Source of the DNA: Chthoniobacteraceae bacterium
GTDB taxonomy: Bacteria; Verrucomicrobiota; Verrucomicrobiia; Chthoniobacterales; Chthoniobacteraceae
Assembly: GCA_028293625.1 (NCBI GenBank)
Contig: JAQGOL010000025.1
Coordinates: forward strand, 1 to 64,000
Direction of reading: 5' to 3'
Length of the DNA stretch: 64,000 nucleotides
Shown: positions 1-64,000 of the stretch, one piece after another
Layout: the number at the start of each line of letters is the position of its first letter
Position numbering within the stretch: position 1 is the stretch's first letter
Translations under genes and position numbers: made by a program
Notes under the pieces: generated by a model
What the model was told of the DNA's origin: nothing
Database searches by the model: none
The model's input: the letters and a program-made list of their open reading frames with translations, nothing else

Positions 1-4063
<4,063 letters not shown>

Positions 4064-4079
<16 letters not shown>

Positions 4080-6229
4080 TCGAATTAGTCGAAGTGGAGA
4101 TGCCGGGGTCGCTCAAGCCCACGGAGAAGGTGAATATCCTTCTCGTGGACGATCGTGAGGACAAACTTCTCACGCTGCGTGTGATGCTTGAAGATCTCAA
4201 CGAGAACCTCGTGATTGCACGCTCCGGCGAGGAAGCATTGCGCAAACTTCTTCAACAGGAGTTCGCCGTCATCATTCTCGATGTGAATATGCCGGTCATG
4301 GACGGCTTTGAGACCGCCGTCATGATCCGGATGCGGCCGCGTTCGGAAACCACGCCAATCATATTTTTCAGTGCCGTGAACGACACTGAAACGCATGTCT
4401 CGCGTGGTTACTCTCTCGGTGCGGTTGATTATATTCTCACGCCGGTCGTGCCGGAAATCCTGCGGGCGAAAATCGCGGTATTCGTCGATCTCTTTCGCAA
4501 AACCGAACAGGTCAAACGGCAGTCGGACGAGCGCGCCGAGTTTATTCGCGAACAAGCCGCACGCGCCGAAGCCGAGGCCGCGCAGCGCCATTTTGCATTC
4601 CTGGCGGAAGCGAGCAACGTCCTCGCCGCCTCTTTGGATTACAAAGAGACCTTTGAAAACCTCGCCCGCCTCGTGGTCCCGATCCTTGCCGACTTTTGCA
4701 TCGTCGACGTGACCGAACAGAATGGCACGTTGCGGCAGGTGGCCGTGGCGCATCGCGACCCGGCCAAGGAAGCCAAATTGCGCCAGTTGACCGACCATTA
4801 CCCGCTCAACCTCACGGTGCGACATGGCGGGACCCGCGTTTTTCAAACCGGCCGGCTCGAATGGAATTGCTCGGTCGACGACGCGGCGCTGAGCGAAATG
4901 TTCGAGGACGAACGGACCCGCGAGATTGTGCGCTCATTAAAGCCGATTGGTTACATCGCCGTGCCGCTGCTGGCGCGGGGGCGCGTGATTGGCGCCATCA
5001 CAATGGTCAATACCGATCCGGAGCGCGCTTGTGGCATCAAAGAAGTTTCGCTTGCTGAACAGCTTGCGCAGCGGGCCGCCCTGGCGCTTGACAATGCCGC
5101 GCTCTATCAATCCGCGCAAAAAGCCCGCACGGATGCTGAACGCGCCAACATGGCCAAGGACCGCTTCCTGGCGATGCTCAGTCATGAGCTTCGCACACCG
5201 CTCACACCGGTCATCAATTCGGTAAGTTTACTCGAATCGATGAACGATTTGCCCTCGGAGATCCGGCCGCAGCTTCAAATGATCCGGCGCAATGTGGAAC
5301 TTGAAGCGCGCCTTATCGACGATCTGCTCGACCTGACGCGTATCAGCAAGGGCAAAGTGCAGCTCAATCTCGCCGTAGTCGATGCCCAGGCGCTTCTGCG
5401 AAGTGCCATTGAGATTTGCGGCCCGGACATCGAGGCAAAAGAGCTTGTCCTGCGCACCGAGTTCAACGCGTTGCGCTGCCACCTCAACGCCGACCCGGCT
5501 CGTTTGCAGCAGATCTTTTGGAATCTGATTAAGAACGCGGTGAAATTTACCCATCCCAAAGGCGAACTGACCATCAGGACTGCCAACGACGAAGGGGGAG
5601 CATTGCGGGTTGAAGTCATCGACACCGGCATTGGTATCCTTAAGGAAATGTTGCCGAAGATATTCAATGCATTTGAACAGGTCGAAGATTCCAAGGCCGG
5701 CGGGCTCGGACTCGGTTTGGCGATCACCAAAGCGATGGTCGCATTGCACCGCGGGCGAATCGAGGCGGTGAGCGACGGCGCCGACAAGGGCTCGAAATTC
5801 ACGGTCTGGTTTCCCACCGCCTCGGCGGCCACCGAAGCCGGCGGATCAGGCGCGACGAAGTCGCCGCAGGCGCGCAAGTCGCTGCGGGTTCTCCTGGTTG
5901 AAGATCATGAGGACAGCAACTATTCGCTGACTCAGCTTCTGAAAAAACGCGGTTATGAAGTCTGTTCAACCCGCAGCGTGGCCACCGCGCTTGAAGCCGC
6001 TGAGCAGTTTAATTTTGACGTGCTGGTCAGCGACATGGGCCTTCCCGATGGCACCGGCAACGACATTATCACCTCACTGACCATCAAGCGCCCGGTTTTT
6101 GGCATCGCGCTCACCGGTTACGGCATGGAAAGCGACATCCAACAAAGTTCCGCGGCCGGTTTTGCGCATCATTTAATCAAGCCTGCCGACCTCAAGCAGC
6201 TTGATGAGCTGATCCAGTCCGCCAACTGA
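4064..6229 (+). CDS. Hybrid histidine kinase: REC-GAF-HisKA-HATPase-REC
   Basis: Soluble hybrid kinase of 721 residues. An N-terminal receiver (about 20-140; VDDRED acidic pocket, phosphoacceptor in [10 protein letters not shown]) is followed by a coiled coil, a GAF domain (about 185-345), HisKA with H-box LSHELRTPL (about 375), a HATPase domain with GLGLGLAI (about 480-590), and a C-terminal receiver (about 605-720; [14 protein letters not shown]). The start overlaps the upstream kinase by 16 bp; an in-frame ATG at 4100 is an alternative. An N-terminal receiver suggests that this kinase is itself a phosphorelay target, plausibly of the upstream HAMP-array kinase, and relays to an output regulator not encoded here. 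Confidence 0.92.
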
Positions 6230-6239
6230 CCACGGCGGA

Positions 6240-6587
6240 TTATTGCGGCTCGTCAGCGCTGTCGACGGCCTCAGCGCCGTTAGCGGCCTCGACGGCACCC
6301 GGCTCTTTTCCGGGACGAAAGGCCGGAGCAGCCAGGATCTCGATATAAACGGCGCCGCACTGTTTCTCCGAAGCCCGATCAATCGCGGCGACGATATCCT
6401 TTGCTTCCACCGACTCAGGCGGCTCTTCGCCAAAACCAATTTTGCAATCAAAGCGCCAGTGATTGGCCCCGTCGGGAAGGTCTTTGCGCCGTTCGCGTTT
6501 CAGATATTTCCGGACATCGTTTTTAATTGCCTCAACGACTCGTGGTGGCTGATGGCCCGGCACATTAAGAGGAAATGTCTTTTTCAT
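6240..6587 (-). CDS. DUF6172 family protein
   Basis: Small soluble protein of 115 residues opening MKKTFPLNVPGH and followed by an AIKNDVRKYLKRERRK segment, which I recognise as the DUF6172 signature; biochemical role unknown. The start at 6587 is favoured over an upstream ATG because AGGAGAGG lies directly before it. The C-terminal 25 residues are Ala/Glu-rich and low complexity. It lies 85 bp downstream of the transglutaminase-like gene on the same strand and is convergent with the kinase operon, leaving only a 10-bp gap. Confidence 0.75.
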   Translation of the reverse strand: MKKTFPLNVPGHQPPRVVEAIKNDVRKYLKRERRKDLPDGANHWRFDCKIGFGEEPPESVEAKDIVAAIDRASEKQCGAVYIEILAAPAFRPGKEPGAVEAANGAEAVDSADEPQ

Positions 6588-6672
6588 CCCTCTCCTTGTC
6601 TCCAACCCCCGCGGTTTGTCGAGCGAAGCACGTCCAAATGCGGAGGGGATGCGCCGGTTTCCGGGTTTTTCC

Positions 6673-9243
6673 TTAACGAGTGAAGGTGGTTTGCACGCGT
6701 TTGGAGATCGAAAAATACGGGATCCAAATTGCGGCTCGAAAGACCGCCTTTACCAAATCAGTCGTAAGAGTGGAGTCGGCCATATCCGGGTATTTGCTGG
6801 CGATGGAGCTCATAAATACGAGGTCCAGAATGGCGCCCGTTACAATCGCCACAATGAGGACGATCATCAACCTGGGAAAGATCCGGCGCTTCTTGAAAAA
6901 GAGGACCACGAGCAGCACTTCGAACACGAAGGCCGCGATGCCGAACACGACGGAATAAAGCAGGCCCGGCGCCCAGAGCGCATGATATCGGGCGCCTTCC
7001 GAGGTGGTGAGCACATTCCAGGTGCTCAGACGGCACATGTTCCAGAGCGGGCCGAGCGTGAAGAGTTGCACAAACGGTTGAACCGAAACATTGAAGGCAA
7101 TGAGAATGAGCCAGCCGCCAATCCCGTTGAGGTTGGCGTGCGCCGGTTTCGGCGGCCATTCCGGACGCCATCGATAAAGCAGGATCGCCCCCACGATGCT
7201 GCTGACGACAGTCATCAGGGCGACTGCCAGGAACAACCAGTTGAAGTCATCCAGCAACGGCTTTTCCTGGCTTTCAGGAGGCATGGAAGGCGCGGCGACC
7301 TTCAGTTCTTTCGGGATGTGAACGGTGTAAGAAAGCGTGTCGCGCGCTTCTTTCAGATGCGCCAGATATACGGCGATATCGCCCGCCGGCACGTGATCGG
7401 AAAGGCTTTTATAAACGTAATGGAGCGTCAGGACACGGCCGGCCTGGGAAATGGCGAATTCGAATTGAAAGGCCGGGTCATCGACCCGCGTGCTTCTGGC
7501 CGTGAAGGTGGAGTCATCCGGGAATTTGACCGTGATGGTTTGTTCGATCTGTCGCGGGTAACTTACTCCCAATGGCTTGGTGCGAAGCGGCATGTCCGGC
7601 GCGGCGACGTAATCGGCGATGGTCGATGCGTAGAATTCCGCAAAAAGCTGCGTCTCATTCCCTGCAATAGGCTCCCAGAGCGCCTTGATGGTATACTTCT
7701 CACTGCTTGTGAGCTGGTTGGCACTCGCGTCATCGGAAAAACCGGGCGCGTCCGCCATCTCAATGGAAGGAAACAGGCGGGCGTAGTAGTTCGAGTAGAG
7801 CTTGCGAATTTGTTCCGGGTTCGAGTCGGCCACAAAACTCCGCATCGAATCTGCCTCACGCCCTCTGAAAACGCTCTCAACAACGAAGGAAACCGGTTGC
7901 CGAAAACCGGTGATGTCATAATTCTCGCGAACCACCTTTGAACCCGTATCGAACCCGGAACGCGCGATGTCAGTGAGCTCGGTCATCCCCGCCTTGATGA
8001 CAAGCGCCTTGCCGTAAGCGGGAAAAAATCGCGTATCGAGCGGACCGCGCTGGAAGCTGGAAGTCGGGTCAAGCCAATAGGTTTTGCCCTTCCACTCAAG
8101 ATGAACAACGACGTGATTGAACGCAGTCGGCGTTGGAAGCCAGTCGGCGATGCTTTGGCGAAGGCGTGTTTCAACCAGCGCGGGATGCGCGGTGTAACCA
8201 AGCTCGTTCAGAATCGCGCACAACAGGCGCGCTTTATCTTTGCAATCGCCAAATCCCCGGGTGAGCACGGTCTCCACCGGATACGGCTGATGCGAATGCG
8301 CGCCGATGGCCATTGCCAGATAGCGCACTTCATCCTGGGCATATTCAAGCGCGGTGAGAATCTGAGCCTCCCCCTCGGGCTTCGCGCGAAGGCGTTCCAT
8401 GAGCGGGCTAAGTGACGCGGGCAGTCTGGCCGAGGCCGTGTATTGAGGAATCGCCCAATCAACCACGGCGCCCCACGATTGATATTCACTGAACTGAATC
8501 CAGCTTTCGTTGGAAAACCACGAAGGCGTTCCCGATTCATAAACCAGCGCAGGGAGATCATCGGCCGACCAGCGGTGATCAATGAATTCCTTCGTCTCGG
8601 TTTGGGAATGGGCAATTTCAGTTTGATGATTGCGCATCTGAAGCTTCCGGGTGCGCGGCCAAAGCAGGCGCTCGCGAAGCTGATACAAAGGCGTGCTGAA
8701 CTGGGCGGCAAAGGAGTCGCTGTACCGGCCGGCAAAAATCGGGTTGGCGCCCTTGAGACTGAAAGCATACTCAATCACATCGCCCACGCGGATGTCGTCC
8801 AGCACGAGCACCACCGTCTGGCGACCATCGTAGAGGTGCTGTTCCATTTGTTCTTCACGCTGGAGCAGCTGCACCGGTTGCGCCGCGAGCCGGTTGAGCG
8901 TCTCGCCGCCCCGGTGGATCTTCAACGTGTGCAGCGCGATTGTCTGATAACTTGGATCAAACCCCAGGTTGATCCTCGAATAATCCTGCACGCCCGTTGA
9001 GGAAATAAATTTGCGCGCATAATGCCCGTAAAATGTCTCTTTGCCGGCATGCCGCTGTTCATCAACCAGCAATAACCACGAGCCGTTGCTGATTTTATCC
9101 GCCGGCTCTTTGACCCCCGCCGGTACGGGATAATCAATCACCCACGATGGAGCCGCTGTTTTCGGGCAAACCGGATCCGCAGCAAGCGCCACGGCGGTTA
9201 TGCATGCCAGGGCAATGAGGATAACAAAAAACGATCGAAACAT
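6673..9243 (-). CDS. DUF3857/transglutaminase-like exported membrane protein with C-terminal DUF2569-like region
   Basis: Protein of 856 residues. A signal peptide (MFRSFFVILIALACITAVA) precedes a DUF3857 domain (about 60-230) and a transglutaminase-like fold with a complete Cys-His-Asp set: RGFGDCKDKARLL (Cys near 333), FNHVVVHLEW (His near 376) and YWLDPTSS (Asp near 388). After a beta-rich region there is one membrane helix (about 666-690), then a four-helix hydrophobic block resembling DUF2569. The catalytic part should therefore face the periplasm. Such proteins are common in Bacteroidetes and PVC bacteria, and their substrates are unknown. I chose 9243 because the 43-residue upstream extension has no signal-like character. 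Confidence 0.85.
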   Translation of the reverse strand: MFRSFFVILIALACITAVALAADPVCPKTAAPSWVIDYPVPAGVKEPADKISNGSWLLLVDEQRHAGKETFYGHYARKFISSTGVQDYSRINLGFDPSYQTIALHTLKIHRGGETLNRLAAQPVQLLQREEQMEQHLYDGRQTVVLVLDDIRVGDVIEYAFSLKGANPIFAGRYSDSFAAQFSTPLYQLRERLLWPRTRKLQMRNHQTEIAHSQTETKEFIDHRWSADDLPALVYESGTPSWFSNESWIQFSEYQSWGAVVDWAIPQYTASARLPASLSPLMERLRAKPEGEAQILTALEYAQDEVRYLAMAIGAHSHQPYPVETVLTRGFGDCKDKARLLCAILNELGYTAHPALVETRLRQSIADWLPTPTAFNHVVVHLEWKGKTYWLDPTSSFQRGPLDTRFFPAYGKALVIKAGMTELTDIARSGFDTGSKVVRENYDITGFRQPVSFVVESVFRGREADSMRSFVADSNPEQIRKLYSNYYARLFPSIEMADAPGFSDDASANQLTSSEKYTIKALWEPIAGNETQLFAEFYASTIADYVAAPDMPLRTKPLGVSYPRQIEQTITVKFPDDSTFTARSTRVDDPAFQFEFAISQAGRVLTLHYVYKSLSDHVPAGDIAVYLAHLKEARDTLSYTVHIPKELKVAAPSMPPESQEKPLLDDFNWLFLAVALMTVVSSIVGAILLYRWRPEWPPKPAHANLNGIGGWLILIAFNVSVQPFVQLFTLGPLWNMCRLSTWNVLTTSEGARYHALWAPGLLYSVVFGIAAFVFEVLLVVLFFKKRRIFPRLMIVLIVAIVTGAILDLVFMSSIASKYPDMADSTLTTDLVKAVFRAAIWIPYFSISKRVQTTFTR

Positions 9244-9448
9244 GAAAAAGGTGAAAAACAGAGACGCCACTTTTCCCTTCTCATTGTCGGAAAGATCAGG
9301 ACGGCGCAACAATGCGCGTGGGCAATAAGCTACACGGTCAAACCGCGCGAGCCTCAAATCCCCTGCCGGCAAAGTCTGCCGGCATTCGCCTTTTCACTGT
9401 CGCCAACCCGGCCCGGGCGCTGTTTGTTATAAGTCCACTTTCCCGACC

Positions 9449-12400
9449 ATGTTGACTCTTCGCGGTTCATCCGCCCTCTCCGACTTTCGCCTTCAAAAAC
9501 TTCAACAAGACCTCCTCGCCGCAGGAGTGCCGGTTCGCGGCCTCGGCGCTGAGTTTGTCCATGTAGCTGAGCTGACCGGCGCGCTTTCCACCGCCGAGCA
9601 TGCCGTGCTCGAAAAGCTGCTCACTTACGGGCCGCATCGCGCCCCGGCTGCCCATGCCGGTCTTCTTCAGATTGTGGCTCCCCGGCCGGGCACGATTTCC
9701 CCCTGGTCATCGAAGGCCACCGACATCGCCTACATTTGTGGCCTGACGAATATCAAACGGATCGAGCGGGTGATTGCGTATTCGATCGAAGCCGATGAGA
9801 TGCCGTTCTCCGATGAACAGCAGGCCGCGCTCGGAGCCCGGCTTCACGATCGGATGACGCAGATTGTGGTGAACGATCTCGATGCGCTTGAAATCCTTTT
9901 CAGCCACGAGACGCCGCGCCCGATGACGAGTGTGCCGGTCCTTGCCGAGGGACGCGGCGCCCTGGTCGCGGCCAATCAATCGCTCGGCCTCGCGCTTGCC
10001 GACGACGAGATCGATTACCTGGTCAACGCGTTCACCATTCTCGGACGCGACCCCAATGACATCGAGCTCATGATGTTCGCCCAGGCCAACTCCGAGCATT
10101 GCCGCCATAAAATCTTCAATGCAACCTGGGAAATCGACGGGACCGCGCAGGAGCGTTCGCTCTTCCAGATGATCCGCAACACCTATCAGCTTCACAGCGA
10201 GGGGATCCTTTCCGCCTACAAAGACAACGCCGCCGTTCTCGCAGGCAACCGGGGCGGCCGGTTCTATGCCGATCCTGAAACGGGCGAATACACGGCGCAC
10301 GACGAGGAGATCCACATTCTTTGCAAAGTGGAGACCCACAACCATCCCACCGCCATCTCCCCGTTTCCCGGCGCGGCAACCGGTTCGGGCGGAGAGATTC
10401 GGGATGAAGGCGCCACGGGACGGGGAAGCAAACCCAAAGCCGGGCTTTCCGGGTTCACCGTTTCCAATCTGAAACTTCCGGGCGCCGTTCAGCCTTGGGA
10501 AAAAGAGCATGGAAAGCCTGAGCGCATCGTTTCACCCCTCGACATCATGATCGAAGGGCCGCTTGGTGCCGCGGCGTTTAACAACGAATTCGGCAGGCCC
10601 AATATCAACGGTTACTTCCGCACGTTTGAGGCCGAGGTGCCCGGCGCCAATGGCCCCGAGCTGCGCGGTTACCACAAGCCGATCATGCTGGCGGGCGGTC
10701 TGGGCAACATCAAAGCGGGCCATATCGAAAAAGGGGCCATTAATCCCGGCGATCAGCTCGTCGTGCTTGGTGGACCCGCCATGTTGATCGGGCTGGGCGG
10801 CGGTGCGGCAAGCTCCATGGCAAGCGGATCGGGAAATGAATCGCTCGATTTTGCCAGTGTCCAGCGCGACAACGCCGAGATGGAACGCCGTTGCCAGGAA
10901 GTGATCGATCACTGCTGGGCGCTGGGCGAAGAAAACCCGATCTCCTTCATTCACGATGTCGGCGCCGGGGGAATTTCAAACGCGTTGCCCGAACTCGTCA
11001 ACGATGGCGAACGCGGCGGCCGTTTTGACCTGCGCAAGGTGCCCAACGACGAGCCCGGCATGGCGCCGCATGAGATCTGGTGCAACGAATCCCAGGAGCG
11101 TTATGTGCTTGCCGTGCCGGCGAACCGCATTGCCGCCTTTGCCGCGATTTGTGAACGCGAACGTTGCCCTTTTGCCGTGGTGGGCGAGGCGACGGAGGAA
11201 AAGCGGCTCGTGCTGGAGGATCCGCTCTTTAAGAACACGCCCATCGACATGCCGCTCGACGTGTTGCTTGGAAAACCGCCGCGCATGCATCGAAGCGCCG
11301 AGAGCCTGCGCCGGCCGCTGGCGCCCCTGCACTTTGGCGATTTGTCGCTTGGCGAAGCCGTGCGGCGCGTTCTTGGCCATCCTACTGTCGCGGACAAGAC
11401 TTTCCTGATTTCAATTGGTGACCGCACCATCACGGGGCTCGTCGCCAGGGATCAGATGGTCGGCCCGTGGCAGGTGCCGGTTGCCGATTGCGGTGTCACG
11501 GCCGCCGCTTACGACGTTTATACCGGGGAAGCGATGGCGTTGGGAGAACGGACGCCCGTGGCGGTCAACAACGCCGCCGCCTCCGCCCGGCTCGCGGTGG
11601 GCGAAGCGCTCACCAACCTCGCTTCCGCCCAGATCGGCGCCCTCGGCAAGGTCAATCTTTCCGCCAATTGGATGGCCGCCCCGAACGTGCCCGGCGACGG
11701 AGCCGATCTCTACGCCGCGGTTCGCGCCGTCGGCATGGAACTCTGTCCGGCACTCGGAATCACGATTCCCGTCGGCAAGGATTCCATGAGCATGAGCACC
11801 CTCTGGAAAGAGGCCGGGGTCGAAAAACGCGTTACCGCGCCGACCTCGCTCATTGTTTCCGCCTTTGCCGCCGTGGACGACATCCGCCTCACGATCACGC
11901 CCCAGATTCAGCAAGTGGAAGATTCTGTGCTGCTTCTCATTGATCTTGGCCGCGGAAAAAATCGGCTCGGCGGATCGATTCTCGCGCAGGTGGTTTCCCA
12001 GACGGGCCAGGAGACGCCCGATGTCGATAACCCCGCTGATCTGAAAAACTTCTGGAACGCCATCCAGCAACTTGGCCGGGAACAAAAAATCCTGGCCTAC
12101 CACGACCGCTCCGATGGCGGCCTGCTCGCCACGGTGGTGGAGATGGCGTTCGCGGGACACGTCGGCCTCGATCTTGATATCCCGGCCGGGCACAACGCTT
12201 TCATGGCGCTTTTCGCAGAGGAACTCGGCGCCGTCATCCAGGTGCGCGACTCCGATTTTGACGACGTCCACGGCGTCCTGCGCTCGCACGGCTTTAAAAC
12301 CTGCACCACGCAGATCGGCAGGCTCAATTCCCATTACGCGCTCCGGATCAAACGCGCCGGCCAGGAGATCTTTAACGAAGATCTCTCCTCGCTCCGTGCG

Positions 12401-13324
12401 ATCTGGTCCGATGTCACCCGGCGGATCGCCGCCCTGCGCGACAACCCTGCCTGCGCGGAATCCGAGCATCAGCTCAGGCTTGATCCGGCCGATCCTGGAA
12501 TCACGCCCAAGGTCACGTTTGATTTCTCAACTCCATCCATTCACACCACGCGTCCGCCGGTTGCAATTCTCCGCGAGCAGGGCGTCAATGGTGAAACCGA
12601 GATGGCCGCTGCGTTTACCCGGGCCGGCTTCAAAGCCATCGATGTCCACATGACGGACATCATCAGCGGACGCATTTCGCTGCGCGATTTTCGCGGCCTG
12701 GCGGCCTGCGGCGGATTCAGTTACGGCGACGTGCTTGGGGCCGGCGAGGGCTGGGCCAAAAGCATCCTTTTTAACGAACGTGCCAGGGCTGAATTTGAAG
12801 CCTTTTTTGCCCGTGAAGAGGCCTTTGCGCTCGGGGTCTGCAACGGCTGCCAGATGATGAGCACCCTGCACTCCATCATCCCTGGCGCGGATCACTGGCC
12901 GCGTTTTGTGCAAAACCAATCGGAACGCTTTGAAGCCCGGGTCGCCTCGGTTCAGATCGAAAAAAGCCCCAGTATTTTCTTCAAGGGAATGGAAGGTTCC
13001 ATCCTCCCCATCGCCATCGCGCACGGGGAGGGATTTGCCGAGTTCAGTTCCCAGGCAGCCATTGAAACGTGCAGCGCGTCCGGACTTGTTTCGGCCCGTT
13101 TTGTCGACAACCACCACGAGGTCACACAGCAATACCCGCTCAATCCGAATGGTTCCCCGCTCGGCATGACAGCCCTGACTACCACCACCGGCCGTGTGAT
13201 GATCATGATGCCGCATCCTGAACGCGTATTCCGCACCGTCCAGCATAGCTGGCATCCCACCACTTGGACCGAGGACTCGCCATGGATTCAACTATTTCGC
13301 AATGCGCGAAACTGGGTTGGGTAA
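9449..13324 (+). CDS. purL: Phosphoribosylformylglycinamidine synthase (single-chain)
   Basis: Fourth step of de novo purine synthesis: converts FGAR, glutamine and ATP to FGAM. The 1291-residue length matches the long single-polypeptide form of gammaproteobacteria and eukaryotes, not the split PurL/PurQ/PurS complex. Visible landmarks are the nucleotide-binding stretch [18 protein letters not shown] near residue 290, the paired AIRS-type halves, and a C-terminal class I glutamine amidotransferase with nucleophile GVCNGCQMM (Cys near 1131) and PHPERVFR. It is divergent from the transglutaminase-like gene across about 205 bp. No purine riboswitch could be recognised there. Confidence 0.97.
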
Positions 13325-13415
13325 CGCTTTAGGTCTGGCGCGAAAATTTCTTCAAACGATACAGCCAGTTCAACGCTTGCACTCACTCCGCGCTCATCGT
13401 TAACCTCGCCTCCCT

Positions 13416-13871
13416 ATGGAAACTCCGCCTCTCCCCACCCAGAAAAAAGGCCTCGGTCCACTCGCCTGGATTGGAATCGGATGCGGGGGAATTATCGTTC
13501 TCGCCATCATCGCCGTTGTCGTGGCCAGCTTCATCTTTGGACCAAAAGCCAAAGAGTTCATCCAAAACGCGCAGAAGGATCCCACCCGTGCCACCGCCAC
13601 GTTGATGGTATCCGTCGGCGGAGGCCAAATCGAGATGGTTGCCCAGGATGAGGAGAATAAGCGTTACACCGTCCGGGACAAAAGAACCGGCAAGATGACC
13701 ACGATTTATTGGAACGAAAAAAAGCACGCGACCGAGACGGTTGAAGGTGATTTTTCGGCCATCCCGGTCACCCCCGAGGTTCCGGTAACCAGCGATGCTC
13801 CGGCAATCCCCTCGCCCGCTGAACCGGCCCCTGCGACACCTGAACCCGCGCCTGCGGCAGAGCCGAAGTAA
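13416..13871 (+). CDS. Small single-pass membrane protein with Pro/Ala-rich tail
   Basis: Protein of 151 residues that I cannot assign to a named family. A short Pro/Lys-rich N-terminus is followed by one strong hydrophobic helix (about 17-42: IGIGCGGIIVLAIIAVVVAS), a 60-residue soluble segment, and a low-complexity C-terminus of Pro, Ala and Glu. The topology suggests an inner-membrane anchor with an extended linker. It follows purL by 91 bp and converges on the PVC dehydrogenase gene with a 12-bp gap. Confidence 0.7.
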   Translation: METPPLPTQKKGLGPLAWIGIGCGGIIVLAIIAVVVASFIFGPKAKEFIQNAQKDPTRATATLMVSVGGGQIEMVAQDEENKRYTVRDKRTGKMTTIYWNEKKHATETVEGDFSAIPVTPEVPVTSDAPAIPSPAEPAPATPEPAPAAEPK

Positions 13872-13883
13872 CGGTTCCTGCTT

Positions 13884-16800
13884 TTAATCAAAAAGGGCAA
13901 TGAGGGTCTCTGCGAAGATCTTCATTCCCTCTGCGTTTGGGTGGTTGACGGAGTTGACCAAAAGCGTGGTGTAAGGGATTCCCTGGCGCCAAAGACGTCC
14001 AAAGCGCACAGAGGCGTCGGCGAGTGTGACGGGATGTTCGGCGGCAAATTGCCGAAGGGCGGCGGTGTAAGGCCTCGGATCGGCATCGATTTCGCGTTCA
14101 CGGGAAAGGCTCATCCAGGCAGGCCGGACGTAGTGCGGCGTCAGGATGATCCATTCAGCCCCGATCGCCTGGAAATCCGCGAGGATTCTCCCGTACTGCG
14201 ACTTGACCGTTTCGGAGCTGAGACCGGCGTCATTGACAAACTCGGAGATGATCAGGTCGGGTTTGAGATTGAGCACTTTTTCCTGATAATTGCGCGAGCT
14301 GCCGGCGGGTTCCTTCAAATAATTGGCCGTGGAACGGCCGCCCCAACCTTCCGTGAGCAACTCGATTTTCGCCTGCGGAAACGCGGCCTGGAGACGCGAG
14401 GCAAACTGTTCCTGCCATCTTTCCGGGTGAGGCAGATAAACGCATTCGGTAACGCTGTCGCCCCACGCTAAAATCCGCACAGGCAGACCCGCACGGAGTT
14501 TTGCCATGAAATGGGGCAATGTTTTCTCGGCGGCATGCGACGGCTCGGACGGTTTCGGATAGGCGGTTTCCAAAATCGGGAAGAGATTATCTTCCGTCAG
14601 TTTCAGCATCGGCCCGGTAATCCAGACCGTCCCCAAACGCTTTTCTCCTTCGGCAATGGAAGGCGCCCGGGGAGCAGCCGGGGCTCCGGCTCCCTGCCGC
14701 AGGCTGATTTTTCCGTCGACACCCAGAACAATGCTATCCTGGCGCAAATGCGTGTGGCCGTAGCTGACAAACACCGGGGTCGCCTCACCGATTTCCCCAT
14801 TCGGGAGCCGGCCAAACGTGCCCCATGAATTCTCGATTTCCCAATCTTTTCCCCGGACAAAAACGTGCGATTCCGGATCGGCGCCTGAGCGCAGGGTCAC
14901 AGTTGGAATGTCGATGAGGTCCGGCGTGGAACAGACCTCCGCGATGTTGCCGGCAAGATGCGCGCCATTGTTCCAGCCACCGCCCTCCACATTATAAAGT
15001 GGAATCGAGGCAAAGTGTTCAGCGGTCACGACCGTGTGAACTGGCGGAGCAACGTCAAGCGTAGTCTCACTTGCGGGATCGGAAAGAGAAACCTTGATCC
15101 TCCAATCGCCATCGAGCGATATGCGCGCCGTCCCGGGCGCGGCCGGAGCGGCTGGCGGTGGATTCTTATCCATAAGCCACGCAAAAAGGTCGCGCACCTG
15201 GACCGGGGTCAGTGCCTCGAGCAATCCCTCCGGCATGAGCGACGTGGGGATGGTCTGGGTCTGGGAAATGTCGCCATCCGGAACAGTGACACTTTCCGTC
15301 AGGGTCTGAAGGGTAAGCACGCGATCGTCCCGGCCGCGAATCATGCCCGTAAGCACCCGTCCATCTTTCATTATAAGAATGGAAAGCTGATAATCCTTGG
15401 CCACGACCGCGCTGGGATCGGCAATATTTCCAAGCAGATATTCCAGATTATCCCGTCCGCCGCCGGTCAGCTCAGGCCCGACATTGCCCCCTTGCCCGTA
15501 CATCTTGTGGCAGGTCCCGCAAGTCTGTGTAAAGAGCGCGCGCCCCGCCGTTTTATCCCCCTGCGCAAGCACCGCAGGGGTCAGGTAGTCTTTCCATTTG
15601 GCAATGAGGGCGAGTTTGTCGGCACTGGAATCGTGCACTTCGCCCCAAAGAGTGGTGACGCGCGCCGTCAGATCGGCATTTTTAAACCCGCGAATCTGGC
15701 GAACATTGAATGCGCTCAGCTCTTTGGCGCTGATTTTTTTCGCATCCACAGCATCAAGCAGACGGGCAACCCACGCAGGGCGCGTCAGGAGAGCGCCGAT
15801 GACCGCCGGTTTATCCGAAGTGGAGGCAAACCGTTCGATCATGAAATCCGCGGTGGCGGGATCATCGTTTAGAGCGAGCCCGGCGGCGGCGGTCGAGGTG
15901 AGACCCGATGCGCCAAAGAGGGTTTCGCAAAGGGCTCGCAACCCTTCCGCCCGCGCTTCGATGGCCGAACGCAATGCGGCACGACGCGCCTCGATGGAAG
16001 CTTTTCCGTCCAGCGCGATCTCGCGATGGGCTGCGATGGCGGAAGCATCCCCGAAGATGCCGCCCAAAGTCCGGTAGCGATTGCGCACTTCGGGATCCTG
16101 ACTTTTGGCCAGCACAGTGCTCAAAGCCGCCCACGCGGCCGGCGGTTTGGCCTGGCGCAATCCCTGCAAGGCTTCGCTCATCCCGGCAAGCAGATCAATC
16201 TGCCACTCCTTTGGCGCAGTCGCGGCATGGCCGAGAAGCGCGCTCAAAGCGCCGCTTGGATCGTTCAGATCCTCCGTGAGCCGGCGTGCGATGCAGGTGC
16301 GCGTGGCGGAAAACAGAGACGATTCGCCCAGTTTTGCGAGCTCCATGGGATGCGATTGGGCAAGAGGTTCAATGCCATACCAAAGCATCAAAGGAAGATC
16401 GTGGTCGGCTGCATCCTCAGCATGTCCCAACAATGGACCGGCCATCGCGGCACGGGCATCCAGAGGCATTCGTTGAAGCGCCGAAGCGAGCGCAAGCCGC
16501 ACGAACGCCGAGGACTCAACCTTCGCACATTGGGTCAGGGCAGCGACGGTTTCCACATCAACGGCCGCCTTGTCATCGAGCAGGAGACGGATTGCCCAGG
16601 CGCGCACATATTCATTGGAATGGACAAGCTGTGTCCGAAGAAAAGGGGCATCAGCCCGGCCGATGGCGTGCAAACTCCACAAGGCGCGGAGTTGATGCAC
16701 CTTGTCGCCGCTTTCAGCAAACTGCTTAACCAGCGCAGCTGCGACACCGCCCATCTCCTCCCCCGCTCCCGCGCGCTCCTGGAGCTGGCGCCGGGCATGG

Positions 16801-18179
16801 CGCGCGAACCACTCGTTTTTATGGGTCAACAACGGCGGCAACTCGCTGGTAGTCAGCGCGCCTACATCCGCAATCACCGGTTTTGAGGGGCGGCCATGCG
16901 TGATTTTATAGATCCGTCCGGATTGCCTATGCATTCCATCGTCATCATGACACTCCCCGGTATCCGACCAATCGCTTAGAAAAACGCCGCCATCGGGTCC
17001 ATAGATGAGGTCGATCCCGCGGAACCAATCATCGGCCGATTGCGCCAAATCCGGTGCGCGCCGGCCGGTGTATCCGCCGCCGGTGCGTTCCAGGGTCTCG
17101 CGATTGAGGCGGCGCCCGTGGTAATTGATAGTGAAAAGTTCGCCGCGATAGTTCTCGGGCCAGTTGTCTCCGAGGTAAATCATCAGGCCGGTGTGAGCAT
17201 GTCCGCCGCCAGCCGAGGAGGAGGCGGCAGTGACTCCAATTTTGCGCACATCGCTCCAAATCTCGCGCGTATCCCAGTGGACATGGTCGGCATGCTGATC
17301 AATGAGCCGGTAAGCGTGCGGATTGTTATCCTGGCCAAACATCCGCACATAATGCGCGCCGGGGATGACGTGCCAGAGATGCCCGATAACGGTGTTAATA
17401 AAAAACGCCTCGCCGTATTCATTCCAATCCATGCCCCATGGGTTGGTGGTCCCTTCGCAGACAACCTCCACCGTGCCCCGCTTGGGATGGTAACGCCAGA
17501 CCCCGGGTCCCATGCGTGTCCTGGCGGTTTCCGCAGCGCCCGGCAGACCGATCATCGAACTGCCAAGAATACCCTGCCGTCCGTAGAGCCAGCCATCGGG
17601 GCCCCAGCGCAATCCATTCGCCATCGTATGGGCCGCGCGCGTGTAATCAAAACCATCAAGCACGATCTGCGGCTGCGCATCCGGCTGATCATCGTGATTT
17701 TTGTCCGGGATAAACACCAGGTTCGGCACCGTCAGGGCCCATACGCCGCCAAAGCCGACTTCGATACTCGTGAGCCGCTCCAGGTTATCGCAAAAAACCG
17801 TCCGCTTATCGTGGCGGCCATCACCATCGGTATCCTCCAGAATCACGATCCGATCGCGCAGCTTTAAGTCATAATACCCGCCACCGGCGCCCGCATACGT
17901 ATAACTCTCGGCCACCCAAAGCCGGCCGCGATCATCCAAACAGATCGCAATCGGCTGGCGCACATCGGGTTCCGCAGCGAAGACGCTTGCCTCAAATCCC
18001 TCGGGCAGCTGCCATTTCGTCACAGCCTCCGCGGCTGAAAGCGGCATGGTCTTGCGCGGCTCGGTATTAGTCGGCTCTGGAAAATCCGCCTGGACATGGG
18101 AAATCAGGGGAAGAAGCGCGATCCAGAACATTCCTGCCCGGCAAAGACGGGAGAGGTGTTGCGTAAACGGGTTGGCCAT
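13884..18179 (-). CDS. PVC-type membrane-bound dehydrogenase/heme protein fused to an SGNH hydrolase
   Basis: Large exported protein of 1431 residues with an N-terminal hydrophobic signal (MFWIALLPLISHVQA region). The N-terminal half is a sorbosone/glucose-dehydrogenase-like beta-propeller typical of planctomycete and verrucomicrobial membrane-bound dehydrogenases (PEGFEASVFAAEPDV, RLWVAESYTY). A helical HEAT-like region follows, then a cytochrome c site TCGTCHKMYGQGG near residue 885 of the kind seen in PVC heme-binding domains. After a beta-sandwich-like segment comes a C-terminal SGNH/GDSL hydrolase (about 1220-1431) with AWGDSVTECV and NHPNAEGM. Start 18179 (MANPF) is preferred over an upstream ATG with an implausible N-terminus. 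The combination suggests coupled oxidation and deacylation of an external carbohydrate, but the substrate is unknown. Confidence 0.88.
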   Translation of the reverse strand: MANPFTQHLSRLCRAGMFWIALLPLISHVQADFPEPTNTEPRKTMPLSAAEAVTKWQLPEGFEASVFAAEPDVRQPIAICLDDRGRLWVAESYTYAGAGGGYYDLKLRDRIVILEDTDGDGRHDKRTVFCDNLERLTSIEVGFGGVWALTVPNLVFIPDKNHDDQPDAQPQIVLDGFDYTRAAHTMANGLRWGPDGWLYGRQGILGSSMIGLPGAAETARTRMGPGVWRYHPKRGTVEVVCEGTTNPWGMDWNEYGEAFFINTVIGHLWHVIPGAHYVRMFGQDNNPHAYRLIDQHADHVHWDTREIWSDVRKIGVTAASSSAGGGHAHTGLMIYLGDNWPENYRGELFTINYHGRRLNRETLERTGGGYTGRRAPDLAQSADDWFRGIDLIYGPDGGVFLSDWSDTGECHDDDGMHRQSGRIYKITHGRPSKPVIADVGALTTSELPPLLTHKNEWFARHARRQLQERAGAGEEMGGVAAALVKQFAESGDKVHQLRALWSLHAIGRADAPFLRTQLVHSNEYVRAWAIRLLLDDKAAVDVETVAALTQCAKVESSAFVRLALASALQRMPLDARAAMAGPLLGHAEDAADHDLPLMLWYGIEPLAQSHPMELAKLGESSLFSATRTCIARRLTEDLNDPSGALSALLGHAATAPKEWQIDLLAGMSEALQGLRQAKPPAAWAALSTVLAKSQDPEVRNRYRTLGGIFGDASAIAAHREIALDGKASIEARRAALRSAIEARAEGLRALCETLFGASGLTSTAAAGLALNDDPATADFMIERFASTSDKPAVIGALLTRPAWVARLLDAVDAKKISAKELSAFNVRQIRGFKNADLTARVTTLWGEVHDSSADKLALIAKWKDYLTPAVLAQGDKTAGRALFTQTCGTCHKMYGQGGNVGPELTGGGRDNLEYLLGNIADPSAVVAKDYQLSILIMKDGRVLTGMIRGRDDRVLTLQTLTESVTVPDGDISQTQTIPTSLMPEGLLEALTPVQVRDLFAWLMDKNPPPAAPAAPGTARISLDGDWRIKVSLSDPASETTLDVAPPVHTVVTAEHFASIPLYNVEGGGWNNGAHLAGNIAEVCSTPDLIDIPTVTLRSGADPESHVFVRGKDWEIENSWGTFGRLPNGEIGEATPVFVSYGHTHLRQDSIVLGVDGKISLRQGAGAPAAPRAPSIAEGEKRLGTVWITGPMLKLTEDNLFPILETAYPKPSEPSHAAEKTLPHFMAKLRAGLPVRILAWGDSVTECVYLPHPERWQEQFASRLQAAFPQAKIELLTEGWGGRSTANYLKEPAGSSRNYQEKVLNLKPDLIISEFVNDAGLSSETVKSQYGRILADFQAIGAEWIILTPHYVRPAWMSLSREREIDADPRPYTAALRQFAAEHPVTLADASVRFGRLWRQGIPYTTLLVNSVNHPNAEGMKIFAETLIALFD

Positions 18180-18597
18180 AGTGGGGGAATTTGTTCGCTG
18201 AAACTGCTGCCAACCCAATTCTCCCCGGTTTCTTAGCGCGAAAAATGGCGGCGAAAGTGCCGCGCCCAAAAGGGTAAAAGCAGCACGGCTCGCCCATCGG
18301 TATGGGCGAGCCGCGATAGCTAACACTTAATCCCGCTCTTTATGCAACCGCGTTGACGCACTGAGCACAATCGTTGGCGCGGCGCCGATCCCGGCCTTCA
18401 GGGAACACGCTTAAAACGGCTCATTGACCGAGCCGGCCGAGGTCATCCAGATCCCAAAAGTCATTTCACAGCCCCCAAGAAAGCCGCTGATTTCGGCGGG
18501 GACGCGGGATTTTGGGCCGCCAACGGATTCAGGAAAGAATCCAATGAAAAGCACCAAAACGGACGTCATTTTAAATATTTTTAAAAATGGATCGAGC
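18180..18597. other. Intergenic region without a recognised gene
   Basis: About 418 bp between the starts and stops of two minus-strand genes. It should hold the promoter of the PVC dehydrogenase gene. An AT-rich imperfect palindrome (about 18567-18590, CATTTTAAA/TTTAAAAATG) lies just past the stop of the DUF2188-like gene. It lacks the GC stem of a classic terminator. No convincing ORF or RNA seen. Confidence 0.5.
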
Positions 18598-18822
18598 TCA
18601 GATCGCCACTGTCTTTTCAAGAGTCCCATCGGCCGAATAGACGGCAATTTCACTGGCATCCTGCGCAGCTCCAACCTGGCGTGCCAGTGCAACAGCATCC
18701 GCCTGATTGTCGGGACCAATCACACTCGCACCTGTGTCAGTTTTAACAACCCAGTGACCCTCCACCAACAGCACTTTTAAGGTGGTTGCGGCTTTTGCAG
18801 ATAAATCAGTGTCGGCATTCAT
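18598..18822 (-). CDS. Small DUF2188-like protein
   Basis: Protein of 74 residues. The pattern GHWVVKTDTGA, then a helix with ADAVALARQVG, then SEIAVYSADGTLEK fits the compact beta-alpha-beta DUF2188 fold (a strand with a tryptophan, a helix carrying an AxxxAR motif, a terminal strand with DG). Function is unknown for the family. The match is by pattern only, so the family call is moderate. Divergent from the glycosidase gene downstream in plus coordinates. Confidence 0.62.
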   Translation of the reverse strand: MNADTDLSAKAATTLKVLLVEGHWVVKTDTGASVIGPDNQADAVALARQVGAAQDASEIAVYSADGTLEKTVAI

Positions 18823-19046
18823 GCCACCAATTCGGGGTCGTGGCGCTTCACGGCCGGGAAACGCGGGAATTGAATGATCCTATCCATCTTAAAATACGAC
18901 ACTCGGTTAATAATTGGCATGCGCGGAATAACTCTGAAAGACACCGGTAAAAAAGCCGCTGCGACCCTGCCTGCCGCGGCCGTTGGCTTTCGCGAGAAAA
19001 TTTCCGCCAATCTCATCATTGAGTGGAAACTTTCGGCAAAGGCGGT

Positions 19047-20219
19047 ATGGCATGCGCCACCATGTTCCCTCCATTGCTGCTTCGCTGCGCCCTTGTCTGG
19101 ATTTTTGTCGCTTTCGCCTCCGCGCGCGCCATGGACGCGGAGTTTCGCGGCGCCTGGGTGGCGACCGTTTACAACCTCGATTGGCCTTCCAAACCGGGCC
19201 TCCCCGCCGCGGAACAAAAAGCGCAGTTAAGCCGCCTGCTTGATGCCGCGGTCGCAATGAAACTCAACGCCATCCTGCTTCAGGTGCGGCCTGCCAGTGA
19301 TGCGCTTTATGAATCCAAAAAGGAGCCGTGGACGAAGTTTTTGACCGGCAGGCAAGGCGTTTCACCCGGATACGATCCGCTGGCGTATGCCATCGCGGAA
19401 GCTCATGCGCGGGGATTGGAGCTGCATGCCTGGTTTAATCCATTTCGAGCCGCCACCACGGCCGGCGAAGCACTCGCGCCAAACCATGTTGCAAAACAAC
19501 ATCCCGAATGGGTGCGCCGTTACGCCGGACAGCTCTGGATTGATCCGGGCGAACCCGCCGCGCGCGATTATGTCATCTCGGTCATGGTCGATGTTGCGCG
19601 CCGTTACGACGTCGATGGAATCCATATTGACGACTACTTTTATCCTTATCCCAAAGGCGGCGCGGCTTTTCCCGACGACGCAACGGCTGCCAAATACGGC
19701 GCGGGCATGTCGCGAGCCGACTGGCGCCGGGACAATATCAACCGGTTTGTCCAATCGATGTATCGCAGCGTCAAGGCCGCGCGTCCCAAGGCCCGCGTCG
19801 GGATCAGCCCGTTTGGAATCTGGCGGCCGGGCGTGCCGGCGACGATCGAGGCGCAGCTCGATTCCTATGCGCAGCTCTTTTCGGATTCCCGCAAATGGCT
19901 CGCGGAAGGATGGTGCGATTACCTCGCCCCTCAGCTTTATTGGAGCATTGCGCCGTCCAAACAGAGTTTTCCCGTGCTGCTGGATTGGTGGCGGGCGCAG
20001 AGCCACGGCAAATCGGTCTGGCCTGGCATTGCCACCGAACGGATCGGCTCGGCACGCCCCGCCCAGGAGATGCTCGATCAGATCGCCCTCACCCGTCTCA
20101 ACTGCGACGGAGCTCCCGGGCATATCCATTGGAGCATGAAATCGCTTCTTAAAAACCAGGGTGGCATTGCGGATAAACTGCGGGCCGGTCCTTATGCACA
20201 AAGAGCGGCTTTGCCCTGA
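19047..20219 (+). CDS. Exported glycosyl hydrolase-like protein (GHL10/DUF187 family)
   Basis: Protein of 390 residues with a signal peptide (MFPPLLLRCALVWIFVAFA) and a TIM-barrel typical of GHL10 proteins: FRGAWVATVYNLDWPS at the mature N-terminus, LHAWFNPFRA, DGIHIDDYFYPYP (putative catalytic acidic strand end), and VGISPFGIWRPG. The family acts on extracellular or cell-wall-associated polysaccharide; the exact substrate is unproved. I chose ATG 19047, preceded by AAAGGCGG; a GTG at 19023 and an ATG at 19062 are alternatives. No carbohydrate-binding module is attached. Confidence 0.88.
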   Translation: MACATMFPPLLLRCALVWIFVAFASARAMDAEFRGAWVATVYNLDWPSKPGLPAAEQKAQLSRLLDAAVAMKLNAILLQVRPASDALYESKKEPWTKFLTGRQGVSPGYDPLAYAIAEAHARGLELHAWFNPFRAATTAGEALAPNHVAKQHPEWVRRYAGQLWIDPGEPAARDYVISVMVDVARRYDVDGIHIDDYFYPYPKGGAAFPDDATAAKYGAGMSRADWRRDNINRFVQSMYRSVKAARPKARVGISPFGIWRPGVPATIEAQLDSYAQLFSDSRKWLAEGWCDYLAPQLYWSIAPSKQSFPVLLDWWRAQSHGKSVWPGIATERIGSARPAQEMLDQIALTRLNCDGAPGHIHWSMKSLLKNQGGIADKLRAGPYAQRAALP

Positions 20220-20313
20220 GCGGCGTGTATTGCCTGCGTAGGTGATTCAGGAAACCAGCTACGCATAGCAGTTGCCGCTTTGTTTCCAAAAGCGTTTCTT
20301 GTAGGAAGCGGTA

Positions 20314-21030
20314 ATGGAACCCTATGAAAAGGCCGCGGAGCAAATTCTCGCGCATACCCGCGCCGTCTATCAGCCGCAGCATGATTACGCGGCGGCTGAT
20401 CAAAACGATTTCAAGCATCTGGATCTGAAATGGTACGCCAAGGCTGCCGAAAAACTCCAGGAACGCGGTTTCCGGCTGCTGGGGGACCAGGAAGATCGCA
20501 CCATCACAAATGCGCCGGGCGGCTATCTTAAGCCTGTCATGCTCCGCGTGCTGGTTTCCGCGGACGGCATGATTATCGCCACGCTTTATCATCCCAAGCC
20601 TGTGCTCTGGCTTCGGATCCTCTTCTTTGTGCTTGGAAAGAGCCTGGCCAAAACGATCGATTTTGAAAGCGAGTCCGAAGACGGCACTTTTGTAAGCACC
20701 AGCAATGCGGAAGCGGCTGCCGCCATACAGCTTCCGCCCGGGATTTCGATGCGATATCTGCCAAAGCAGACTACGCTGGAAGCGCTTTATACCTGCCAGA
20801 GAGAGACGTTGAACCAGACTCCTCAAAAAACCTTCAAACGCTTCCAGTCATTGGAGGAAATCATCAAGGCCCAGGATCGCATGAATGCGATTAAGGCCGC
20901 TTTTCGGCAGGAGATAGGCGAGGTCAGCCGCGAAGAAATTGAAAGGTCCGTTGGCAGCCGGGACGACTCGACAGAATCCGTTTACCAAGAAATTCAGGAC
21001 CTCCGCAGTCGCGAAAAGTCGGGCTTGTAG
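20314..21030 (+). CDS. Protein of unknown function
   Basis: Protein of 238 residues with no motif I recognise. A helical N-terminus (EKAAEQILAHTR) leads to an alpha/beta part with one moderately hydrophobic stretch (LWLRILFFVLG near 105) that may be buried rather than membrane-spanning. The C-terminal 80 residues are charged and probably helical. AGGAAG lies 8 bases before the ATG, supporting the start. Codon use matches its neighbours. Convergent with the LTD/CotH gene (51-bp gap). Confidence 0.7.
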   Translation: MEPYEKAAEQILAHTRAVYQPQHDYAAADQNDFKHLDLKWYAKAAEKLQERGFRLLGDQEDRTITNAPGGYLKPVMLRVLVSADGMIIATLYHPKPVLWLRILFFVLGKSLAKTIDFESESEDGTFVSTSNAEAAAAIQLPPGISMRYLPKQTTLEALYTCQRETLNQTPQKTFKRFQSLEEIIKAQDRMNAIKAAFRQEIGEVSREEIERSVGSRDDSTESVYQEIQDLRSREKSGL

Positions 21031-21081
21031 ATCGCCTGCAAGGGCAAGTCCGGCGTTGAAGCCCTCATCGCATCAAGCTTT

Positions 21082-24000
21082 TCATGGGAAGATCTCAATA
21101 AGAAGGCGGCCGAAATAGTTGCCTGTCACAGGCGAAGGCGCGCGATACTCAACAGTCTCGGTGCCGTCACCGTTATTGACGCTGCCGGTATGAATCAACG
21201 GCTCCCACTTTGTCAGGTTGATTGAGTAGCTCGGAAAGTAGTCTGTATCCGATCCGCGGATACTTCGCCGAAACCGGAAGACAAAGTAGCTCGATTCAAT
21301 GCCGTTGATAAGGAACGGTTCGATGGCGGCAACGGGTGAGCGGCCGGTTGTCGGCAGGAGCGGGTTCGTGCGGAAAGCATACTCAAACGCGTTTGAAAGG
21401 CCATCGTTGTCCTGATCATCCAGTGGCGCGGTCAGTGTGAGCGCGGGAGAAAGTGACAGCCAGCTTGAAAATGTCTCATTCTCCACAGCGCCCGGGCTAC
21501 CGCCGATCACGGCGCTGCTGCTCCAGTGAATTGGCAACGCGGGGTCGGGATTTGTTTGAGGCCGCCGCAGGATAAGCGAGTATCCGCGTCCATCGGCGCT
21601 CGCGGGCCATGGACCCGTGTCGCTATAAGTAAAGCTCGTGATGGGAGCGCTTGCCGAGCTGACGAGCGTTACCGTTTCCCCCGAGTGGCTGAAGCGTCCG
21701 ATGAAAACGCCCGTGGCCGCAAAGCCCGCGCGCGATTGGAATGCCGCGGCATTGCGGGCCAGGACCAAGACTCCACCGGGCGGCACGATTGTGCTCGCCG
21801 TAAAATTGAACGTCAGACCTTGGGTAAAGGCGCTTCCGGCAAGTTCCACAGCGGCGGGACTGATGTTGTGCAGCTCAATAAATTGGAAGTCGTCCGCATC
21901 GGAAAATCCGGCGCTCTGCTCAGCAAGCGTGGGATCGGCGGGATGATAATGGATTTCGGAAACAACCGTGTTCAGCGCACTCGCGGCGACATTCGTAGTA
22001 TTGCTCGTCACCGTGATTGTATCGGAGCCAGCGGCGGTCCCGTGCTGATCGGCTGCCAGGAGGGTGATGGCGTTGATGCCGGCGATAAGCGGGATGGTGA
22101 CACGCCACGTTGTGTTGGTAAGCCAGGTAACGTTCAGCGGCGCCGTTTGACCGCCCCGGGAAATGGTATAAACATCGCTCCAACCGCTCCCCTCAAGCGT
22201 GACGCTGTTTGCGGCGGTGGTGAAGTCCGCCCCTCCATTGGTGCTGATAACAAATGGCACGGCCGGTGGAAGCTGCGTAAGCGCGTAACTGCCGCGCGCA
22301 CCAACATAGCTCCCAATCGCCGCAAACTCCGCGCCTTCGCCAGTAACAGCCGCGAGATGGTTAATCCACGGGGTCAGGTAAGTGGAATTGAAGGTGGTAT
22401 TGACCAGGTCAAGCAGATGGCTGTCAAAGGCGCGCTTGTAAGCCGTGATAGTGAAAAGCGTCTGAATATTCTGATAAGCGCCGTTGCTGTCGGTGGTCGG
22501 CACAAGCGAGGAGTTTGTGGCGAGGTTGAAGGCGCGATCAAGATCCCACGGCAGCGCGATAAGCCGGCTATCGGTCGGGCGCGCGTAGAGACGCCAGTTA
22601 TGCGGGTAAAGCCGGCCGTACTGGTCGTCGTTTCCATAAAGGCCCATCAGCGCCCAAGTGCGCATCCATTGATCGACGTCGATGGTGGCGTCGATTTCAT
22701 TTGTGAATGCCGAACCGCCAAGCGCAAACGCCCGGTTTAAGCGGATAACGGTGCGGTAATCATCGGCCTTGCGCCGATTGCGAAGCTGCCATTGCCAACG
22801 ATATGATTCCTTGTCCGCGCCGCGGTCAGCCAAGCCGAGAAAGCCGCGCGTGTGGTTGTATGGATTGTTTAGTTTAAGACTTTCCGGCGCCCCATCGATT
22901 GTTCCATTTGGCTGGTAGAGCAGCTCGTTGTTAAAAACAATCCCGTTACTTTCATGCGGGAACAGGCTTTTCAAAAATACACTGGTCGTGCGCGCCGCCG
23001 CAATGAGCGCGGGCGCATTGATTCCACCCGGGCCGATTACTTTCGCCACGTCATCATACTGGCTCCAGTATCCGCCACCAGCTCGGTTAAGAATGTGCTT
23101 GGCGACGATCTCCTTCAGATTGCCGGCCCGTTCAATACTGACATTGGTATGCACACCGCGGAACGGCTGCTCGGGTGGAAAATCAATGCTGTAGCCAAAC
23201 TCCGTGGCGGCATAGCGTCCAAACGCACTTCCTTTGAGCCCAATGCCGCATTGGTAATAAGCCGTGCGCTCATCCTCGATTACCGTGCCCGGATAAAGCT
23301 GATTGCTCATCCGGTTTGTATTTAGAAACAGCGCCGCCTCGTTTTCGGGCGAAATGAGCACGCGAAAGGTCCCCCTTAATCCGCTTGTATCAGCGCCGCC
23401 GTCGTTGACGCGATAGAACGCACCGCCTTTCTCTCCTGCCGCCGGCCACTTCGCATTTACCCCAGGTAAATCAGTCGCACTGATATAAAATTGCACAAGC
23501 GCGCCGGCAGATTGTCCGGGCACATTCGCTGTATAACGTCCATCGACGCCGGACGCCATCGCCACGTTTTGCCATGCGCCACTGTTAACCCGGTAGAAAA
23601 GCAGGACGCTTGCAACGCCATCGGGATCGCCAGGCAAAGCGGAAACCGTGACGGGCGCATTTGCCGCCGGGACGATAGGTGAATGCGCGACGCCGCTTAC
23701 TACCGGCCCCGCATTTGCGATGGCCACGCTGTTTTGGAAGCCCGGCGTGCCCCATCGATTACCTACCGCAAGCAGTGAGGTCTGTTGAAGGTAGTTGAAG
23801 TAAAGCCGCGTGTTGACCTGGTTTGAGCCGGCAAGCCAGCGCGCCCTGAATGAAATGGTATAGGTGTTGCCGATTGTCACGTGCCTGCCCGAGGCGAAAG
23901 TCGTCTCAATCCGATTATGCTTGTCGTCCGTATGTCCGGTGGAAACCACGCGCAGGCATTTGTTTGTTGAATCATCCGGGTCGGCCACCACAACGGTGCG

Positions 24001-26262
24001 GCCGTGGATCCCATGCGTGCCGAGCAGACGCCATTTGAGCGGGCTGCCGCCGAGCGCGTCGGCCTGGAACGTGCCGTTTTGGATAAACTCCGTGTTGGCA
24101 CCGGACGGATTCTCACGCACGCTGACGTCGTCGAGCAGCAATTCGCCGCTATCGAGCAACCCGAGCAGGAAGTCGAAGAACGTGTCGTTGCCGATGCCGT
24201 CGTCCGTCGCGACGGCCGTGTAGGAGATCGTCTGCCAAATACCAAGCTGCGCGGTTGCACTTGCACCCCACGATTCCGCCGCCGCATTCTCGGAGGCGGG
24301 ATCACGCAACTCGAGGCTCGCTCCACCGCCGGCGGCTGTCTCCGGCCAGCGGCCCCCTTCTTCGTAATGAACTTCATCCGCGGGATTGCCGGAGGTCTCC
24401 TCCAAAGTAAGCGTGTCCCCATCGCCCAGGCTGCCGCTGAAATTGCCGATGATTGCGCGCCCCGGATATTTCGCGAGCAATGCCGCGGCGTTGTTACTGA
24501 CAACAAGCAATTGTCCGGCCCCAAGAGAAGTCCCCGGCGGGAACGTATAAGTAATTCCGTCGCTGAATTTCCACCCACTTAAATCGACCACGGCGCTACT
24601 GCGATTCTTTAACTCCACCCATTGCTCGGACGACTCGTCAAAGGCGTGATAGAAAATTTCATTAATCACAATGCCCGCCTGAAGGCTGAATACATTTGCA
24701 GATCCAAAGGTCGGCGCACTTGGCCGTAGCCAGCGGCCGGTGCCGGGAATCTGCCGGGCGCGCGATGTGCCCGCCACTTTCACCGCGTCGACCAACTGCA
24801 TGCCGGCACGCAGAAAGAGCCGTGCGTTGTTAAGTGGGCGAAAATGAAGCGCGGTTTCATTCACCACCAGATAGGCGCCGGCGGCCAGGGTTGTTACGGG
24901 AAAATTGTAGCTCGCACCAGTGTCGCCGTTTACCAGCTGCCAGCCTGTCATGATCACAGGATTCGTGCCGCCATTGTACAGTTCACATTGCCAGAGCCCA
25001 TCGGACGTGCCGCTTACTTCGTTGAAAAAAACCATCGGCAGCGTCGCATTCCAGGGCGCGTTCAGAGGAAAATTCGCGGCACCAGGCGTGCCGTTGACGC
25101 CAAGGCTCCAGGCCCAGTTGGCCGGCATTCCACCACCCTGAGGGTCGATTTTTGAAAGCGTGAATCCGGAGCCGTCGGGTGCGACCGGCCATTTCCCCGA
25201 ATCCCCATAACTGAACTCCTCCATGAGCCGCCGCTTTTCCAAGCTGGCCGAGTAACTCCCCGTCTCCACCGGGGCCGGTGTGCCACCCGGTTCGATAAAA
25301 AGCTGAAGGCCGCTCCAGTTAGCCTCACCGCCGGGCGCATCGGCATTGCCACTGATTTTCCCCGCAGCGTCCGGATGAATACCCGAGATCAGCACACCAC
25401 CGCCAACCGGCGCGGTGAATGCCGCATCATCGGCAATAGATCCGTTGCCATTCACATCGGCCTTAATACGCACCGAGCGCACGAAACTTCCGTAGAGCCA
25501 GATGCTATATACTTTTGCCGGATTTAATCCCGTGAACTGCCACGTCACGCTTGACGCGGAATTTCCCGCGGCAAGGAACAGGTAATCATTCAAGAGCGCA
25601 CTGCCCGGCGCGTAACTGAACCCGCTGATAGTGCCATTGATGACGAACCCAACACTGCTCGTAGTTCCCGCGCTATCTTTTAGACTGGCAAGGGCGGGGT
25701 TGATACTCGTCCCTGGGTGGCCGGCGATCGTGAGCAGATTCCAGATATTTCCAAAGCCGCTTACCGGTTCCACACCGCTCATCGGTGTCGGCGGCACCTG
25801 GCCAAATGCGCCGGCCGCCCCGTCTCCCTGTATGTCGATGCTCCAAAGTTCGTTTGAGGCAGGCGCCGGCGGTGGACTCGGCCGGGTGCGCAGAGCCCGG
25901 TTGTTGTTCCAAAGCTGCAGCGTTTCGCCATCATTGGAAAGTGATCCGGTAAAAGGGCCCGCCGCGCCCGCATATCCTGTAGCCGCCTGCAAAGCCAAAG
26001 GATCTTTTGCTACGACAAGGTAACCGCGCGCGGGAATGATTGTCCCCTCCGGAAAATCGAAGGTGATCCCGCCATCAAACCGCCAGCCCGAGATATCGAC
26101 ATTCACCGAGAGCTGATTGTGTAACTCCACAAACTCAAGCGCGGCATTGGAGGGATTGTAATGAACCTCGTTGACGACAACAACACTGTCGCCCGCGCCG
26201 AACAGTCGACCGCATAGTAAAAGACTAACAGCAACAAGGAATGATAAGATCCGCGTGTTCAT
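21082..26262 (-). CDS. Giant exported lamin-tail-domain / CotH-kinase-like protein
   Basis: Protein of 1726 residues with a signal peptide (ILSFLVAVSLLLCGRLFGA). Several lamin-tail (LTD) modules are visible by their repeated NEVHYNP/NEIFYH/SEIHYHP strand and GWRFDGGITF-type turns, near residues 28, 411, 534 and 1437. A CotH-like atypical kinase region lies at about 950-1290, with NDDQYGRLYPHNWRLY and ALPWDLDRAF near 1215-1240 matching the family's HN and PWDxD motifs. The final 100 residues resemble the C-terminal region of other verrucomicrobial LTD proteins; there is no PEP-CTERM anchor. It lies 110 bp downstream of the PEP-CTERM gene on the same strand, so co-expression is likely. A surface or matrix role is inferred; kinase activity is unproved. 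Confidence 0.85.
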   Translation of the reverse strand: MNTRILSFLVAVSLLLCGRLFGAGDSVVVVNEVHYNPSNAALEFVELHNQLSVNVDISGWRFDGGITFDFPEGTIIPARGYLVVAKDPLALQAATGYAGAAGPFTGSLSNDGETLQLWNNNRALRTRPSPPPAPASNELWSIDIQGDGAAGAFGQVPPTPMSGVEPVSGFGNIWNLLTIAGHPGTSINPALASLKDSAGTTSSVGFVINGTISGFSYAPGSALLNDYLFLAAGNSASSVTWQFTGLNPAKVYSIWLYGSFVRSVRIKADVNGNGSIADDAAFTAPVGGGVLISGIHPDAAGKISGNADAPGGEANWSGLQLFIEPGGTPAPVETGSYSASLEKRRLMEEFSYGDSGKWPVAPDGSGFTLSKIDPQGGGMPANWAWSLGVNGTPGAANFPLNAPWNATLPMVFFNEVSGTSDGLWQCELYNGGTNPVIMTGWQLVNGDTGASYNFPVTTLAAGAYLVVNETALHFRPLNNARLFLRAGMQLVDAVKVAGTSRARQIPGTGRWLRPSAPTFGSANVFSLQAGIVINEIFYHAFDESSEQWVELKNRSSAVVDLSGWKFSDGITYTFPPGTSLGAGQLLVVSNNAAALLAKYPGRAIIGNFSGSLGDGDTLTLEETSGNPADEVHYEEGGRWPETAAGGGASLELRDPASENAAAESWGASATAQLGIWQTISYTAVATDDGIGNDTFFDFLLGLLDSGELLLDDVSVRENPSGANTEFIQNGTFQADALGGSPLKWRLLGTHGIHGRTVVVADPDDSTNKCLRVVSTGHTDDKHNRIETTFASGRHVTIGNTYTISFRARWLAGSNQVNTRLYFNYLQQTSLLAVGNRWGTPGFQNSVAIANAGPVVSGVAHSPIVPAANAPVTVSALPGDPDGVASVLLFYRVNSGAWQNVAMASGVDGRYTANVPGQSAGALVQFYISATDLPGVNAKWPAAGEKGGAFYRVNDGGADTSGLRGTFRVLISPENEAALFLNTNRMSNQLYPGTVIEDERTAYYQCGIGLKGSAFGRYAATEFGYSIDFPPEQPFRGVHTNVSIERAGNLKEIVAKHILNRAGGGYWSQYDDVAKVIGPGGINAPALIAAARTTSVFLKSLFPHESNGIVFNNELLYQPNGTIDGAPESLKLNNPYNHTRGFLGLADRGADKESYRWQWQLRNRRKADDYRTVIRLNRAFALGGSAFTNEIDATIDVDQWMRTWALMGLYGNDDQYGRLYPHNWRLYARPTDSRLIALPWDLDRAFNLATNSSLVPTTDSNGAYQNIQTLFTITAYKRAFDSHLLDLVNTTFNSTYLTPWINHLAAVTGEGAEFAAIGSYVGARGSYALTQLPPAVPFVISTNGGADFTTAANSVTLEGSGWSDVYTISRGGQTAPLNVTWLTNTTWRVTIPLIAGINAITLLAADQHGTAAGSDTITVTSNTTNVAASALNTVVSEIHYHPADPTLAEQSAGFSDADDFQFIELHNISPAAVELAGSAFTQGLTFNFTASTIVPPGGVLVLARNAAAFQSRAGFAATGVFIGRFSHSGETVTLVSSASAPITSFTYSDTGPWPASADGRGYSLILRRPQTNPDPALPIHWSSSAVIGGSPGAVENETFSSWLSLSPALTLTAPLDDQDNDGLSNAFEYAFRTNPLLPTTGRSPVAAIEPFLINGIESSYFVFRFRRSIRGSDTDYFPSYSINLTKWEPLIHTGSVNNGDGTETVEYRAPSPVTGNYFGRLLIEIFP

Positions 26263-26372
26263 TTTTAGGGGGAATCCTCACTTCATTCTTACTCGTAATC
26301 TTAATCTTCCCTTCTTCCGCGTGCGCGCTTGCCAGGTAAAGACGAGATTACGATTACGAGGGGGAAATCTAT

Positions 26373-28841
26373 TTACGCGCGTCGACGACGGAGGCCAAGC
26401 AGCAGGCCGAGACCGCCAAGCAACGAGATCGCGGCGCTTGGTTCAGGAACGGCCATCAAGGCCACATCGTTGCCGCCATGAAATGCATTGCCGGGATCGC
26501 TCTCGGCTACAAAGCTCGCATCGTAGCTCACGTAGAATGTCGCACCGCCGATATTGACGGCGTTTTGTCCGCCCAATGTGAATGTATTCGAGAAGCTTCC
26601 GAGCGTGGCGCCGGCGCCATTGTTAACAATCACAAATAGCAGGTCGCCGGATAGACGCGTTTCCTGGTAATTATTGATGAGCGAGCCGCTAAGATCGCCT
26701 GCCAACGAAATACCGGATTCGGCAGCTACATTGATGCGGTCGGACTGCCCCGCGCCTTTGCCTCCGAGTTCAATGACGAGACGTGCGCCGACGCCAAGAT
26801 CCAAACCTGTGCCGCTGCCGTTGCCAACATTCATCGTGCCGGCTGCGTTGATGACATCTCCACTATTCAACGTACCGCCGCTCAACACGGCAACATTTCC
26901 AAGCGTGCCCGCGCCGCGAAGAATGCCGGTATCCTGAACCGTCGTCGCGGAACCGGCAATCGAGCCGGTCACAAAAAGCGTTCCGGAGTTCACGTCCGTC
27001 GGGCCGGTGTAAGTATTGACACCGGCAAGAGTCATCGTGCCGCTGCCGGCCTTGAAAATGCCGGTTGGGATTTCAGCCAGCGCGCCGTCGCGGTTATTTT
27101 GGAAAGCTGCTGAAACAACAAGGCTGCCCGCCACGTTGAATGTTGTCTGGCTGCCCGCCACGATGCTGCCTACGAGCATCTGCGAATTGGGGCCACTTCC
27201 ACTAATCAAAGAAGGCACAACGCCTTCCACGGCAATCGGCCCTTTGAGCGAGAACGCCGGGAAACTCGCATTCGCGCCACCGACAGAATTGATCGTGCCT
27301 CCATTGAGGGTCATCTCACCGAGTGTGGTGAAGAAGTTGCCGCCATTGGCGATTGTGCCGCCATTAAGAGTAATGGACTGGGAGACGGCAACGGCATGAT
27401 TGCCAAAGCTATCATTGCGATCGAAGCGAAGCGTTGCGCCATTGCCAACCACGATCGGAGCGCCTGCTCCAAATGTGCCATTGCCACCCAGGGCGAGCGT
27501 CCCGGCATTGACTGCAACCTGCCCGGTTGTTGTGTTTGAACCTGTCAATGTCAGCACGCCCGCGCCGCCACTTTTGGTGATCGTGCCGTTGACATCGAGG
27601 TCATTCACGAGCGCTCCGCCGTAGGTCACGTCAAAGCCGTTTGTGTCAAAAATAAAGCCGCCTGACTTCACGGTCTGAGTCGCAAGCGCGGGCGCCGTAA
27701 TGAAAGCCGTCGTTGCAACGTTTGCCCGAAGGAGCGTGCCGTTGTAATTGATGGAAGTTCGCGCGGCGGCTCCCGAGCCGGTGTGAATCGCGGAGGCAAT
27801 GAGCGTGCCGCCATCAAGATTAAGCGTCACCGAGCCTGCCCCGACACGCAACATCCCGAGGTCGCCCTCGCCATTGGAGCCCGTGCGCTTCATTTCAATG
27901 CTGCCGGTGCCGCTCAAATTAAGGACGGCGCTGGTCGCGCTGCCATTGGCTGCCATAAGGATCCGGCGCCCGACTTCAAGGCCGCCTGCATTCACGGTTA
28001 GCGTGCCACTGGCCGATGCACCGCCGGAAACCATAACACCCAGATTGATTGATGCGTCGAGCGCACCCTCCGCGCCTACTTTCACCATGCCTCCGGAGAT
28101 GGTCACCGCGCCGGTTGCGACCTGCCCGGCACCGATTGTCACACCGATGCGCACTGCGCTGCCGTAACCGTCCCCGCCAAAAGTATGCGTGCCACCCGCG
28201 AACGTCACCATGCCGGAACCGGCCCCATTGCCAACTGCCAGCCCAAGCGAAGTGATCGTTCCAGCCTGTGTCCATGTGCTGTTTGCCCCGGAAAAAAGAA
28301 CTTCGCCAGCCGCTACTCCATTCCCAACAAGCAACTGGTCGACGGACATGGCTCCCGAGAGTGCGATCTGCCCCAATCCGGATGTGGAAAGGACGTGCGG
28401 CGTCGTGCGGCTGAGGCCGCCGCTCACCGTCAACAAGCGGTCGGCGGCAACATTCCAAGTCTGATTTTCGCTCAAGGAAAGAGGAGCGGTGATCTTCAGG
28501 TTGCGTGTTGCGCTCTCAAGATCAATGCCGGCGCCGCCTATCGACAGCAGTTCCGTGCCGCCAATACTCACCGCCTCGCTTGGAGTCGTGATTTTGACAC
28601 CGAGAATCGTAAAGGGAACATCCACTGTAGTGGCGAGATTGGCAGTCGAGCTGGCATCAAAAAGCGCGGTATCCGCCGCACCCGGTATGGCGCCATCGAG
28701 CCAGTTGGTGCCTGTGCTCCATTGAGGACCCGTTGCCCCTGTCCATGAGATCGGTGCCGCTATGGCAGAGCCGGAATGCAAAATTGTAAAAGCAAATGCA
28801 CCGATGGCGGTTGCACAGATTGGAGGGAGGGACTTCTTCAT
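26373..28841 (-). CDS. Autotransporter-type beta-strand repeat surface protein with PEP-CTERM signal
   Basis: Protein of 822 residues. It has a signal peptide after MKKSLPPICATAI, then a long Gly/Thr/Asn-rich right-handed beta-helix with recurrent autotransporter-associated strand repeats (for example ANTYTGPTDVNSGTLFVTG and TLTGSNTTTGQVAVNAGTL). At the C-terminus is a classic sorting signal: VPEPSAAIS, a hydrophobic helix and an RRRR tail. Such proteins are exported, processed by exosortase and displayed or released. No exosortase gene is in the window, so the enzyme must be elsewhere. There is no barrel domain, so it is not a true autotransporter. Start 28841 is chosen because the upstream ATG adds 16 residues ahead of a normal signal peptide. 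Confidence 0.9.
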   Translation of the reverse strand: MKKSLPPICATAIGAFAFTILHSGSAIAAPISWTGATGPQWSTGTNWLDGAIPGAADTALFDASSTANLATTVDVPFTILGVKITTPSEAVSIGGTELLSIGGAGIDLESATRNLKITAPLSLSENQTWNVAADRLLTVSGGLSRTTPHVLSTSGLGQIALSGAMSVDQLLVGNGVAAGEVLFSGANSTWTQAGTITSLGLAVGNGAGSGMVTFAGGTHTFGGDGYGSAVRIGVTIGAGQVATGAVTISGGMVKVGAEGALDASINLGVMVSGGASASGTLTVNAGGLEVGRRILMAANGSATSAVLNLSGTGSIEMKRTGSNGEGDLGMLRVGAGSVTLNLDGGTLIASAIHTGSGAAARTSINYNGTLLRANVATTAFITAPALATQTVKSGGFIFDTNGFDVTYGGALVNDLDVNGTITKSGGAGVLTLTGSNTTTGQVAVNAGTLALGGNGTFGAGAPIVVGNGATLRFDRNDSFGNHAVAVSQSITLNGGTIANGGNFFTTLGEMTLNGGTINSVGGANASFPAFSLKGPIAVEGVVPSLISGSGPNSQMLVGSIVAGSQTTFNVAGSLVVSAAFQNNRDGALAEIPTGIFKAGSGTMTLAGVNTYTGPTDVNSGTLFVTGSIAGSATTVQDTGILRGAGTLGNVAVLSGGTLNSGDVINAAGTMNVGNGSGTGLDLGVGARLVIELGGKGAGQSDRINVAAESGISLAGDLSGSLINNYQETRLSGDLLFVIVNNGAGATLGSFSNTFTLGGQNAVNIGGATFYVSYDASFVAESDPGNAFHGGNDVALMAVPEPSAAISLLGGLGLLLGLRRRRA

Positions 28842-29020
28842 AAAAAGGGATGGCCGGTTCTGATGCTGTATGTCGAATGACTGTGTCAAGTATCACCAAA
28901 AGCGGTTTATCCACAATCATCATCGCGGGCCCGCCGGCAAATCATTCACACGTGAACAGCGTTTAAAACCTAAGAACGACGCCGCTTCTGAATGTATCGC
29001 ATCGACGGCGATCCCCCTTT

Positions 29021-30043
29021 ATGAATCCTATTCTCCGACTTCTCGTTGTTGCCACGGTCTCGCTTACCGCCATTCCAGCGGGAGCCCACGGCCCCGGTGC
29101 CGGAAATGATTTCGAGGGCCGGCGCGTTCTGTTCATCGGTGTCGATGGATGCCGCGCGGATGCTTTGCGCAAAGCCGTCGAGAAGGGGCAGGCGCCAAAT
29201 TTCCAATCTCTTATCCGGGAAGGAACCGTTTCCTGGAATGGCTTTGCAGGCGGCGACCCGGATACCGGGACCGAACAACAAACAATGAGCGGTCCGGGCT
29301 GGACAACCATCTTCACCGGCGTCTGGCGCGACAAACACGGCGTCGCCGACAATCGTTTCCTTTATAACCGCATCGCGCAATGGCCCCATTTTATGCGCCG
29401 GCTTCGGGAAAGCGTTCCGACCGCGTGGACAGCTTCGCTCTGCGATTGGCCTGAAATCCACAAATTCATTGTCGGCGAGTCGCGGGCCGGAGCGCGCGAT
29501 TTTATTAATTTTGAATTTCTTGCCTCACCGGATCCGGCACTAAAAGGACGCGATTACGCGGCACGCGACGCGGAGCTGACAGCCCGCGCCGTGGAACATT
29601 TAAAAGTGGCCAACCCCGACGTGATTTCGGTTTACCTCGGCCAGGTTGATGAGGTCGGCCACGCCGTGGCGGATACGGCGGGTCGTTTTTCGCCGGAGAA
29701 CGAACCGTATCTTGCGGCCATTGCGCAAGTTGACCGTCATCTGGGAGAACTGCTCGCCGCCGTCCGCGCGCGGGAGCAGTTTGCGCAGGAAAACTGGCTT
29801 GTGCTCGCAACCACCGACCACGGCGGACGCGGGACCAGCCACGGGGGACAGAGTCCGGAGGAACGGACGATCTGGATGATCGCCACCGGGGGAAAGGCGC
29901 AGCGCGGCGCGGTTGAAAACCAGGCGGTCGCGCAAACGGCAATCCCGGCCACCATCTTCGCGCATCTTGGCGTGCCTGCCAAACCCGAGTGGGGTTGGAA
30001 TACTCGGCCCTTTGCGCTGCCGGCGCCCATCGAAACGCAGTGA
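29021..30043 (+). CDS. Secreted alkaline phosphatase superfamily enzyme (type I phosphodiesterase/nucleotide pyrophosphatase)
   Basis: Protein of 340 residues with a signal peptide (ILRLLVVATVSLTAIPAGA). The metal-binding core is readable: FIGVDGCRADAL (first Asp), MSGPGWTTIFTGVW with the likely Thr nucleophile, VYLGQVDEVGHA, and TTDHGGRGTSHGG supplying Asp-His ligands. The family hydrolyses phosphodiesters, pyrophosphates or related esters in the periplasm; the substrate is not deducible. It is the first gene of a five-gene run (gaps of 49, -4, 15 and 12 bp) and is divergent from the PEP-CTERM gene across 179 bp. Confidence 0.88.
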   Translation: MNPILRLLVVATVSLTAIPAGAHGPGAGNDFEGRRVLFIGVDGCRADALRKAVEKGQAPNFQSLIREGTVSWNGFAGGDPDTGTEQQTMSGPGWTTIFTGVWRDKHGVADNRFLYNRIAQWPHFMRRLRESVPTAWTASLCDWPEIHKFIVGESRAGARDFINFEFLASPDPALKGRDYAARDAELTARAVEHLKVANPDVISVYLGQVDEVGHAVADTAGRFSPENEPYLAAIAQVDRHLGELLAAVRAREQFAQENWLVLATTDHGGRGTSHGGQSPEERTIWMIATGGKAQRGAVENQAVAQTAIPATIFAHLGVPAKPEWGWNTRPFALPAPIETQ

Positions 30044-30092
30044 GGCGTTGCCAACCCCTCTTCCTTCCACTCACTCTGCCACTCCTCCCGCC

Positions 30093-31544
30093 ATGACACG
30101 CAAAGAATTTCTCGCCCTTCTTGCCGCCAGCTCCGCCACCCGCGCTTTTGCCGAAACCGCGGCCGTTCCGGATGCTTCGAAACCGCCCGCCGCGCCGGCG
30201 AAAGTACCGGCGGCACCGTTGAAACTTCCAGCAATCCAGCCGGGCAAACCGTATTTGCAAGCGGGCCCCATGGTCGGGCATGTTGGACCGGCTGAAGCAC
30301 GCATTTGGATCCGCGCGACAGCGCCGGTGCCATGGAGTGTGCGGATTGGCGAATCAGCGGGCCTTGAGGATGCGCGTGAAATCCCCGGTCCCGTTGTAGC
30401 CGAAACGAATGCCTGCACCGCCACGGCGATCATCGAGGGGCTCAAACCTGGTACCCATTATTTTTACCAGGTTCTGCTTGAAGACCGGCCACAGACCGTT
30501 GCGCCCCTTCCTTCATTCACCACCTCACCGGAAAGCGGGATGCAGGGACGCCAACGGATCGCATTTGGTTCGTGTGTCGGAGAGACAGCGGCATCGGCGG
30601 CTGGAGCGTGGGCGGAACTCGCCGAGCGCCGCGAGATGGGAGCCAAAGCAGGCGGCTTCGATCTGCTCCTAATGCTGGGTGACAATCATTACGCTAACAC
30701 GACTGAAGCAGCCAAACAGCGGACATATTACACAGCCCATCGCCTCAGCGCGGGCTGGCGCGACCTGAGCGCGCACACGCCGGTTTACGCCATCTGGGAT
30801 GATCACGATTTCGGCCCTGATAACTCGGATGGAACCCAAAAGGGGAAAGAAACTTCCCTTCAGGTTTTCAAAGAGTTCTGGGCAAATCCTTCCGCGGGCG
30901 AACCCGAAAATCCGGGCTGTTATTTCACCTTCACACGCGGCGACGTGCAATTCTTCATGCTCGATGGCCGTTACCATCGTTCCCCGGACAAAGCGCCTGA
31001 CACCGCGGAGAAAACCATGTTCGGCGCCGCCCAGCTGGCCTGGCTCAAACGCGAACTGCTCGCTTCCAAGGCTGTCTTTAAGATATTGGCAAACGGCAGC
31101 GAATGGCAAACGTTCGGCTCTGACGATTCCTATTCCATTTACAGGCAGGAACGGGACCCTTTCCTTGCGTGGATCGATGAGCAGAAAATTGAAGGCATCA
31201 TCTTCCTGAGTGGCGACCGTCACTTTTCCTCCGCCTACCATATACTCAACCGGTTTGTGGAACTCAGCAGCGGCCCTTTTGGCAGCACCAATGCGCGCTT
31301 GCGTCCGAACCCGGAGCGGTTCAGCGGCTACGATGAAGGAAGCCTCTGGATGATCCTGGACATCGATACGACCGGACCTCAACCGCAGCTGGCTTACGAA
31401 CTTTGGCTCGGTGGCGGCGGGCTGCTTGAACGCCGCTCCCTGAGCTGGGATCAACTCCACGGCAAGGAACCTATCGCCGCATCCCCCGCCCCGCTCCAGC
31501 CCACCCGCTGGCCGGCCCGGCCGGCAACCCCAAAGACGGCATGA
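30093..31544 (+). CDS. PhoD-like alkaline phosphatase
   Basis: Protein of 483 residues starting MTRKEFLALLAASSATRAFA, a signal-peptide-like N-terminus with only one arginine, so Tat export is uncertain. After a fibronectin-like beta domain (RIWIRATAPV) come the metallophosphoesterase landmarks of PhoD: AFGSCVGE, LMLGDNHYAN, YAIWDDHDFGPDNSD and FLSGDRHFS. The family releases phosphate from mono- and diesters, including teichoic-acid-like polymers and nucleotides. Start 30093 follows a Pro-rich untranslatable-looking extension of the longer frame. It overlaps the next gene by 4 bp (ATGA), implying translational coupling. Confidence 0.9.
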   Translation: MTRKEFLALLAASSATRAFAETAAVPDASKPPAAPAKVPAAPLKLPAIQPGKPYLQAGPMVGHVGPAEARIWIRATAPVPWSVRIGESAGLEDAREIPGPVVAETNACTATAIIEGLKPGTHYFYQVLLEDRPQTVAPLPSFTTSPESGMQGRQRIAFGSCVGETAASAAGAWAELAERREMGAKAGGFDLLLMLGDNHYANTTEAAKQRTYYTAHRLSAGWRDLSAHTPVYAIWDDHDFGPDNSDGTQKGKETSLQVFKEFWANPSAGEPENPGCYFTFTRGDVQFFMLDGRYHRSPDKAPDTAEKTMFGAAQLAWLKRELLASKAVFKILANGSEWQTFGSDDSYSIYRQERDPFLAWIDEQKIEGIIFLSGDRHFSSAYHILNRFVELSSGPFGSTNARLRPNPERFSGYDEGSLWMILDIDTTGPQPQLAYELWLGGGGLLERRSLSWDQLHGKEPIAASPAPLQPTRWPARPATPKTA

Positions 31545-32527
31545 GCGCTACTGCCACCTCAGAAGCGCTCAAGGATTCCATCCGGAATATTGGTGTGCTT
31601 GGCACCGGCCAGATGGGCGCCGCGGCCGCGGTGATGTTTCAGCGTGCCGGATTTCACGTAAAGCTCTGGAATCGCTCCGAAGAGAAACTGCATGCTTCAA
31701 AAACGGCGCTCCAGGCGGTGGACGATTTTCTAACGCGCCATCTTGGCCCATCACACAGCAAAGGGGAGCTGTTGTTGGAACCGGACCTTGGAATTGTCGA
31801 TGCCACCTCGGACGCTCTGCTTGAATGCGTGGCAGAAGAGATGGCACAAAAAACGGAGCTGCTGCGCCGGCTGCATGGCAGCCGGGAGCGCGGTGCCCTT
31901 ATCATGTCATGCACCAGCGCGCTGAGCATCACAGAAATGGCGCGCGGCAGCGGACTTGAACAGGTGCTTGTAGGCGCGCACTTTTGGAACCCGCCGCATC
32001 TGATCCCTGTTGTCGAGATTGTTGCCGGTGCGGATACTCCGCCAAGGCAGGTTGAACGCGCGACCGCGCTCATGCAGCAAGCGGGCAAGCTGCCGGTGCA
32101 CTGCGCGGATGTCCCCGGTTTTATTGGTAACAGGCTCATGCACGCCATGTGGAGGGAGGCGCTTGCAATGGTCGATGCGGGCGTCTGCTCGGCGGAAGCG
32201 ATTGATCAGGTCGTAAAATGGAGCTTCGCCCTGCGATTGCCGGCACTCGGTCCGATGGAGAACATGGATCTTGTCGGACTCTCTTTGGTGGAAAGCGTCC
32301 AGCGTTATCTGCTGCCTGATCTGGCTGCCAATACCATCCCGGCCAAAGCTTTGACCACCCGGCTGAACAATGGCGACACCGGGATGAAATCCGGACGCGG
32401 CTTCTACGACTGGTCAATGCGCGATGCGGCTGCGGTTGTTGCCTTGCGCGACCAGCAGATCGTCCGGCAACTGGAGTTCCTTCGCGAACAAGGCGTCTTC
32501 CCCTCTACAATCAAACCTTCGACCTGA
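31541..32527 (+). CDS. 3-hydroxyacyl-CoA dehydrogenase family protein
   Basis: Cytoplasmic NAD-dependent dehydrogenase of 328 residues. A Rossmann fold begins with GVLGTGQMGAAAAVMF; HFWNPPHLIPVVEIV corresponds to the catalytic His segment, and the C-terminal helical domain carries VPGFIGNRL and GMKSGRGFYDW. The size and single C-terminal domain fit hydroxybutyryl-CoA or L-gulonate-type dehydrogenases rather than the large FadB fusion. The Pro-Pro at the active site differs from the usual fatty-acid enzymes, hinting at another hydroxyacid substrate. It is the only gene of this run without a signal peptide. ATGA overlap with the phosphatase gene. Confidence 0.85.
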   Translation: MSATATSEALKDSIRNIGVLGTGQMGAAAAVMFQRAGFHVKLWNRSEEKLHASKTALQAVDDFLTRHLGPSHSKGELLLEPDLGIVDATSDALLECVAEEMAQKTELLRRLHGSRERGALIMSCTSALSITEMARGSGLEQVLVGAHFWNPPHLIPVVEIVAGADTPPRQVERATALMQQAGKLPVHCADVPGFIGNRLMHAMWREALAMVDAGVCSAEAIDQVVKWSFALRLPALGPMENMDLVGLSLVESVQRYLLPDLAANTIPAKALTTRLNNGDTGMKSGRGFYDWSMRDAAAVVALRDQQIVRQLEFLREQGVFPSTIKPST

Positions 32528-32542
32528 TTTTAAGTTCCCCCT

Positions 32543-33463
32543 ATGAAACTCTTTACTTTCCTTGCCTCCGTCATATTTGGACTTGCCCACTTGCAGGCAC
32601 AGGAGGGCGAACGCATCCGCGATGTGATCTATACCAAGCACGACGGCGTGGCTTTGACGATGGACATCTTCAAGCCTGCCAACCCCAATGGCGCGGGTAT
32701 TATCAAAATAGTAAGCGGCGGATGGAAGTCGGATCACAAGCAGATCAATGATGGCGGCTGGCAAAAAGCGGGCTATACGACTTTTGTTGTCGTCCACGGA
32801 TCGCAGCCGCGCTTCCAGGTCGAAGAGATCGTTGCGGATCTTAACCGCGCGGTCCGTTTTATTCGCACCAACGCCGCCCAATATGGGGTAAACCCAATGA
32901 AGCTCGGAGTCACGGGGAGCAGCGCCGGCGGGCATCTTAGCCTGATGCTGGCAACGCGCGGCGGGCCGGGCGATATCAACGCGGCGGACCCGATCGATCG
33001 CGAGAGCAGCGCCGTGCAGGCCGTGGCTTGTTTCTACGCACCCACGGATTACCTGAACTGGTTTGCCGATGGCGATGATGCAGTCGGCATCGGCCGGCTT
33101 GCCGCCTATGCCGGCGCTTTTGGGCCGAAGGCAACTACAGCGGAAGGCCGGGAAAAACTCGGACGCGACGTTTCGCCAATCTACTGGGTCCACAAGGATC
33201 AGCCGCCGGTTTACATCGTCCATGGAGATGCCGACGCGCAGGTGCATGTGAGCCAGGCTCAACGCTTCTTAAAACGCTGCAAAGAAACAGGCGCCATCTG
33301 CGAAGTGCTCGTGCGGGAAGGCGCGGGCCACGGCGGCTGGAAGGAGATGGGAGACGATACAGCGCGTATGACGCAATGGTTTGACCTGGAACTGCTCGGC
33401 AAACAACCCACGACTCCTTTTACCTTCAACATCTCCTCCGCTCCCAGCACACCCGCCAAGTAA
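32543..33463 (+). CDS. Secreted alpha/beta-hydrolase (esterase/lipase-like)
   Basis: Protein of 306 residues with a cleavable signal (MKLFTFLASVIFGLAHLQA). The nucleophile elbow is GVTGSSAGGHLSLM, a BD-FAE/esterase-lipase pattern; candidate Asp and His lie in VYIVHGDADAQV and EGAGHGGWKEM. The family deacylates sugar or aryl esters. It follows the dehydrogenase by 15 bp and precedes the dioxygenase by 12 bp, so it could expose a hydroxylated aromatic or sugar for the neighbouring enzymes, which is inference. Confidence 0.88.
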   Translation: MKLFTFLASVIFGLAHLQAQEGERIRDVIYTKHDGVALTMDIFKPANPNGAGIIKIVSGGWKSDHKQINDGGWQKAGYTTFVVVHGSQPRFQVEEIVADLNRAVRFIRTNAAQYGVNPMKLGVTGSSAGGHLSLMLATRGGPGDINAADPIDRESSAVQAVACFYAPTDYLNWFADGDDAVGIGRLAAYAGAFGPKATTAEGREKLGRDVSPIYWVHKDQPPVYIVHGDADAQVHVSQAQRFLKRCKETGAICEVLVREGAGHGGWKEMGDDTARMTQWFDLELLGKQPTTPFTFNISSAPSTPAK

Positions 33464-33475
33464 CCAGCCCCGTTT

Positions 33476-34111
33476 ATGAATACCCGCCGCCATTTCATTC
33501 ACACAGTCGGCTTCAGCGCCGCTCTATTAAGCACACCCGGCGCCTTTGCCGAGGCGCTAATGCAAACTCCCAAGGTCGGTTTTGGGCCTTTTTATCCGGA
33601 CCATCTGCCGCTCGACACGGACAATGATTTGATCATCGCCAACAACGCGCTGACACCGGCCGTCGGCGAGGTCACTTACCTCAGCGGCCGCGTGCTGGGT
33701 CCCGACGGCTCGCCCATCCGCAATGCCGTGGTCGAGATCTGGCAGGCTGATACGAACGGGATTTACATCCATAGCAAAAGCGGCGGAGACAAAACAAAAG
33801 CCGACAAAAATTTTCAAGGCTATGGGCGCTTTCTCACCGGCAGCACGGGCGAATATCTTTTTCGCACAATCAAACCCGTCGCTTACACCGGTCGCTGTCC
33901 GCATATCCATTACGCCGTGAAGCAGCCGGGCCAGGAAAAATGGACAACTGAGTTACACATCAAAGATCACCCTCTCAATGCTAATGACGGAGTAACTCGG
34001 GGGGTGAAAAATCCCGAGGCGCTCTGCGCCGAATTTCTTGCTCTGCCCGGCGCAAAAGCCGGCGAGCTCACCGCGAAGTTTGACCTGATCAGCGCTTTGC
34101 CCCCATCGTAA
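33476..34111 (+). CDS. Exported intradiol ring-cleavage dioxygenase
   Basis: Protein of 211 residues related to the beta chain of protocatechuate 3,4-dioxygenase. The four non-heme Fe(III) ligands appear intact: Tyr97 (GIYIHSK), Tyr137, His143 and His145 (AYTGRCPHIHY). The N-terminus MNTRRHFIHTVGFSAALL is a twin-arginine signal followed by an AFAE cleavage site, so the enzyme is probably exported folded with its iron. Classical intradiol enzymes are cytoplasmic two-chain complexes; this single-chain exported form is the type seen in PVC bacteria. A catechol-like substrate outside the cytoplasm is inferred. Confidence 0.88.
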   Translation: MNTRRHFIHTVGFSAALLSTPGAFAEALMQTPKVGFGPFYPDHLPLDTDNDLIIANNALTPAVGEVTYLSGRVLGPDGSPIRNAVVEIWQADTNGIYIHSKSGGDKTKADKNFQGYGRFLTGSTGEYLFRTIKPVAYTGRCPHIHYAVKQPGQEKWTTELHIKDHPLNANDGVTRGVKNPEALCAEFLALPGAKAGELTAKFDLISALPPS

Positions 34112-34141
34112 CCACTATCCTTCGTGCGCCAGCGAGTGGTT
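34110..34141 (+). other. Inverted repeat at the end of the secreted-enzyme run
   Basis: AACCACT (34110-34116) pairs with AGTGGTT (34135-34141), starting inside the dioxygenase stop codon. Only three T follow and the loop is long, so it is a weak candidate terminator or RNA-stabilising hairpin. Confidence 0.3.
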
Positions 34142-34237
34142 TGAATCTCCCGGCAACGACCCGATTTTAGCGAGAATTCCTCTCGCCACTCCTCCCTGCT
34201 TTGATTAGAGCCTCACGCCGATGAGTGTCTCTGGATC

Positions 34238-35284
34238 ATGTTTGCCGAGATAACCGGCGGATTATTTACCAAACTCCGCAAAAGCCTTCTCTATCTGGGG
34301 GCTGTTTTTTCTGTCTCCGTAATCGGATACCTTCTCTACGGATGGTCGCTCATCGACTCCGTCTACATGGTGGTCATCACTCTCTTCGGCGTCGGGTTTG
34401 GCGAGGTGCGGCCGATTACAACGGTTGGCGGCAAAATTTTCACGATGATGGTCATCGTCGGAGGCACCAGCGCTGTCGTCTTTGTCATCGGCGAGGTGAT
34501 TCGTTTCGTAACTCAAGGAGAAATTGTGAAAGCCATTGGAGAACTTAAAAAATCACGCCAAGTAGACGGAATTACCAACCATGCAATCATCTGTGGGTAC
34601 GGCCGCATTGGCCAGATTCTCGCCGGAGAGCTCGCGGAGGCGCGATTCCCGTTTGTAGTCGTCGATCTCGATGATGGCCGGCTCGCGCTGGCTGAGGCCA
34701 AAGGCTACCTTTTTGTCAAAGGAAGCGCCACGGAAGAGGAGACGCTCATCCGCGCGCATGTCGAACGCGCGGTCGTGCTAGCGACGGTCCTGCCTCAGGA
34801 CACACTGAATGTCTTTATTACCCTCACCGCCCGAAATTTAAACCGGCATCTTCGGATCATCGCTCGCGGCGAACAACCATCAACGGAGAAGAAGCTGCTT
34901 CAGGCAGGCGCCGATGAAGTCGTTTTACCGGCGAGCATCGGAGGCACCCGGATTGCCCATTCCATCACGCGTCCGGCGACCATGAATTTTCTGGGAGATA
35001 AACGAGGCTTATTCAGCCAGGATCTAAAGCATCTCGGCATTGAGATCGATGAACTAAAACTGCATCGTCATACTCATCTCGTTGGCAAAACCGTCGGCGA
35101 GCTTCAGGAAATGTCCGAGGGGCATCTATTGGTCATTGCTTTACAGCGGGCCGATGGGACGATTCTACGCTCCGGATTTGCGGAGGAGAAACTCAGGGAA
35201 GGCGACGCGGTGATTATTATTGGCCGCGTTCATGCGCTGCCGCCATCCCTGCGGGCAGAGGTAGAGCGTGAGGAGTTACTCTGA
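34238..35284 (+). CDS. Two-TM potassium channel with RCK (TrkA-N/TrkA-C) domains
   Basis: Protein of 348 residues. Helices LLYLGAVFSVSVIGYLLYG and FTMMVIVGGTSAVVFVIG flank a pore loop with filter TLFGVGFGE. An RCK domain follows (about 108-240) with Rossmann start IICGYGRIGQILAGEL and acidic VVVDLDD, then a TrkA-C domain (about 260-345). This is the MthK/Kch architecture: K+ flux gated by ligand at the RCK ring. The filter is GVGFGE rather than TVGYGD, a variant that I believe occurs in other bacterial channels of this type. ATG at 34238; no strong ribosome site. Confidence 0.9.
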   Translation: MFAEITGGLFTKLRKSLLYLGAVFSVSVIGYLLYGWSLIDSVYMVVITLFGVGFGEVRPITTVGGKIFTMMVIVGGTSAVVFVIGEVIRFVTQGEIVKAIGELKKSRQVDGITNHAIICGYGRIGQILAGELAEARFPFVVVDLDDGRLALAEAKGYLFVKGSATEEETLIRAHVERAVVLATVLPQDTLNVFITLTARNLNRHLRIIARGEQPSTEKKLLQAGADEVVLPASIGGTRIAHSITRPATMNFLGDKRGLFSQDLKHLGIEIDELKLHRHTHLVGKTVGELQEMSEGHLLVIALQRADGTILRSGFAEEKLREGDAVIIIGRVHALPPSLRAEVEREELL

Positions 35285-35387
35285 TCGCCCGTGTGCGATA
35301 GGTTGCCGGCTTAAATTTTTACCGCCGGGCAAAATTCGCAGGCAACCTCAACCGCGGAGCCGGACTTCGCCGACTGAAAAACTGAGC

Positions 35388-35558
35388 TTACTCGTCTTTT
35401 GGTTCAGGCAAACCAACAACCTGCTCAGCATCAGGAGTACTATCGGGGTGGTGATGCTGGCGCTCCGCATTCTCATGTTTCTCGTCTTCTTTTTTGACGT
35501 GATCCTCGTGCTTTTGCTCTTCGAGTTTATGCTTATTTTTAGGTGATGTATCGCCCAT
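35388..35558 (-). CDS. Small highly charged protein, MGD-SPK type
   Basis: Frame of 56 residues starting MGDTSPKNKHKLEEQKHED, extremely rich in Lys, Glu, His and Asp, and without hydrophobic segments. The opening resembles a group of small bacterial hypothetical proteins that begin MGDKSPK; I recall these as widespread but uncharacterised. The composition suits a disordered or nucleic-acid/metal-binding peptide. No strong ribosome site. An opposite-strand frame (35268-35546) covers the same bases but encodes an implausible Leu/Phe-rich tail and overlaps the channel gene. Confidence 0.5.
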   Translation of the reverse strand: MGDTSPKNKHKLEEQKHEDHVKKEDEKHENAERQHHHPDSTPDAEQVVGLPEPKDE

Positions 35559-35682
35559 AGGGCCAGAATTCGTGATTGGAACCGATTGTGACCGTGCAAA
35601 GGAGCAAACTAAACAATCAGCCTTTCCGCCGCGACCACACGCTTCCACGGCCGGAACTGCTCCGGCTCACGTCATCCAGCCG

Positions 35683-38247
35683 ATGGCCACATCTCATTCA
35701 ACCAGGAACCCTCTTCACCTCAAGGATGCCGGACGTGAAGAATTCACGGGATTTGTCCGGGTCCGCGGCGCGCGCGAGCACAACCTAAAAAATATCGACG
35801 TCGACATTCCCCGCGATCTGCTGGTGGTGTTTACCGGAGTATCGGGCTCGGGAAAATCTTCGCTTGCATTCGGTACTCTCTACGCGGAGGCGCAACGCCG
35901 TTATCTTGAATCGGTCTCTCCTTACGCCAGACGTCTTTTTCATCAGATGCCGGTGCCGGAAGTGGATCACATTGATGGATTGCCACCCGCCGTGGCGTTG
36001 CAACAACAGCGTGGTTCGCCAACCACACGTTCATCTGTTGGAAGCGTCACGACGCTTTCTAATTTGTTTAGAATGCTCTATTCACGAGCGGGTCAATATC
36101 CGCGCAACCAGGCGCTTCTATATGCGGAATCGTTCTCGCCCAACACCGCCGAAGGGGCTTGCCCGCGCTGTCACGGACTGGGACGCATCTATGAAGTGAC
36201 GGAAGCATCGATGGTTCCCGACGATACCCTGACAATCCGGCAGCGCGCCATTGCTGCGTGGCCGAGCGCCTGGCAGGGCCAAAACCAGCGCGACATTCTT
36301 ACTACACTCGGTTACGACGTCGATCGGCCCTGGCGCGAGCTTTCGCGCAAGGAGCGCGACTGGATTCTATTTACCGAGGAGCAACCCGTGGTGCCTGTCT
36401 ATCCCGGATATAGCCAGGAGGAGGTAAAACGCGCGCTGAAAGCCAAAGAACCTCCTGACTATCAGGGAACCTTTACAAGCGCCAAACGTTATCTCCTCCA
36501 CACCTTTGCCAATACGCAAAGTCAATTGATGAAAAAGCGCGTTTCTCAATACATGCTGAGTAATGAATGCCCGCTCTGCTTTGGAAAACGCCTTCGTCGC
36601 GAATCGCTTTCAATCAAATTTGCAGGGTTCGATATAGCGGATCTATCCCGGGTACCGCTTGCCCGGTTGCCGGACATTTTTGGCGCCTATGCCGCGGGAA
36701 CAGCCCCCGCGCTTGCCTCCATGGCAAAGACTCATCAGGAACGCGCGCTGACGGCCCAAAGAATTGCGCAGGATATCATGGGACGCCTCACCATTCTCCT
36801 TGAGCTTGGGCTTGGCTATCTTTCGCTCGAACGTAGTACTCCCACGCTTTCTCCGGGTGAACTCCAGCGGCTGCGGCTTGCCACCCAAATCCAATCCAAT
36901 CTTTTCGGCGTTGTATATGTTCTTGATGAACCATCGGCGGGACTGCATCCGGCAGACACCGAAGCACTGATTTCCGCGCTGGGACGATTAAAAGCCTCCG
37001 GCAATTCTCTGTTTGTTGTTGAACATGATCTCGACGTCATCCGGCATGCGGACTGGATTGTCGATGTGGGTCCCGCCGCGGGCGAAAATGGCGGCACCAT
37101 CCTTTATAGCGGTCCGCCCGACGGATTGAAATTGATAGCGGCATCGGAAACGCGGCGCCATCTCTTTGCCCGCAAACCCACGCCGTCCCGGACGCCTCGT
37201 TCCCCGAGGGGTTGGCTGCAAATTGGCGATATCACGCGCAATAACCTTCACAACCTTGAAGCCTCCTTTCCAATTGGATTACTCACCAGTGTCACAGGGG
37301 TCTCGGGCTCGGGCAAATCGAGCCTCGTAAGCCAGGTGCTTGTTGAACTGGTTGCCGCCCATCTGGGCCAGGAAATTGATGAGCAAGTGGAGGAAAGTGA
37401 TCCATTGGAGCAGACTGCGGCGGTTGCCACCGGCGGACGAATCATAGCCGGCATGGAAACAATCCGCCGGCTGGTGCGCGTCGATCAAAAACCAATCGGG
37501 CGGACGCCGCGATCGAACCTAGCCACCTATACCGGCCTGTTTGATGAAGTCCGCAGGATCTTTGCTTCGACCAAAATGGCGAAGGCGCGCCGATACGATG
37601 CCGGCCGCTTTTCATTTAACGTCGCCAAAGGCCGATGCGAGACATGCCAGGGGGAAGGTTTTGTGATGGTGGAACTTCTTTTCCTGCCAAGTGTTTATGC
37701 GCCTTGTCCTGAGTGTCACGGCGCGCGTTATAACAAAGCTACTTTGGAAATTACTTACCGCGGGGAGAACATCGCCGGTGTGCTGGAAATGAGAGTGGAC
37801 GAGGCGCGGAGTTTTTTTAGCGAAGAACCGCATATAAGCCGTTCGCTTGATGTATTAAGGGAAGTCGGCCTTGGTTATCTGCGTCTTGGCCAGCCGGCGA
37901 CCGAACTCTCTGGTGGAGAAGCTCAGCGAATCAAGCTTGCCACTGAGTTACAACGAGCCAGCCGCGGCAACACCCTTTACATTCTTGATGAGCCAACTAC
38001 AGGTCTGCACCCATCGGACGTGGAAAGACTAATGGTTCAGCTCAACGGCTTGGTTGACTCCGGGAATACAGTTATCGTCGTCGAACACGACATGCATATT
38101 GTGGCGGGAAGCGACTGGGTTATCGATATCGGACCGGGGGCGGGTGAGAAAGGGGGCCGGGTGGTCGCAGCCGGATCGCCCGTGGAAATCCTTGGTAAGA
38201 GCGAAAGCCGGACCGCGCCCTACCTCGCCCGCCACCTGGCAGGTTAG
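35683..38247 (+). CDS. UvrA-like (UvrA2 class) ABC ATPase
   Basis: Protein of 854 residues. It has two ABC modules with Walker [15 protein letters not shown] and [14 protein letters not shown], signatures [13 protein letters not shown] and [14 protein letters not shown], and Walker [13 protein letters not shown] and [12 protein letters not shown]. The second zinc module is complete (CETC...CPEC). It is shorter than canonical UvrA (about 940): the segment between the first Walker region and [10 protein letters not shown], where the UvrB-binding domain and first CxxC pair should sit, is largely missing. This defines the UvrA2/DrrC-like class, tied to DNA-binding drug or damage tolerance rather than classical repair. 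Start 35683 is chosen over a GTG at 35572. Confidence 0.9.
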
Positions 38248-38419
38248 ACAAACCGGCTTTGTATACAGTGTGCTTAATTGCAGTCAGCGTGGCTTCCTTG
38301 GCGCGCCCGGATAAAGCCGAAAACCGGAATGGGACAGAAGGGTTTCCAAGCCGCACAACCGGTTTCGCAAGCCACGGCGATTTTGTTGCTGCAACTCTCG
38401 AATTGAACCACTTCATATT

Positions 38420-39271
38420 ATGAACAACGAAGATATTACCAATACAGGCCGCGACACAAATCCTGATCCAATTACCGGTGAACCAGGTTCACATCCCGTT
38501 GCAACGGGAGTAGGTGCAGCCGGCGGCGGCGCGGCAGGGGCTGCGATCGGTATGGCAGGCGGCCCAGTCGGCGTCGTCCTCGGTGCTGTAATCGGCGCCG
38601 TGGTTGGCGGACTTGGCGGTAAAGCAGCCGGTGAAGCCGTTGACCCAACTGCTGAAGATGCTTACTGGCGCAATGAGCATAGCAAGCAACAATATGCCAG
38701 CTCCGAGGATACCTTTGAGGATTACCATCCTGCCTATCGTACAGGTTACGAAGGCTATACCAAGTACGGCGCCGCTGGTGATACTTTTGAAACGGCCGAA
38801 CCGAAACTTCGTAGTGAATACGAGGCTTCAAAACCAAAGGTCGCCTGGGACAAAGCCAAGGCAGCCACTCGCGCAGCCTGGACCCGCATTCAGGAGGGCA
38901 ATCATATCAAGGTTCCCGTCTCCGAGGAGCAAGTTGATATCAGCAAACGTGAAGTTGAAAGCGGCAGTGTGCGCATTCGTAAGGAAGTGCACACCGAGAC
39001 TGTCAACACACCTGTGCAGCTTAGCCGTGAAGAAGTCGTCGTGACCCGCGTTCCAGTTGGCCAGGGCAATGTTCCAAGCGACGCCTTTACTGAAGGAGAA
39101 ATTCGGATTCCGCTTAGCCAAGAAGAAGCAGTCGTGAGCAAGACTGCCAAAGTTGTCGGAGAAGTTCAGGTTAACAAAGAGACGAAAACCGATACTAAAA
39201 ACGTTTCTGAAACCATTCGCAAGGAAGAGGTCAAAGTTGAACGTGATGGTGACGCACGCATTGAGCGTTAA
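38420..39271 (+). CDS. DUF2382 (YsnF/AvaK-type) stress-related protein
   Basis: Protein of 283 residues. A glycine/alanine-rich hydrophobic segment (about 30-75) resembles a glycine-zipper or membrane-insertion element. It is followed by a linker with Tyr-rich repeats (HPAYRTGYEGY). The C-terminal half (about 165-283) is a DUF2382 domain with VPVSEEQVDISKREVESG, repeated R/KEEVVVTRVPV and a final VETI-like VSETIRKEEVKVERDGD. Homologues are induced by general stress in other bacteria, with no known biochemistry. It has its own intergenic region (172 bp) and is followed by a strong terminator, so it is probably monocistronic. Confidence 0.85.
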   Translation: MNNEDITNTGRDTNPDPITGEPGSHPVATGVGAAGGGAAGAAIGMAGGPVGVVLGAVIGAVVGGLGGKAAGEAVDPTAEDAYWRNEHSKQQYASSEDTFEDYHPAYRTGYEGYTKYGAAGDTFETAEPKLRSEYEASKPKVAWDKAKAATRAAWTRIQEGNHIKVPVSEEQVDISKREVESGSVRIRKEVHTETVNTPVQLSREEVVVTRVPVGQGNVPSDAFTEGEIRIPLSQEEAVVSKTAKVVGEVQVNKETKTDTKNVSETIRKEEVKVERDGDARIER

Positions 39272-39291
39272 GCCTGCGATCAGCTAAGATT

Positions 39292-39323
39292 AAAAACCGC
39301 TCCGGAAAACCGGAGCGGTTTTT
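39292..39323 (+). terminator. Rho-independent terminator of the DUF2382 gene
   Basis: A perfect 14-bp inverted repeat: AAAAACCGCTCCGG (39292-39305), AAAA loop, CCGGAGCGGTTTTT (39310-39323), then more T. It begins about 20 bp past the stop codon. The A-tract on the left arm would make it active on both strands. Confidence 0.9.
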
Positions 39324-39607
39324 GTTTGTACCTATTAGTTTATTTGCGGTGTGATCTACTTAGATTCATTTCCGGATTCCAAGCGAATGCCGGGCGGCAA
39401 GCCAAAGGTAACCGCCGCATTCTTTTATAATAGCCGGATCCGCAGTCCCGAGATGCGTTGATGCAAGCTCGCCTTTGGAGCCGGCGAGTTTTGCCGCCAA
39501 GGAAGCTGAAGCGGCAACTTCAGCGGCATCAGTTGCTTAATCTTATGTTGTTCAAGGCAACAAAAATTTGCTTCCGCGTGTTTTGCCAAACAGGGATAAT
39601 TCCAAAC
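39324..39607. other. Intergenic region upstream of the MBL-fold gene
   Basis: About 285 bp. It includes a perfect 7-bp hairpin GCTGAAG-CGGCAA-CTTCAGC (39505-39524) of unknown purpose. In-frame ATGs at 39458 and 39545 would extend the next gene into this region. No other ORF or RNA recognised. Confidence 0.45.
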
Positions 39608-40540
39608 GTGACCGCGATTAAACTCATGCTCCTGGCGTGGATGATTATCCATCCTTTGACGGTTTCCGCCGGACTCGGTACGCATCGCGACTTGCTGGTT
39701 GCTGATCAGCCCGCTTCGCCCGGGCCGGCCCGAACTGAAGTTCGGATTACCTATCTCGGCACCAATGGCTATCTATTTGAAACCCGCGGGGTTGCGATAC
39801 TCATTGACCCTTATGTGAGCCGGATAGGACTTTTGCCCGCCGCTTTCAATGCAAAGATCGCTCCGGACCCGGCTCAGATCCGAAGTATACTCAACCGCCT
39901 GCCGAAGCGCATCGACGCAATACTCGTAACGCATGGGCACATTGATCATCTTCTCGACGCCGTGCCGATCTCCCGTGCAACCGGGGCTCAACTCGTTGCC
40001 TCCCGCAGCAGTCTTCTTCTTGCAACGCCCGCGGGCGCGACCCGTGTGCGGGCCGTGGCTCCCGGCGATGTTATCCGCGTGGGGCGATCGACCGTACGGG
40101 TCCTTCCCGCGGGCCACGATCGGCTCTTCGGGCGTATTCCATTTCCTGGTTCCCGACAAAAGCCGGGACTCGCTCCTGTACGGGTCGCGGATTGGATTTG
40201 CGGAGAGCCGCTCGCTTTTTTGGTCGAACTTGCCGGACACCGGATCTATGTCGATTCGGGAGGCACACTGCAAACAGATCCGCCGCAGGGTCCGGTTGAC
40301 CTTGCCATTCTTGGCGTCGCATTGCCCGATGGACGCGCCCGGTTTGCCCAAGCAGTGCGGCGGCTTGAACCTCGTTATGTTTTGCCCAGCCATCAGGATA
40401 ATTTTTTTCGTCCGCTTGGACGCGGTTTTAGCTTCGGTTTATTAACCAATTTCCCGCAGGTACGACGCGAACACGCCGGGCGGCATCTACCCGGAAAACT
40501 AATCCTTCTCGATTACTTTCGTCCATGGACACTGCGTTGA
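39608..40540 (+). CDS. Exported MBL-fold metallo-hydrolase
   Basis: Zinc metallo-beta-lactamase-fold protein of 310 residues from GTG 39608; ATG 39545 is an alternative start. The GTG start gives a tidy signal peptide (IKLMLLAWMIIHPLTVSAG). The metal motif is VTHGHIDHLLD (HxHxDH), with further ligands likely in LPAGHDRLF, YVDSGG and LPSHQDNFF. The pattern resembles UlaG/NAPE-PLD-like lactonases and phosphodiesterases rather than beta-lactamases. It overlaps the cyclase gene by 16 bp, implying co-expression, so a regulatory or nucleotide-related substrate is possible but unproved. Confidence 0.83.
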   Translation: MTAIKLMLLAWMIIHPLTVSAGLGTHRDLLVADQPASPGPARTEVRITYLGTNGYLFETRGVAILIDPYVSRIGLLPAAFNAKIAPDPAQIRSILNRLPKRIDAILVTHGHIDHLLDAVPISRATGAQLVASRSSLLLATPAGATRVRAVAPGDVIRVGRSTVRVLPAGHDRLFGRIPFPGSRQKPGLAPVRVADWICGEPLAFLVELAGHRIYVDSGGTLQTDPPQGPVDLAILGVALPDGRARFAQAVRRLEPRYVLPSHQDNFFRPLGRGFSFGLLTNFPQVRREHAGRHLPGKLILLDYFRPWTLR

Positions 40541-42078
40541 AACCTCGGGCAGGCCGTTTTGCGCTCCTTCTGATGGCGGTGGCACCCGTGATCCCACAGT
40601 TGTTCGGGAGCGCCTTTAATATCTGGTATAATAAGGCGGTAGTCCTGCCTTTGTTAGGTTCACAGCAACTCCAGGACCGTTTCTTTGAAACGGTGATTGC
40701 CTATAACGCCATCGCATACCCGATCGCGGTCACGGCATGGCTGCGTGGGGTATATTCACTTCGCAACGCGCTCCGTGCAATCACGGCAGGAGAGTCCATT
40801 GACACCGCTTTGCTTAATCGCATGCGCCGGCGGGTCATCCATCTGCCGTTTCGCGGGGCCGTGGTCTCCGGGGCAGGTTGGTTGCTTTGCATCCCTGTTT
40901 TTCTGTTGTCGCTTTGGCAGGCCGGGAGCGATCTAAACCCGCTCCTTTTCTGGCATCTTCCCATCTCGTTTCTGGTCTCCGCCTTCATTGCGATCACCCA
41001 TAGTTTTTTCCTGATCGAACTGGCCAGCCATCGAACGCTTTTCCCTATTTTTTTCCATAATACACGCGCGGATCTTACTCCCGACGCCTTTGCCATCTCC
41101 CTTCGCGGCCGCGGCCTGCTCTGGGCGATTTCAGCGGGGATCTGTCCGATTGGTTCGCTTCTTTTATTGAGCTTTGCGCCGCCTGCGCCCGGAAGCGACC
41201 CGCAATGGTTCGCGGTTTTTGTCGGGACAGTGGGAATCACCTTTGGCTTATGCACGGCAATCCTGCTGCTGCGGCTGGTTGTGGAGCCGATTGACTATCT
41301 TCGCGCTGCGGCGCAATCGATCGCGCGCGGCGATCTCAAAGTGCGTGTCCCCTTGCTGCGCGCCGATGAGTTCGGACTCTTAATTGCGGAGTTCAATCAC
41401 ATGATCGGGGAACTACAGGAAAAGGAGCGGCTGCGGCAGACTTTCGGCCTTCATGTAGGCAAGCAAGCCGCGGAGGAAATTCTCGCCCGTGATCCTGGAT
41501 TGGGTGGAATCGAGGAGACTATCACAGTCATGTTCGTTGATATCCGCTCATTTACCGAGCGTGCGGAAAGGACAGCCCCGCGCGATGTCCTTCAAGTGCT
41601 TAATGCGTTTCTTCGAGCCATGGTGCAGGTAGTCGAAGAGAGCCACGGCGGATTGATCAACAAGTTTCTTGGTGATGGCTTCATGGCGCTCTTCGGGATT
41701 GGCGGAGGCCAATTGCACGCCGATGCCGCGGTCAAAGCCGGATGCGAAATGCTTGGCGTGCTTGCAAATTTAAACCAGCAACTGATCGGGAGCGGATTGG
41801 AACCGTTGGCAATCGGCATTGGTGTGCATACCGGACAGGCCATTGTAGGCAGTATTGGTTCGCCACAGCGGCTGGAGTTCACCGCAATCGGAGGCACGGT
41901 CAATCTGACTTCCCGAATCGAGTCGTTGACCAAAGTGCTCGGCGTCCCGCTATTGATCAGTGAAGCGACCCGCTCGGCGCTTCAGCAAAGCATCGCCCTT
42001 CAGGAATATCCGCCCCAAAAGGTCAAAGGAATTGCTGAACCGATCCGCGTCTTTTCTCTTCGATGCCAGTTATCTTGA
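40525..42078 (+). CDS. Membrane-bound class III adenylate/guanylate cyclase with HAMP domain
   Basis: Protein of 517 residues. There are about six hydrophobic helices in the first 250 residues, then a HAMP-like linker (about 252-305: PIDYLRAAAQSIARGDLKVRV), and a class III cyclase catalytic domain (about 325-500). The metal Asp residues are in MFVDIRSFTER and KFLGDGFMALFG; VNLTSRIES supplies the transition-state Asn and Arg. The intact set predicts activity, most likely making cAMP. It overlaps the MBL-fold gene by 16 bp. The product signal would connect membrane state to cyclic nucleotide level. Confidence 0.92.
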   Translation: MDTALKPRAGRFALLLMAVAPVIPQLFGSAFNIWYNKAVVLPLLGSQQLQDRFFETVIAYNAIAYPIAVTAWLRGVYSLRNALRAITAGESIDTALLNRMRRRVIHLPFRGAVVSGAGWLLCIPVFLLSLWQAGSDLNPLLFWHLPISFLVSAFIAITHSFFLIELASHRTLFPIFFHNTRADLTPDAFAISLRGRGLLWAISAGICPIGSLLLLSFAPPAPGSDPQWFAVFVGTVGITFGLCTAILLLRLVVEPIDYLRAAAQSIARGDLKVRVPLLRADEFGLLIAEFNHMIGELQEKERLRQTFGLHVGKQAAEEILARDPGLGGIEETITVMFVDIRSFTERAERTAPRDVLQVLNAFLRAMVQVVEESHGGLINKFLGDGFMALFGIGGGQLHADAAVKAGCEMLGVLANLNQQLIGSGLEPLAIGIGVHTGQAIVGSIGSPQRLEFTAIGGTVNLTSRIESLTKVLGVPLLISEATRSALQQSIALQEYPPQKVKGIAEPIRVFSLRCQLS

Positions 42079-42199
42079 TTTAGAAAAATGGAGCCGCATG
42101 GAAACAAAATACTCCATTACGGAACCGATGATCGACGCTATCCCGGCTGAGGGTCGCCGGAATGCTCTCCTTCAGCGCCGTTTATTGGAACGTGATCAG

Positions 42200-43705
42200 C
42201 TAACCGGCGGCAACCACGGCTCGTTTTAATTCGGCGCTGGTATCGATGGTCTCCACCAGAAGATTGGCAACGGTGGGCAATGCGCGGGCGCGAATAAAAA
42301 TCTGATAGGAGAAAAGTCCCGGCAGGAACCGAATCAGGAAGTCATTGATTTTCACCAAGCCAAAACCGAGCGCGTTCTCACCGACTGCCTTGGGAAAAGG
42401 AGCCGGGATGCCGCGCATCTCAAGGATCTGGTAGCCGGTTTGGTTAAAGAGTTCGCGCAACGAGCCAAAGGTAAAGAGGCGGGTATGGGTGCGATCGAGG
42501 ATTCCTTTGCGGCCATAGTTGAAGAAGCCAAGCAGCAGCATGAAACGTGTAATGAAGTAGGCGATGTTAGCCGTGGTCAGCACAATCTCAGGGCGCTTGT
42601 GGACAGCGGCGTCGCGCAGCTTTTCCATGAATACTTCCGGATCATGCAGGTGTTCAATGATGTCGAGCAGGAAGATCTGATCAAATTGGGAAACGTCGGT
42701 CGGAAATCCGCCTGAATCGATGTCCCACTCTTTGTATTCGACCTTGGGATTATCCGAGGCACGCACGTATTGATCAACACCGACGACTCGGGCTGCCGTC
42801 TTTGCCATTTCATCGGCAACATAACCCTGGCCGCATCCGATATCGAGCACAGCGGCGCCCGGGGTAACGGCATCGATGGCAAAAGTATGGGAGGAAGCGA
42901 ACCCGAGCTTCATATCATAGGTAAGCTCGACCTGGCCGACATCGAACTTGCGATCAAAGAGCAGGTTTTTTTCGTGGCACTTGGCACGAAGCATCGTGCG
43001 GAAAATGTCGAAGGCATACTTCATTCCGTTCACATGACAGATCTCGTCCCCGTAAAAGGTGGGAATCGGGAGCTCCATGATCGTCATTCCGGCAAAATGA
43101 AGCTGGATGATGATGTCGGTATCGAAATGGAAATCGTTGGAGTTGCGCTCAAAAGGGATGCGGCTGAGGGCGCGCGTGGAGTAGAGCCGGTAGCCGCTAT
43201 GGAACTCGCTCAGTCGCGTGCCGAGCATCGCATTCTGGAAGGTGGTAAGGACCTGGTTGCCGACCCATTTGTACTTGGGCATACCGCCCTTTAAAGCATC
43301 CGCCTTGTGGATCATACGCGAGCCGAACACGGCGTCAGCGTCCTCGGTGAGGAAAGGCGAGATCAAGTGGGGAAGCTCTTCGGGAGCATACTGGCCATCG
43401 CCATGCAGGAGTGCAACAATGTCAAATCCGTTGTCGATCGCGTATCGATAACCGAGTTTCTGATTGCCGCCGTATCCCTGGTTTGTCGGCGTACGCAGGA
43501 TCGTGATCCGGAAGCAGTCGGAAGTTTCCTCCCGTTGCAGGCCGGTGAAGAAGGTGGCGTCCTTGGAGGAATCATCAATGATGAGCACTTCGACATTGGG
43601 AAGCCGAAGGGTGCGCGGAATGCGGTCAAGGACGCCGCCGATGGTTTTTTCGGCGTTGTAAGCGACGATAAAGATCAGAATGCGTTTGTCGGAAAAATCA
43701 GTCAC
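42200..43705 (-). CDS. Bifunctional DPM1-like glycosyltransferase / SAM-dependent methyltransferase
   Basis: Fusion protein of 501 residues. The N-terminal part (about 1-240) is a GT2 enzyme of the dolichol-phosphate-mannose-synthase type: FIVAYNAEKTIGGVLDRIP, VLIIDDSSKD, LLHGDGQYAPEELP, FHSGYRLYS. The C-terminal part (about 265-430) is a class I methyltransferase with VLDIGCGQGYVADEMA and the FLLDIIEHLHDPE strand. No extra membrane helices of the GtrA type are seen. It probably makes a polyprenyl-phosphate sugar and methylates a related glycan or lipid. It is divergent, across 202 bp, from the TMTC-like gene. Confidence 0.9.
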   Translation of the reverse strand: MTDFSDKRILIFIVAYNAEKTIGGVLDRIPRTLRLPNVEVLIIDDSSKDATFFTGLQREETSDCFRITILRTPTNQGYGGNQKLGYRYAIDNGFDIVALLHGDGQYAPEELPHLISPFLTEDADAVFGSRMIHKADALKGGMPKYKWVGNQVLTTFQNAMLGTRLSEFHSGYRLYSTRALSRIPFERNSNDFHFDTDIIIQLHFAGMTIMELPIPTFYGDEICHVNGMKYAFDIFRTMLRAKCHEKNLLFDRKFDVGQVELTYDMKLGFASSHTFAIDAVTPGAAVLDIGCGQGYVADEMAKTAARVVGVDQYVRASDNPKVEYKEWDIDSGGFPTDVSQFDQIFLLDIIEHLHDPEVFMEKLRDAAVHKRPEIVLTTANIAYFITRFMLLLGFFNYGRKGILDRTHTRLFTFGSLRELFNQTGYQILEMRGIPAPFPKAVGENALGFGLVKINDFLIRFLPGLFSYQIFIRARALPTVANLLVETIDTSAELKRAVVAAG

Positions 43706-43907
43706 AGGATGGGGAGATTAGCTGGGATTTTTGGCGAGTCTAGGCGAAGGGAAAAATGGTTGACCGCAAAAAAAGAAACGCTGCCCTGGAGGAGGATAGC
43801 GAGAAAGAAGAGACGGGATCGCCCTTTAAAAATTCGCGTTTATTTGCATTCATTCACGCTCGAATAACACACGCACCTTGGCAGAGAGCCTGCTTAGGCC
43901 ATGGAGA

Positions 43908-45587
43908 ATGAGATTCCCGATTCGCGCCGCAATGATCATCGCCCTGGTAGTCGTGGCGGCGTTCTGGAACAGCTTTGAGGGCGTTTTTGTCTTCGATGAC
44001 ATCCTGCACATTGTCGAAAATCCGCGGGTGCGCATCCTGACGCCGCCCTGGGCGCCGTTGCTTGGAACCACACGGCCGTTCATTCAGGCAAGCATGGCGC
44101 TCAACTACGCGATCGGCGGATTAAATCCGTGGGGCTATCACGCGGTCAATCTGGCGCTGCACCTGGGCGCAACACTCCTTTTGTTCGGGCTGCTGAGGCG
44201 CTTGCTTGGACGTTTTACTTCGACACGCGAGGCGGCGACAGGGCTTGCAGCGACAATGGCCGCGCTTTGGGCAGTGCATCCGCTTCAGACCGAAAGTGTC
44301 ACGTATGTGATCCAACGAGCCGAAGTGGGAATGGGACTTTGCGTTCTGCTGACCCTTTACTCGCTTTTGCGCTCAAGCGAATCGCCCCGGCCCGGACGCT
44401 GGCTGGCACTCTCGGTCGGAAGCTGTTTATTCGGATTTGGATTTAAACCGATCATGGCGATGACGCCGCTTTTGGCGTTGTTTTTTGATCGCTCATTGAT
44501 CAGCGGCGGTTTTGGAGCGGCATGGCGGGCGCGGCGTTCCTATTATATTGCGCTGGCGCTGACCCCGGCGGTTCTGCCTTTGCTCCTCGCGGCGAGTGCC
44601 GCGGAATGGAAAACAACGGCCGGCTTTGCGTGTCGCGATGTGAACTGGAGCGATTACGCCGCCACCCAGCCGGAGATCATTCTCCATTATCTAAAACTGA
44701 GCTTCTGGCCAAGTGCGCTCTGCCTCGATTACGGCTGGCCGGTGGAACAGTCGGCTTTGGTTATCGCGCTGAGTTCCTCCGTCATCCTCGCGCTGATTGC
44801 GCTCACCGTTTATGGGATGCGCCGCGCGCCGGCTTGGGGGTTTTTGGGCGTCTGGTTTTTTATCAACCTGGCGCCGACCTCCAGTTTTGTGCCGATCTCG
44901 GATCTGGCATTTGAGCATCGAATGTATCTGGCGCTCGCTGCGGTGGTTTGCGCGGCGGTGATCGCCGCGCATTTGGCAATCACCCGGTTTTTGCCCGAAG
45001 CGCGTTCCTTCCTCGCTCCGACAATGGCAACGGCTGCCCTTGCCCTTTACGCCAGTTTTACCGTGGCCCGAAACGCGGATTACCATTCGCAGTTCCGGAT
45101 TGCATCAAACGACGTCGTGGCGCGACCGGCCAATCCGCGTCCGCACAGTAATCTGGGCCGCCAGCTCGCGCTAATTGGCAATCTCGACGGCGCCTGCAGC
45201 GAGTTTGAAAAGGCCATCGCATTAAAGCCCAATTACGCGGTGGCTTATGCGAATTGCGGCCAGGCGCTTTTGGACAAGGGCGAACCTGGCCGCGCCCGTG
45301 GTTATATTCAAAAAGCCGCGGAGTTGAAGCCCGAGGATTGGACCGCGCAGAACAAGTTCGGGATGGTGCTGTTCCGGCTGGGTGAAGATGAGAAGGCGGC
45401 GGCTTTGTTCCAAAACGCGCTGCGGCTTTGTCCCGAATCAGCCGAAGTTCATTTGAATATGGCGGCGGTTCTTCGGCGCGGCGGCGATTTAAAACAATCG
45501 ATCGCGCACCTGGAGGAGGCAGTCCGCCTCAAGCCGGATTGGAACAGCCCGAAAATGGCGCTGAAAGCAATCCGAGGCGGGAGTTGA
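43908..45587 (+). CDS. TMTC-like integral membrane protein with C-terminal TPR repeats (GT-C glycosyltransferase candidate)
   Basis: Protein of 559 residues. About ten to twelve membrane helices occupy residues 1-390; the first extracytoplasmic loop has VFVFDDILHIVENP, followed by GYHAVNLALHLGATLLLFG. This arrangement (acidic FDD, then RPFIQASMALNY, then YHAVNLALH) matches TMTC-family O-mannosyltransferases. The last 160 residues hold four to five TPR units (for example PNYAVAYANCGQALLDKGEPG). I infer a lipid-phosphate-sugar-dependent glycosyltransferase. Start ATG 43908 is chosen over a TTG at 43878; GGAGA lies just before it. The neighbour is a DPM1-like enzyme that could supply the donor. 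Confidence 0.8.
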   Translation: MRFPIRAAMIIALVVVAAFWNSFEGVFVFDDILHIVENPRVRILTPPWAPLLGTTRPFIQASMALNYAIGGLNPWGYHAVNLALHLGATLLLFGLLRRLLGRFTSTREAATGLAATMAALWAVHPLQTESVTYVIQRAEVGMGLCVLLTLYSLLRSSESPRPGRWLALSVGSCLFGFGFKPIMAMTPLLALFFDRSLISGGFGAAWRARRSYYIALALTPAVLPLLLAASAAEWKTTAGFACRDVNWSDYAATQPEIILHYLKLSFWPSALCLDYGWPVEQSALVIALSSSVILALIALTVYGMRRAPAWGFLGVWFFINLAPTSSFVPISDLAFEHRMYLALAAVVCAAVIAAHLAITRFLPEARSFLAPTMATAALALYASFTVARNADYHSQFRIASNDVVARPANPRPHSNLGRQLALIGNLDGACSEFEKAIALKPNYAVAYANCGQALLDKGEPGRARGYIQKAAELKPEDWTAQNKFGMVLFRLGEDEKAAALFQNALRLCPESAEVHLNMAAVLRRGGDLKQSIAHLEEAVRLKPDWNSPKMALKAIRGGS

Positions 45588-45696
45588 AGCAAGTGTGCGA
45601 GGTTCAAACCGGACCATCGGTTTGCAGGCTTTGAATCGAAATAATCCGGAGTCGACGCCGCTTCCGCGCGGCAACCCGTTTTCGCAAGTCGTGGAG

Positions 45697-46089
45697 CTAT
45701 TGGTATTGTTCGTCGGCAACTTTTTCCATCCAGACAACAGCTTTGCCGTCGAGCTGTTCCTGAATGGCAATATGCGTCATGGCCGTGGTGGGCGCAGCGC
45801 CGTGCCAATGCTTCTCGCCCGGCGGGAACCAGACGACGTCACCTGGCCGGATTTCCTCGATCGGGCCGTCCCAGCGCTGTGCCCGGCCGCAGCCCGCGGT
45901 CACAATCAGCACCTGACCCAGAGGATGGGTGTGCCAGGCTGTGCGAGCGCCAGGCTCGAACGTGACACTGTTGCCAGCCGCGCGAGCCGGATCCGTTACC
46001 TGAAACAGCGGGTCGATTCGAACCATGCCGGTAAAATACTCGGCCGGTCCTTTGTTGGATGGCTGTGAGCCACTTCTTTTAATTTCCAT
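45697..46089 (-). CDS. Small cupin-domain protein
   Basis: Single cupin domain of 130 residues of the type often labelled (R)-mandelonitrile-lyase-like: it opens [19 protein letters not shown]. Metal ligands are in [13 protein letters not shown] (HxHx-E-like) and [11 protein letters not shown]. Members range from lyases to quinone-associated oxidoreductase partners, so the substrate is open. Start 46089 is preferred over a 23-residue longer frame. It lies 115 bp downstream of the reductase gene on the same strand. Confidence 0.85.
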
Positions 46090-46204
46090 ATTGAATAGGT
46101 GAGCGCCGCCGCTCTGCCGTCGGTTTCCGGAAGGTGCGGCGGGAAGGTTTATGTGCAATTTGTGGTTTCGCCTGCGCGTGCCTGCTAACCAAACACCATT
46201 GCCA

Positions 46205-47281
46205 TTAGGGAATTATCTTCGCGGTGCGCAGTTGGGAAAAGAGTTCAATGAAGCTCTCATCTGTTGGCTGATAGTCCAAAAATCCGAGTTTACGGCTCTT
46301 GCTCATATCCGTGACGACCTCAACCGGCCGTCCCAGGTCGGCGTCGGTATGCCACGGCGACGCGACCCTGGAGAGATCGGCTTCGGCCAGGCTGTATTTT
46401 CGAGCAATCCCGGCCCAGATAGGTGCGGCGTCGGCCAATTGCTTTTCCAAGGGAGCGTGTTCGCTGGCGAACGGGGCGGCTTCCAGGTCAAACCAACGGG
46501 CAATTCGAGGCCACATCCAGCTCCAGCGAAATATGTCGCCATTTACAATATTGAATGCCTCGTTCCGTGCGGCCTCGGTCGTGGAAGCCCATTCCAGGTG
46601 ACGCGCCAATATTCGAGCGTCGGTCATGTCAGTGAGAGAATTCCATTGGGCGGCTGAGCCCGGAAAGAGGAATGGGCGACCCGTCTCGCGGCAGATCGTC
46701 GCAAAGGCTGCAAGCGTCGCGCCCATATTCATGGCGTTGCCAATGGCATAACCAACAATGGTATGGGGACGATGAACGCTCCAGGTAAAGCCATCACGCC
46801 TGGCGGCCGCGTAGACTTCATCTTCCTGGGCATAATAGAAGTTCTCGATCTCCAGCCGCGGTTGTTCTTCGCGGAACGGAGTCGCCGGCAATGTTCCTTT
46901 TCCATAGGCCTCAAACGGTCCCAGGTAATGTTTTAGTCCAGTAACAAGCGCCACGTGCCTTACCGATTTCGCCGGAGAAAGCGCATCAAGGACATTGCGC
47001 ACCATCGCGCTGTTGACCGTGATATTCTCAGCCTCAGTTGCCTGACGCATCCACGCGCTGAAGAAGACGTGGCTCGGCCGCACCTCGGCGAGCGCAGACT
47101 GGAGGGAGGTTGGATCCAGTAAATTGGCAGCTACCGGCTGCATACCTTCGATATCGGCCGGTGGCCGGCGAGCTAATCCATGAACTTGCCAGCCTTTCTT
47201 AATCAAATGCCTGGCCAGGTTGTTCCCAACAATCCCGCTGGCGCCAACGACGAGAGCTACATTATTCATTTTGAAGTTCAT
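46205..47281 (-). CDS. SDR-family NAD(P)-dependent reductase, PRISE-like
   Basis: Protein of 358 residues with an N-terminal Rossmann motif [16 protein letters not shown] and HGLARRPP. Its [11 protein letters not shown] and [18 protein letters not shown] segments resemble progesterone 5-beta-reductase/iridoid-synthase (PRISE) proteins, in which Tyr is catalytic and reduces enones. The substrate in bacteria is unknown. MNFKMNN offers starts at 47281 and 47269; the former is annotated. It is divergent from the second cyclase across about 230 bp. Confidence 0.83.
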
Positions 47282-47510
47282 GAAGTTTGATTGAGCTGAG
47301 AATAGACCGGACCTGGCGCCTCGGCCAGTGGGCACCCAAATGGGACATGCTCACCTTAATGCGTCCATGAGCAACCCGAATTCTCCCACAAGTCGTGCGA
47401 CCGACATAAAAAGCGCTTCATGGTCACTCGAGACGAGGAACAGCGGAGAGCAGGTGCCGCCGTTAGGGAAAGAGACTGGCAAGAAGCGTCAAAGTTTCCA
47501 AAATTGCACC

Positions 47511-48764
47511 ATGGACGACGCCACCCTCGAAACTATTTCGCAATCCGTCGTTCGGCAGGGATTGGCCGGAGCCGGCGAGAACGAACTGCTCTCCACTTTT
47601 GGTGAGCGTTGTGAACGCGCCGGCCTGGCTCTTTGCTCGGCCGTAGCCGTGATCGACACATTGCATCCCATCTGGGAAGGACGCGCCTTTTGCTGGCGCA
47701 ACGATGGCGTCCAAGAGGAGCCGATGATTGAATACGGCAGCACGAGCACAGGGGAGGAAGCCGAGCGCTGGCGGCGCAGCGCTTTTTACCATCTGCACAC
47801 GACTGGCGATGAAGAAGTGCGGCGCAATATCGGTGCCGGCGATCCGGCGGATTTTATACTCCTTGATGAACTCGCCGCCCAAGGCCATACCGATTATCTG
47901 GCGCTGGTGCATCGTTTCGCCGCCGATGGCGTGATTGGCGAGATGGACTGCGTTTACACCCATTGGACAACGCGGAAACCCGGCGGATTCGATGCGGCGG
48001 ATTGCGCGGCGCTTCGGCGGCTGGTTCCAATGCTGGCCCTTGCCTTGAAGGCTGCATCGCTGGCGCGCATCGCCGGCACGTTGGCCGAGATCTATTTGGG
48101 CAAGGACGCCGGGCAGCAAGTGCTCAGTGGCCGCATTTCGCGCGGTGTTTCGGAACGGATCAGCGCGGTGTTGTGGTTTTCGGACCTGTGCGGGTTCACC
48201 ACCATTGCCGACAACTCATCGCCCGATGAGATTATTCCGCTGCTCAATGATTACGCGGAGATTGTCATCGCCGCCGTGCATGAAGCGGGCGGCGATGTGC
48301 TTAAACTTATCGGCGATGGCACGCTGGCGATCTTCAAAATCGGGGAGCGCGCCGGCGCTTGTCGTGCCGCCCTTCGCGCCGAGGCGCAGATGAAGAAAGG
48401 CGTTAAAGCGCTGAATGCGCGCCGGCTCGCGGAGGGACGTCCGGTCACCACGCTTCGGCTTGGGTTGCACATTGGCGAGGTTTTTTACGGCAACATTGGC
48501 AGCGACGATCGGCTCGATTTCACGGTAGTGGGGCCAGCGGTCAATGAAGTCAGCCGGATTGTCTCGATGTGCCGCTCGGTTGATCGCGAGCTCCTTGTAT
48601 CCCAGGAATTCGTCGCCGGCCTGCCGGAAGAGGAACGCGCGCGCTTTGTTTCAGTGGGCCGGTTCGCCTTGCGCGGAGTTCGCCGGCCGCAGGAATTGTT
48701 TACGCTCGACCCGGACGCTCCGCTCACTGCCGGCAGTGTGGACGTCCGGCAGGCGAATGATTGA
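47511..48764 (+). CDS. Soluble class III adenylate/guanylate cyclase
   Basis: Protein of 417 residues with an N-terminal domain of about 215 residues lacking membrane helices, then a class III catalytic domain (about 220-390). Metal Asp residues: LWFSDLCGFTTIAD and LIGDGTLAIFK. VVGPAVNEVSRI supplies the transition-state Asn and Arg. The N-terminal part, with several Trp, Cys and His, could be a ligand-binding module but matches nothing I recognise. ATG 47511 is chosen over a frame starting at 47328, whose N-terminus is low quality. It is followed closely by the TetR gene (34 bp, or an 8-bp overlap with the earlier start). Confidence 0.9.
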   Translation: MDDATLETISQSVVRQGLAGAGENELLSTFGERCERAGLALCSAVAVIDTLHPIWEGRAFCWRNDGVQEEPMIEYGSTSTGEEAERWRRSAFYHLHTTGDEEVRRNIGAGDPADFILLDELAAQGHTDYLALVHRFAADGVIGEMDCVYTHWTTRKPGGFDAADCAALRRLVPMLALALKAASLARIAGTLAEIYLGKDAGQQVLSGRISRGVSERISAVLWFSDLCGFTTIADNSSPDEIIPLLNDYAEIVIAAVHEAGGDVLKLIGDGTLAIFKIGERAGACRAALRAEAQMKKGVKALNARRLAEGRPVTTLRLGLHIGEVFYGNIGSDDRLDFTVVGPAVNEVSRIVSMCRSVDRELLVSQEFVAGLPEEERARFVSVGRFALRGVRRPQELFTLDPDAPLTAGSVDVRQAND

Positions 48765-48798
48765 AACGCGCCTGATTGCGCGTAGGATCGATCTTCCA

Positions 48799-49380
48799 AT
48801 GCCAAGACCTAGCGCTCAAGGAAAGTTAATGGCGGCTGCGATGACCAGCTTCCAAACACATGGCTTCAAGGCGTGTACCATTGAGGACATCGCCGACAGA
48901 GCGGGTGTGTTCAAGGGGTCATTTTACAACCATTTCAAAAGCAAGGAGGCGCTGGCCGTTACCGCCGTCGAGATGTATGTCGCCGAGGGATTAAAAACGC
49001 TTCCCCTTGAAGGGCCGCCTTCACCGCTCAATCGCATAAAAGCGCATTTTCAGACATTGATTGCCATTCAAACGGATCATATTCGAAACGGTTGTCTTTT
49101 GGCTAATTTCAGCGCCGAAGTATCCGATCAACATGCCAATCTTCGTTTTGCCCTGGAGAATGGAGTCAACGAATGGTGCAAGGCGCTGGCCGAGGTGATC
49201 CGACAGGGGCAGGCGGCAGGAGAAATTGACAGGCGGCACAAGGCGGATCCGCTTGCGCGTTTTGTCATCAACGCGTGGGAAGGGGCCACCGTGCGCATGA
49301 AAGTGACCCAAAGCCAGCAACCGTTGGACGATTTTTTTGCGATCGCATTTGAGGGGCTTTTGGCGGCGGAACCCGGCTGA
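48799..49380 (+). CDS. TetR/AcrR-family transcriptional regulator
   Basis: Repressor of 193 residues. The N-terminal helix-turn-helix reads FKACTIEDIADRAGVFKGSFYNHFKSKEALA, typical of TetR (seen at about residues 20-50). The C-terminal ligand pocket is helical with GCLLANFSAEVSD, the segment found in AcuR/NemR-like repressors of electrophile or unsaturated-acid response genes. An earlier ATG (48757) overlaps the cyclase gene. The likely target is the following NmrA-to-nitrilase run (46-bp gap), which is inference. Confidence 0.9.
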   Translation: MPRPSAQGKLMAAAMTSFQTHGFKACTIEDIADRAGVFKGSFYNHFKSKEALAVTAVEMYVAEGLKTLPLEGPPSPLNRIKAHFQTLIAIQTDHIRNGCLLANFSAEVSDQHANLRFALENGVNEWCKALAEVIRQGQAAGEIDRRHKADPLARFVINAWEGATVRMKVTQSQQPLDDFFAIAFEGLLAAEPG

Positions 49381-49426
49381 TTTTAATTTGTTTGACGCTT
49401 AAGATGGTCGACCATATTCATCCGAT

Positions 49427-50302
49427 GTGATCCGTACAAAAATGCTTGTTACCGGCGCAACCGGCGCCACCGGGAGCCATACCATCGCCAGACTTTTGGA
49501 ACTCAATATCCCGGTCCGGGCATTGGTTCATAAGATCGATGCGCGGTCCGAGAAACTGAGCGCCCAAGGCGTGGAAATCATTCAGGGCGATCTGTTGGAT
49601 TTTGAAACGGTCAGCAAAGCCCTGAATGGAATCACGGCGGCTTATTTCCTCTATCCCATCCTGATTCCCGGCATCCTGGAAGGCACCGCCATTTTCGCCC
49701 AGGCGGCCATCGAACAGGGAGTCAGCGCGATCGTGAACATCTCGCAAATTTCCGCAAGGCGGGTCGCGAAGAGTCACGTTGCGCAGGGGCATTGGATTGC
49801 GGAGCGCCTCCTGGATCGCTCAGGTATTCCGGTCACGCATCTGCGGCCCACCTTTTTCGCTGAATGGTTAAGCTATTTTTCGAAGATGATCCGGGAGAAA
49901 AACATTCTGCCTCTTCCCTTTGGCGAAGCGCGCTATGCACCCATCGCGGCGGAAGATCAGGGCCGGGTCATTGCCGCGATTCTGAATGATCCCGCCGCGC
50001 ACGCCGGGAAAATTTATCCTCTCTACGGCCCAAAGGAATTAAGCCAGTACGAGATCGCGGAGATTCTCACGTGGGTTCTGGAAAGAAAAATCACGTATCT
50101 TCCATTGGAGATTGAAGCCTTCGGAGAAGTCTTGTGGGGAATGGGTTTTAACTCGCACTTCCATCAACATATATCTGCCGTGGCACAGGATTGCCGGGAC
50201 GGTGTTTTCTCCGGAACAAACGATTTGGTGGAAAAGTTGACGGGGCAAAAACCACTCGGGATGGTGGAATACATCGTCAAGAACAAGGCGCTATTTAGCT
50301 AA
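49427..50302 (+). CDS. NmrA-family NAD(P)-binding protein
   Basis: Protein of 291 residues. MLVTGATGATGSHTIARLL gives a Gly-rich Rossmann loop, and VEIIQGDLLD and VVNISQIS-type strands follow. The absence of the SDR YxxxK pair fits the atypical NmrA/QOR2 group: quinone oxidoreductases or redox sensors binding NADP. Start is GTG 49427 or ATG 49442. It lies immediately after the TetR gene, a common arrangement in electrophile or quinone response operons. Confidence 0.88.
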   Translation: MIRTKMLVTGATGATGSHTIARLLELNIPVRALVHKIDARSEKLSAQGVEIIQGDLLDFETVSKALNGITAAYFLYPILIPGILEGTAIFAQAAIEQGVSAIVNISQISARRVAKSHVAQGHWIAERLLDRSGIPVTHLRPTFFAEWLSYFSKMIREKNILPLPFGEARYAPIAAEDQGRVIAAILNDPAAHAGKIYPLYGPKELSQYEIAEILTWVLERKITYLPLEIEAFGEVLWGMGFNSHFHQHISAVAQDCRDGVFSGTNDLVEKLTGQKPLGMVEYIVKNKALFS

Positions 50303-50314
50303 CGGAGAATTACC

Positions 50315-51286
50315 ATGAGCATCGTCAAAGCCGCCGCTGTCCAACTTAGTCCGGTTCTCTACAGTCGCGAGGGTACTGTGGAGAAGGTTTGCCGGAAGAT
50401 TATCGAGTTAGGTCGCCAGGGCGTGCAGTTCGCCACCTTCCCGGAGACAGTGGTCCCATACTACCCCTATTTCTGTTTCGTACAGGCTCCATACAAAATG
50501 GGCAGGGAACACTATCGGTTGCTCGAAGAGTCGGTGACCGTGCCGTCGGCTGCCACCCAGGCCATCGGCGAAGCGTGCAAACAGGCTGGAATGGTGGTTT
50601 CCATTGGCGTGAACGAGCGCGATGGAGGAACGCTCTACAACACACAATTACTTTTCGATTCCAATGGCACACTGATTCAGAAGCGCCGCAAGATATCCCC
50701 GACCTATCACGAACGAATGGTCTGGGGACAGGGCGACGCCTCCGGGTTGCGAGCAGTCGAGAGTGCAGTCGGGCGCATCGGTTCGCTGGCGTGTTGGGAA
50801 CATTACAACCCACTGGCCCGTTATGCCTTGATGGCTGACGGCGAGCAGATTCACTCGGCGATGTATCCCGGCTCGTTCGCAGGCGACATTTTTTCCGAAC
50901 AGATCTCGGTCAACATCCGCCAGCACGCCCTGGAATCCGGCTGCTTCGTTGTCAATGCCACCGCTTGGCTGGACGCCGATCAGCAGGCCCAGATCATGAA
51001 GGACACCGGTTGCGACATTGAACCGATCTCAAGCGGATGCTTCACCGCGATTGTTTCCCCGGAAGGCGAATTCATGGGTGCGCCTCTACGCTCCGGTGAG
51101 GGCGTTGTCGTTGCCGATCTCGATTTTTGGATGATTGACAAGCGTAAGCGGCTGATGGATTCGCGGGGCCACTACAGTCGCCCGGAACTACTTAGCTTGT
51201 TGATCGATCGCACACCCGCCGCGCACGTGCATGAGCGTAATGCTCATCCGGTTACGGCCGAAGATTACGAGACGCCAAAAAAGTAA
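50315..51286 (+). CDS. Nitrilase (Nit6803/aliphatic nitrilase type)
   Basis: Enzyme of 323 residues converting nitriles to acids and ammonia. The catalytic triad is intact: Glu44 ([12 protein letters not shown]), Lys126 ([11 protein letters not shown]) and Cys160 ([12 protein letters not shown]). The [11 protein letters not shown] and CWEHYNP motifs mark a true nitrilase rather than an amidase or carbamoylase, resembling the Nit1C group. None of the other conserved Nit1C cluster genes (radical SAM, N-acetyltransferase, AIR-synthase-like) is here. GGAG lies 8 bases before the ATG. Spacing is 12 bp to NmrA and 28 bp to the carbonic anhydrase. Confidence 0.95.
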
Positions 51287-51314
51287 TTTATTTTGATAAA
51301 CTTCCGTTATCACA

Positions 51315-51860
51315 ATGAATGTCATTGACACTCTGACCCGGCGCAACGAAGCCTTCGCCAAAAATCGCTTCTCCGCAGACCTGAAGATCATGCCGTCGAT
51401 GAAGACGATGATTATCGGTTGCGTTGATCCCCGCGTCGATCCCGTCGACATTTTTGGTCTCATGCCCGGTGAGGCTGCCGTAATCCGCAATGTCGGCGGT
51501 AGAATCACCCCGGCTACACTTCAGACAATGGCGATGCTGCGCATCGTGGCCAATGCTAGCGGTGGGGAGATCGGACCGGGATGGAACCTCATCGTCCTGC
51601 ATCATAACGATTGCGGCATTGGCTGCCTCGCCCACTCGCCGGAGTTGCTCGCGAAACACTTTGGCGTCGACACGGAAGACCTCGAAGCCCTGGCTATCGC
51701 CAACCCGCGTAAGGCTGTGGCTGTCGATGTCGCCGCGCTAAAGGCCAATCTGCTTCTTCCCGGGGGATTCCTTGTTACCGGCCTTGTCTACGATGTCACC
51801 AGCGGGCGCATAGAGGTTGTTGTTCCGCCCGCCTTGTTGCGGCCTGAAAAGCCCGCCTGA
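51315..51860 (+). CDS. Beta-class carbonic anhydrase
   Basis: Enzyme of 181 residues that interconverts CO2 and bicarbonate. Zn ligands and the catalytic dyad are visible: Cys36, Asp38 and Arg40 (IIGCVDPRVD), then His97 and Cys100 (LHHNDCGIGC). The length fits the short beta-CA type. It lies 28 bp after the nitrilase. A role alongside nitrile or cyanate metabolism is conceivable, but the enzyme may only supply bicarbonate generally. Confidence 0.93.
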   Translation: MNVIDTLTRRNEAFAKNRFSADLKIMPSMKTMIIGCVDPRVDPVDIFGLMPGEAAVIRNVGGRITPATLQTMAMLRIVANASGGEIGPGWNLIVLHHNDCGIGCLAHSPELLAKHFGVDTEDLEALAIANPRKAVAVDVAALKANLLLPGGFLVTGLVYDVTSGRIEVVVPPALLRPEKPA

Positions 51861-51948
51861 AGCCGGAGCCAATGAGGTGTGGCAATCGGGCTTGGTTTAT
51901 CGTCTGTGCCGGAGCTCTTCCGCCGCGTCCTCGCTTACAAAGTATCGC

Positions 51949-52638
51949 ATGATCACCATCCTCTTTTTCGGATTGGTGGCGCTGCTGGCAGCAATCGTCA
52001 TCGCACTGAGCGCCCGCTACCTGACTCGTAGAACCGCCTTTCTCATCACGGCTGGGCTCTTTGTCTGGCTGAGCTATGTCGGTCTGCTAGGATATTTCGG
52101 TGTGATTGGGAACACGACCATGCGCCCTCCGGGGATCGCCTTTATCTTCGTCCCTGTCCTGGCCTTCCTAGTCCTCAGCATCTTTGGACTGCGGTCGTCT
52201 GATGGGGCGCGCGTGGCGCTCGCTTTTCCGCTCTGGTTCATTTTGGGCGCGCAAACCTTCCGCGTTATCGTCGAATTATTCCTGCATCAGCTTTGGATCG
52301 ATGGCCTTGTTCCCAAAATGCTGACCTTTGCAGGAGCGAACGTGGACATTTATATCGGAGTCTCAGCGCCTCTTATCTCCTGGCTGTCCACGCGAGGGCG
52401 CTCCGGGCTCAAGCTTACGTTCATTTGGAATGTACTTGGGCTAATCGCGCTGACGAATGTTGTGTGCCGCGCGGTGCTGACAGCCCCCGGTCCGCTCAAC
52501 CTGATCCATGCAGAAGTTCCCAATCTGATGATTGGCACATTCCCATTCATGTTTATTCCAGGATTCTTCGTGCCGTTGGCAGTGCTGCTGCACCTGCTTG
52601 CCTTACGAAGCATTTGTTCCACTAATAGATCTCCCTGA
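51949..52638 (+). CDS. Polytopic membrane protein of unknown function
   Basis: Protein of 229 residues with about seven predicted membrane helices and few charged loops (for example FFGLVALLAAIVIALSA and FMFIPGFFVPLAVLLHLLA). I do not recognise the family. Start 51949 is taken because the longer frame upstream encodes a Cys/Pro-rich, unlikely N-terminus. Last gene of the co-directional run 47511-52638, 88 bp after the carbonic anhydrase; a contribution to substrate transport is only a guess. Confidence 0.72.
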   Translation: MITILFFGLVALLAAIVIALSARYLTRRTAFLITAGLFVWLSYVGLLGYFGVIGNTTMRPPGIAFIFVPVLAFLVLSIFGLRSSDGARVALAFPLWFILGAQTFRVIVELFLHQLWIDGLVPKMLTFAGANVDIYIGVSAPLISWLSTRGRSGLKLTFIWNVLGLIALTNVVCRAVLTAPGPLNLIHAEVPNLMIGTFPFMFIPGFFVPLAVLLHLLALRSICSTNRSP

Positions 52639-52674
52639 ACGCTCCAAGGTGGCGCCGGGAGAGCGATCTCGAAT

Positions 52675-52711
52675 ACAAGCCCTGGGTAGGCACGTCTACG
52701 TGCCAGCTTGT
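52675..52711. repeat. Nested palindrome, REP-like
   Basis: Perfect inner hairpin GGCACGT-CT-ACGTGCC (52689-52704), enclosed by outer arms ACAAGC (52675-52680) and GCTTGT (52706-52711). It sits between convergent genes. The form resembles dispersed palindromic REP elements; one copy only in this window, so the class cannot be confirmed here. It could also act as a bidirectional transcription barrier. Confidence 0.5.
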
Positions 52712-52767
52712 CAATCAGCGAGGACGGGGCCGATTTCGTCGTCGTCGTCGTCTTCTTTTTTATTCAT
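52711..52767 (-). CDS. Possible 18-residue acidic peptide downstream of nrdJ
   Basis: ATG at 52767, 11 bp past the nrdJ stop, opens MNKKEDDDDDEIGPVLAD and ends at 52711. The five Asp come from a (GAC)5 run. No ribosome site is evident, and the peptide abuts the palindrome. It may be chance; reported because it is a complete start-to-stop frame in operon position. Confidence 0.2.
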   Translation of the reverse strand: MNKKEDDDDDEIGPVLAD

Positions 52768-52778
52768 TTTTGAACAAA

Positions 52779-55700
52779 CTAACTGCAGCCTTGGCTGGTG
52801 CCGCATTCGGTGCAGCAGCCGCAAGCGCCGGCACGGATGACTTTGCTTGAACCGCAGTTGGCGCAAGGCGAGTCCATGAACATGTTGCCGAGTGCTTCCT
52901 GCACTTTTTCGGCGTGCGTGTTGCCGTTGGAATGAATGCGAGGCCCTCCTTCGCTCCCATTTTTGTGCGTAATAACATCGATGATTTCCTGCTCCGCCGT
53001 GCGCGGCAGATCGGGCACCGGACGATTGAGCGCTTTACGCTCCATCTCGGTAAGCTCTTTCATGGGAAGATCGGCCTGGTTGCGGTTGGGCGAGGTGGCT
53101 TCTTTGTAACCCTTAATGAACTGGCAGCCCAGCCAGCGGAAGACGTAGTCGGTGATCGACGTGGCGTTGCGAATATCGGGATTTTTAGTGAAACCGCTCG
53201 GCTCAAAACGTTGATAAGCGAATTTGCGCACTAGGCTTTCCAGCGGCACGCCGTATTGCAACGAGATGGAGGTCAGCGTGGCGATCGTGTCCATCAAACC
53301 GCCCATCGTGCTTCCTTCCTTGCTCATCTGGATGAAGAGTTCGCCGGGCTGGCCATCTTCAAACAAGCCGACGGTGATATAGCCTTCGTGGCCGGCGATC
53401 TCAAACTTGTGATTGAGCGCGAGCCGTGTTTCGGGCATGCGGCGGCGCACCGGTTGATCGGCGCGGATTCGCAAGGCGGCCATCTCCTTTTCAAGATCTA
53501 CGATGCGATCCTCAAGTTGCTGCTTGGTCGACATGACAGCGGCCATATCGTCCGCTTCTTCCCTGGCGACCGAGCCGCCCATGTCCTTGGTCTTTTTTAC
53601 ATTGAGCGGGGCGCTGCGCTTGGAGCCGTCGCGGTAGATGGCGATCGCTTTTAATCCAAGTTTCCACCCTTCCACATAGGTGTTGACGATGTCATCGACG
53701 GTCGCGGTCTCGGGCAGGTTGACCGTTTTTGAAATTGCGCCGCTGAGAAAAGGCTGGGCGGCTGCCATCATGCGAATGTGGCCGCGGTAATGGAGGCTGC
53801 GGGTGCCGCGATGCGGTTTGAATGCACAGTCAAATACCAACGTGTGTTCCTCGCGCAACCCGCTCTTGATCAGCGCGCCGGTCTGTTCGTCCTGAACGTT
53901 TTCAATCGTGTCAAATTTGTCGACGTGCGCGACAATCGCATCGATCTGGGCGGGCGCGTACCCAAGGTTGAGCAGCGCGGGCCGGACCGTCTGGTTGACA
54001 ATTTTGAGCATGCCGCCGCCGGCAAGGAGCTTGTATTTAACGAGCGCGATGTCGGGTTCGATCCCGGTCGTGTCGCAATCCATGAGGAACCCGATCGTGC
54101 CGGTCGGCGCCAGAACCGTGACCTGCGCGTTGCGATAGCCGTGCTTTTTACCGAGTGCGAGGGCATTGTTCCAAACTGTCTGAGCCTCGGTTTTAAGGTA
54201 ACCAAAACGGGCGCTGGCCTGGATTTTGGAGACATGTTCGCGATGGAGTTCGATGACTTCGCGCATCGGCGCGACGTTATCCTTGGCGAGCGGTTTCTCA
54301 ACGCCGCTGGCACGCGAATCGTGGTAACCGGGAAACGGCCCCATGATATTGGCCAGCCGGGCGCTCTGCTCGTAAGCGTGCCCGGTCATGATGGCAGTAA
54401 TGGCGCCGGCCAAGGCGCGGCCTTCATCGCTGTCGTAGCCGAGCCCATAGCTCATGATGAGCGCGCCGAGATTGGCAAATCCAAGGCCCAGTGTGCGGAA
54501 GATATGCGAGTTTTCGGCGATCTCCTTGACGGGATAACTGGCGTTATCGACGAGGATTTCCTGGGCGGTGATGAAGATGCGCACCGCGGCCTTGAAACGG
54601 TCAACATCGAAGCTCTCGTCTGCTTTTTTGAATTTCAGCAGGTTAAGCGAGGCGAGGTTGCAGGCGGTGTTATCGAGGAAAAGATATTCGCTGCAAGGAT
54701 TGGTGGAGTTCTGACGCGCGGTGCCTTTGCAGGTATGCCACTTATGGATGGTGGTATCAAACTGCATGCCCGGATCGCCGCACACATGCGTCCCTTCGGC
54801 GATCTTGCGCAGCACGGTGCGCGCTTCTTTTTTCTCGCATGGCTGCCCGTCGGTGACACGGCGTGTCCAGAACGATTTGCCTTCAATGGCCGCCTCCATG
54901 AACTCATCGCTGGCGCGAACCGAGAGATTCTCGTTCTGATACATGATCGAGCCGTAAGCGTCGCCGTTGTAGCTGCCGTCGTAGCCTTGCTCGATCAGTG
55001 CCCAAGCCTTGCGCTCTTCCTTCTGCTTGGCTTCGATGAATTCCTCAATGTCAGGATGCCAGTCCTTCAAGGTGTTCATCTTGGCGGCCCGCCGGGTTTT
55101 GCCGCCGGATTTCACCACGTTGGCCACCTGGTCGTAGACTTTCAAAAACGAGAGCGGACCGCTGGGCCGCCCGCCGCCACTCAGTTTTTCCCGAGTACTG
55201 CGCAACGTGGAAAGATCGCTCCCGGTGCCGCTTCCATATTTAAAGAGCATCGCCTCTGACATCGCCAGGCGCATGATGTCTTCCATTGTGTCGTCAACGG
55301 ACTGGATAAAACAGGCGCTTCCCTGAGGATACTGATATTGGGTGGGGGCGCGGCGCGCTTCGCCAATCGCCGGGTCGTAGAAGAAGTTGCCTTCGCCTTT
55401 TCCTTTGCCGACACCGTATTCGTGATGCAGGCCGACATTGAACCAGACCGGTGAATTAAACGCGCCGTATTGATTCACACAAAGCCAGGTGAGCTCGTTG
55501 TAAAAAACGTCGGCGCTCGCCGCATCGGAGAAATAGCCGTCCTTGATGCCCCAATCGGCAATGGTGCGGGTGACACGGTGGACGACCTGCTTCACACTGC
55601 GCTCGCGTCCGCCTTTATACGGATCATTTCCGTGTGCGATATCGCCGTAAAAGTATTTGGAAACCGCGATCTTGGTGGCCAACGCGGACCACGCTTTCGG

Positions 55701-55928
55701 GACCTCCACGTTTTCCTGTTTGAAGATGGCTTTTCCCGAGTCATCGGTGATTTCAGCGGTCCGCTGCTCCCATTGAAGTTCGTCAAAAGGGGCAACTGAT
55801 TTCTGGCTGAAAACACGGACAAACTTCAGCCCGGCTTTGGATGGTCCGGTAGACGCCTTGCGGGAGGATAAGGTGCCAAGGAGAGAGCTGGTTTCCATAT
55901 TGAGACGATTTGTGAATGACTTGGGCAT
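52779..55928 (-). CDS. nrdJ: Vitamin B12-dependent (class II) ribonucleoside-diphosphate reductase
   Basis: Enzyme of 1049 residues reducing ribonucleotides with adenosylcobalamin. Landmarks: GSACFIQSVDDTMED (early active-site Cys region), STNPCSEYLF (radical Cys and catalytic Glu), DNTACNLASLNLL, the tail GWKLGLKAIAIYRDGSKRS typical of NrdJ, and a C-terminal Cys-rich segment (CANCGSSKVI, CGCCTECGTSQGC) that passes electrons and may bind Zn. Starts at 55928 or 55898 are possible. Single-gene unit, with candidate NrdR boxes about 70-115 bp upstream. Confidence 0.95.
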   Translation of the reverse strand: MPKSFTNRLNMETSSLLGTLSSRKASTGPSKAGLKFVRVFSQKSVAPFDELQWEQRTAEITDDSGKAIFKQENVEVPKAWSALATKIAVSKYFYGDIAHGNDPYKGGRERSVKQVVHRVTRTIADWGIKDGYFSDAASADVFYNELTWLCVNQYGAFNSPVWFNVGLHHEYGVGKGKGEGNFFYDPAIGEARRAPTQYQYPQGSACFIQSVDDTMEDIMRLAMSEAMLFKYGSGTGSDLSTLRSTREKLSGGGRPSGPLSFLKVYDQVANVVKSGGKTRRAAKMNTLKDWHPDIEEFIEAKQKEERKAWALIEQGYDGSYNGDAYGSIMYQNENLSVRASDEFMEAAIEGKSFWTRRVTDGQPCEKKEARTVLRKIAEGTHVCGDPGMQFDTTIHKWHTCKGTARQNSTNPCSEYLFLDNTACNLASLNLLKFKKADESFDVDRFKAAVRIFITAQEILVDNASYPVKEIAENSHIFRTLGLGFANLGALIMSYGLGYDSDEGRALAGAITAIMTGHAYEQSARLANIMGPFPGYHDSRASGVEKPLAKDNVAPMREVIELHREHVSKIQASARFGYLKTEAQTVWNNALALGKKHGYRNAQVTVLAPTGTIGFLMDCDTTGIEPDIALVKYKLLAGGGMLKIVNQTVRPALLNLGYAPAQIDAIVAHVDKFDTIENVQDEQTGALIKSGLREEHTLVFDCAFKPHRGTRSLHYRGHIRMMAAAQPFLSGAISKTVNLPETATVDDIVNTYVEGWKLGLKAIAIYRDGSKRSAPLNVKKTKDMGGSVAREEADDMAAVMSTKQQLEDRIVDLEKEMAALRIRADQPVRRRMPETRLALNHKFEIAGHEGYITVGLFEDGQPGELFIQMSKEGSTMGGLMDTIATLTSISLQYGVPLESLVRKFAYQRFEPSGFTKNPDIRNATSITDYVFRWLGCQFIKGYKEATSPNRNQADLPMKELTEMERKALNRPVPDLPRTAEQEIIDVITHKNGSEGGPRIHSNGNTHAEKVQEALGNMFMDSPCANCGSSKVIRAGACGCCTECGTSQGCS

Positions 55929-56276
55929 AACTGGCTTCCGCCCCGGTAAATCGTGGTGAATAACTTATGAAGCGCACGGTGAGTAACGCGTTCAAAACCA
56001 CATCATATTGGGGGCCAACTTCATTACACCACAATCAGTGGTGGTCGGAAAGTGTTTTCACCCGCTGCCTTAAAAGTTTTCGCCTCGCTGGTAAGCGTCC
56101 TTGTGGAACCTTCAAACAAGGCTTTCAGCGCGGCGCCGGCCTGTGAAACAACGCTTGTACACTGCATTCCCAAGCCGCGCCGCCCGCCAACTCAATTGGC
56201 GTGCGGACTGCTGAAAAACCGGCTGAGAAAACGCGGCTCGCGGCGCCCGCCGAGTGGCCGGAAATCACCGCAACTT
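55929..56276. other. Intergenic region between nrdJ and the L,D-transpeptidase gene
   Basis: About 348 bp with the putative NrdR boxes. I searched by eye for a cobalamin riboswitch (B12 box, GCCACTG) on the minus strand and saw none. No ORF of note. Confidence 0.5.
55998..56043 (-). promoter_or_regulatory. Candidate paired NrdR boxes upstream of nrdJ
   Basis: Two palindrome-like sites, CCACATCATATTGGGG (55998-56013) and CACCAC-AATCA-GTGGTG (56027-56043), lie about 30 bp centre to centre, close to the three-helical-turn spacing of NrdR operators. The second is a perfect 6-bp inverted repeat. They lie 70-115 bp before the nrdJ start. The match to the NrdR consensus is partial, so this is a hypothesis. 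Confidence 0.4.
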
Positions 56277-56855
56277 TTACATCGCGCCAAGGCGGCGCAT
56301 GGCGGCGGCTTCTCGCACGGCGTGTCCGAGCGAACTATTGATAATTTCCACCGGTGTTCCAACCGGGACCGCATCAAAAACCCGCATGACATCGTTTGAG
56401 CGCATCCGAATGCAGCCGTAGCTTGCGGGCCGGCCAATGGAGCTTTCCACCGGCGTACCGTGAATATAGATGCCGCGATTAAAAGCGCGCGCGTTGCTGG
56501 CTTCAAGACCGCGCAGATGCAGGATTCGCGTTACAATCGGATCGCGACCGGGGGCGTTGGGAGCCAGGATTTCGCCGGTCGGACGGCGTCCTTTAAAAAC
56601 GGTGCCGGAAGGAGCACCGGCTCCGACTTTGCCCGCGACAGCCAGGCTCCCCAGCGGGGTGGCGAAACTGCGTGGACGGTCACCGACTCCGAATCGGGAG
56701 GTCGAGACGGGAAATTTGCCGAGTTTGCCGCCGGTATCATCAAGCACAAGCAGGGTTTGCTCGGGAATGCTGACAATGATCCGAGGCAAAGCAAAACAAG
56801 GAGCGGCGGAGAAAAAAAGCGAGGTTAAGAGGAGAAGACGGCGGGGTGAAAACAT
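56277..56855 (-). CDS. Exported L,D-transpeptidase (YkuD)
   Basis: Enzyme of 192 residues with a signal peptide (RRLLLLTSLFFSAAPCFA). The YkuD domain is nearly the whole mature protein: VSIPEQTLLVLDD at the start, then IYIHGTPVESSIGRPA and SYGCIRMRSNDV, giving the catalytic His and Cys of HGTP...SYGCIR. It crosslinks peptidoglycan or anchors proteins to it. It is a close paralogue of the next gene upstream (70-bp gap). Start 56855 is chosen over 56873. Confidence 0.92.
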   Translation of the reverse strand: MFSPRRLLLLTSLFFSAAPCFALPRIIVSIPEQTLLVLDDTGGKLGKFPVSTSRFGVGDRPRSFATPLGSLAVAGKVGAGAPSGTVFKGRRPTGEILAPNAPGRDPIVTRILHLRGLEASNARAFNRGIYIHGTPVESSIGRPASYGCIRMRSNDVMRVFDAVPVGTPVEIINSSLGHAVREAAAMRRLGAM

Positions 56856-56925
56856 GGGTGATAAAAAATGCACCCGCGCTTCTCACGCCTCTCACAGCGC
56901 GTCAAATGGAACGCAGAAAAAATCG

Positions 56926-57807
56926 TTACCAAAGAGAAAGCGAGAGTCCCATCCCACCATGTCCGTTCTGCCCTGCCGCATCCCCCTGCCCATCACGATG
57001 TCCTGGTCCATGCAGATTTTCGACCCCGCCCAATGAGGACAAAGCGGCGACGGGGCTGGTTGAAGAAAGCGACTTACGCACAGGACTGGCGATCTTGGCA
57101 GGCGTCGGTTTTTCGACGCGAACCTGTGCGACAGAGCGTTCGCCGGCAACGGGCGCCTTCGGTTCAGCGGCGATGACCTTCGATTTCCTGGCATTGGCCA
57201 CCTCAGCCATAGCGGAGGCAGGTGCCGCCTGAGGACGCGTGGCAGCGAGTTTGCCTGGAAGCATCCGGCGCATCGGCTCGTTCAGAATTTCGACCGTGGC
57301 ACCGACCGCCACCGAGTCAAAGAGGGCCACGACATCCTGCGAGCGCATGCGAATGCAACCCCAGCTGTCGGGTTTGCCCAAAGTGCGTTCCACGGGGGTG
57401 CCGTGAATGTAGATGGAGCGATTATGCGCGTTTTGATTGCAGGCTTCCAAACCGCGAAGATAAAGAATTCTCGTAACGATCGGATCGCGCCCCTGCGCGT
57501 TAACGGGCAGAACCTCACCCGTTGCCTGGCGTCCCTTCAAAACGGCTCCCATCGGCAACCCTTTGCCGATGCGTTCGGCCACCTCGAGTTTTCCAAGAGG
57601 CGTCGCGTAACTGGAAGGCTTGTCGCCAAGGCCAAAACGCGAGGTGGAAATTTTGTATTGCGCCATTCGTTCACCGTCGCGAACGAGCACCATCTTTTGA
57701 TCCGGGACGCTCACCACAATCGCCGTCGAAGCCACCGCATTTCCCGCTGTCGCAAAAATGGCGGCTGACGCAAGAAGTGAGAATGGGCATCCAAGAGCAA
57801 TCTTCAT
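56926..57807 (-). CDS. Exported L,D-transpeptidase (YkuD) with extended C-terminus
   Basis: Enzyme of 293 residues: signal peptide (CPFSLLASAAIFATAGNAVA), a YkuD domain with VSVPDQKMVLVRDGERM, IYIHGTPVERTLGKPD and SWGCIRMRSQDV, then a 90-residue Ala/Pro/Gly-rich tail absent from the shorter paralogue. The catalytic Cys and His are intact. It lies 49 bp after the GT2 gene and 70 bp before the other transpeptidase on the same strand, so the three form one transcript. Confidence 0.9.
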   Translation of the reverse strand: MKIALGCPFSLLASAAIFATAGNAVASTAIVVSVPDQKMVLVRDGERMAQYKISTSRFGLGDKPSSYATPLGKLEVAERIGKGLPMGAVLKGRQATGEVLPVNAQGRDPIVTRILYLRGLEACNQNAHNRSIYIHGTPVERTLGKPDSWGCIRMRSQDVVALFDSVAVGATVEILNEPMRRMLPGKLAATRPQAAPASAMAEVANARKSKVIAAEPKAPVAGERSVAQVRVEKPTPAKIASPVRKSLSSTSPVAALSSLGGVENLHGPGHRDGQGDAAGQNGHGGMGLSLSLW

Positions 57808-57856
57808 AAAGTTCAGAAGGGCAACTGCCGTGCCAAGATGGAAAAGGGAAACAGAT

Positions 57857-59362
57857 TTACAGAGGAAGCGGGGCTTCGGCTGCGCGCCAGGGATTGCGGA
57901 GCTGCGGGAACCACTGGGCAATCGAACAAAGCGCCACGTAACCGAAGCCGCCAGCAAACAGCATCAGGAAAGGAATGGAAAGCCATTGCTGCTGGCAGAT
58001 CGCAAAAAAGAGAAAGTAGCTGAAATAGGCTGCGAATCCGAACTCGACAAACGGCAGCATGCTTTTAAGAGGCGAATACTGCGAGCGCTTCCACGACTGC
58101 GAGGTGGAATGAATCCCATATTTGGGAGTGCGCGTGAATTCCGATTGGTGACCGAGCATCGCTTCGATGACGGCGCGGGAGTTATTAATAGCCAGCCCGA
58201 TTCCGAGGCCAATCAATGCGGGAAGCAGAAGCAGATCGCGGATCCAGGTCTTCGGATGGAGTTCGCGCTGGGTGCAGATGTAGAAAACAGCAGCCGGCAA
58301 CGAGGCGGAAACAAAGATCGGAATATCGACCAGGAAAGTGCGCCAGAAACTATGCGTGCCGCCGCCAGCCGAGGGATGAAGCAGGATGCAGAGGAAAAAG
58401 AGGAGCAGGTAGGCGTAATTGGAAGTAAGATGCGCGGTTGCCTCGAGCTTGATCAGAAGCGGCAATTCAGCGCGCCAGACCGAAGGCAACAGCTTCATGC
58501 AGGTCTGAATGGAGCCCTTGGTCCAGCGATGCTGCTGCGACTTGAAGCCGTTCATGTCGACCGGCAATTCAGCCGGTGTGACCAGATCGGCCATGAATAC
58601 AAACTTCCAGCCTTTAAGCTGCGCGCGATAGCTCAGATCGAGATCCTCGGTCAGTGTATCGTGCTGCCAGCCGCCAGCGTCGGCGATACAGCTCCGGCGC
58701 CAAAGGCCTGCCGTTCCATTAAAGTTAAAGAATCGTCCACTGCGGCTGCGCGCGGTCTGTTCAAGAAGGAGATGCCCGTCGAGAAACATCGCCTGGACCC
58801 GGGTAAGAATCGAATAGGTGCGATTGAGGTGGCCCCACCGGGTTTGAATCATTCCCACAACCGGATCGGTAAAATAATGGATCGTTTTGAGAACCATGTC
58901 CGAAGTTGGAACAAAATCTGCATCAAGAATCAGGATGAACTCGCCCTTACAGCTCTTGAGCCCGTTTTCAAGCGCCCCGGCTTTAAACCCGGTGCGGTCA
59001 GTCCGGTGGATGAGTTCGATGTCGAGTCCCAGCGCTTTGAGCTCAACAACGCGAGCAGCAGCAATGGCCGTTGTTTCATCGGTGGAATCGTCGAGCACCT
59101 GGACCTGGAGACGGTCTTTTGGATATTCGAGTTCGGCGACCGACTTTAAAAGCCGCTCGACAACATATAGCTCGTTAAAAATCGGCAGCTGCACCGTGAC
59201 AAACGGCAGCTCAGTAAACTGGGCAAGCGGTTTGGGCGGATTTTTGCGATTTTTTAAGAACAAATAGACGATGACGTAACGATGCAGCCCGTAGAGGGAG
59301 AGTCCGAACAGGACGACGAAATAACAGAATGTCCAAATTGTATTTCCCAAACCTTCTTGCAT
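57857..59362 (-). CDS. Processive family 2 glycosyltransferase (cellulose synthase-like)
   Basis: Membrane enzyme of 501 residues. It has an N-terminal helix (TFCYFVVLFGLSLYGLH), a cytosolic GT2 domain with VLDDSTDETT, ILDADFVPTSD and TEDLDLSYRA, the processive signature QQHRW near residue 270, and four or five C-terminal helices (NYAYLLLFFLCILL). The set of Asp residues and QxxRW shows an active polymerising synthase; the product (glucan, mannan or other) is unknown. No c-di-GMP PilZ domain is present. ATG 59362 is used; 59404 is an alternative. Confidence 0.9.
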   Translation of the reverse strand: MQEGLGNTIWTFCYFVVLFGLSLYGLHRYVIVYLFLKNRKNPPKPLAQFTELPFVTVQLPIFNELYVVERLLKSVAELEYPKDRLQVQVLDDSTDETTAIAAARVVELKALGLDIELIHRTDRTGFKAGALENGLKSCKGEFILILDADFVPTSDMVLKTIHYFTDPVVGMIQTRWGHLNRTYSILTRVQAMFLDGHLLLEQTARSRSGRFFNFNGTAGLWRRSCIADAGGWQHDTLTEDLDLSYRAQLKGWKFVFMADLVTPAELPVDMNGFKSQQHRWTKGSIQTCMKLLPSVWRAELPLLIKLEATAHLTSNYAYLLLFFLCILLHPSAGGGTHSFWRTFLVDIPIFVSASLPAAVFYICTQRELHPKTWIRDLLLLPALIGLGIGLAINNSRAVIEAMLGHQSEFTRTPKYGIHSTSQSWKRSQYSPLKSMLPFVEFGFAAYFSYFLFFAICQQQWLSIPFLMLFAGGFGYVALCSIAQWFPQLRNPWRAAEAPLPL

Positions 59363-59534
59363 AGTGATTATTTGCCGTTTCCGGCCGATCAAGCGCGGGA
59401 TCATGGCGGCAAAGAATTGAGGGTCAAGCGGTAAATGTCTCGCAAGCTTCCGTCGCAGACCGGCTTCACCTGCAAAAAGCACTTCGTATTTTGGTGCTTC
59501 AACAGACCAAGCATTTTCGAACAGGATGCTCGCC

Positions 59535-60350
59535 ATGTTTCTAGCCGCGCGCCGGTTTCTCCTTTTTGCCCACTGTTTCGCCTTGCCCGGCGCCCTCCTG
59601 GCACAAAAAAAATCCGCGCTCGAACAGAGCGGCGATTTGGAGCATGTCCGCGAGGAACTGGGCGTGAACGAATTCACGGCGCCCTCCATTGATCTGATTT
59701 TCGACCAGCTCGAATCGCTTAAGCCGATTCCATTTGATAAAGCCTGGCGTGACCTTCCCGAGGCCACTCCCCAGGATCGCGCCCGTCTTGCACTCAGCGC
59801 CGGGCAGGTCATTGCCGATGGTTTCCTGGCGGTAAGCGCGCACAAACAATCGCGCATCGAACCGGTGGGCCGAATTCTGCTTAAACTGGCCAGAGGTCTG
59901 GGAGTCGGCGACCCGATCAGCAAGCACAGCAAAAGTCTTATCGAACTCGCGGCCAAAGAGAAATGGCCCGAAATCAAACGCGAATTGATCCGCACTCAAG
60001 GCGAAGTGGAAGCCGGGATGATGGCGCTTAAGGATGAGGAAATCGCCCATCTGGTAAGCCTGGGCGGTTGGATTCGTGGCCTTGAAATGACCGCCAGCAT
60101 TGCAATCGAAGGTTACACTCCCGAACGCGCCCGCTCGGTGATTCAACCCGAACTCTTCGATTATTTCTGCGACCGGCTTGAAACCCTGAATCCGAACCTG
60201 AAAAAAACGGATCTTTTTATGACCATCATCAGGAACCTCGGCACGGTCCGGGCGTTGACGCGAAAACCGGTCGAGACGCCAATTGAACTTGGCGACCTGA
60301 AAAAAATCCGGGATCTGAGCCGCGAAATCAACAAACTCATCGCTGAATAA
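59535..60350 (+). CDS. Secreted protein of unknown function
   Basis: Protein of 271 residues with a signal peptide (RRFLLFAHCFALPGALLAQ) and an alpha-helical mature part with no motif I recognise (for example DHxx absent, many Glu/Lys/Leu heptads). ATG 59535 is preceded by AGGATG; the earlier start at 59526 adds three residues. It overlaps the DUF885 gene by one base, so the two are likely translated together. Confidence 0.75.
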   Translation: MFLAARRFLLFAHCFALPGALLAQKKSALEQSGDLEHVREELGVNEFTAPSIDLIFDQLESLKPIPFDKAWRDLPEATPQDRARLALSAGQVIADGFLAVSAHKQSRIEPVGRILLKLARGLGVGDPISKHSKSLIELAAKEKWPEIKRELIRTQGEVEAGMMALKDEEIAHLVSLGGWIRGLEMTASIAIEGYTPERARSVIQPELFDYFCDRLETLNPNLKKTDLFMTIIRNLGTVRALTRKPVETPIELGDLKKIRDLSREINKLIAE

Positions 60351-61978
60351 TGAGCCGCGCCGACTTCAAACGTTTTCACAGCGTTGCCCAAAGCTATCTT
60401 GAGCAGACGTGGGCGCTCTTTCCACACGAGGCGAGCGAGCTCGGTCTGCACCAGTTTGATACCGAACTGGGTGAGAACGATGCGCGAACCTGGCAAAAGC
60501 ACGGGCTTTTGCTTCGTGCCACCCTCTCGGAAGTCGAAGCCATTCCCGATGCTTCTTTTGGCGGTGACGACTGGCTGGACCGGCGCGGCCTGCTCTCGGT
60601 TTTGCGCACAGGATTGCATTGGAATACGACACTGGAGCGGTGGCGTAATAATCCCCAGGTCCATTGCGACACGGCCATCAATTCGATTTTCAACCTGTTA
60701 ATCCGCAATTCGGAGCGGCTTGCCCAGATCCGCCCCGCCATTGAAAGCCGGCTGCAAAAAATCCCGCGGTTTTTAAGCCAGGGCGCCGCCTGCCTGCGCG
60801 CTCCGGTGCCGCTCTGGACGCGCCTGGCACGCAAGAGCTGCGATCATGTCGGCGAATTTCTCACCAGTGTCGGCGAACAATTGGCGCCGCTTTCCCCTAC
60901 CCCGGATCGAACCCGGCAGCTTGTGCGCGATGCCATCGCCGCTTTTTCAAAATATGCTGATGCAGCCGAAAACAAAGAGCCCGGCGCGGCCAACGGGTTT
61001 GCCATCGGCCGGGAAGCTTTTGAATTTCTGACCCGGGAAAAGACGGGGCTCCCCTACTCGCTTCCGGAAATCCGCGCATTGGGAGCCGATCTTGCCGCCA
61101 AACTCACCATTGAGATCGCAGCTGAAGCACGAAAGTTCGGGCGCAAAAAGGTCGGCCAGATCCTTGAGGAAGCCGCCGCGCGCTGGACGCCGGCCCATGG
61201 GTCGCTCATTGAAGAATATCGACGGGTGACCAGTGAGGTGCGGCAGCAATTTGAGCAGGCAAAGGTGGTCACTTTTCCGAAAAACGAGACCTGCCGCGTC
61301 ACGCTGGTGCCGCCATTTTTGCGGCATCATTTTCCAACAGCGGCCTACAGTCAGCCAGGCGCGTTTGATAAAGATCAGACCGGTATTTTTTGGGTGAACG
61401 ATCTGAGCGCCACGTTGAGCGATCCGGCCAAACGCGCCGCGGAAGTGCGCCAGCATTTTGGGATGGAATTTACCTGCGCGCACGAGGCTTATCCCGGGCA
61501 TCATCTGCAATTTGTGCTGCAGAACCAGCATCGCAGCAAACTGCGGCGGCTCTCAAGCCATGCCATTTTTTATGAAGGCTGGACGCTTTGGTGCGAGAAA
61601 ATGGCGGTGGAGCGCGGCGTGATCGAATTGCCCGAGGCGCGGCTTATCCAGCTTCATGATGCGCTCTGGCGCGCCCACCGAATTGGGATTGATTGCGGCC
61701 TGCACGACGGCGAGCTCACTTACGCGGCAGCCTGCCGCCGGTTGCAGGAGGGAGTTGGCTTCACCCCGGCGCGAGCCAGGGGCGATGTGAACTGGTATAC
61801 AAGCTCGCCCACCATTCCGATGAGCTACCTCCTTGGCCGGCTTGAAGTGGAACGGCTGCATGCCCAGCTCGTCGGCAGGGAAGGCTGGTCGCTGCTTCAG
61901 TTCAACGATTGGATTCTCAGCTTCGGCGCTATCCCGTGGCGCTGGATCTGGGAAGCGCGATTGCGCCCCGACGCATAA
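60350..61978 (+). CDS. DUF885 family protein (putative metallopeptidase)
   Basis: Protein of 542 residues. The family's zinc motif HEAYPGHHLQF is near residue 380, followed by YEGWTLWCEKMAVERG and a long helical C-terminus. DUF885 proteins resemble M32/M3-type zinc peptidases, but few are characterised. No signal peptide is seen at the N-terminus, in contrast to the preceding secreted protein. Overlaps that gene by one base and ends in a bidirectional terminator shared with ahcY. Confidence 0.88.
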   Translation: MSRADFKRFHSVAQSYLEQTWALFPHEASELGLHQFDTELGENDARTWQKHGLLLRATLSEVEAIPDASFGGDDWLDRRGLLSVLRTGLHWNTTLERWRNNPQVHCDTAINSIFNLLIRNSERLAQIRPAIESRLQKIPRFLSQGAACLRAPVPLWTRLARKSCDHVGEFLTSVGEQLAPLSPTPDRTRQLVRDAIAAFSKYADAAENKEPGAANGFAIGREAFEFLTREKTGLPYSLPEIRALGADLAAKLTIEIAAEARKFGRKKVGQILEEAAARWTPAHGSLIEEYRRVTSEVRQQFEQAKVVTFPKNETCRVTLVPPFLRHHFPTAAYSQPGAFDKDQTGIFWVNDLSATLSDPAKRAAEVRQHFGMEFTCAHEAYPGHHLQFVLQNQHRSKLRRLSSHAIFYEGWTLWCEKMAVERGVIELPEARLIQLHDALWRAHRIGIDCGLHDGELTYAAACRRLQEGVGFTPARARGDVNWYTSSPTIPMSYLLGRLEVERLHAQLVGREGWSLLQFNDWILSFGAIPWRWIWEARLRPDA

Positions 61979-61997
61979 AGAGAACAAGGCGCCAAAA

Positions 61998-62028
61998 AAA
62001 AGGCGCACCGGGTTAGGGTGCGCCTTTT
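61998..62028. terminator. Bidirectional intrinsic terminator between DUF885 and ahcY
   Basis: AAAAGGCGCACC (61998-62009), loop GGGTTAG, GGTGCGCCTTTT (62017-62028): a 12-bp perfect stem with A-tract and T-tract, suited to stop both converging genes. Confidence 0.93.
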
Positions 62029-62043
62029 CTGAACTAATTCAGC

Positions 62044-63477
62044 TTAGTAGCGGTAATGGTCGGCCTTGTACGGGCCTTCAAGGGGCACTCCGATGTAGTC
62101 GGCCTGGCGCTGGGTAAGCTTGGTGAGCTTGACGCCGATCTTATCAAGGTGCAACCGGGCGACTTCTTCATCCAGCTTCTTGGGCAGAACGTAGACGCCG
62201 ACCTTGAGGGTCTCGCGGTTGCGCCAGAGATCAAGCTGAGCCAGGGTCTGGTTGGCGAAGCTGTTGCTCATGACAAACGAGGGATGCCCGGTCGCGCAAC
62301 CAAGGTTAACCAGACGGCCTTCCGCCAGCAGGAAGATTTCGTGACCGTCAGGGAAGCTATACTTATCAACCTGCGGCTTGATGTTCGTGTGCTTGATGCC
62401 GGGGTAGTTCACCAGTTTCTCGACCTGGATCTCATTATCGAAGTGGCCGATATTGGCAACCACGGCCTGGTTCTTCATCTTGGCGATATGCTCGATGGTG
62501 ATGACATCGACGTTGCCGGTCGTGGTGATATAGATGTCGCCGCGGCCGAGAGTATCCTCGATCGTAGTAACTTCATAACCTTCCATGGCGGCTTGCAGCG
62601 CGTTGATCGGATCAATTTCCGTCACGATCACCCGGGCGCCCTGGCCACGGAGCGATTGTGCACAGCCCTTGCCGACATCGCCGTAACCAATCACAACGGC
62701 AACCTTGCCGGAGATCATGACATCAAGCGCCCGATTGAGCCCGTCCACAAGCGAGTGGCGGCATCCGTAGAGGTTGTCGAACTTCGACTTGGTGACCGAA
62801 TCGTTCACATTGAAAGCCGGCACAAGCAGCTTGCCAGCTTCATGCAGTTTATAAAGGCGATGGACACCGGTGGTGGTCTCTTCGGAAACGCCGCGCCAGC
62901 CCTTCACGATTTCGTGGAAGATGGAAGGCTTCTCGGCATGCACCTTCTTAAGGAGGTTCTTGATTACCTGCTCTTCGTGGGTTTCGCTTGCCGAATTAAC
63001 CCAGTCCGAACCGTCCTCAAGTTCATACCCTTTGTGGAGGAAAAGGGTCACATCGCCACCGTCATCGACAACCAGCTCCGGGCCTTTGCCATCGGCGCCG
63101 ACGATCGCCTGCCAGGTGCAATCCCAGTATTCCTCGAGCGATTCGCCTTTCCATGCAAAGACCGGCACGCCGGCCGCGGCAATGGCAGCAGCGGCATGAT
63201 CCTGGGTTGAGAAGATGTTGCAGCTTGCCCAGCGCACAACGGCGCCGAGATCGACCAGCGTCTCGATAAGGACCGCTGTCTGGATCGTCATGTGCAGCGA
63301 TCCGGTGATGCGGACGCCATCCAGCGGCTTGTCCACCGCATACTTGGCGCGGATGGACATGAGGCCGGGCATTTCCTGCTCGGCAATGTTGATTTCTTTG
63401 CGACCCCAGTCAGCCAGGGTAATGTCGGCAACCTTGTAGTCCAGTGAGGAAGGTGCAGCGGTTGTAGTGGTGCTCAT
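62044..63477 (-). CDS. ahcY: Adenosylhomocysteinase
   Basis: Hydrolyses S-adenosylhomocysteine to adenosine and homocysteine, completing the methyl cycle. 477 residues, the usual size of the bacterial form with a 40-residue insert. NAD-binding [19 protein letters not shown], the substrate region [13 protein letters not shown], and the family's C-terminal KADHYRY are present. It follows metK by 18 bp on the same strand. No SAH riboswitch can be placed here because the leader of the operon is beyond the window end. Confidence 0.97.
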
Positions 63478-63495
63478 AATTAGATGAATGATTGG

Positions 63496-64000
63496 TTAGC
63501 GAGCGGCTGATTTAAGTTCCTCAGCCTTGTCGGTACGCTCCCAGGTGATCTCGGGATCGTTCTTGCCAAAGTGACCGTAGTTGGTGGTCTTGGAATAGAT
63601 CGGACGAAGCAGATCAAGCTGCTTGACGATATCGGCGGGCCTGAAGCTGAAAACCGCTTTGACCGCGCTCTCGATTTTCTCTTCATCGACACTGTTGGTG
63701 CCGAATGTATCGATGTGGATGCTGACAGGCTGCGGATGGCCGATCGCGTAGGCAAACTGCACTTCGCAGCGCTGCGCCAACCCCGCCGCCACCACGTTCT
63801 TCGCCACGTAACGGCCCATGTAAGCGGCGCTCCGGTCGACTTTCGAAGGATCCTTGCCCGAAAAGGCGCCGCCACCGTGACGGCCCATGCCGCCGTAAGT
63901 ATCGACGATGATCTTGCGTCCGGTCAGACCCGTGTCGCCCTGAGGTCCGCCAATGACAAAGCGGCCCGTTGGATTAATTAAAAATTCAGTGTCGTTGCTT
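63496..64000 (-). CDS. metK: S-adenosylmethionine synthetase (3' part, cut by window end)
   Basis: C-terminal about 167 residues of methionine adenosyltransferase. The visible frame contains [36 protein letters not shown] and [11 protein letters not shown], all hallmark MetK segments (phosphate-binding loop and Lys). The start lies outside the window. Makes SAM for the ahcY pathway encoded 18 bp downstream. Confidence 0.96.

Follow-up and report, generated by a model that had tools for sequence, protein, structure and literature searches.

The window analysed here, a 64,000-nucleotide stretch of contig JAQGOL010000025.1 from a Chthoniobacteraceae bacterium (GCA_028293625.1), contains two large genes that follow one another on the minus strand (Table 1). 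The first encodes a PATR-repeat (autotransporter-repeat) protein with a PEP-CTERM sorting signal and the second, 110 bp further on, a protein that combines lamin tail domains (LTD) with a CotH-fold domain; spacing and strand are as the first-pass annotation had given them. The N-termini of both proteins read as signal-peptide-like, that of the second also by a hydrophobicity heuristic.

Table 1. Features of the PEP-CTERM/PATR and LTD/CotH gene pair; positions are those of the window.
Feature	Positions	Strand	Remark
First gene: PATR-repeat protein, exported, with PEP-CTERM sorting signal	26373..28841	-	822 aa
PEP-CTERM motif of first gene	26379..26450	-	residues 798-821
Gap between the genes	26263..26372	-	110 bp; one hexamer-repeat palindrome at 26292-26360
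Second gene: LTD/CotH protein, exported	21082..26262	-	1726 aa
Signal-peptide-like N-terminus of LTD/CotH protein	26194..26262	-	about the first 23 residues; hydrophobicity heuristic
Lamin tail domain	25897..26187	-	
Lamin tail domain	24853..25026	-	weak
Lamin tail domain	24361..24678	-	
Lamin tail domain	21622..21972	-	
CotH-fold domain as modelled	22168..23391	-	residues 958-1365; Pfam match 22336-22782
R1016	23215..23217	-	subfamily-specific invariant
K1130	22873..22875	-	subfamily-specific invariant
E1152 and R1155	22798..22809	-	subfamily-specific invariants (KExYR)
D1213	22624..22626	-	equivalent of CotH catalytic Asp (B. subtilis D228)
H1221-N1222	22597..22602	-	invariant His-Asn
D1240 and D1242	22537..22545	-	in PWDLD; D1240 equivalent of D251
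C-terminal module	21085..21519	-	TSP3-like DxDxDGLSN, then about 100 aa with RL-type strand at end

The C-terminus of the first-gene protein has the VPEP motif, hydrophobic helix and basic end of PEP-CTERM proteins and scored 22.2 bits against TIGR02595 (cut-off 16) over the residues listed in Table 1, bearing out the sorting signal (VPEPSAAIS, a helix and RRRR) that had been proposed at first pass; the Pfam PEP-CTERM model gave 16.6 bits, under its cut-off of 20.7. PATR repeats were matched at 47.8 bits (cut-off 27), and a beta-helix follows from this match as the predicted fold. The same genome holds 36 PEP-CTERM matches and five matches to exosortase (PF09721) over the cut-off, and the product of the first gene would be an exported, exosortase-sorted surface or matrix protein.

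In the LTD/CotH protein, PF00932 (lamin tail) scored 180.5 bits (cut-off 34.3) in four stretches and PF08757 (CotH) 47.2 bits (cut-off 23.8) at residues 1161-1308, a match that spans profile positions 134-285 of 322 only. The lamin-tail modules noticed at first pass are thus present, as are the CotH-like motifs PHNWRLY and ALPWDLDRAF, which hold the expected catalytic residues. Searches of the genome gave 33 CotH genes, 32 by Pfam match and one, on contig C6, by similarity to the LTD/CotH protein; the latter (L178, C6:323498-327394) belongs to the same subfamily as the LTD/CotH protein and was missed by the Pfam search. By a crude heuristic, 30 of the 33 CotH frames have export-like starts, and most of the 95 LTD matches in the genome lie inside CotH reading frames. 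The C-terminal module, which had no Pfam match over the cut-off, has 27 matches in this genome, mostly at the ends of CotH proteins, and is possibly a sorting or anchoring end.

In a scan of the 110-bp gap for intrinsic terminators and sigma-70-type promoters none was listed, the results being no more than chance. The palindrome in the gap folds as RNA at -28.6 kcal/mol (z -1.91) and could affect read-through. It belongs to a dispersed family of hexamer repeats, (TAATCK)n...(MGATTA)n, whose pattern matches 31 times in this genome (with some matches nested inside a single element) and 122 times in another genome of the family (G018); none was found in 36 other relatives, three of the same genus included, and a reversed-pattern control also gave none. 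At 19 of 20 loci inspected the copies were intergenic, in all gene orientations. Two predicted phosphoesterases (Phosphodiest family and PhoD-like, 29021-31544) are encoded immediately upstream of the pair, but on the other strand.

Alignment with CotH structures, suggested in the first-pass annotation as a check, matched both lobes of B. cereus CotH. The AlphaFold2 model of the CotH domain, with 79 relatives as input, had a pLDDT of 90.5 and a pTM of 0.88; it matched 5jd9 in Foldseek at E 2.3e-13, and VIA-align placed it on 5JD9 (B. cereus CotH) with Z 30.5 and an rmsd of 2.8 over 322 residues (model 5..376), the next family after CotH reaching Z 11.6. The extent of this match indicates that the N-lobe is present and that the domain, as modelled, is a genuine two-lobed CotH fold. 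Consistent with this, a profile built from 32 of this genome's CotH domains matched both lobes of 5JD9 (E 7.8e-42); a profile of the LTD/CotH protein's subfamily alone matched the C-lobe only at significance.

The C-lobe residues D1213, H1221-N1222, D1240 and D1242 are retained in all 85 subfamily rows (5 from this genome, the LTD/CotH protein included, and 80 relatives), and also in all 11 loci recovered with a profile instead of a motif. D228 and D251 mutants of B. subtilis CotH are inactive, according to the excerpted text of PMC7821199; we infer the correspondence of these residues from spacing, the two Asps of 5JD9 being separated by the same 23 residues as D228 and D251. Loss of the catalytic Asps, which the first-pass annotation had named as the result that would count against its proposal, can therefore be rejected, both equivalents being intact in the same 85 rows and 11 loci. 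Nor did the motif search force the conservation of the Asps. The search that gave the 80 relatives used two peptide patterns, of which one contains P[WH]D, and 35 of the 80 carry the other pattern only; all 35 keep both Asps, as do the 11 profile-found loci.

The N-lobe of the subfamily is different from that of other CotH proteins. No Lys occurs within four columns of the N-lobe Lys column in any of the 85 subfamily rows, whereas 22 of the genome's 27 other CotHs have one there (18 in the exact column), and the N-lobe Glu column holds Glu in 0/85 rows versus 23/27 (within four columns, 11/85). In the LTD/CotH protein itself E1021 and A1090 occupy these columns, N-lobe residues being matched by aligning sequences of low identity (14-17% to CotH). 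The Lys and Glu of other CotHs presumably serve in ATP binding, by the logic of kinases in general. The subfamily has invariant charges of its own: R1016, K1130, E1152 and R1155 (R-K-E-R), among 13 invariant positions over the 80 sequences, are conserved in 80/80 sequences and in 11/11 profile-found loci. The profile search yielded 28 loci outside this genome, and the count of 11 covers the strong ones, all in other Verrucomicrobiota and all with the same subfamily signature; weaker plus-strand matches (e.g., L201-L203, L207 and L211) lack the full R-K-E-R set and fall outside the subfamily. On a quick tree of 103 rows, calculated without a mixture model and carrying a warning of joined long branches, the R-K-E-R subfamily forms one clade of 76 rows with support 100; this tree omits locus L189 and 19 relatives that had no usable upstream gene. 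Going by record title, most of the 80 relatives belong to Verrucomicrobiota or Planctomycetota and a few carry other labels, and within the phylum 24 of 288 genomes (this one counted) have a match at E 1e-10 and 10 of the 287 others a match under 1e-100. Judged by its sequence, the LTD/CotH protein belongs to a divergent CotH-fold subfamily, which we do not file as a CotH kinase since the N-lobe Lys and Glu are absent from it; given this absence and the subfamily's own invariant charges, ATP-dependent phosphorylation is not to be assumed.

One explanation of these features, possible if somewhat unlikely, is that the CotH domain has no activity and serves for binding only, as a pseudokinase within a large LTD structural protein, the pair being co-deposited components of the matrix or envelope. 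The subfamily-wide loss of the N-lobe Lys and Glu would fit such a protein, as would its several LTD modules and the export signals on both proteins, ATP to our knowledge not being expected outside the cytoplasm. However, the invariance of the C-lobe catalytic residues and of the four new charges (80/80 and 11/11) exceeds what is expected of a decayed enzyme.

The pairing of CotH and PEP-CTERM genes is real, non-random and recurrent. In this genome, seven of the 33 CotH genes are immediately preceded by a PEP-CTERM gene in the same orientation (gaps of 6-110 bp), compared with a chance expectation of about 0.2 if 36 PEP-CTERM genes are counted and 0.9 if 150 are (binomial P 1.7e-9 and 2.3e-5, respectively; both figures assume an estimated 5,600 genes). 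Two further CotH genes are followed by a PEP-CTERM gene in the same orientation and one has a divergent PEP-CTERM neighbour, so that 10 of 33 are adjacent to one in some arrangement and 23 of 33 are not; PEP-CTERM genes make up 11/63 of the genes neighbouring CotH genes versus 4/197 of those further away (Fisher P 5e-5). The paired CotHs fall into different subfamilies. Among the eight of 10 partners that were examined, PATR occurs in four (the first gene included; one also has PA14) and DUF642 in one, and three have PEP-CTERM as their sole known domain.

Two of the paired CotHs of this genome, L032 and L056, have both the Lys and the Glu, and this bears on the proposal of the first-pass annotation that the second protein might phosphorylate the first. 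An ATP-dependent kinase acting on its PEP-CTERM partner would have a precedent in Bacillus, where, as excerpted from PMC7821199, CotH phosphorylates CotB and CotG, products of the same cotB/cotG/cotH cluster, in which the kinase gene lies beside the genes for its structural substrates. The CotH fold with its equivalents of D228 and D251 and the recurrent pairing point in the same direction. Nevertheless, we regard this proposal as quite unlikely for the LTD/CotH protein, whose subfamily has neither the Lys nor the Glu of the N-lobe and which appears to be exported to where there is no obvious ATP; L032 and L056 are better candidates. Thus the fold, the catalytic Asps and the recurrent pairing of the earlier interpretation stand, but phosphorylation as stated is not supported, in view of the N-lobe and of the export signals on both proteins.

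The pairing extends beyond this genome and recurs both in other genera and among Planctomycetota, the CotH subfamilies and the partners being different ones. In eight of 60 relatives with an upstream gene, that gene is a PEP-CTERM gene in the same orientation, and in four more it is a divergent one; PEP-CTERM genes account for 13/125 of the genes adjacent to CotH versus 6/360 of those further away (P 8e-5). In G013, five of eight CotH genes found by similarity to the LTD/CotH protein are paired, the corresponding counts being 1/1 in G021, 1/2 in G022 and 0/1 in G003; L108 and L130 seem to coincide with loci of G013 and G021, so that genome and relative counts overlap there. The gaps of upstream same-strand pairs in the family's genomes are 5-112 bp. 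Conservation of gene order, which the first-pass annotation had also suggested examining, holds in part. The nearest row of the tree, L179 of G013 (another genus; 68% identity over the protein), has a PEP-CTERM gene of 2177 aa 14 bp upstream, with a different downstream gene, but an adjacent PEP-CTERM gene is absent at L067-L069 (67-70% domain identity) and at L073 (60%); at L069 one lies three genes upstream.

Several other arrangements were observed among the relatives. In a planctomycete clade (L079, L080 and L085) the CotH and PEP-CTERM genes are transcribed away from each other, 29-113 bp apart. At L112, L122, L127, L132 and L136 the CotH gene comes after a gene whose protein ends in HLLG[IL]DHERL...; by eye this gene resembles DUF1501 genes and would represent a second recurrent neighbour of CotH. 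In addition, the planctomycete relatives L074, L077, L079, L100 and L121 have a putative dockerin-like end (D-x-D/N repeats, by eye).

On the 103-row tree the pairing requires 16 changes, 15 of them forced by starred branches, and is weakly clustered (16 of 500 shuffles were as low). It was therefore gained or lost repeatedly and not inherited once, and a single cassette copied around can be rejected on the same count. That the two genes are functionally unrelated members of two large exported families, adjoining by chance, would agree with the unpaired homologues at 67-70% (three) and 60% (one) identity. This explanation is highly improbable in light of the enrichment in this genome and in relatives, the short gaps of the upstream same-strand pairs and the repeated gain or loss on the tree.

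We consider the chances about even that the two genes form a functional pair in which the CotH-fold protein, as an exported enzyme or scaffold, acts on the neighbouring surface protein. The LTD/CotH protein would act on the first protein or hold it in the envelope or matrix, in parallel with Bacillus, where CotH acts on the products of its neighbouring genes, CotB and CotG. Given the replaced N-lobe residues and the expected lack of ATP beyond the cytoplasm, we rank ordinary phosphorylation below other transfer or binding; most likely the CotH domain would catalyse transfer to its partner, or bind it, by some means other than the usual phosphorylation from ATP. Here we infer co-expression of the pair, the partner's role as substrate or ligand and the chemistry, as well as the working together of the paired proteins outside the cytoplasm. 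A broader extrapolation, which we regard as doubtful, is that Verrucomicrobiota and Planctomycetota have a dedicated extracytoplasmic modification or assembly system of exported CotH-fold transferases, each encoded beside its PEP-CTERM target, in which the donor site of the R-K-E-R subfamily would be rebuilt for a donor other than ATP. We know of no substrate motif shared by the partners, which belong to different families (PATR, DUF642 and others).

Comparison with known systems indicates what is shared and what is distinct here. The LTD/CotH protein has in common with Bacillus CotH (PF08757; 5JD9, 5JDA) both fold lobes, the catalytic and second Asp and the Asn, and the locus resembles cotB/cotG/cotH in clustering a kinase-fold gene with the gene for a structural surface protein. 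Unlike Bacillus CotH, the CotH domain here would be exported within a 1726-aa LTD protein, has the N-lobe Lys and Glu replaced and four subfamily-specific invariant charges, and is partnered by an exosortase-sorted PATR protein that is, as far as known, not part of a spore coat. The first-pass annotation was right to call CotH of spore formers a kinase, but "secreted-protein kinase" was imprecise, as the excerpted text of PMC7821199 describes a spore-coat kinase distantly related to the Fam20C secretory kinases. Neither the CotH fold nor an LTD-CotH protein is new outside spores, as the excerpted text of PMC6083626 shows: Cthe_0239 of Clostridium thermocellum (LTD-LTD-Fn3-CotH) also joins LTD and CotH in a protein of an extracellular complex, but it is a component of the cellulosome and no PEP-CTERM partner is described in that text. 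PepA of Aquincola, a PEP-CTERM/exosortase protein, has a C-terminal sorting signal like that of the first-gene protein, and a role in extracellular polymer is proposed for such proteins; however, pepA occurs with the TPR gene prsT, and the excerpt of PMC9850573 describes no CotH partner. Similarly, Sfz6 of stalk-forming Zetaproteobacteria is a large CotH protein discussed in connection with an extracellular structure, but it has SH3 in place of LTD, and no PEP-CTERM partner is described in the excerpt of PMC8250860. No work joining CotH with both exosortase and PEP-CTERM was found among the matches listed in our literature searches, and the matches listed for the stem Verrucomicrobi with CotH or lamin tail, and for planctomycet with CotH, held nothing on PEP-CTERM pairing; neither the R-K-E-R subfamily nor the recurrent coupling of CotH to PEP-CTERM genes was found in the literature searched.

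The reproducible gene pairing ties together two large, little-understood exported families, PEP-CTERM and LTD/CotH, and yields candidate pairs of CotH-fold protein and substrate outside spores. Finally, a subfamily in which the catalytic residues are intact and the N-lobe is rebuilt makes it testable in what way a kinase fold might function beyond the cytoplasm, where ATP would not be expected.
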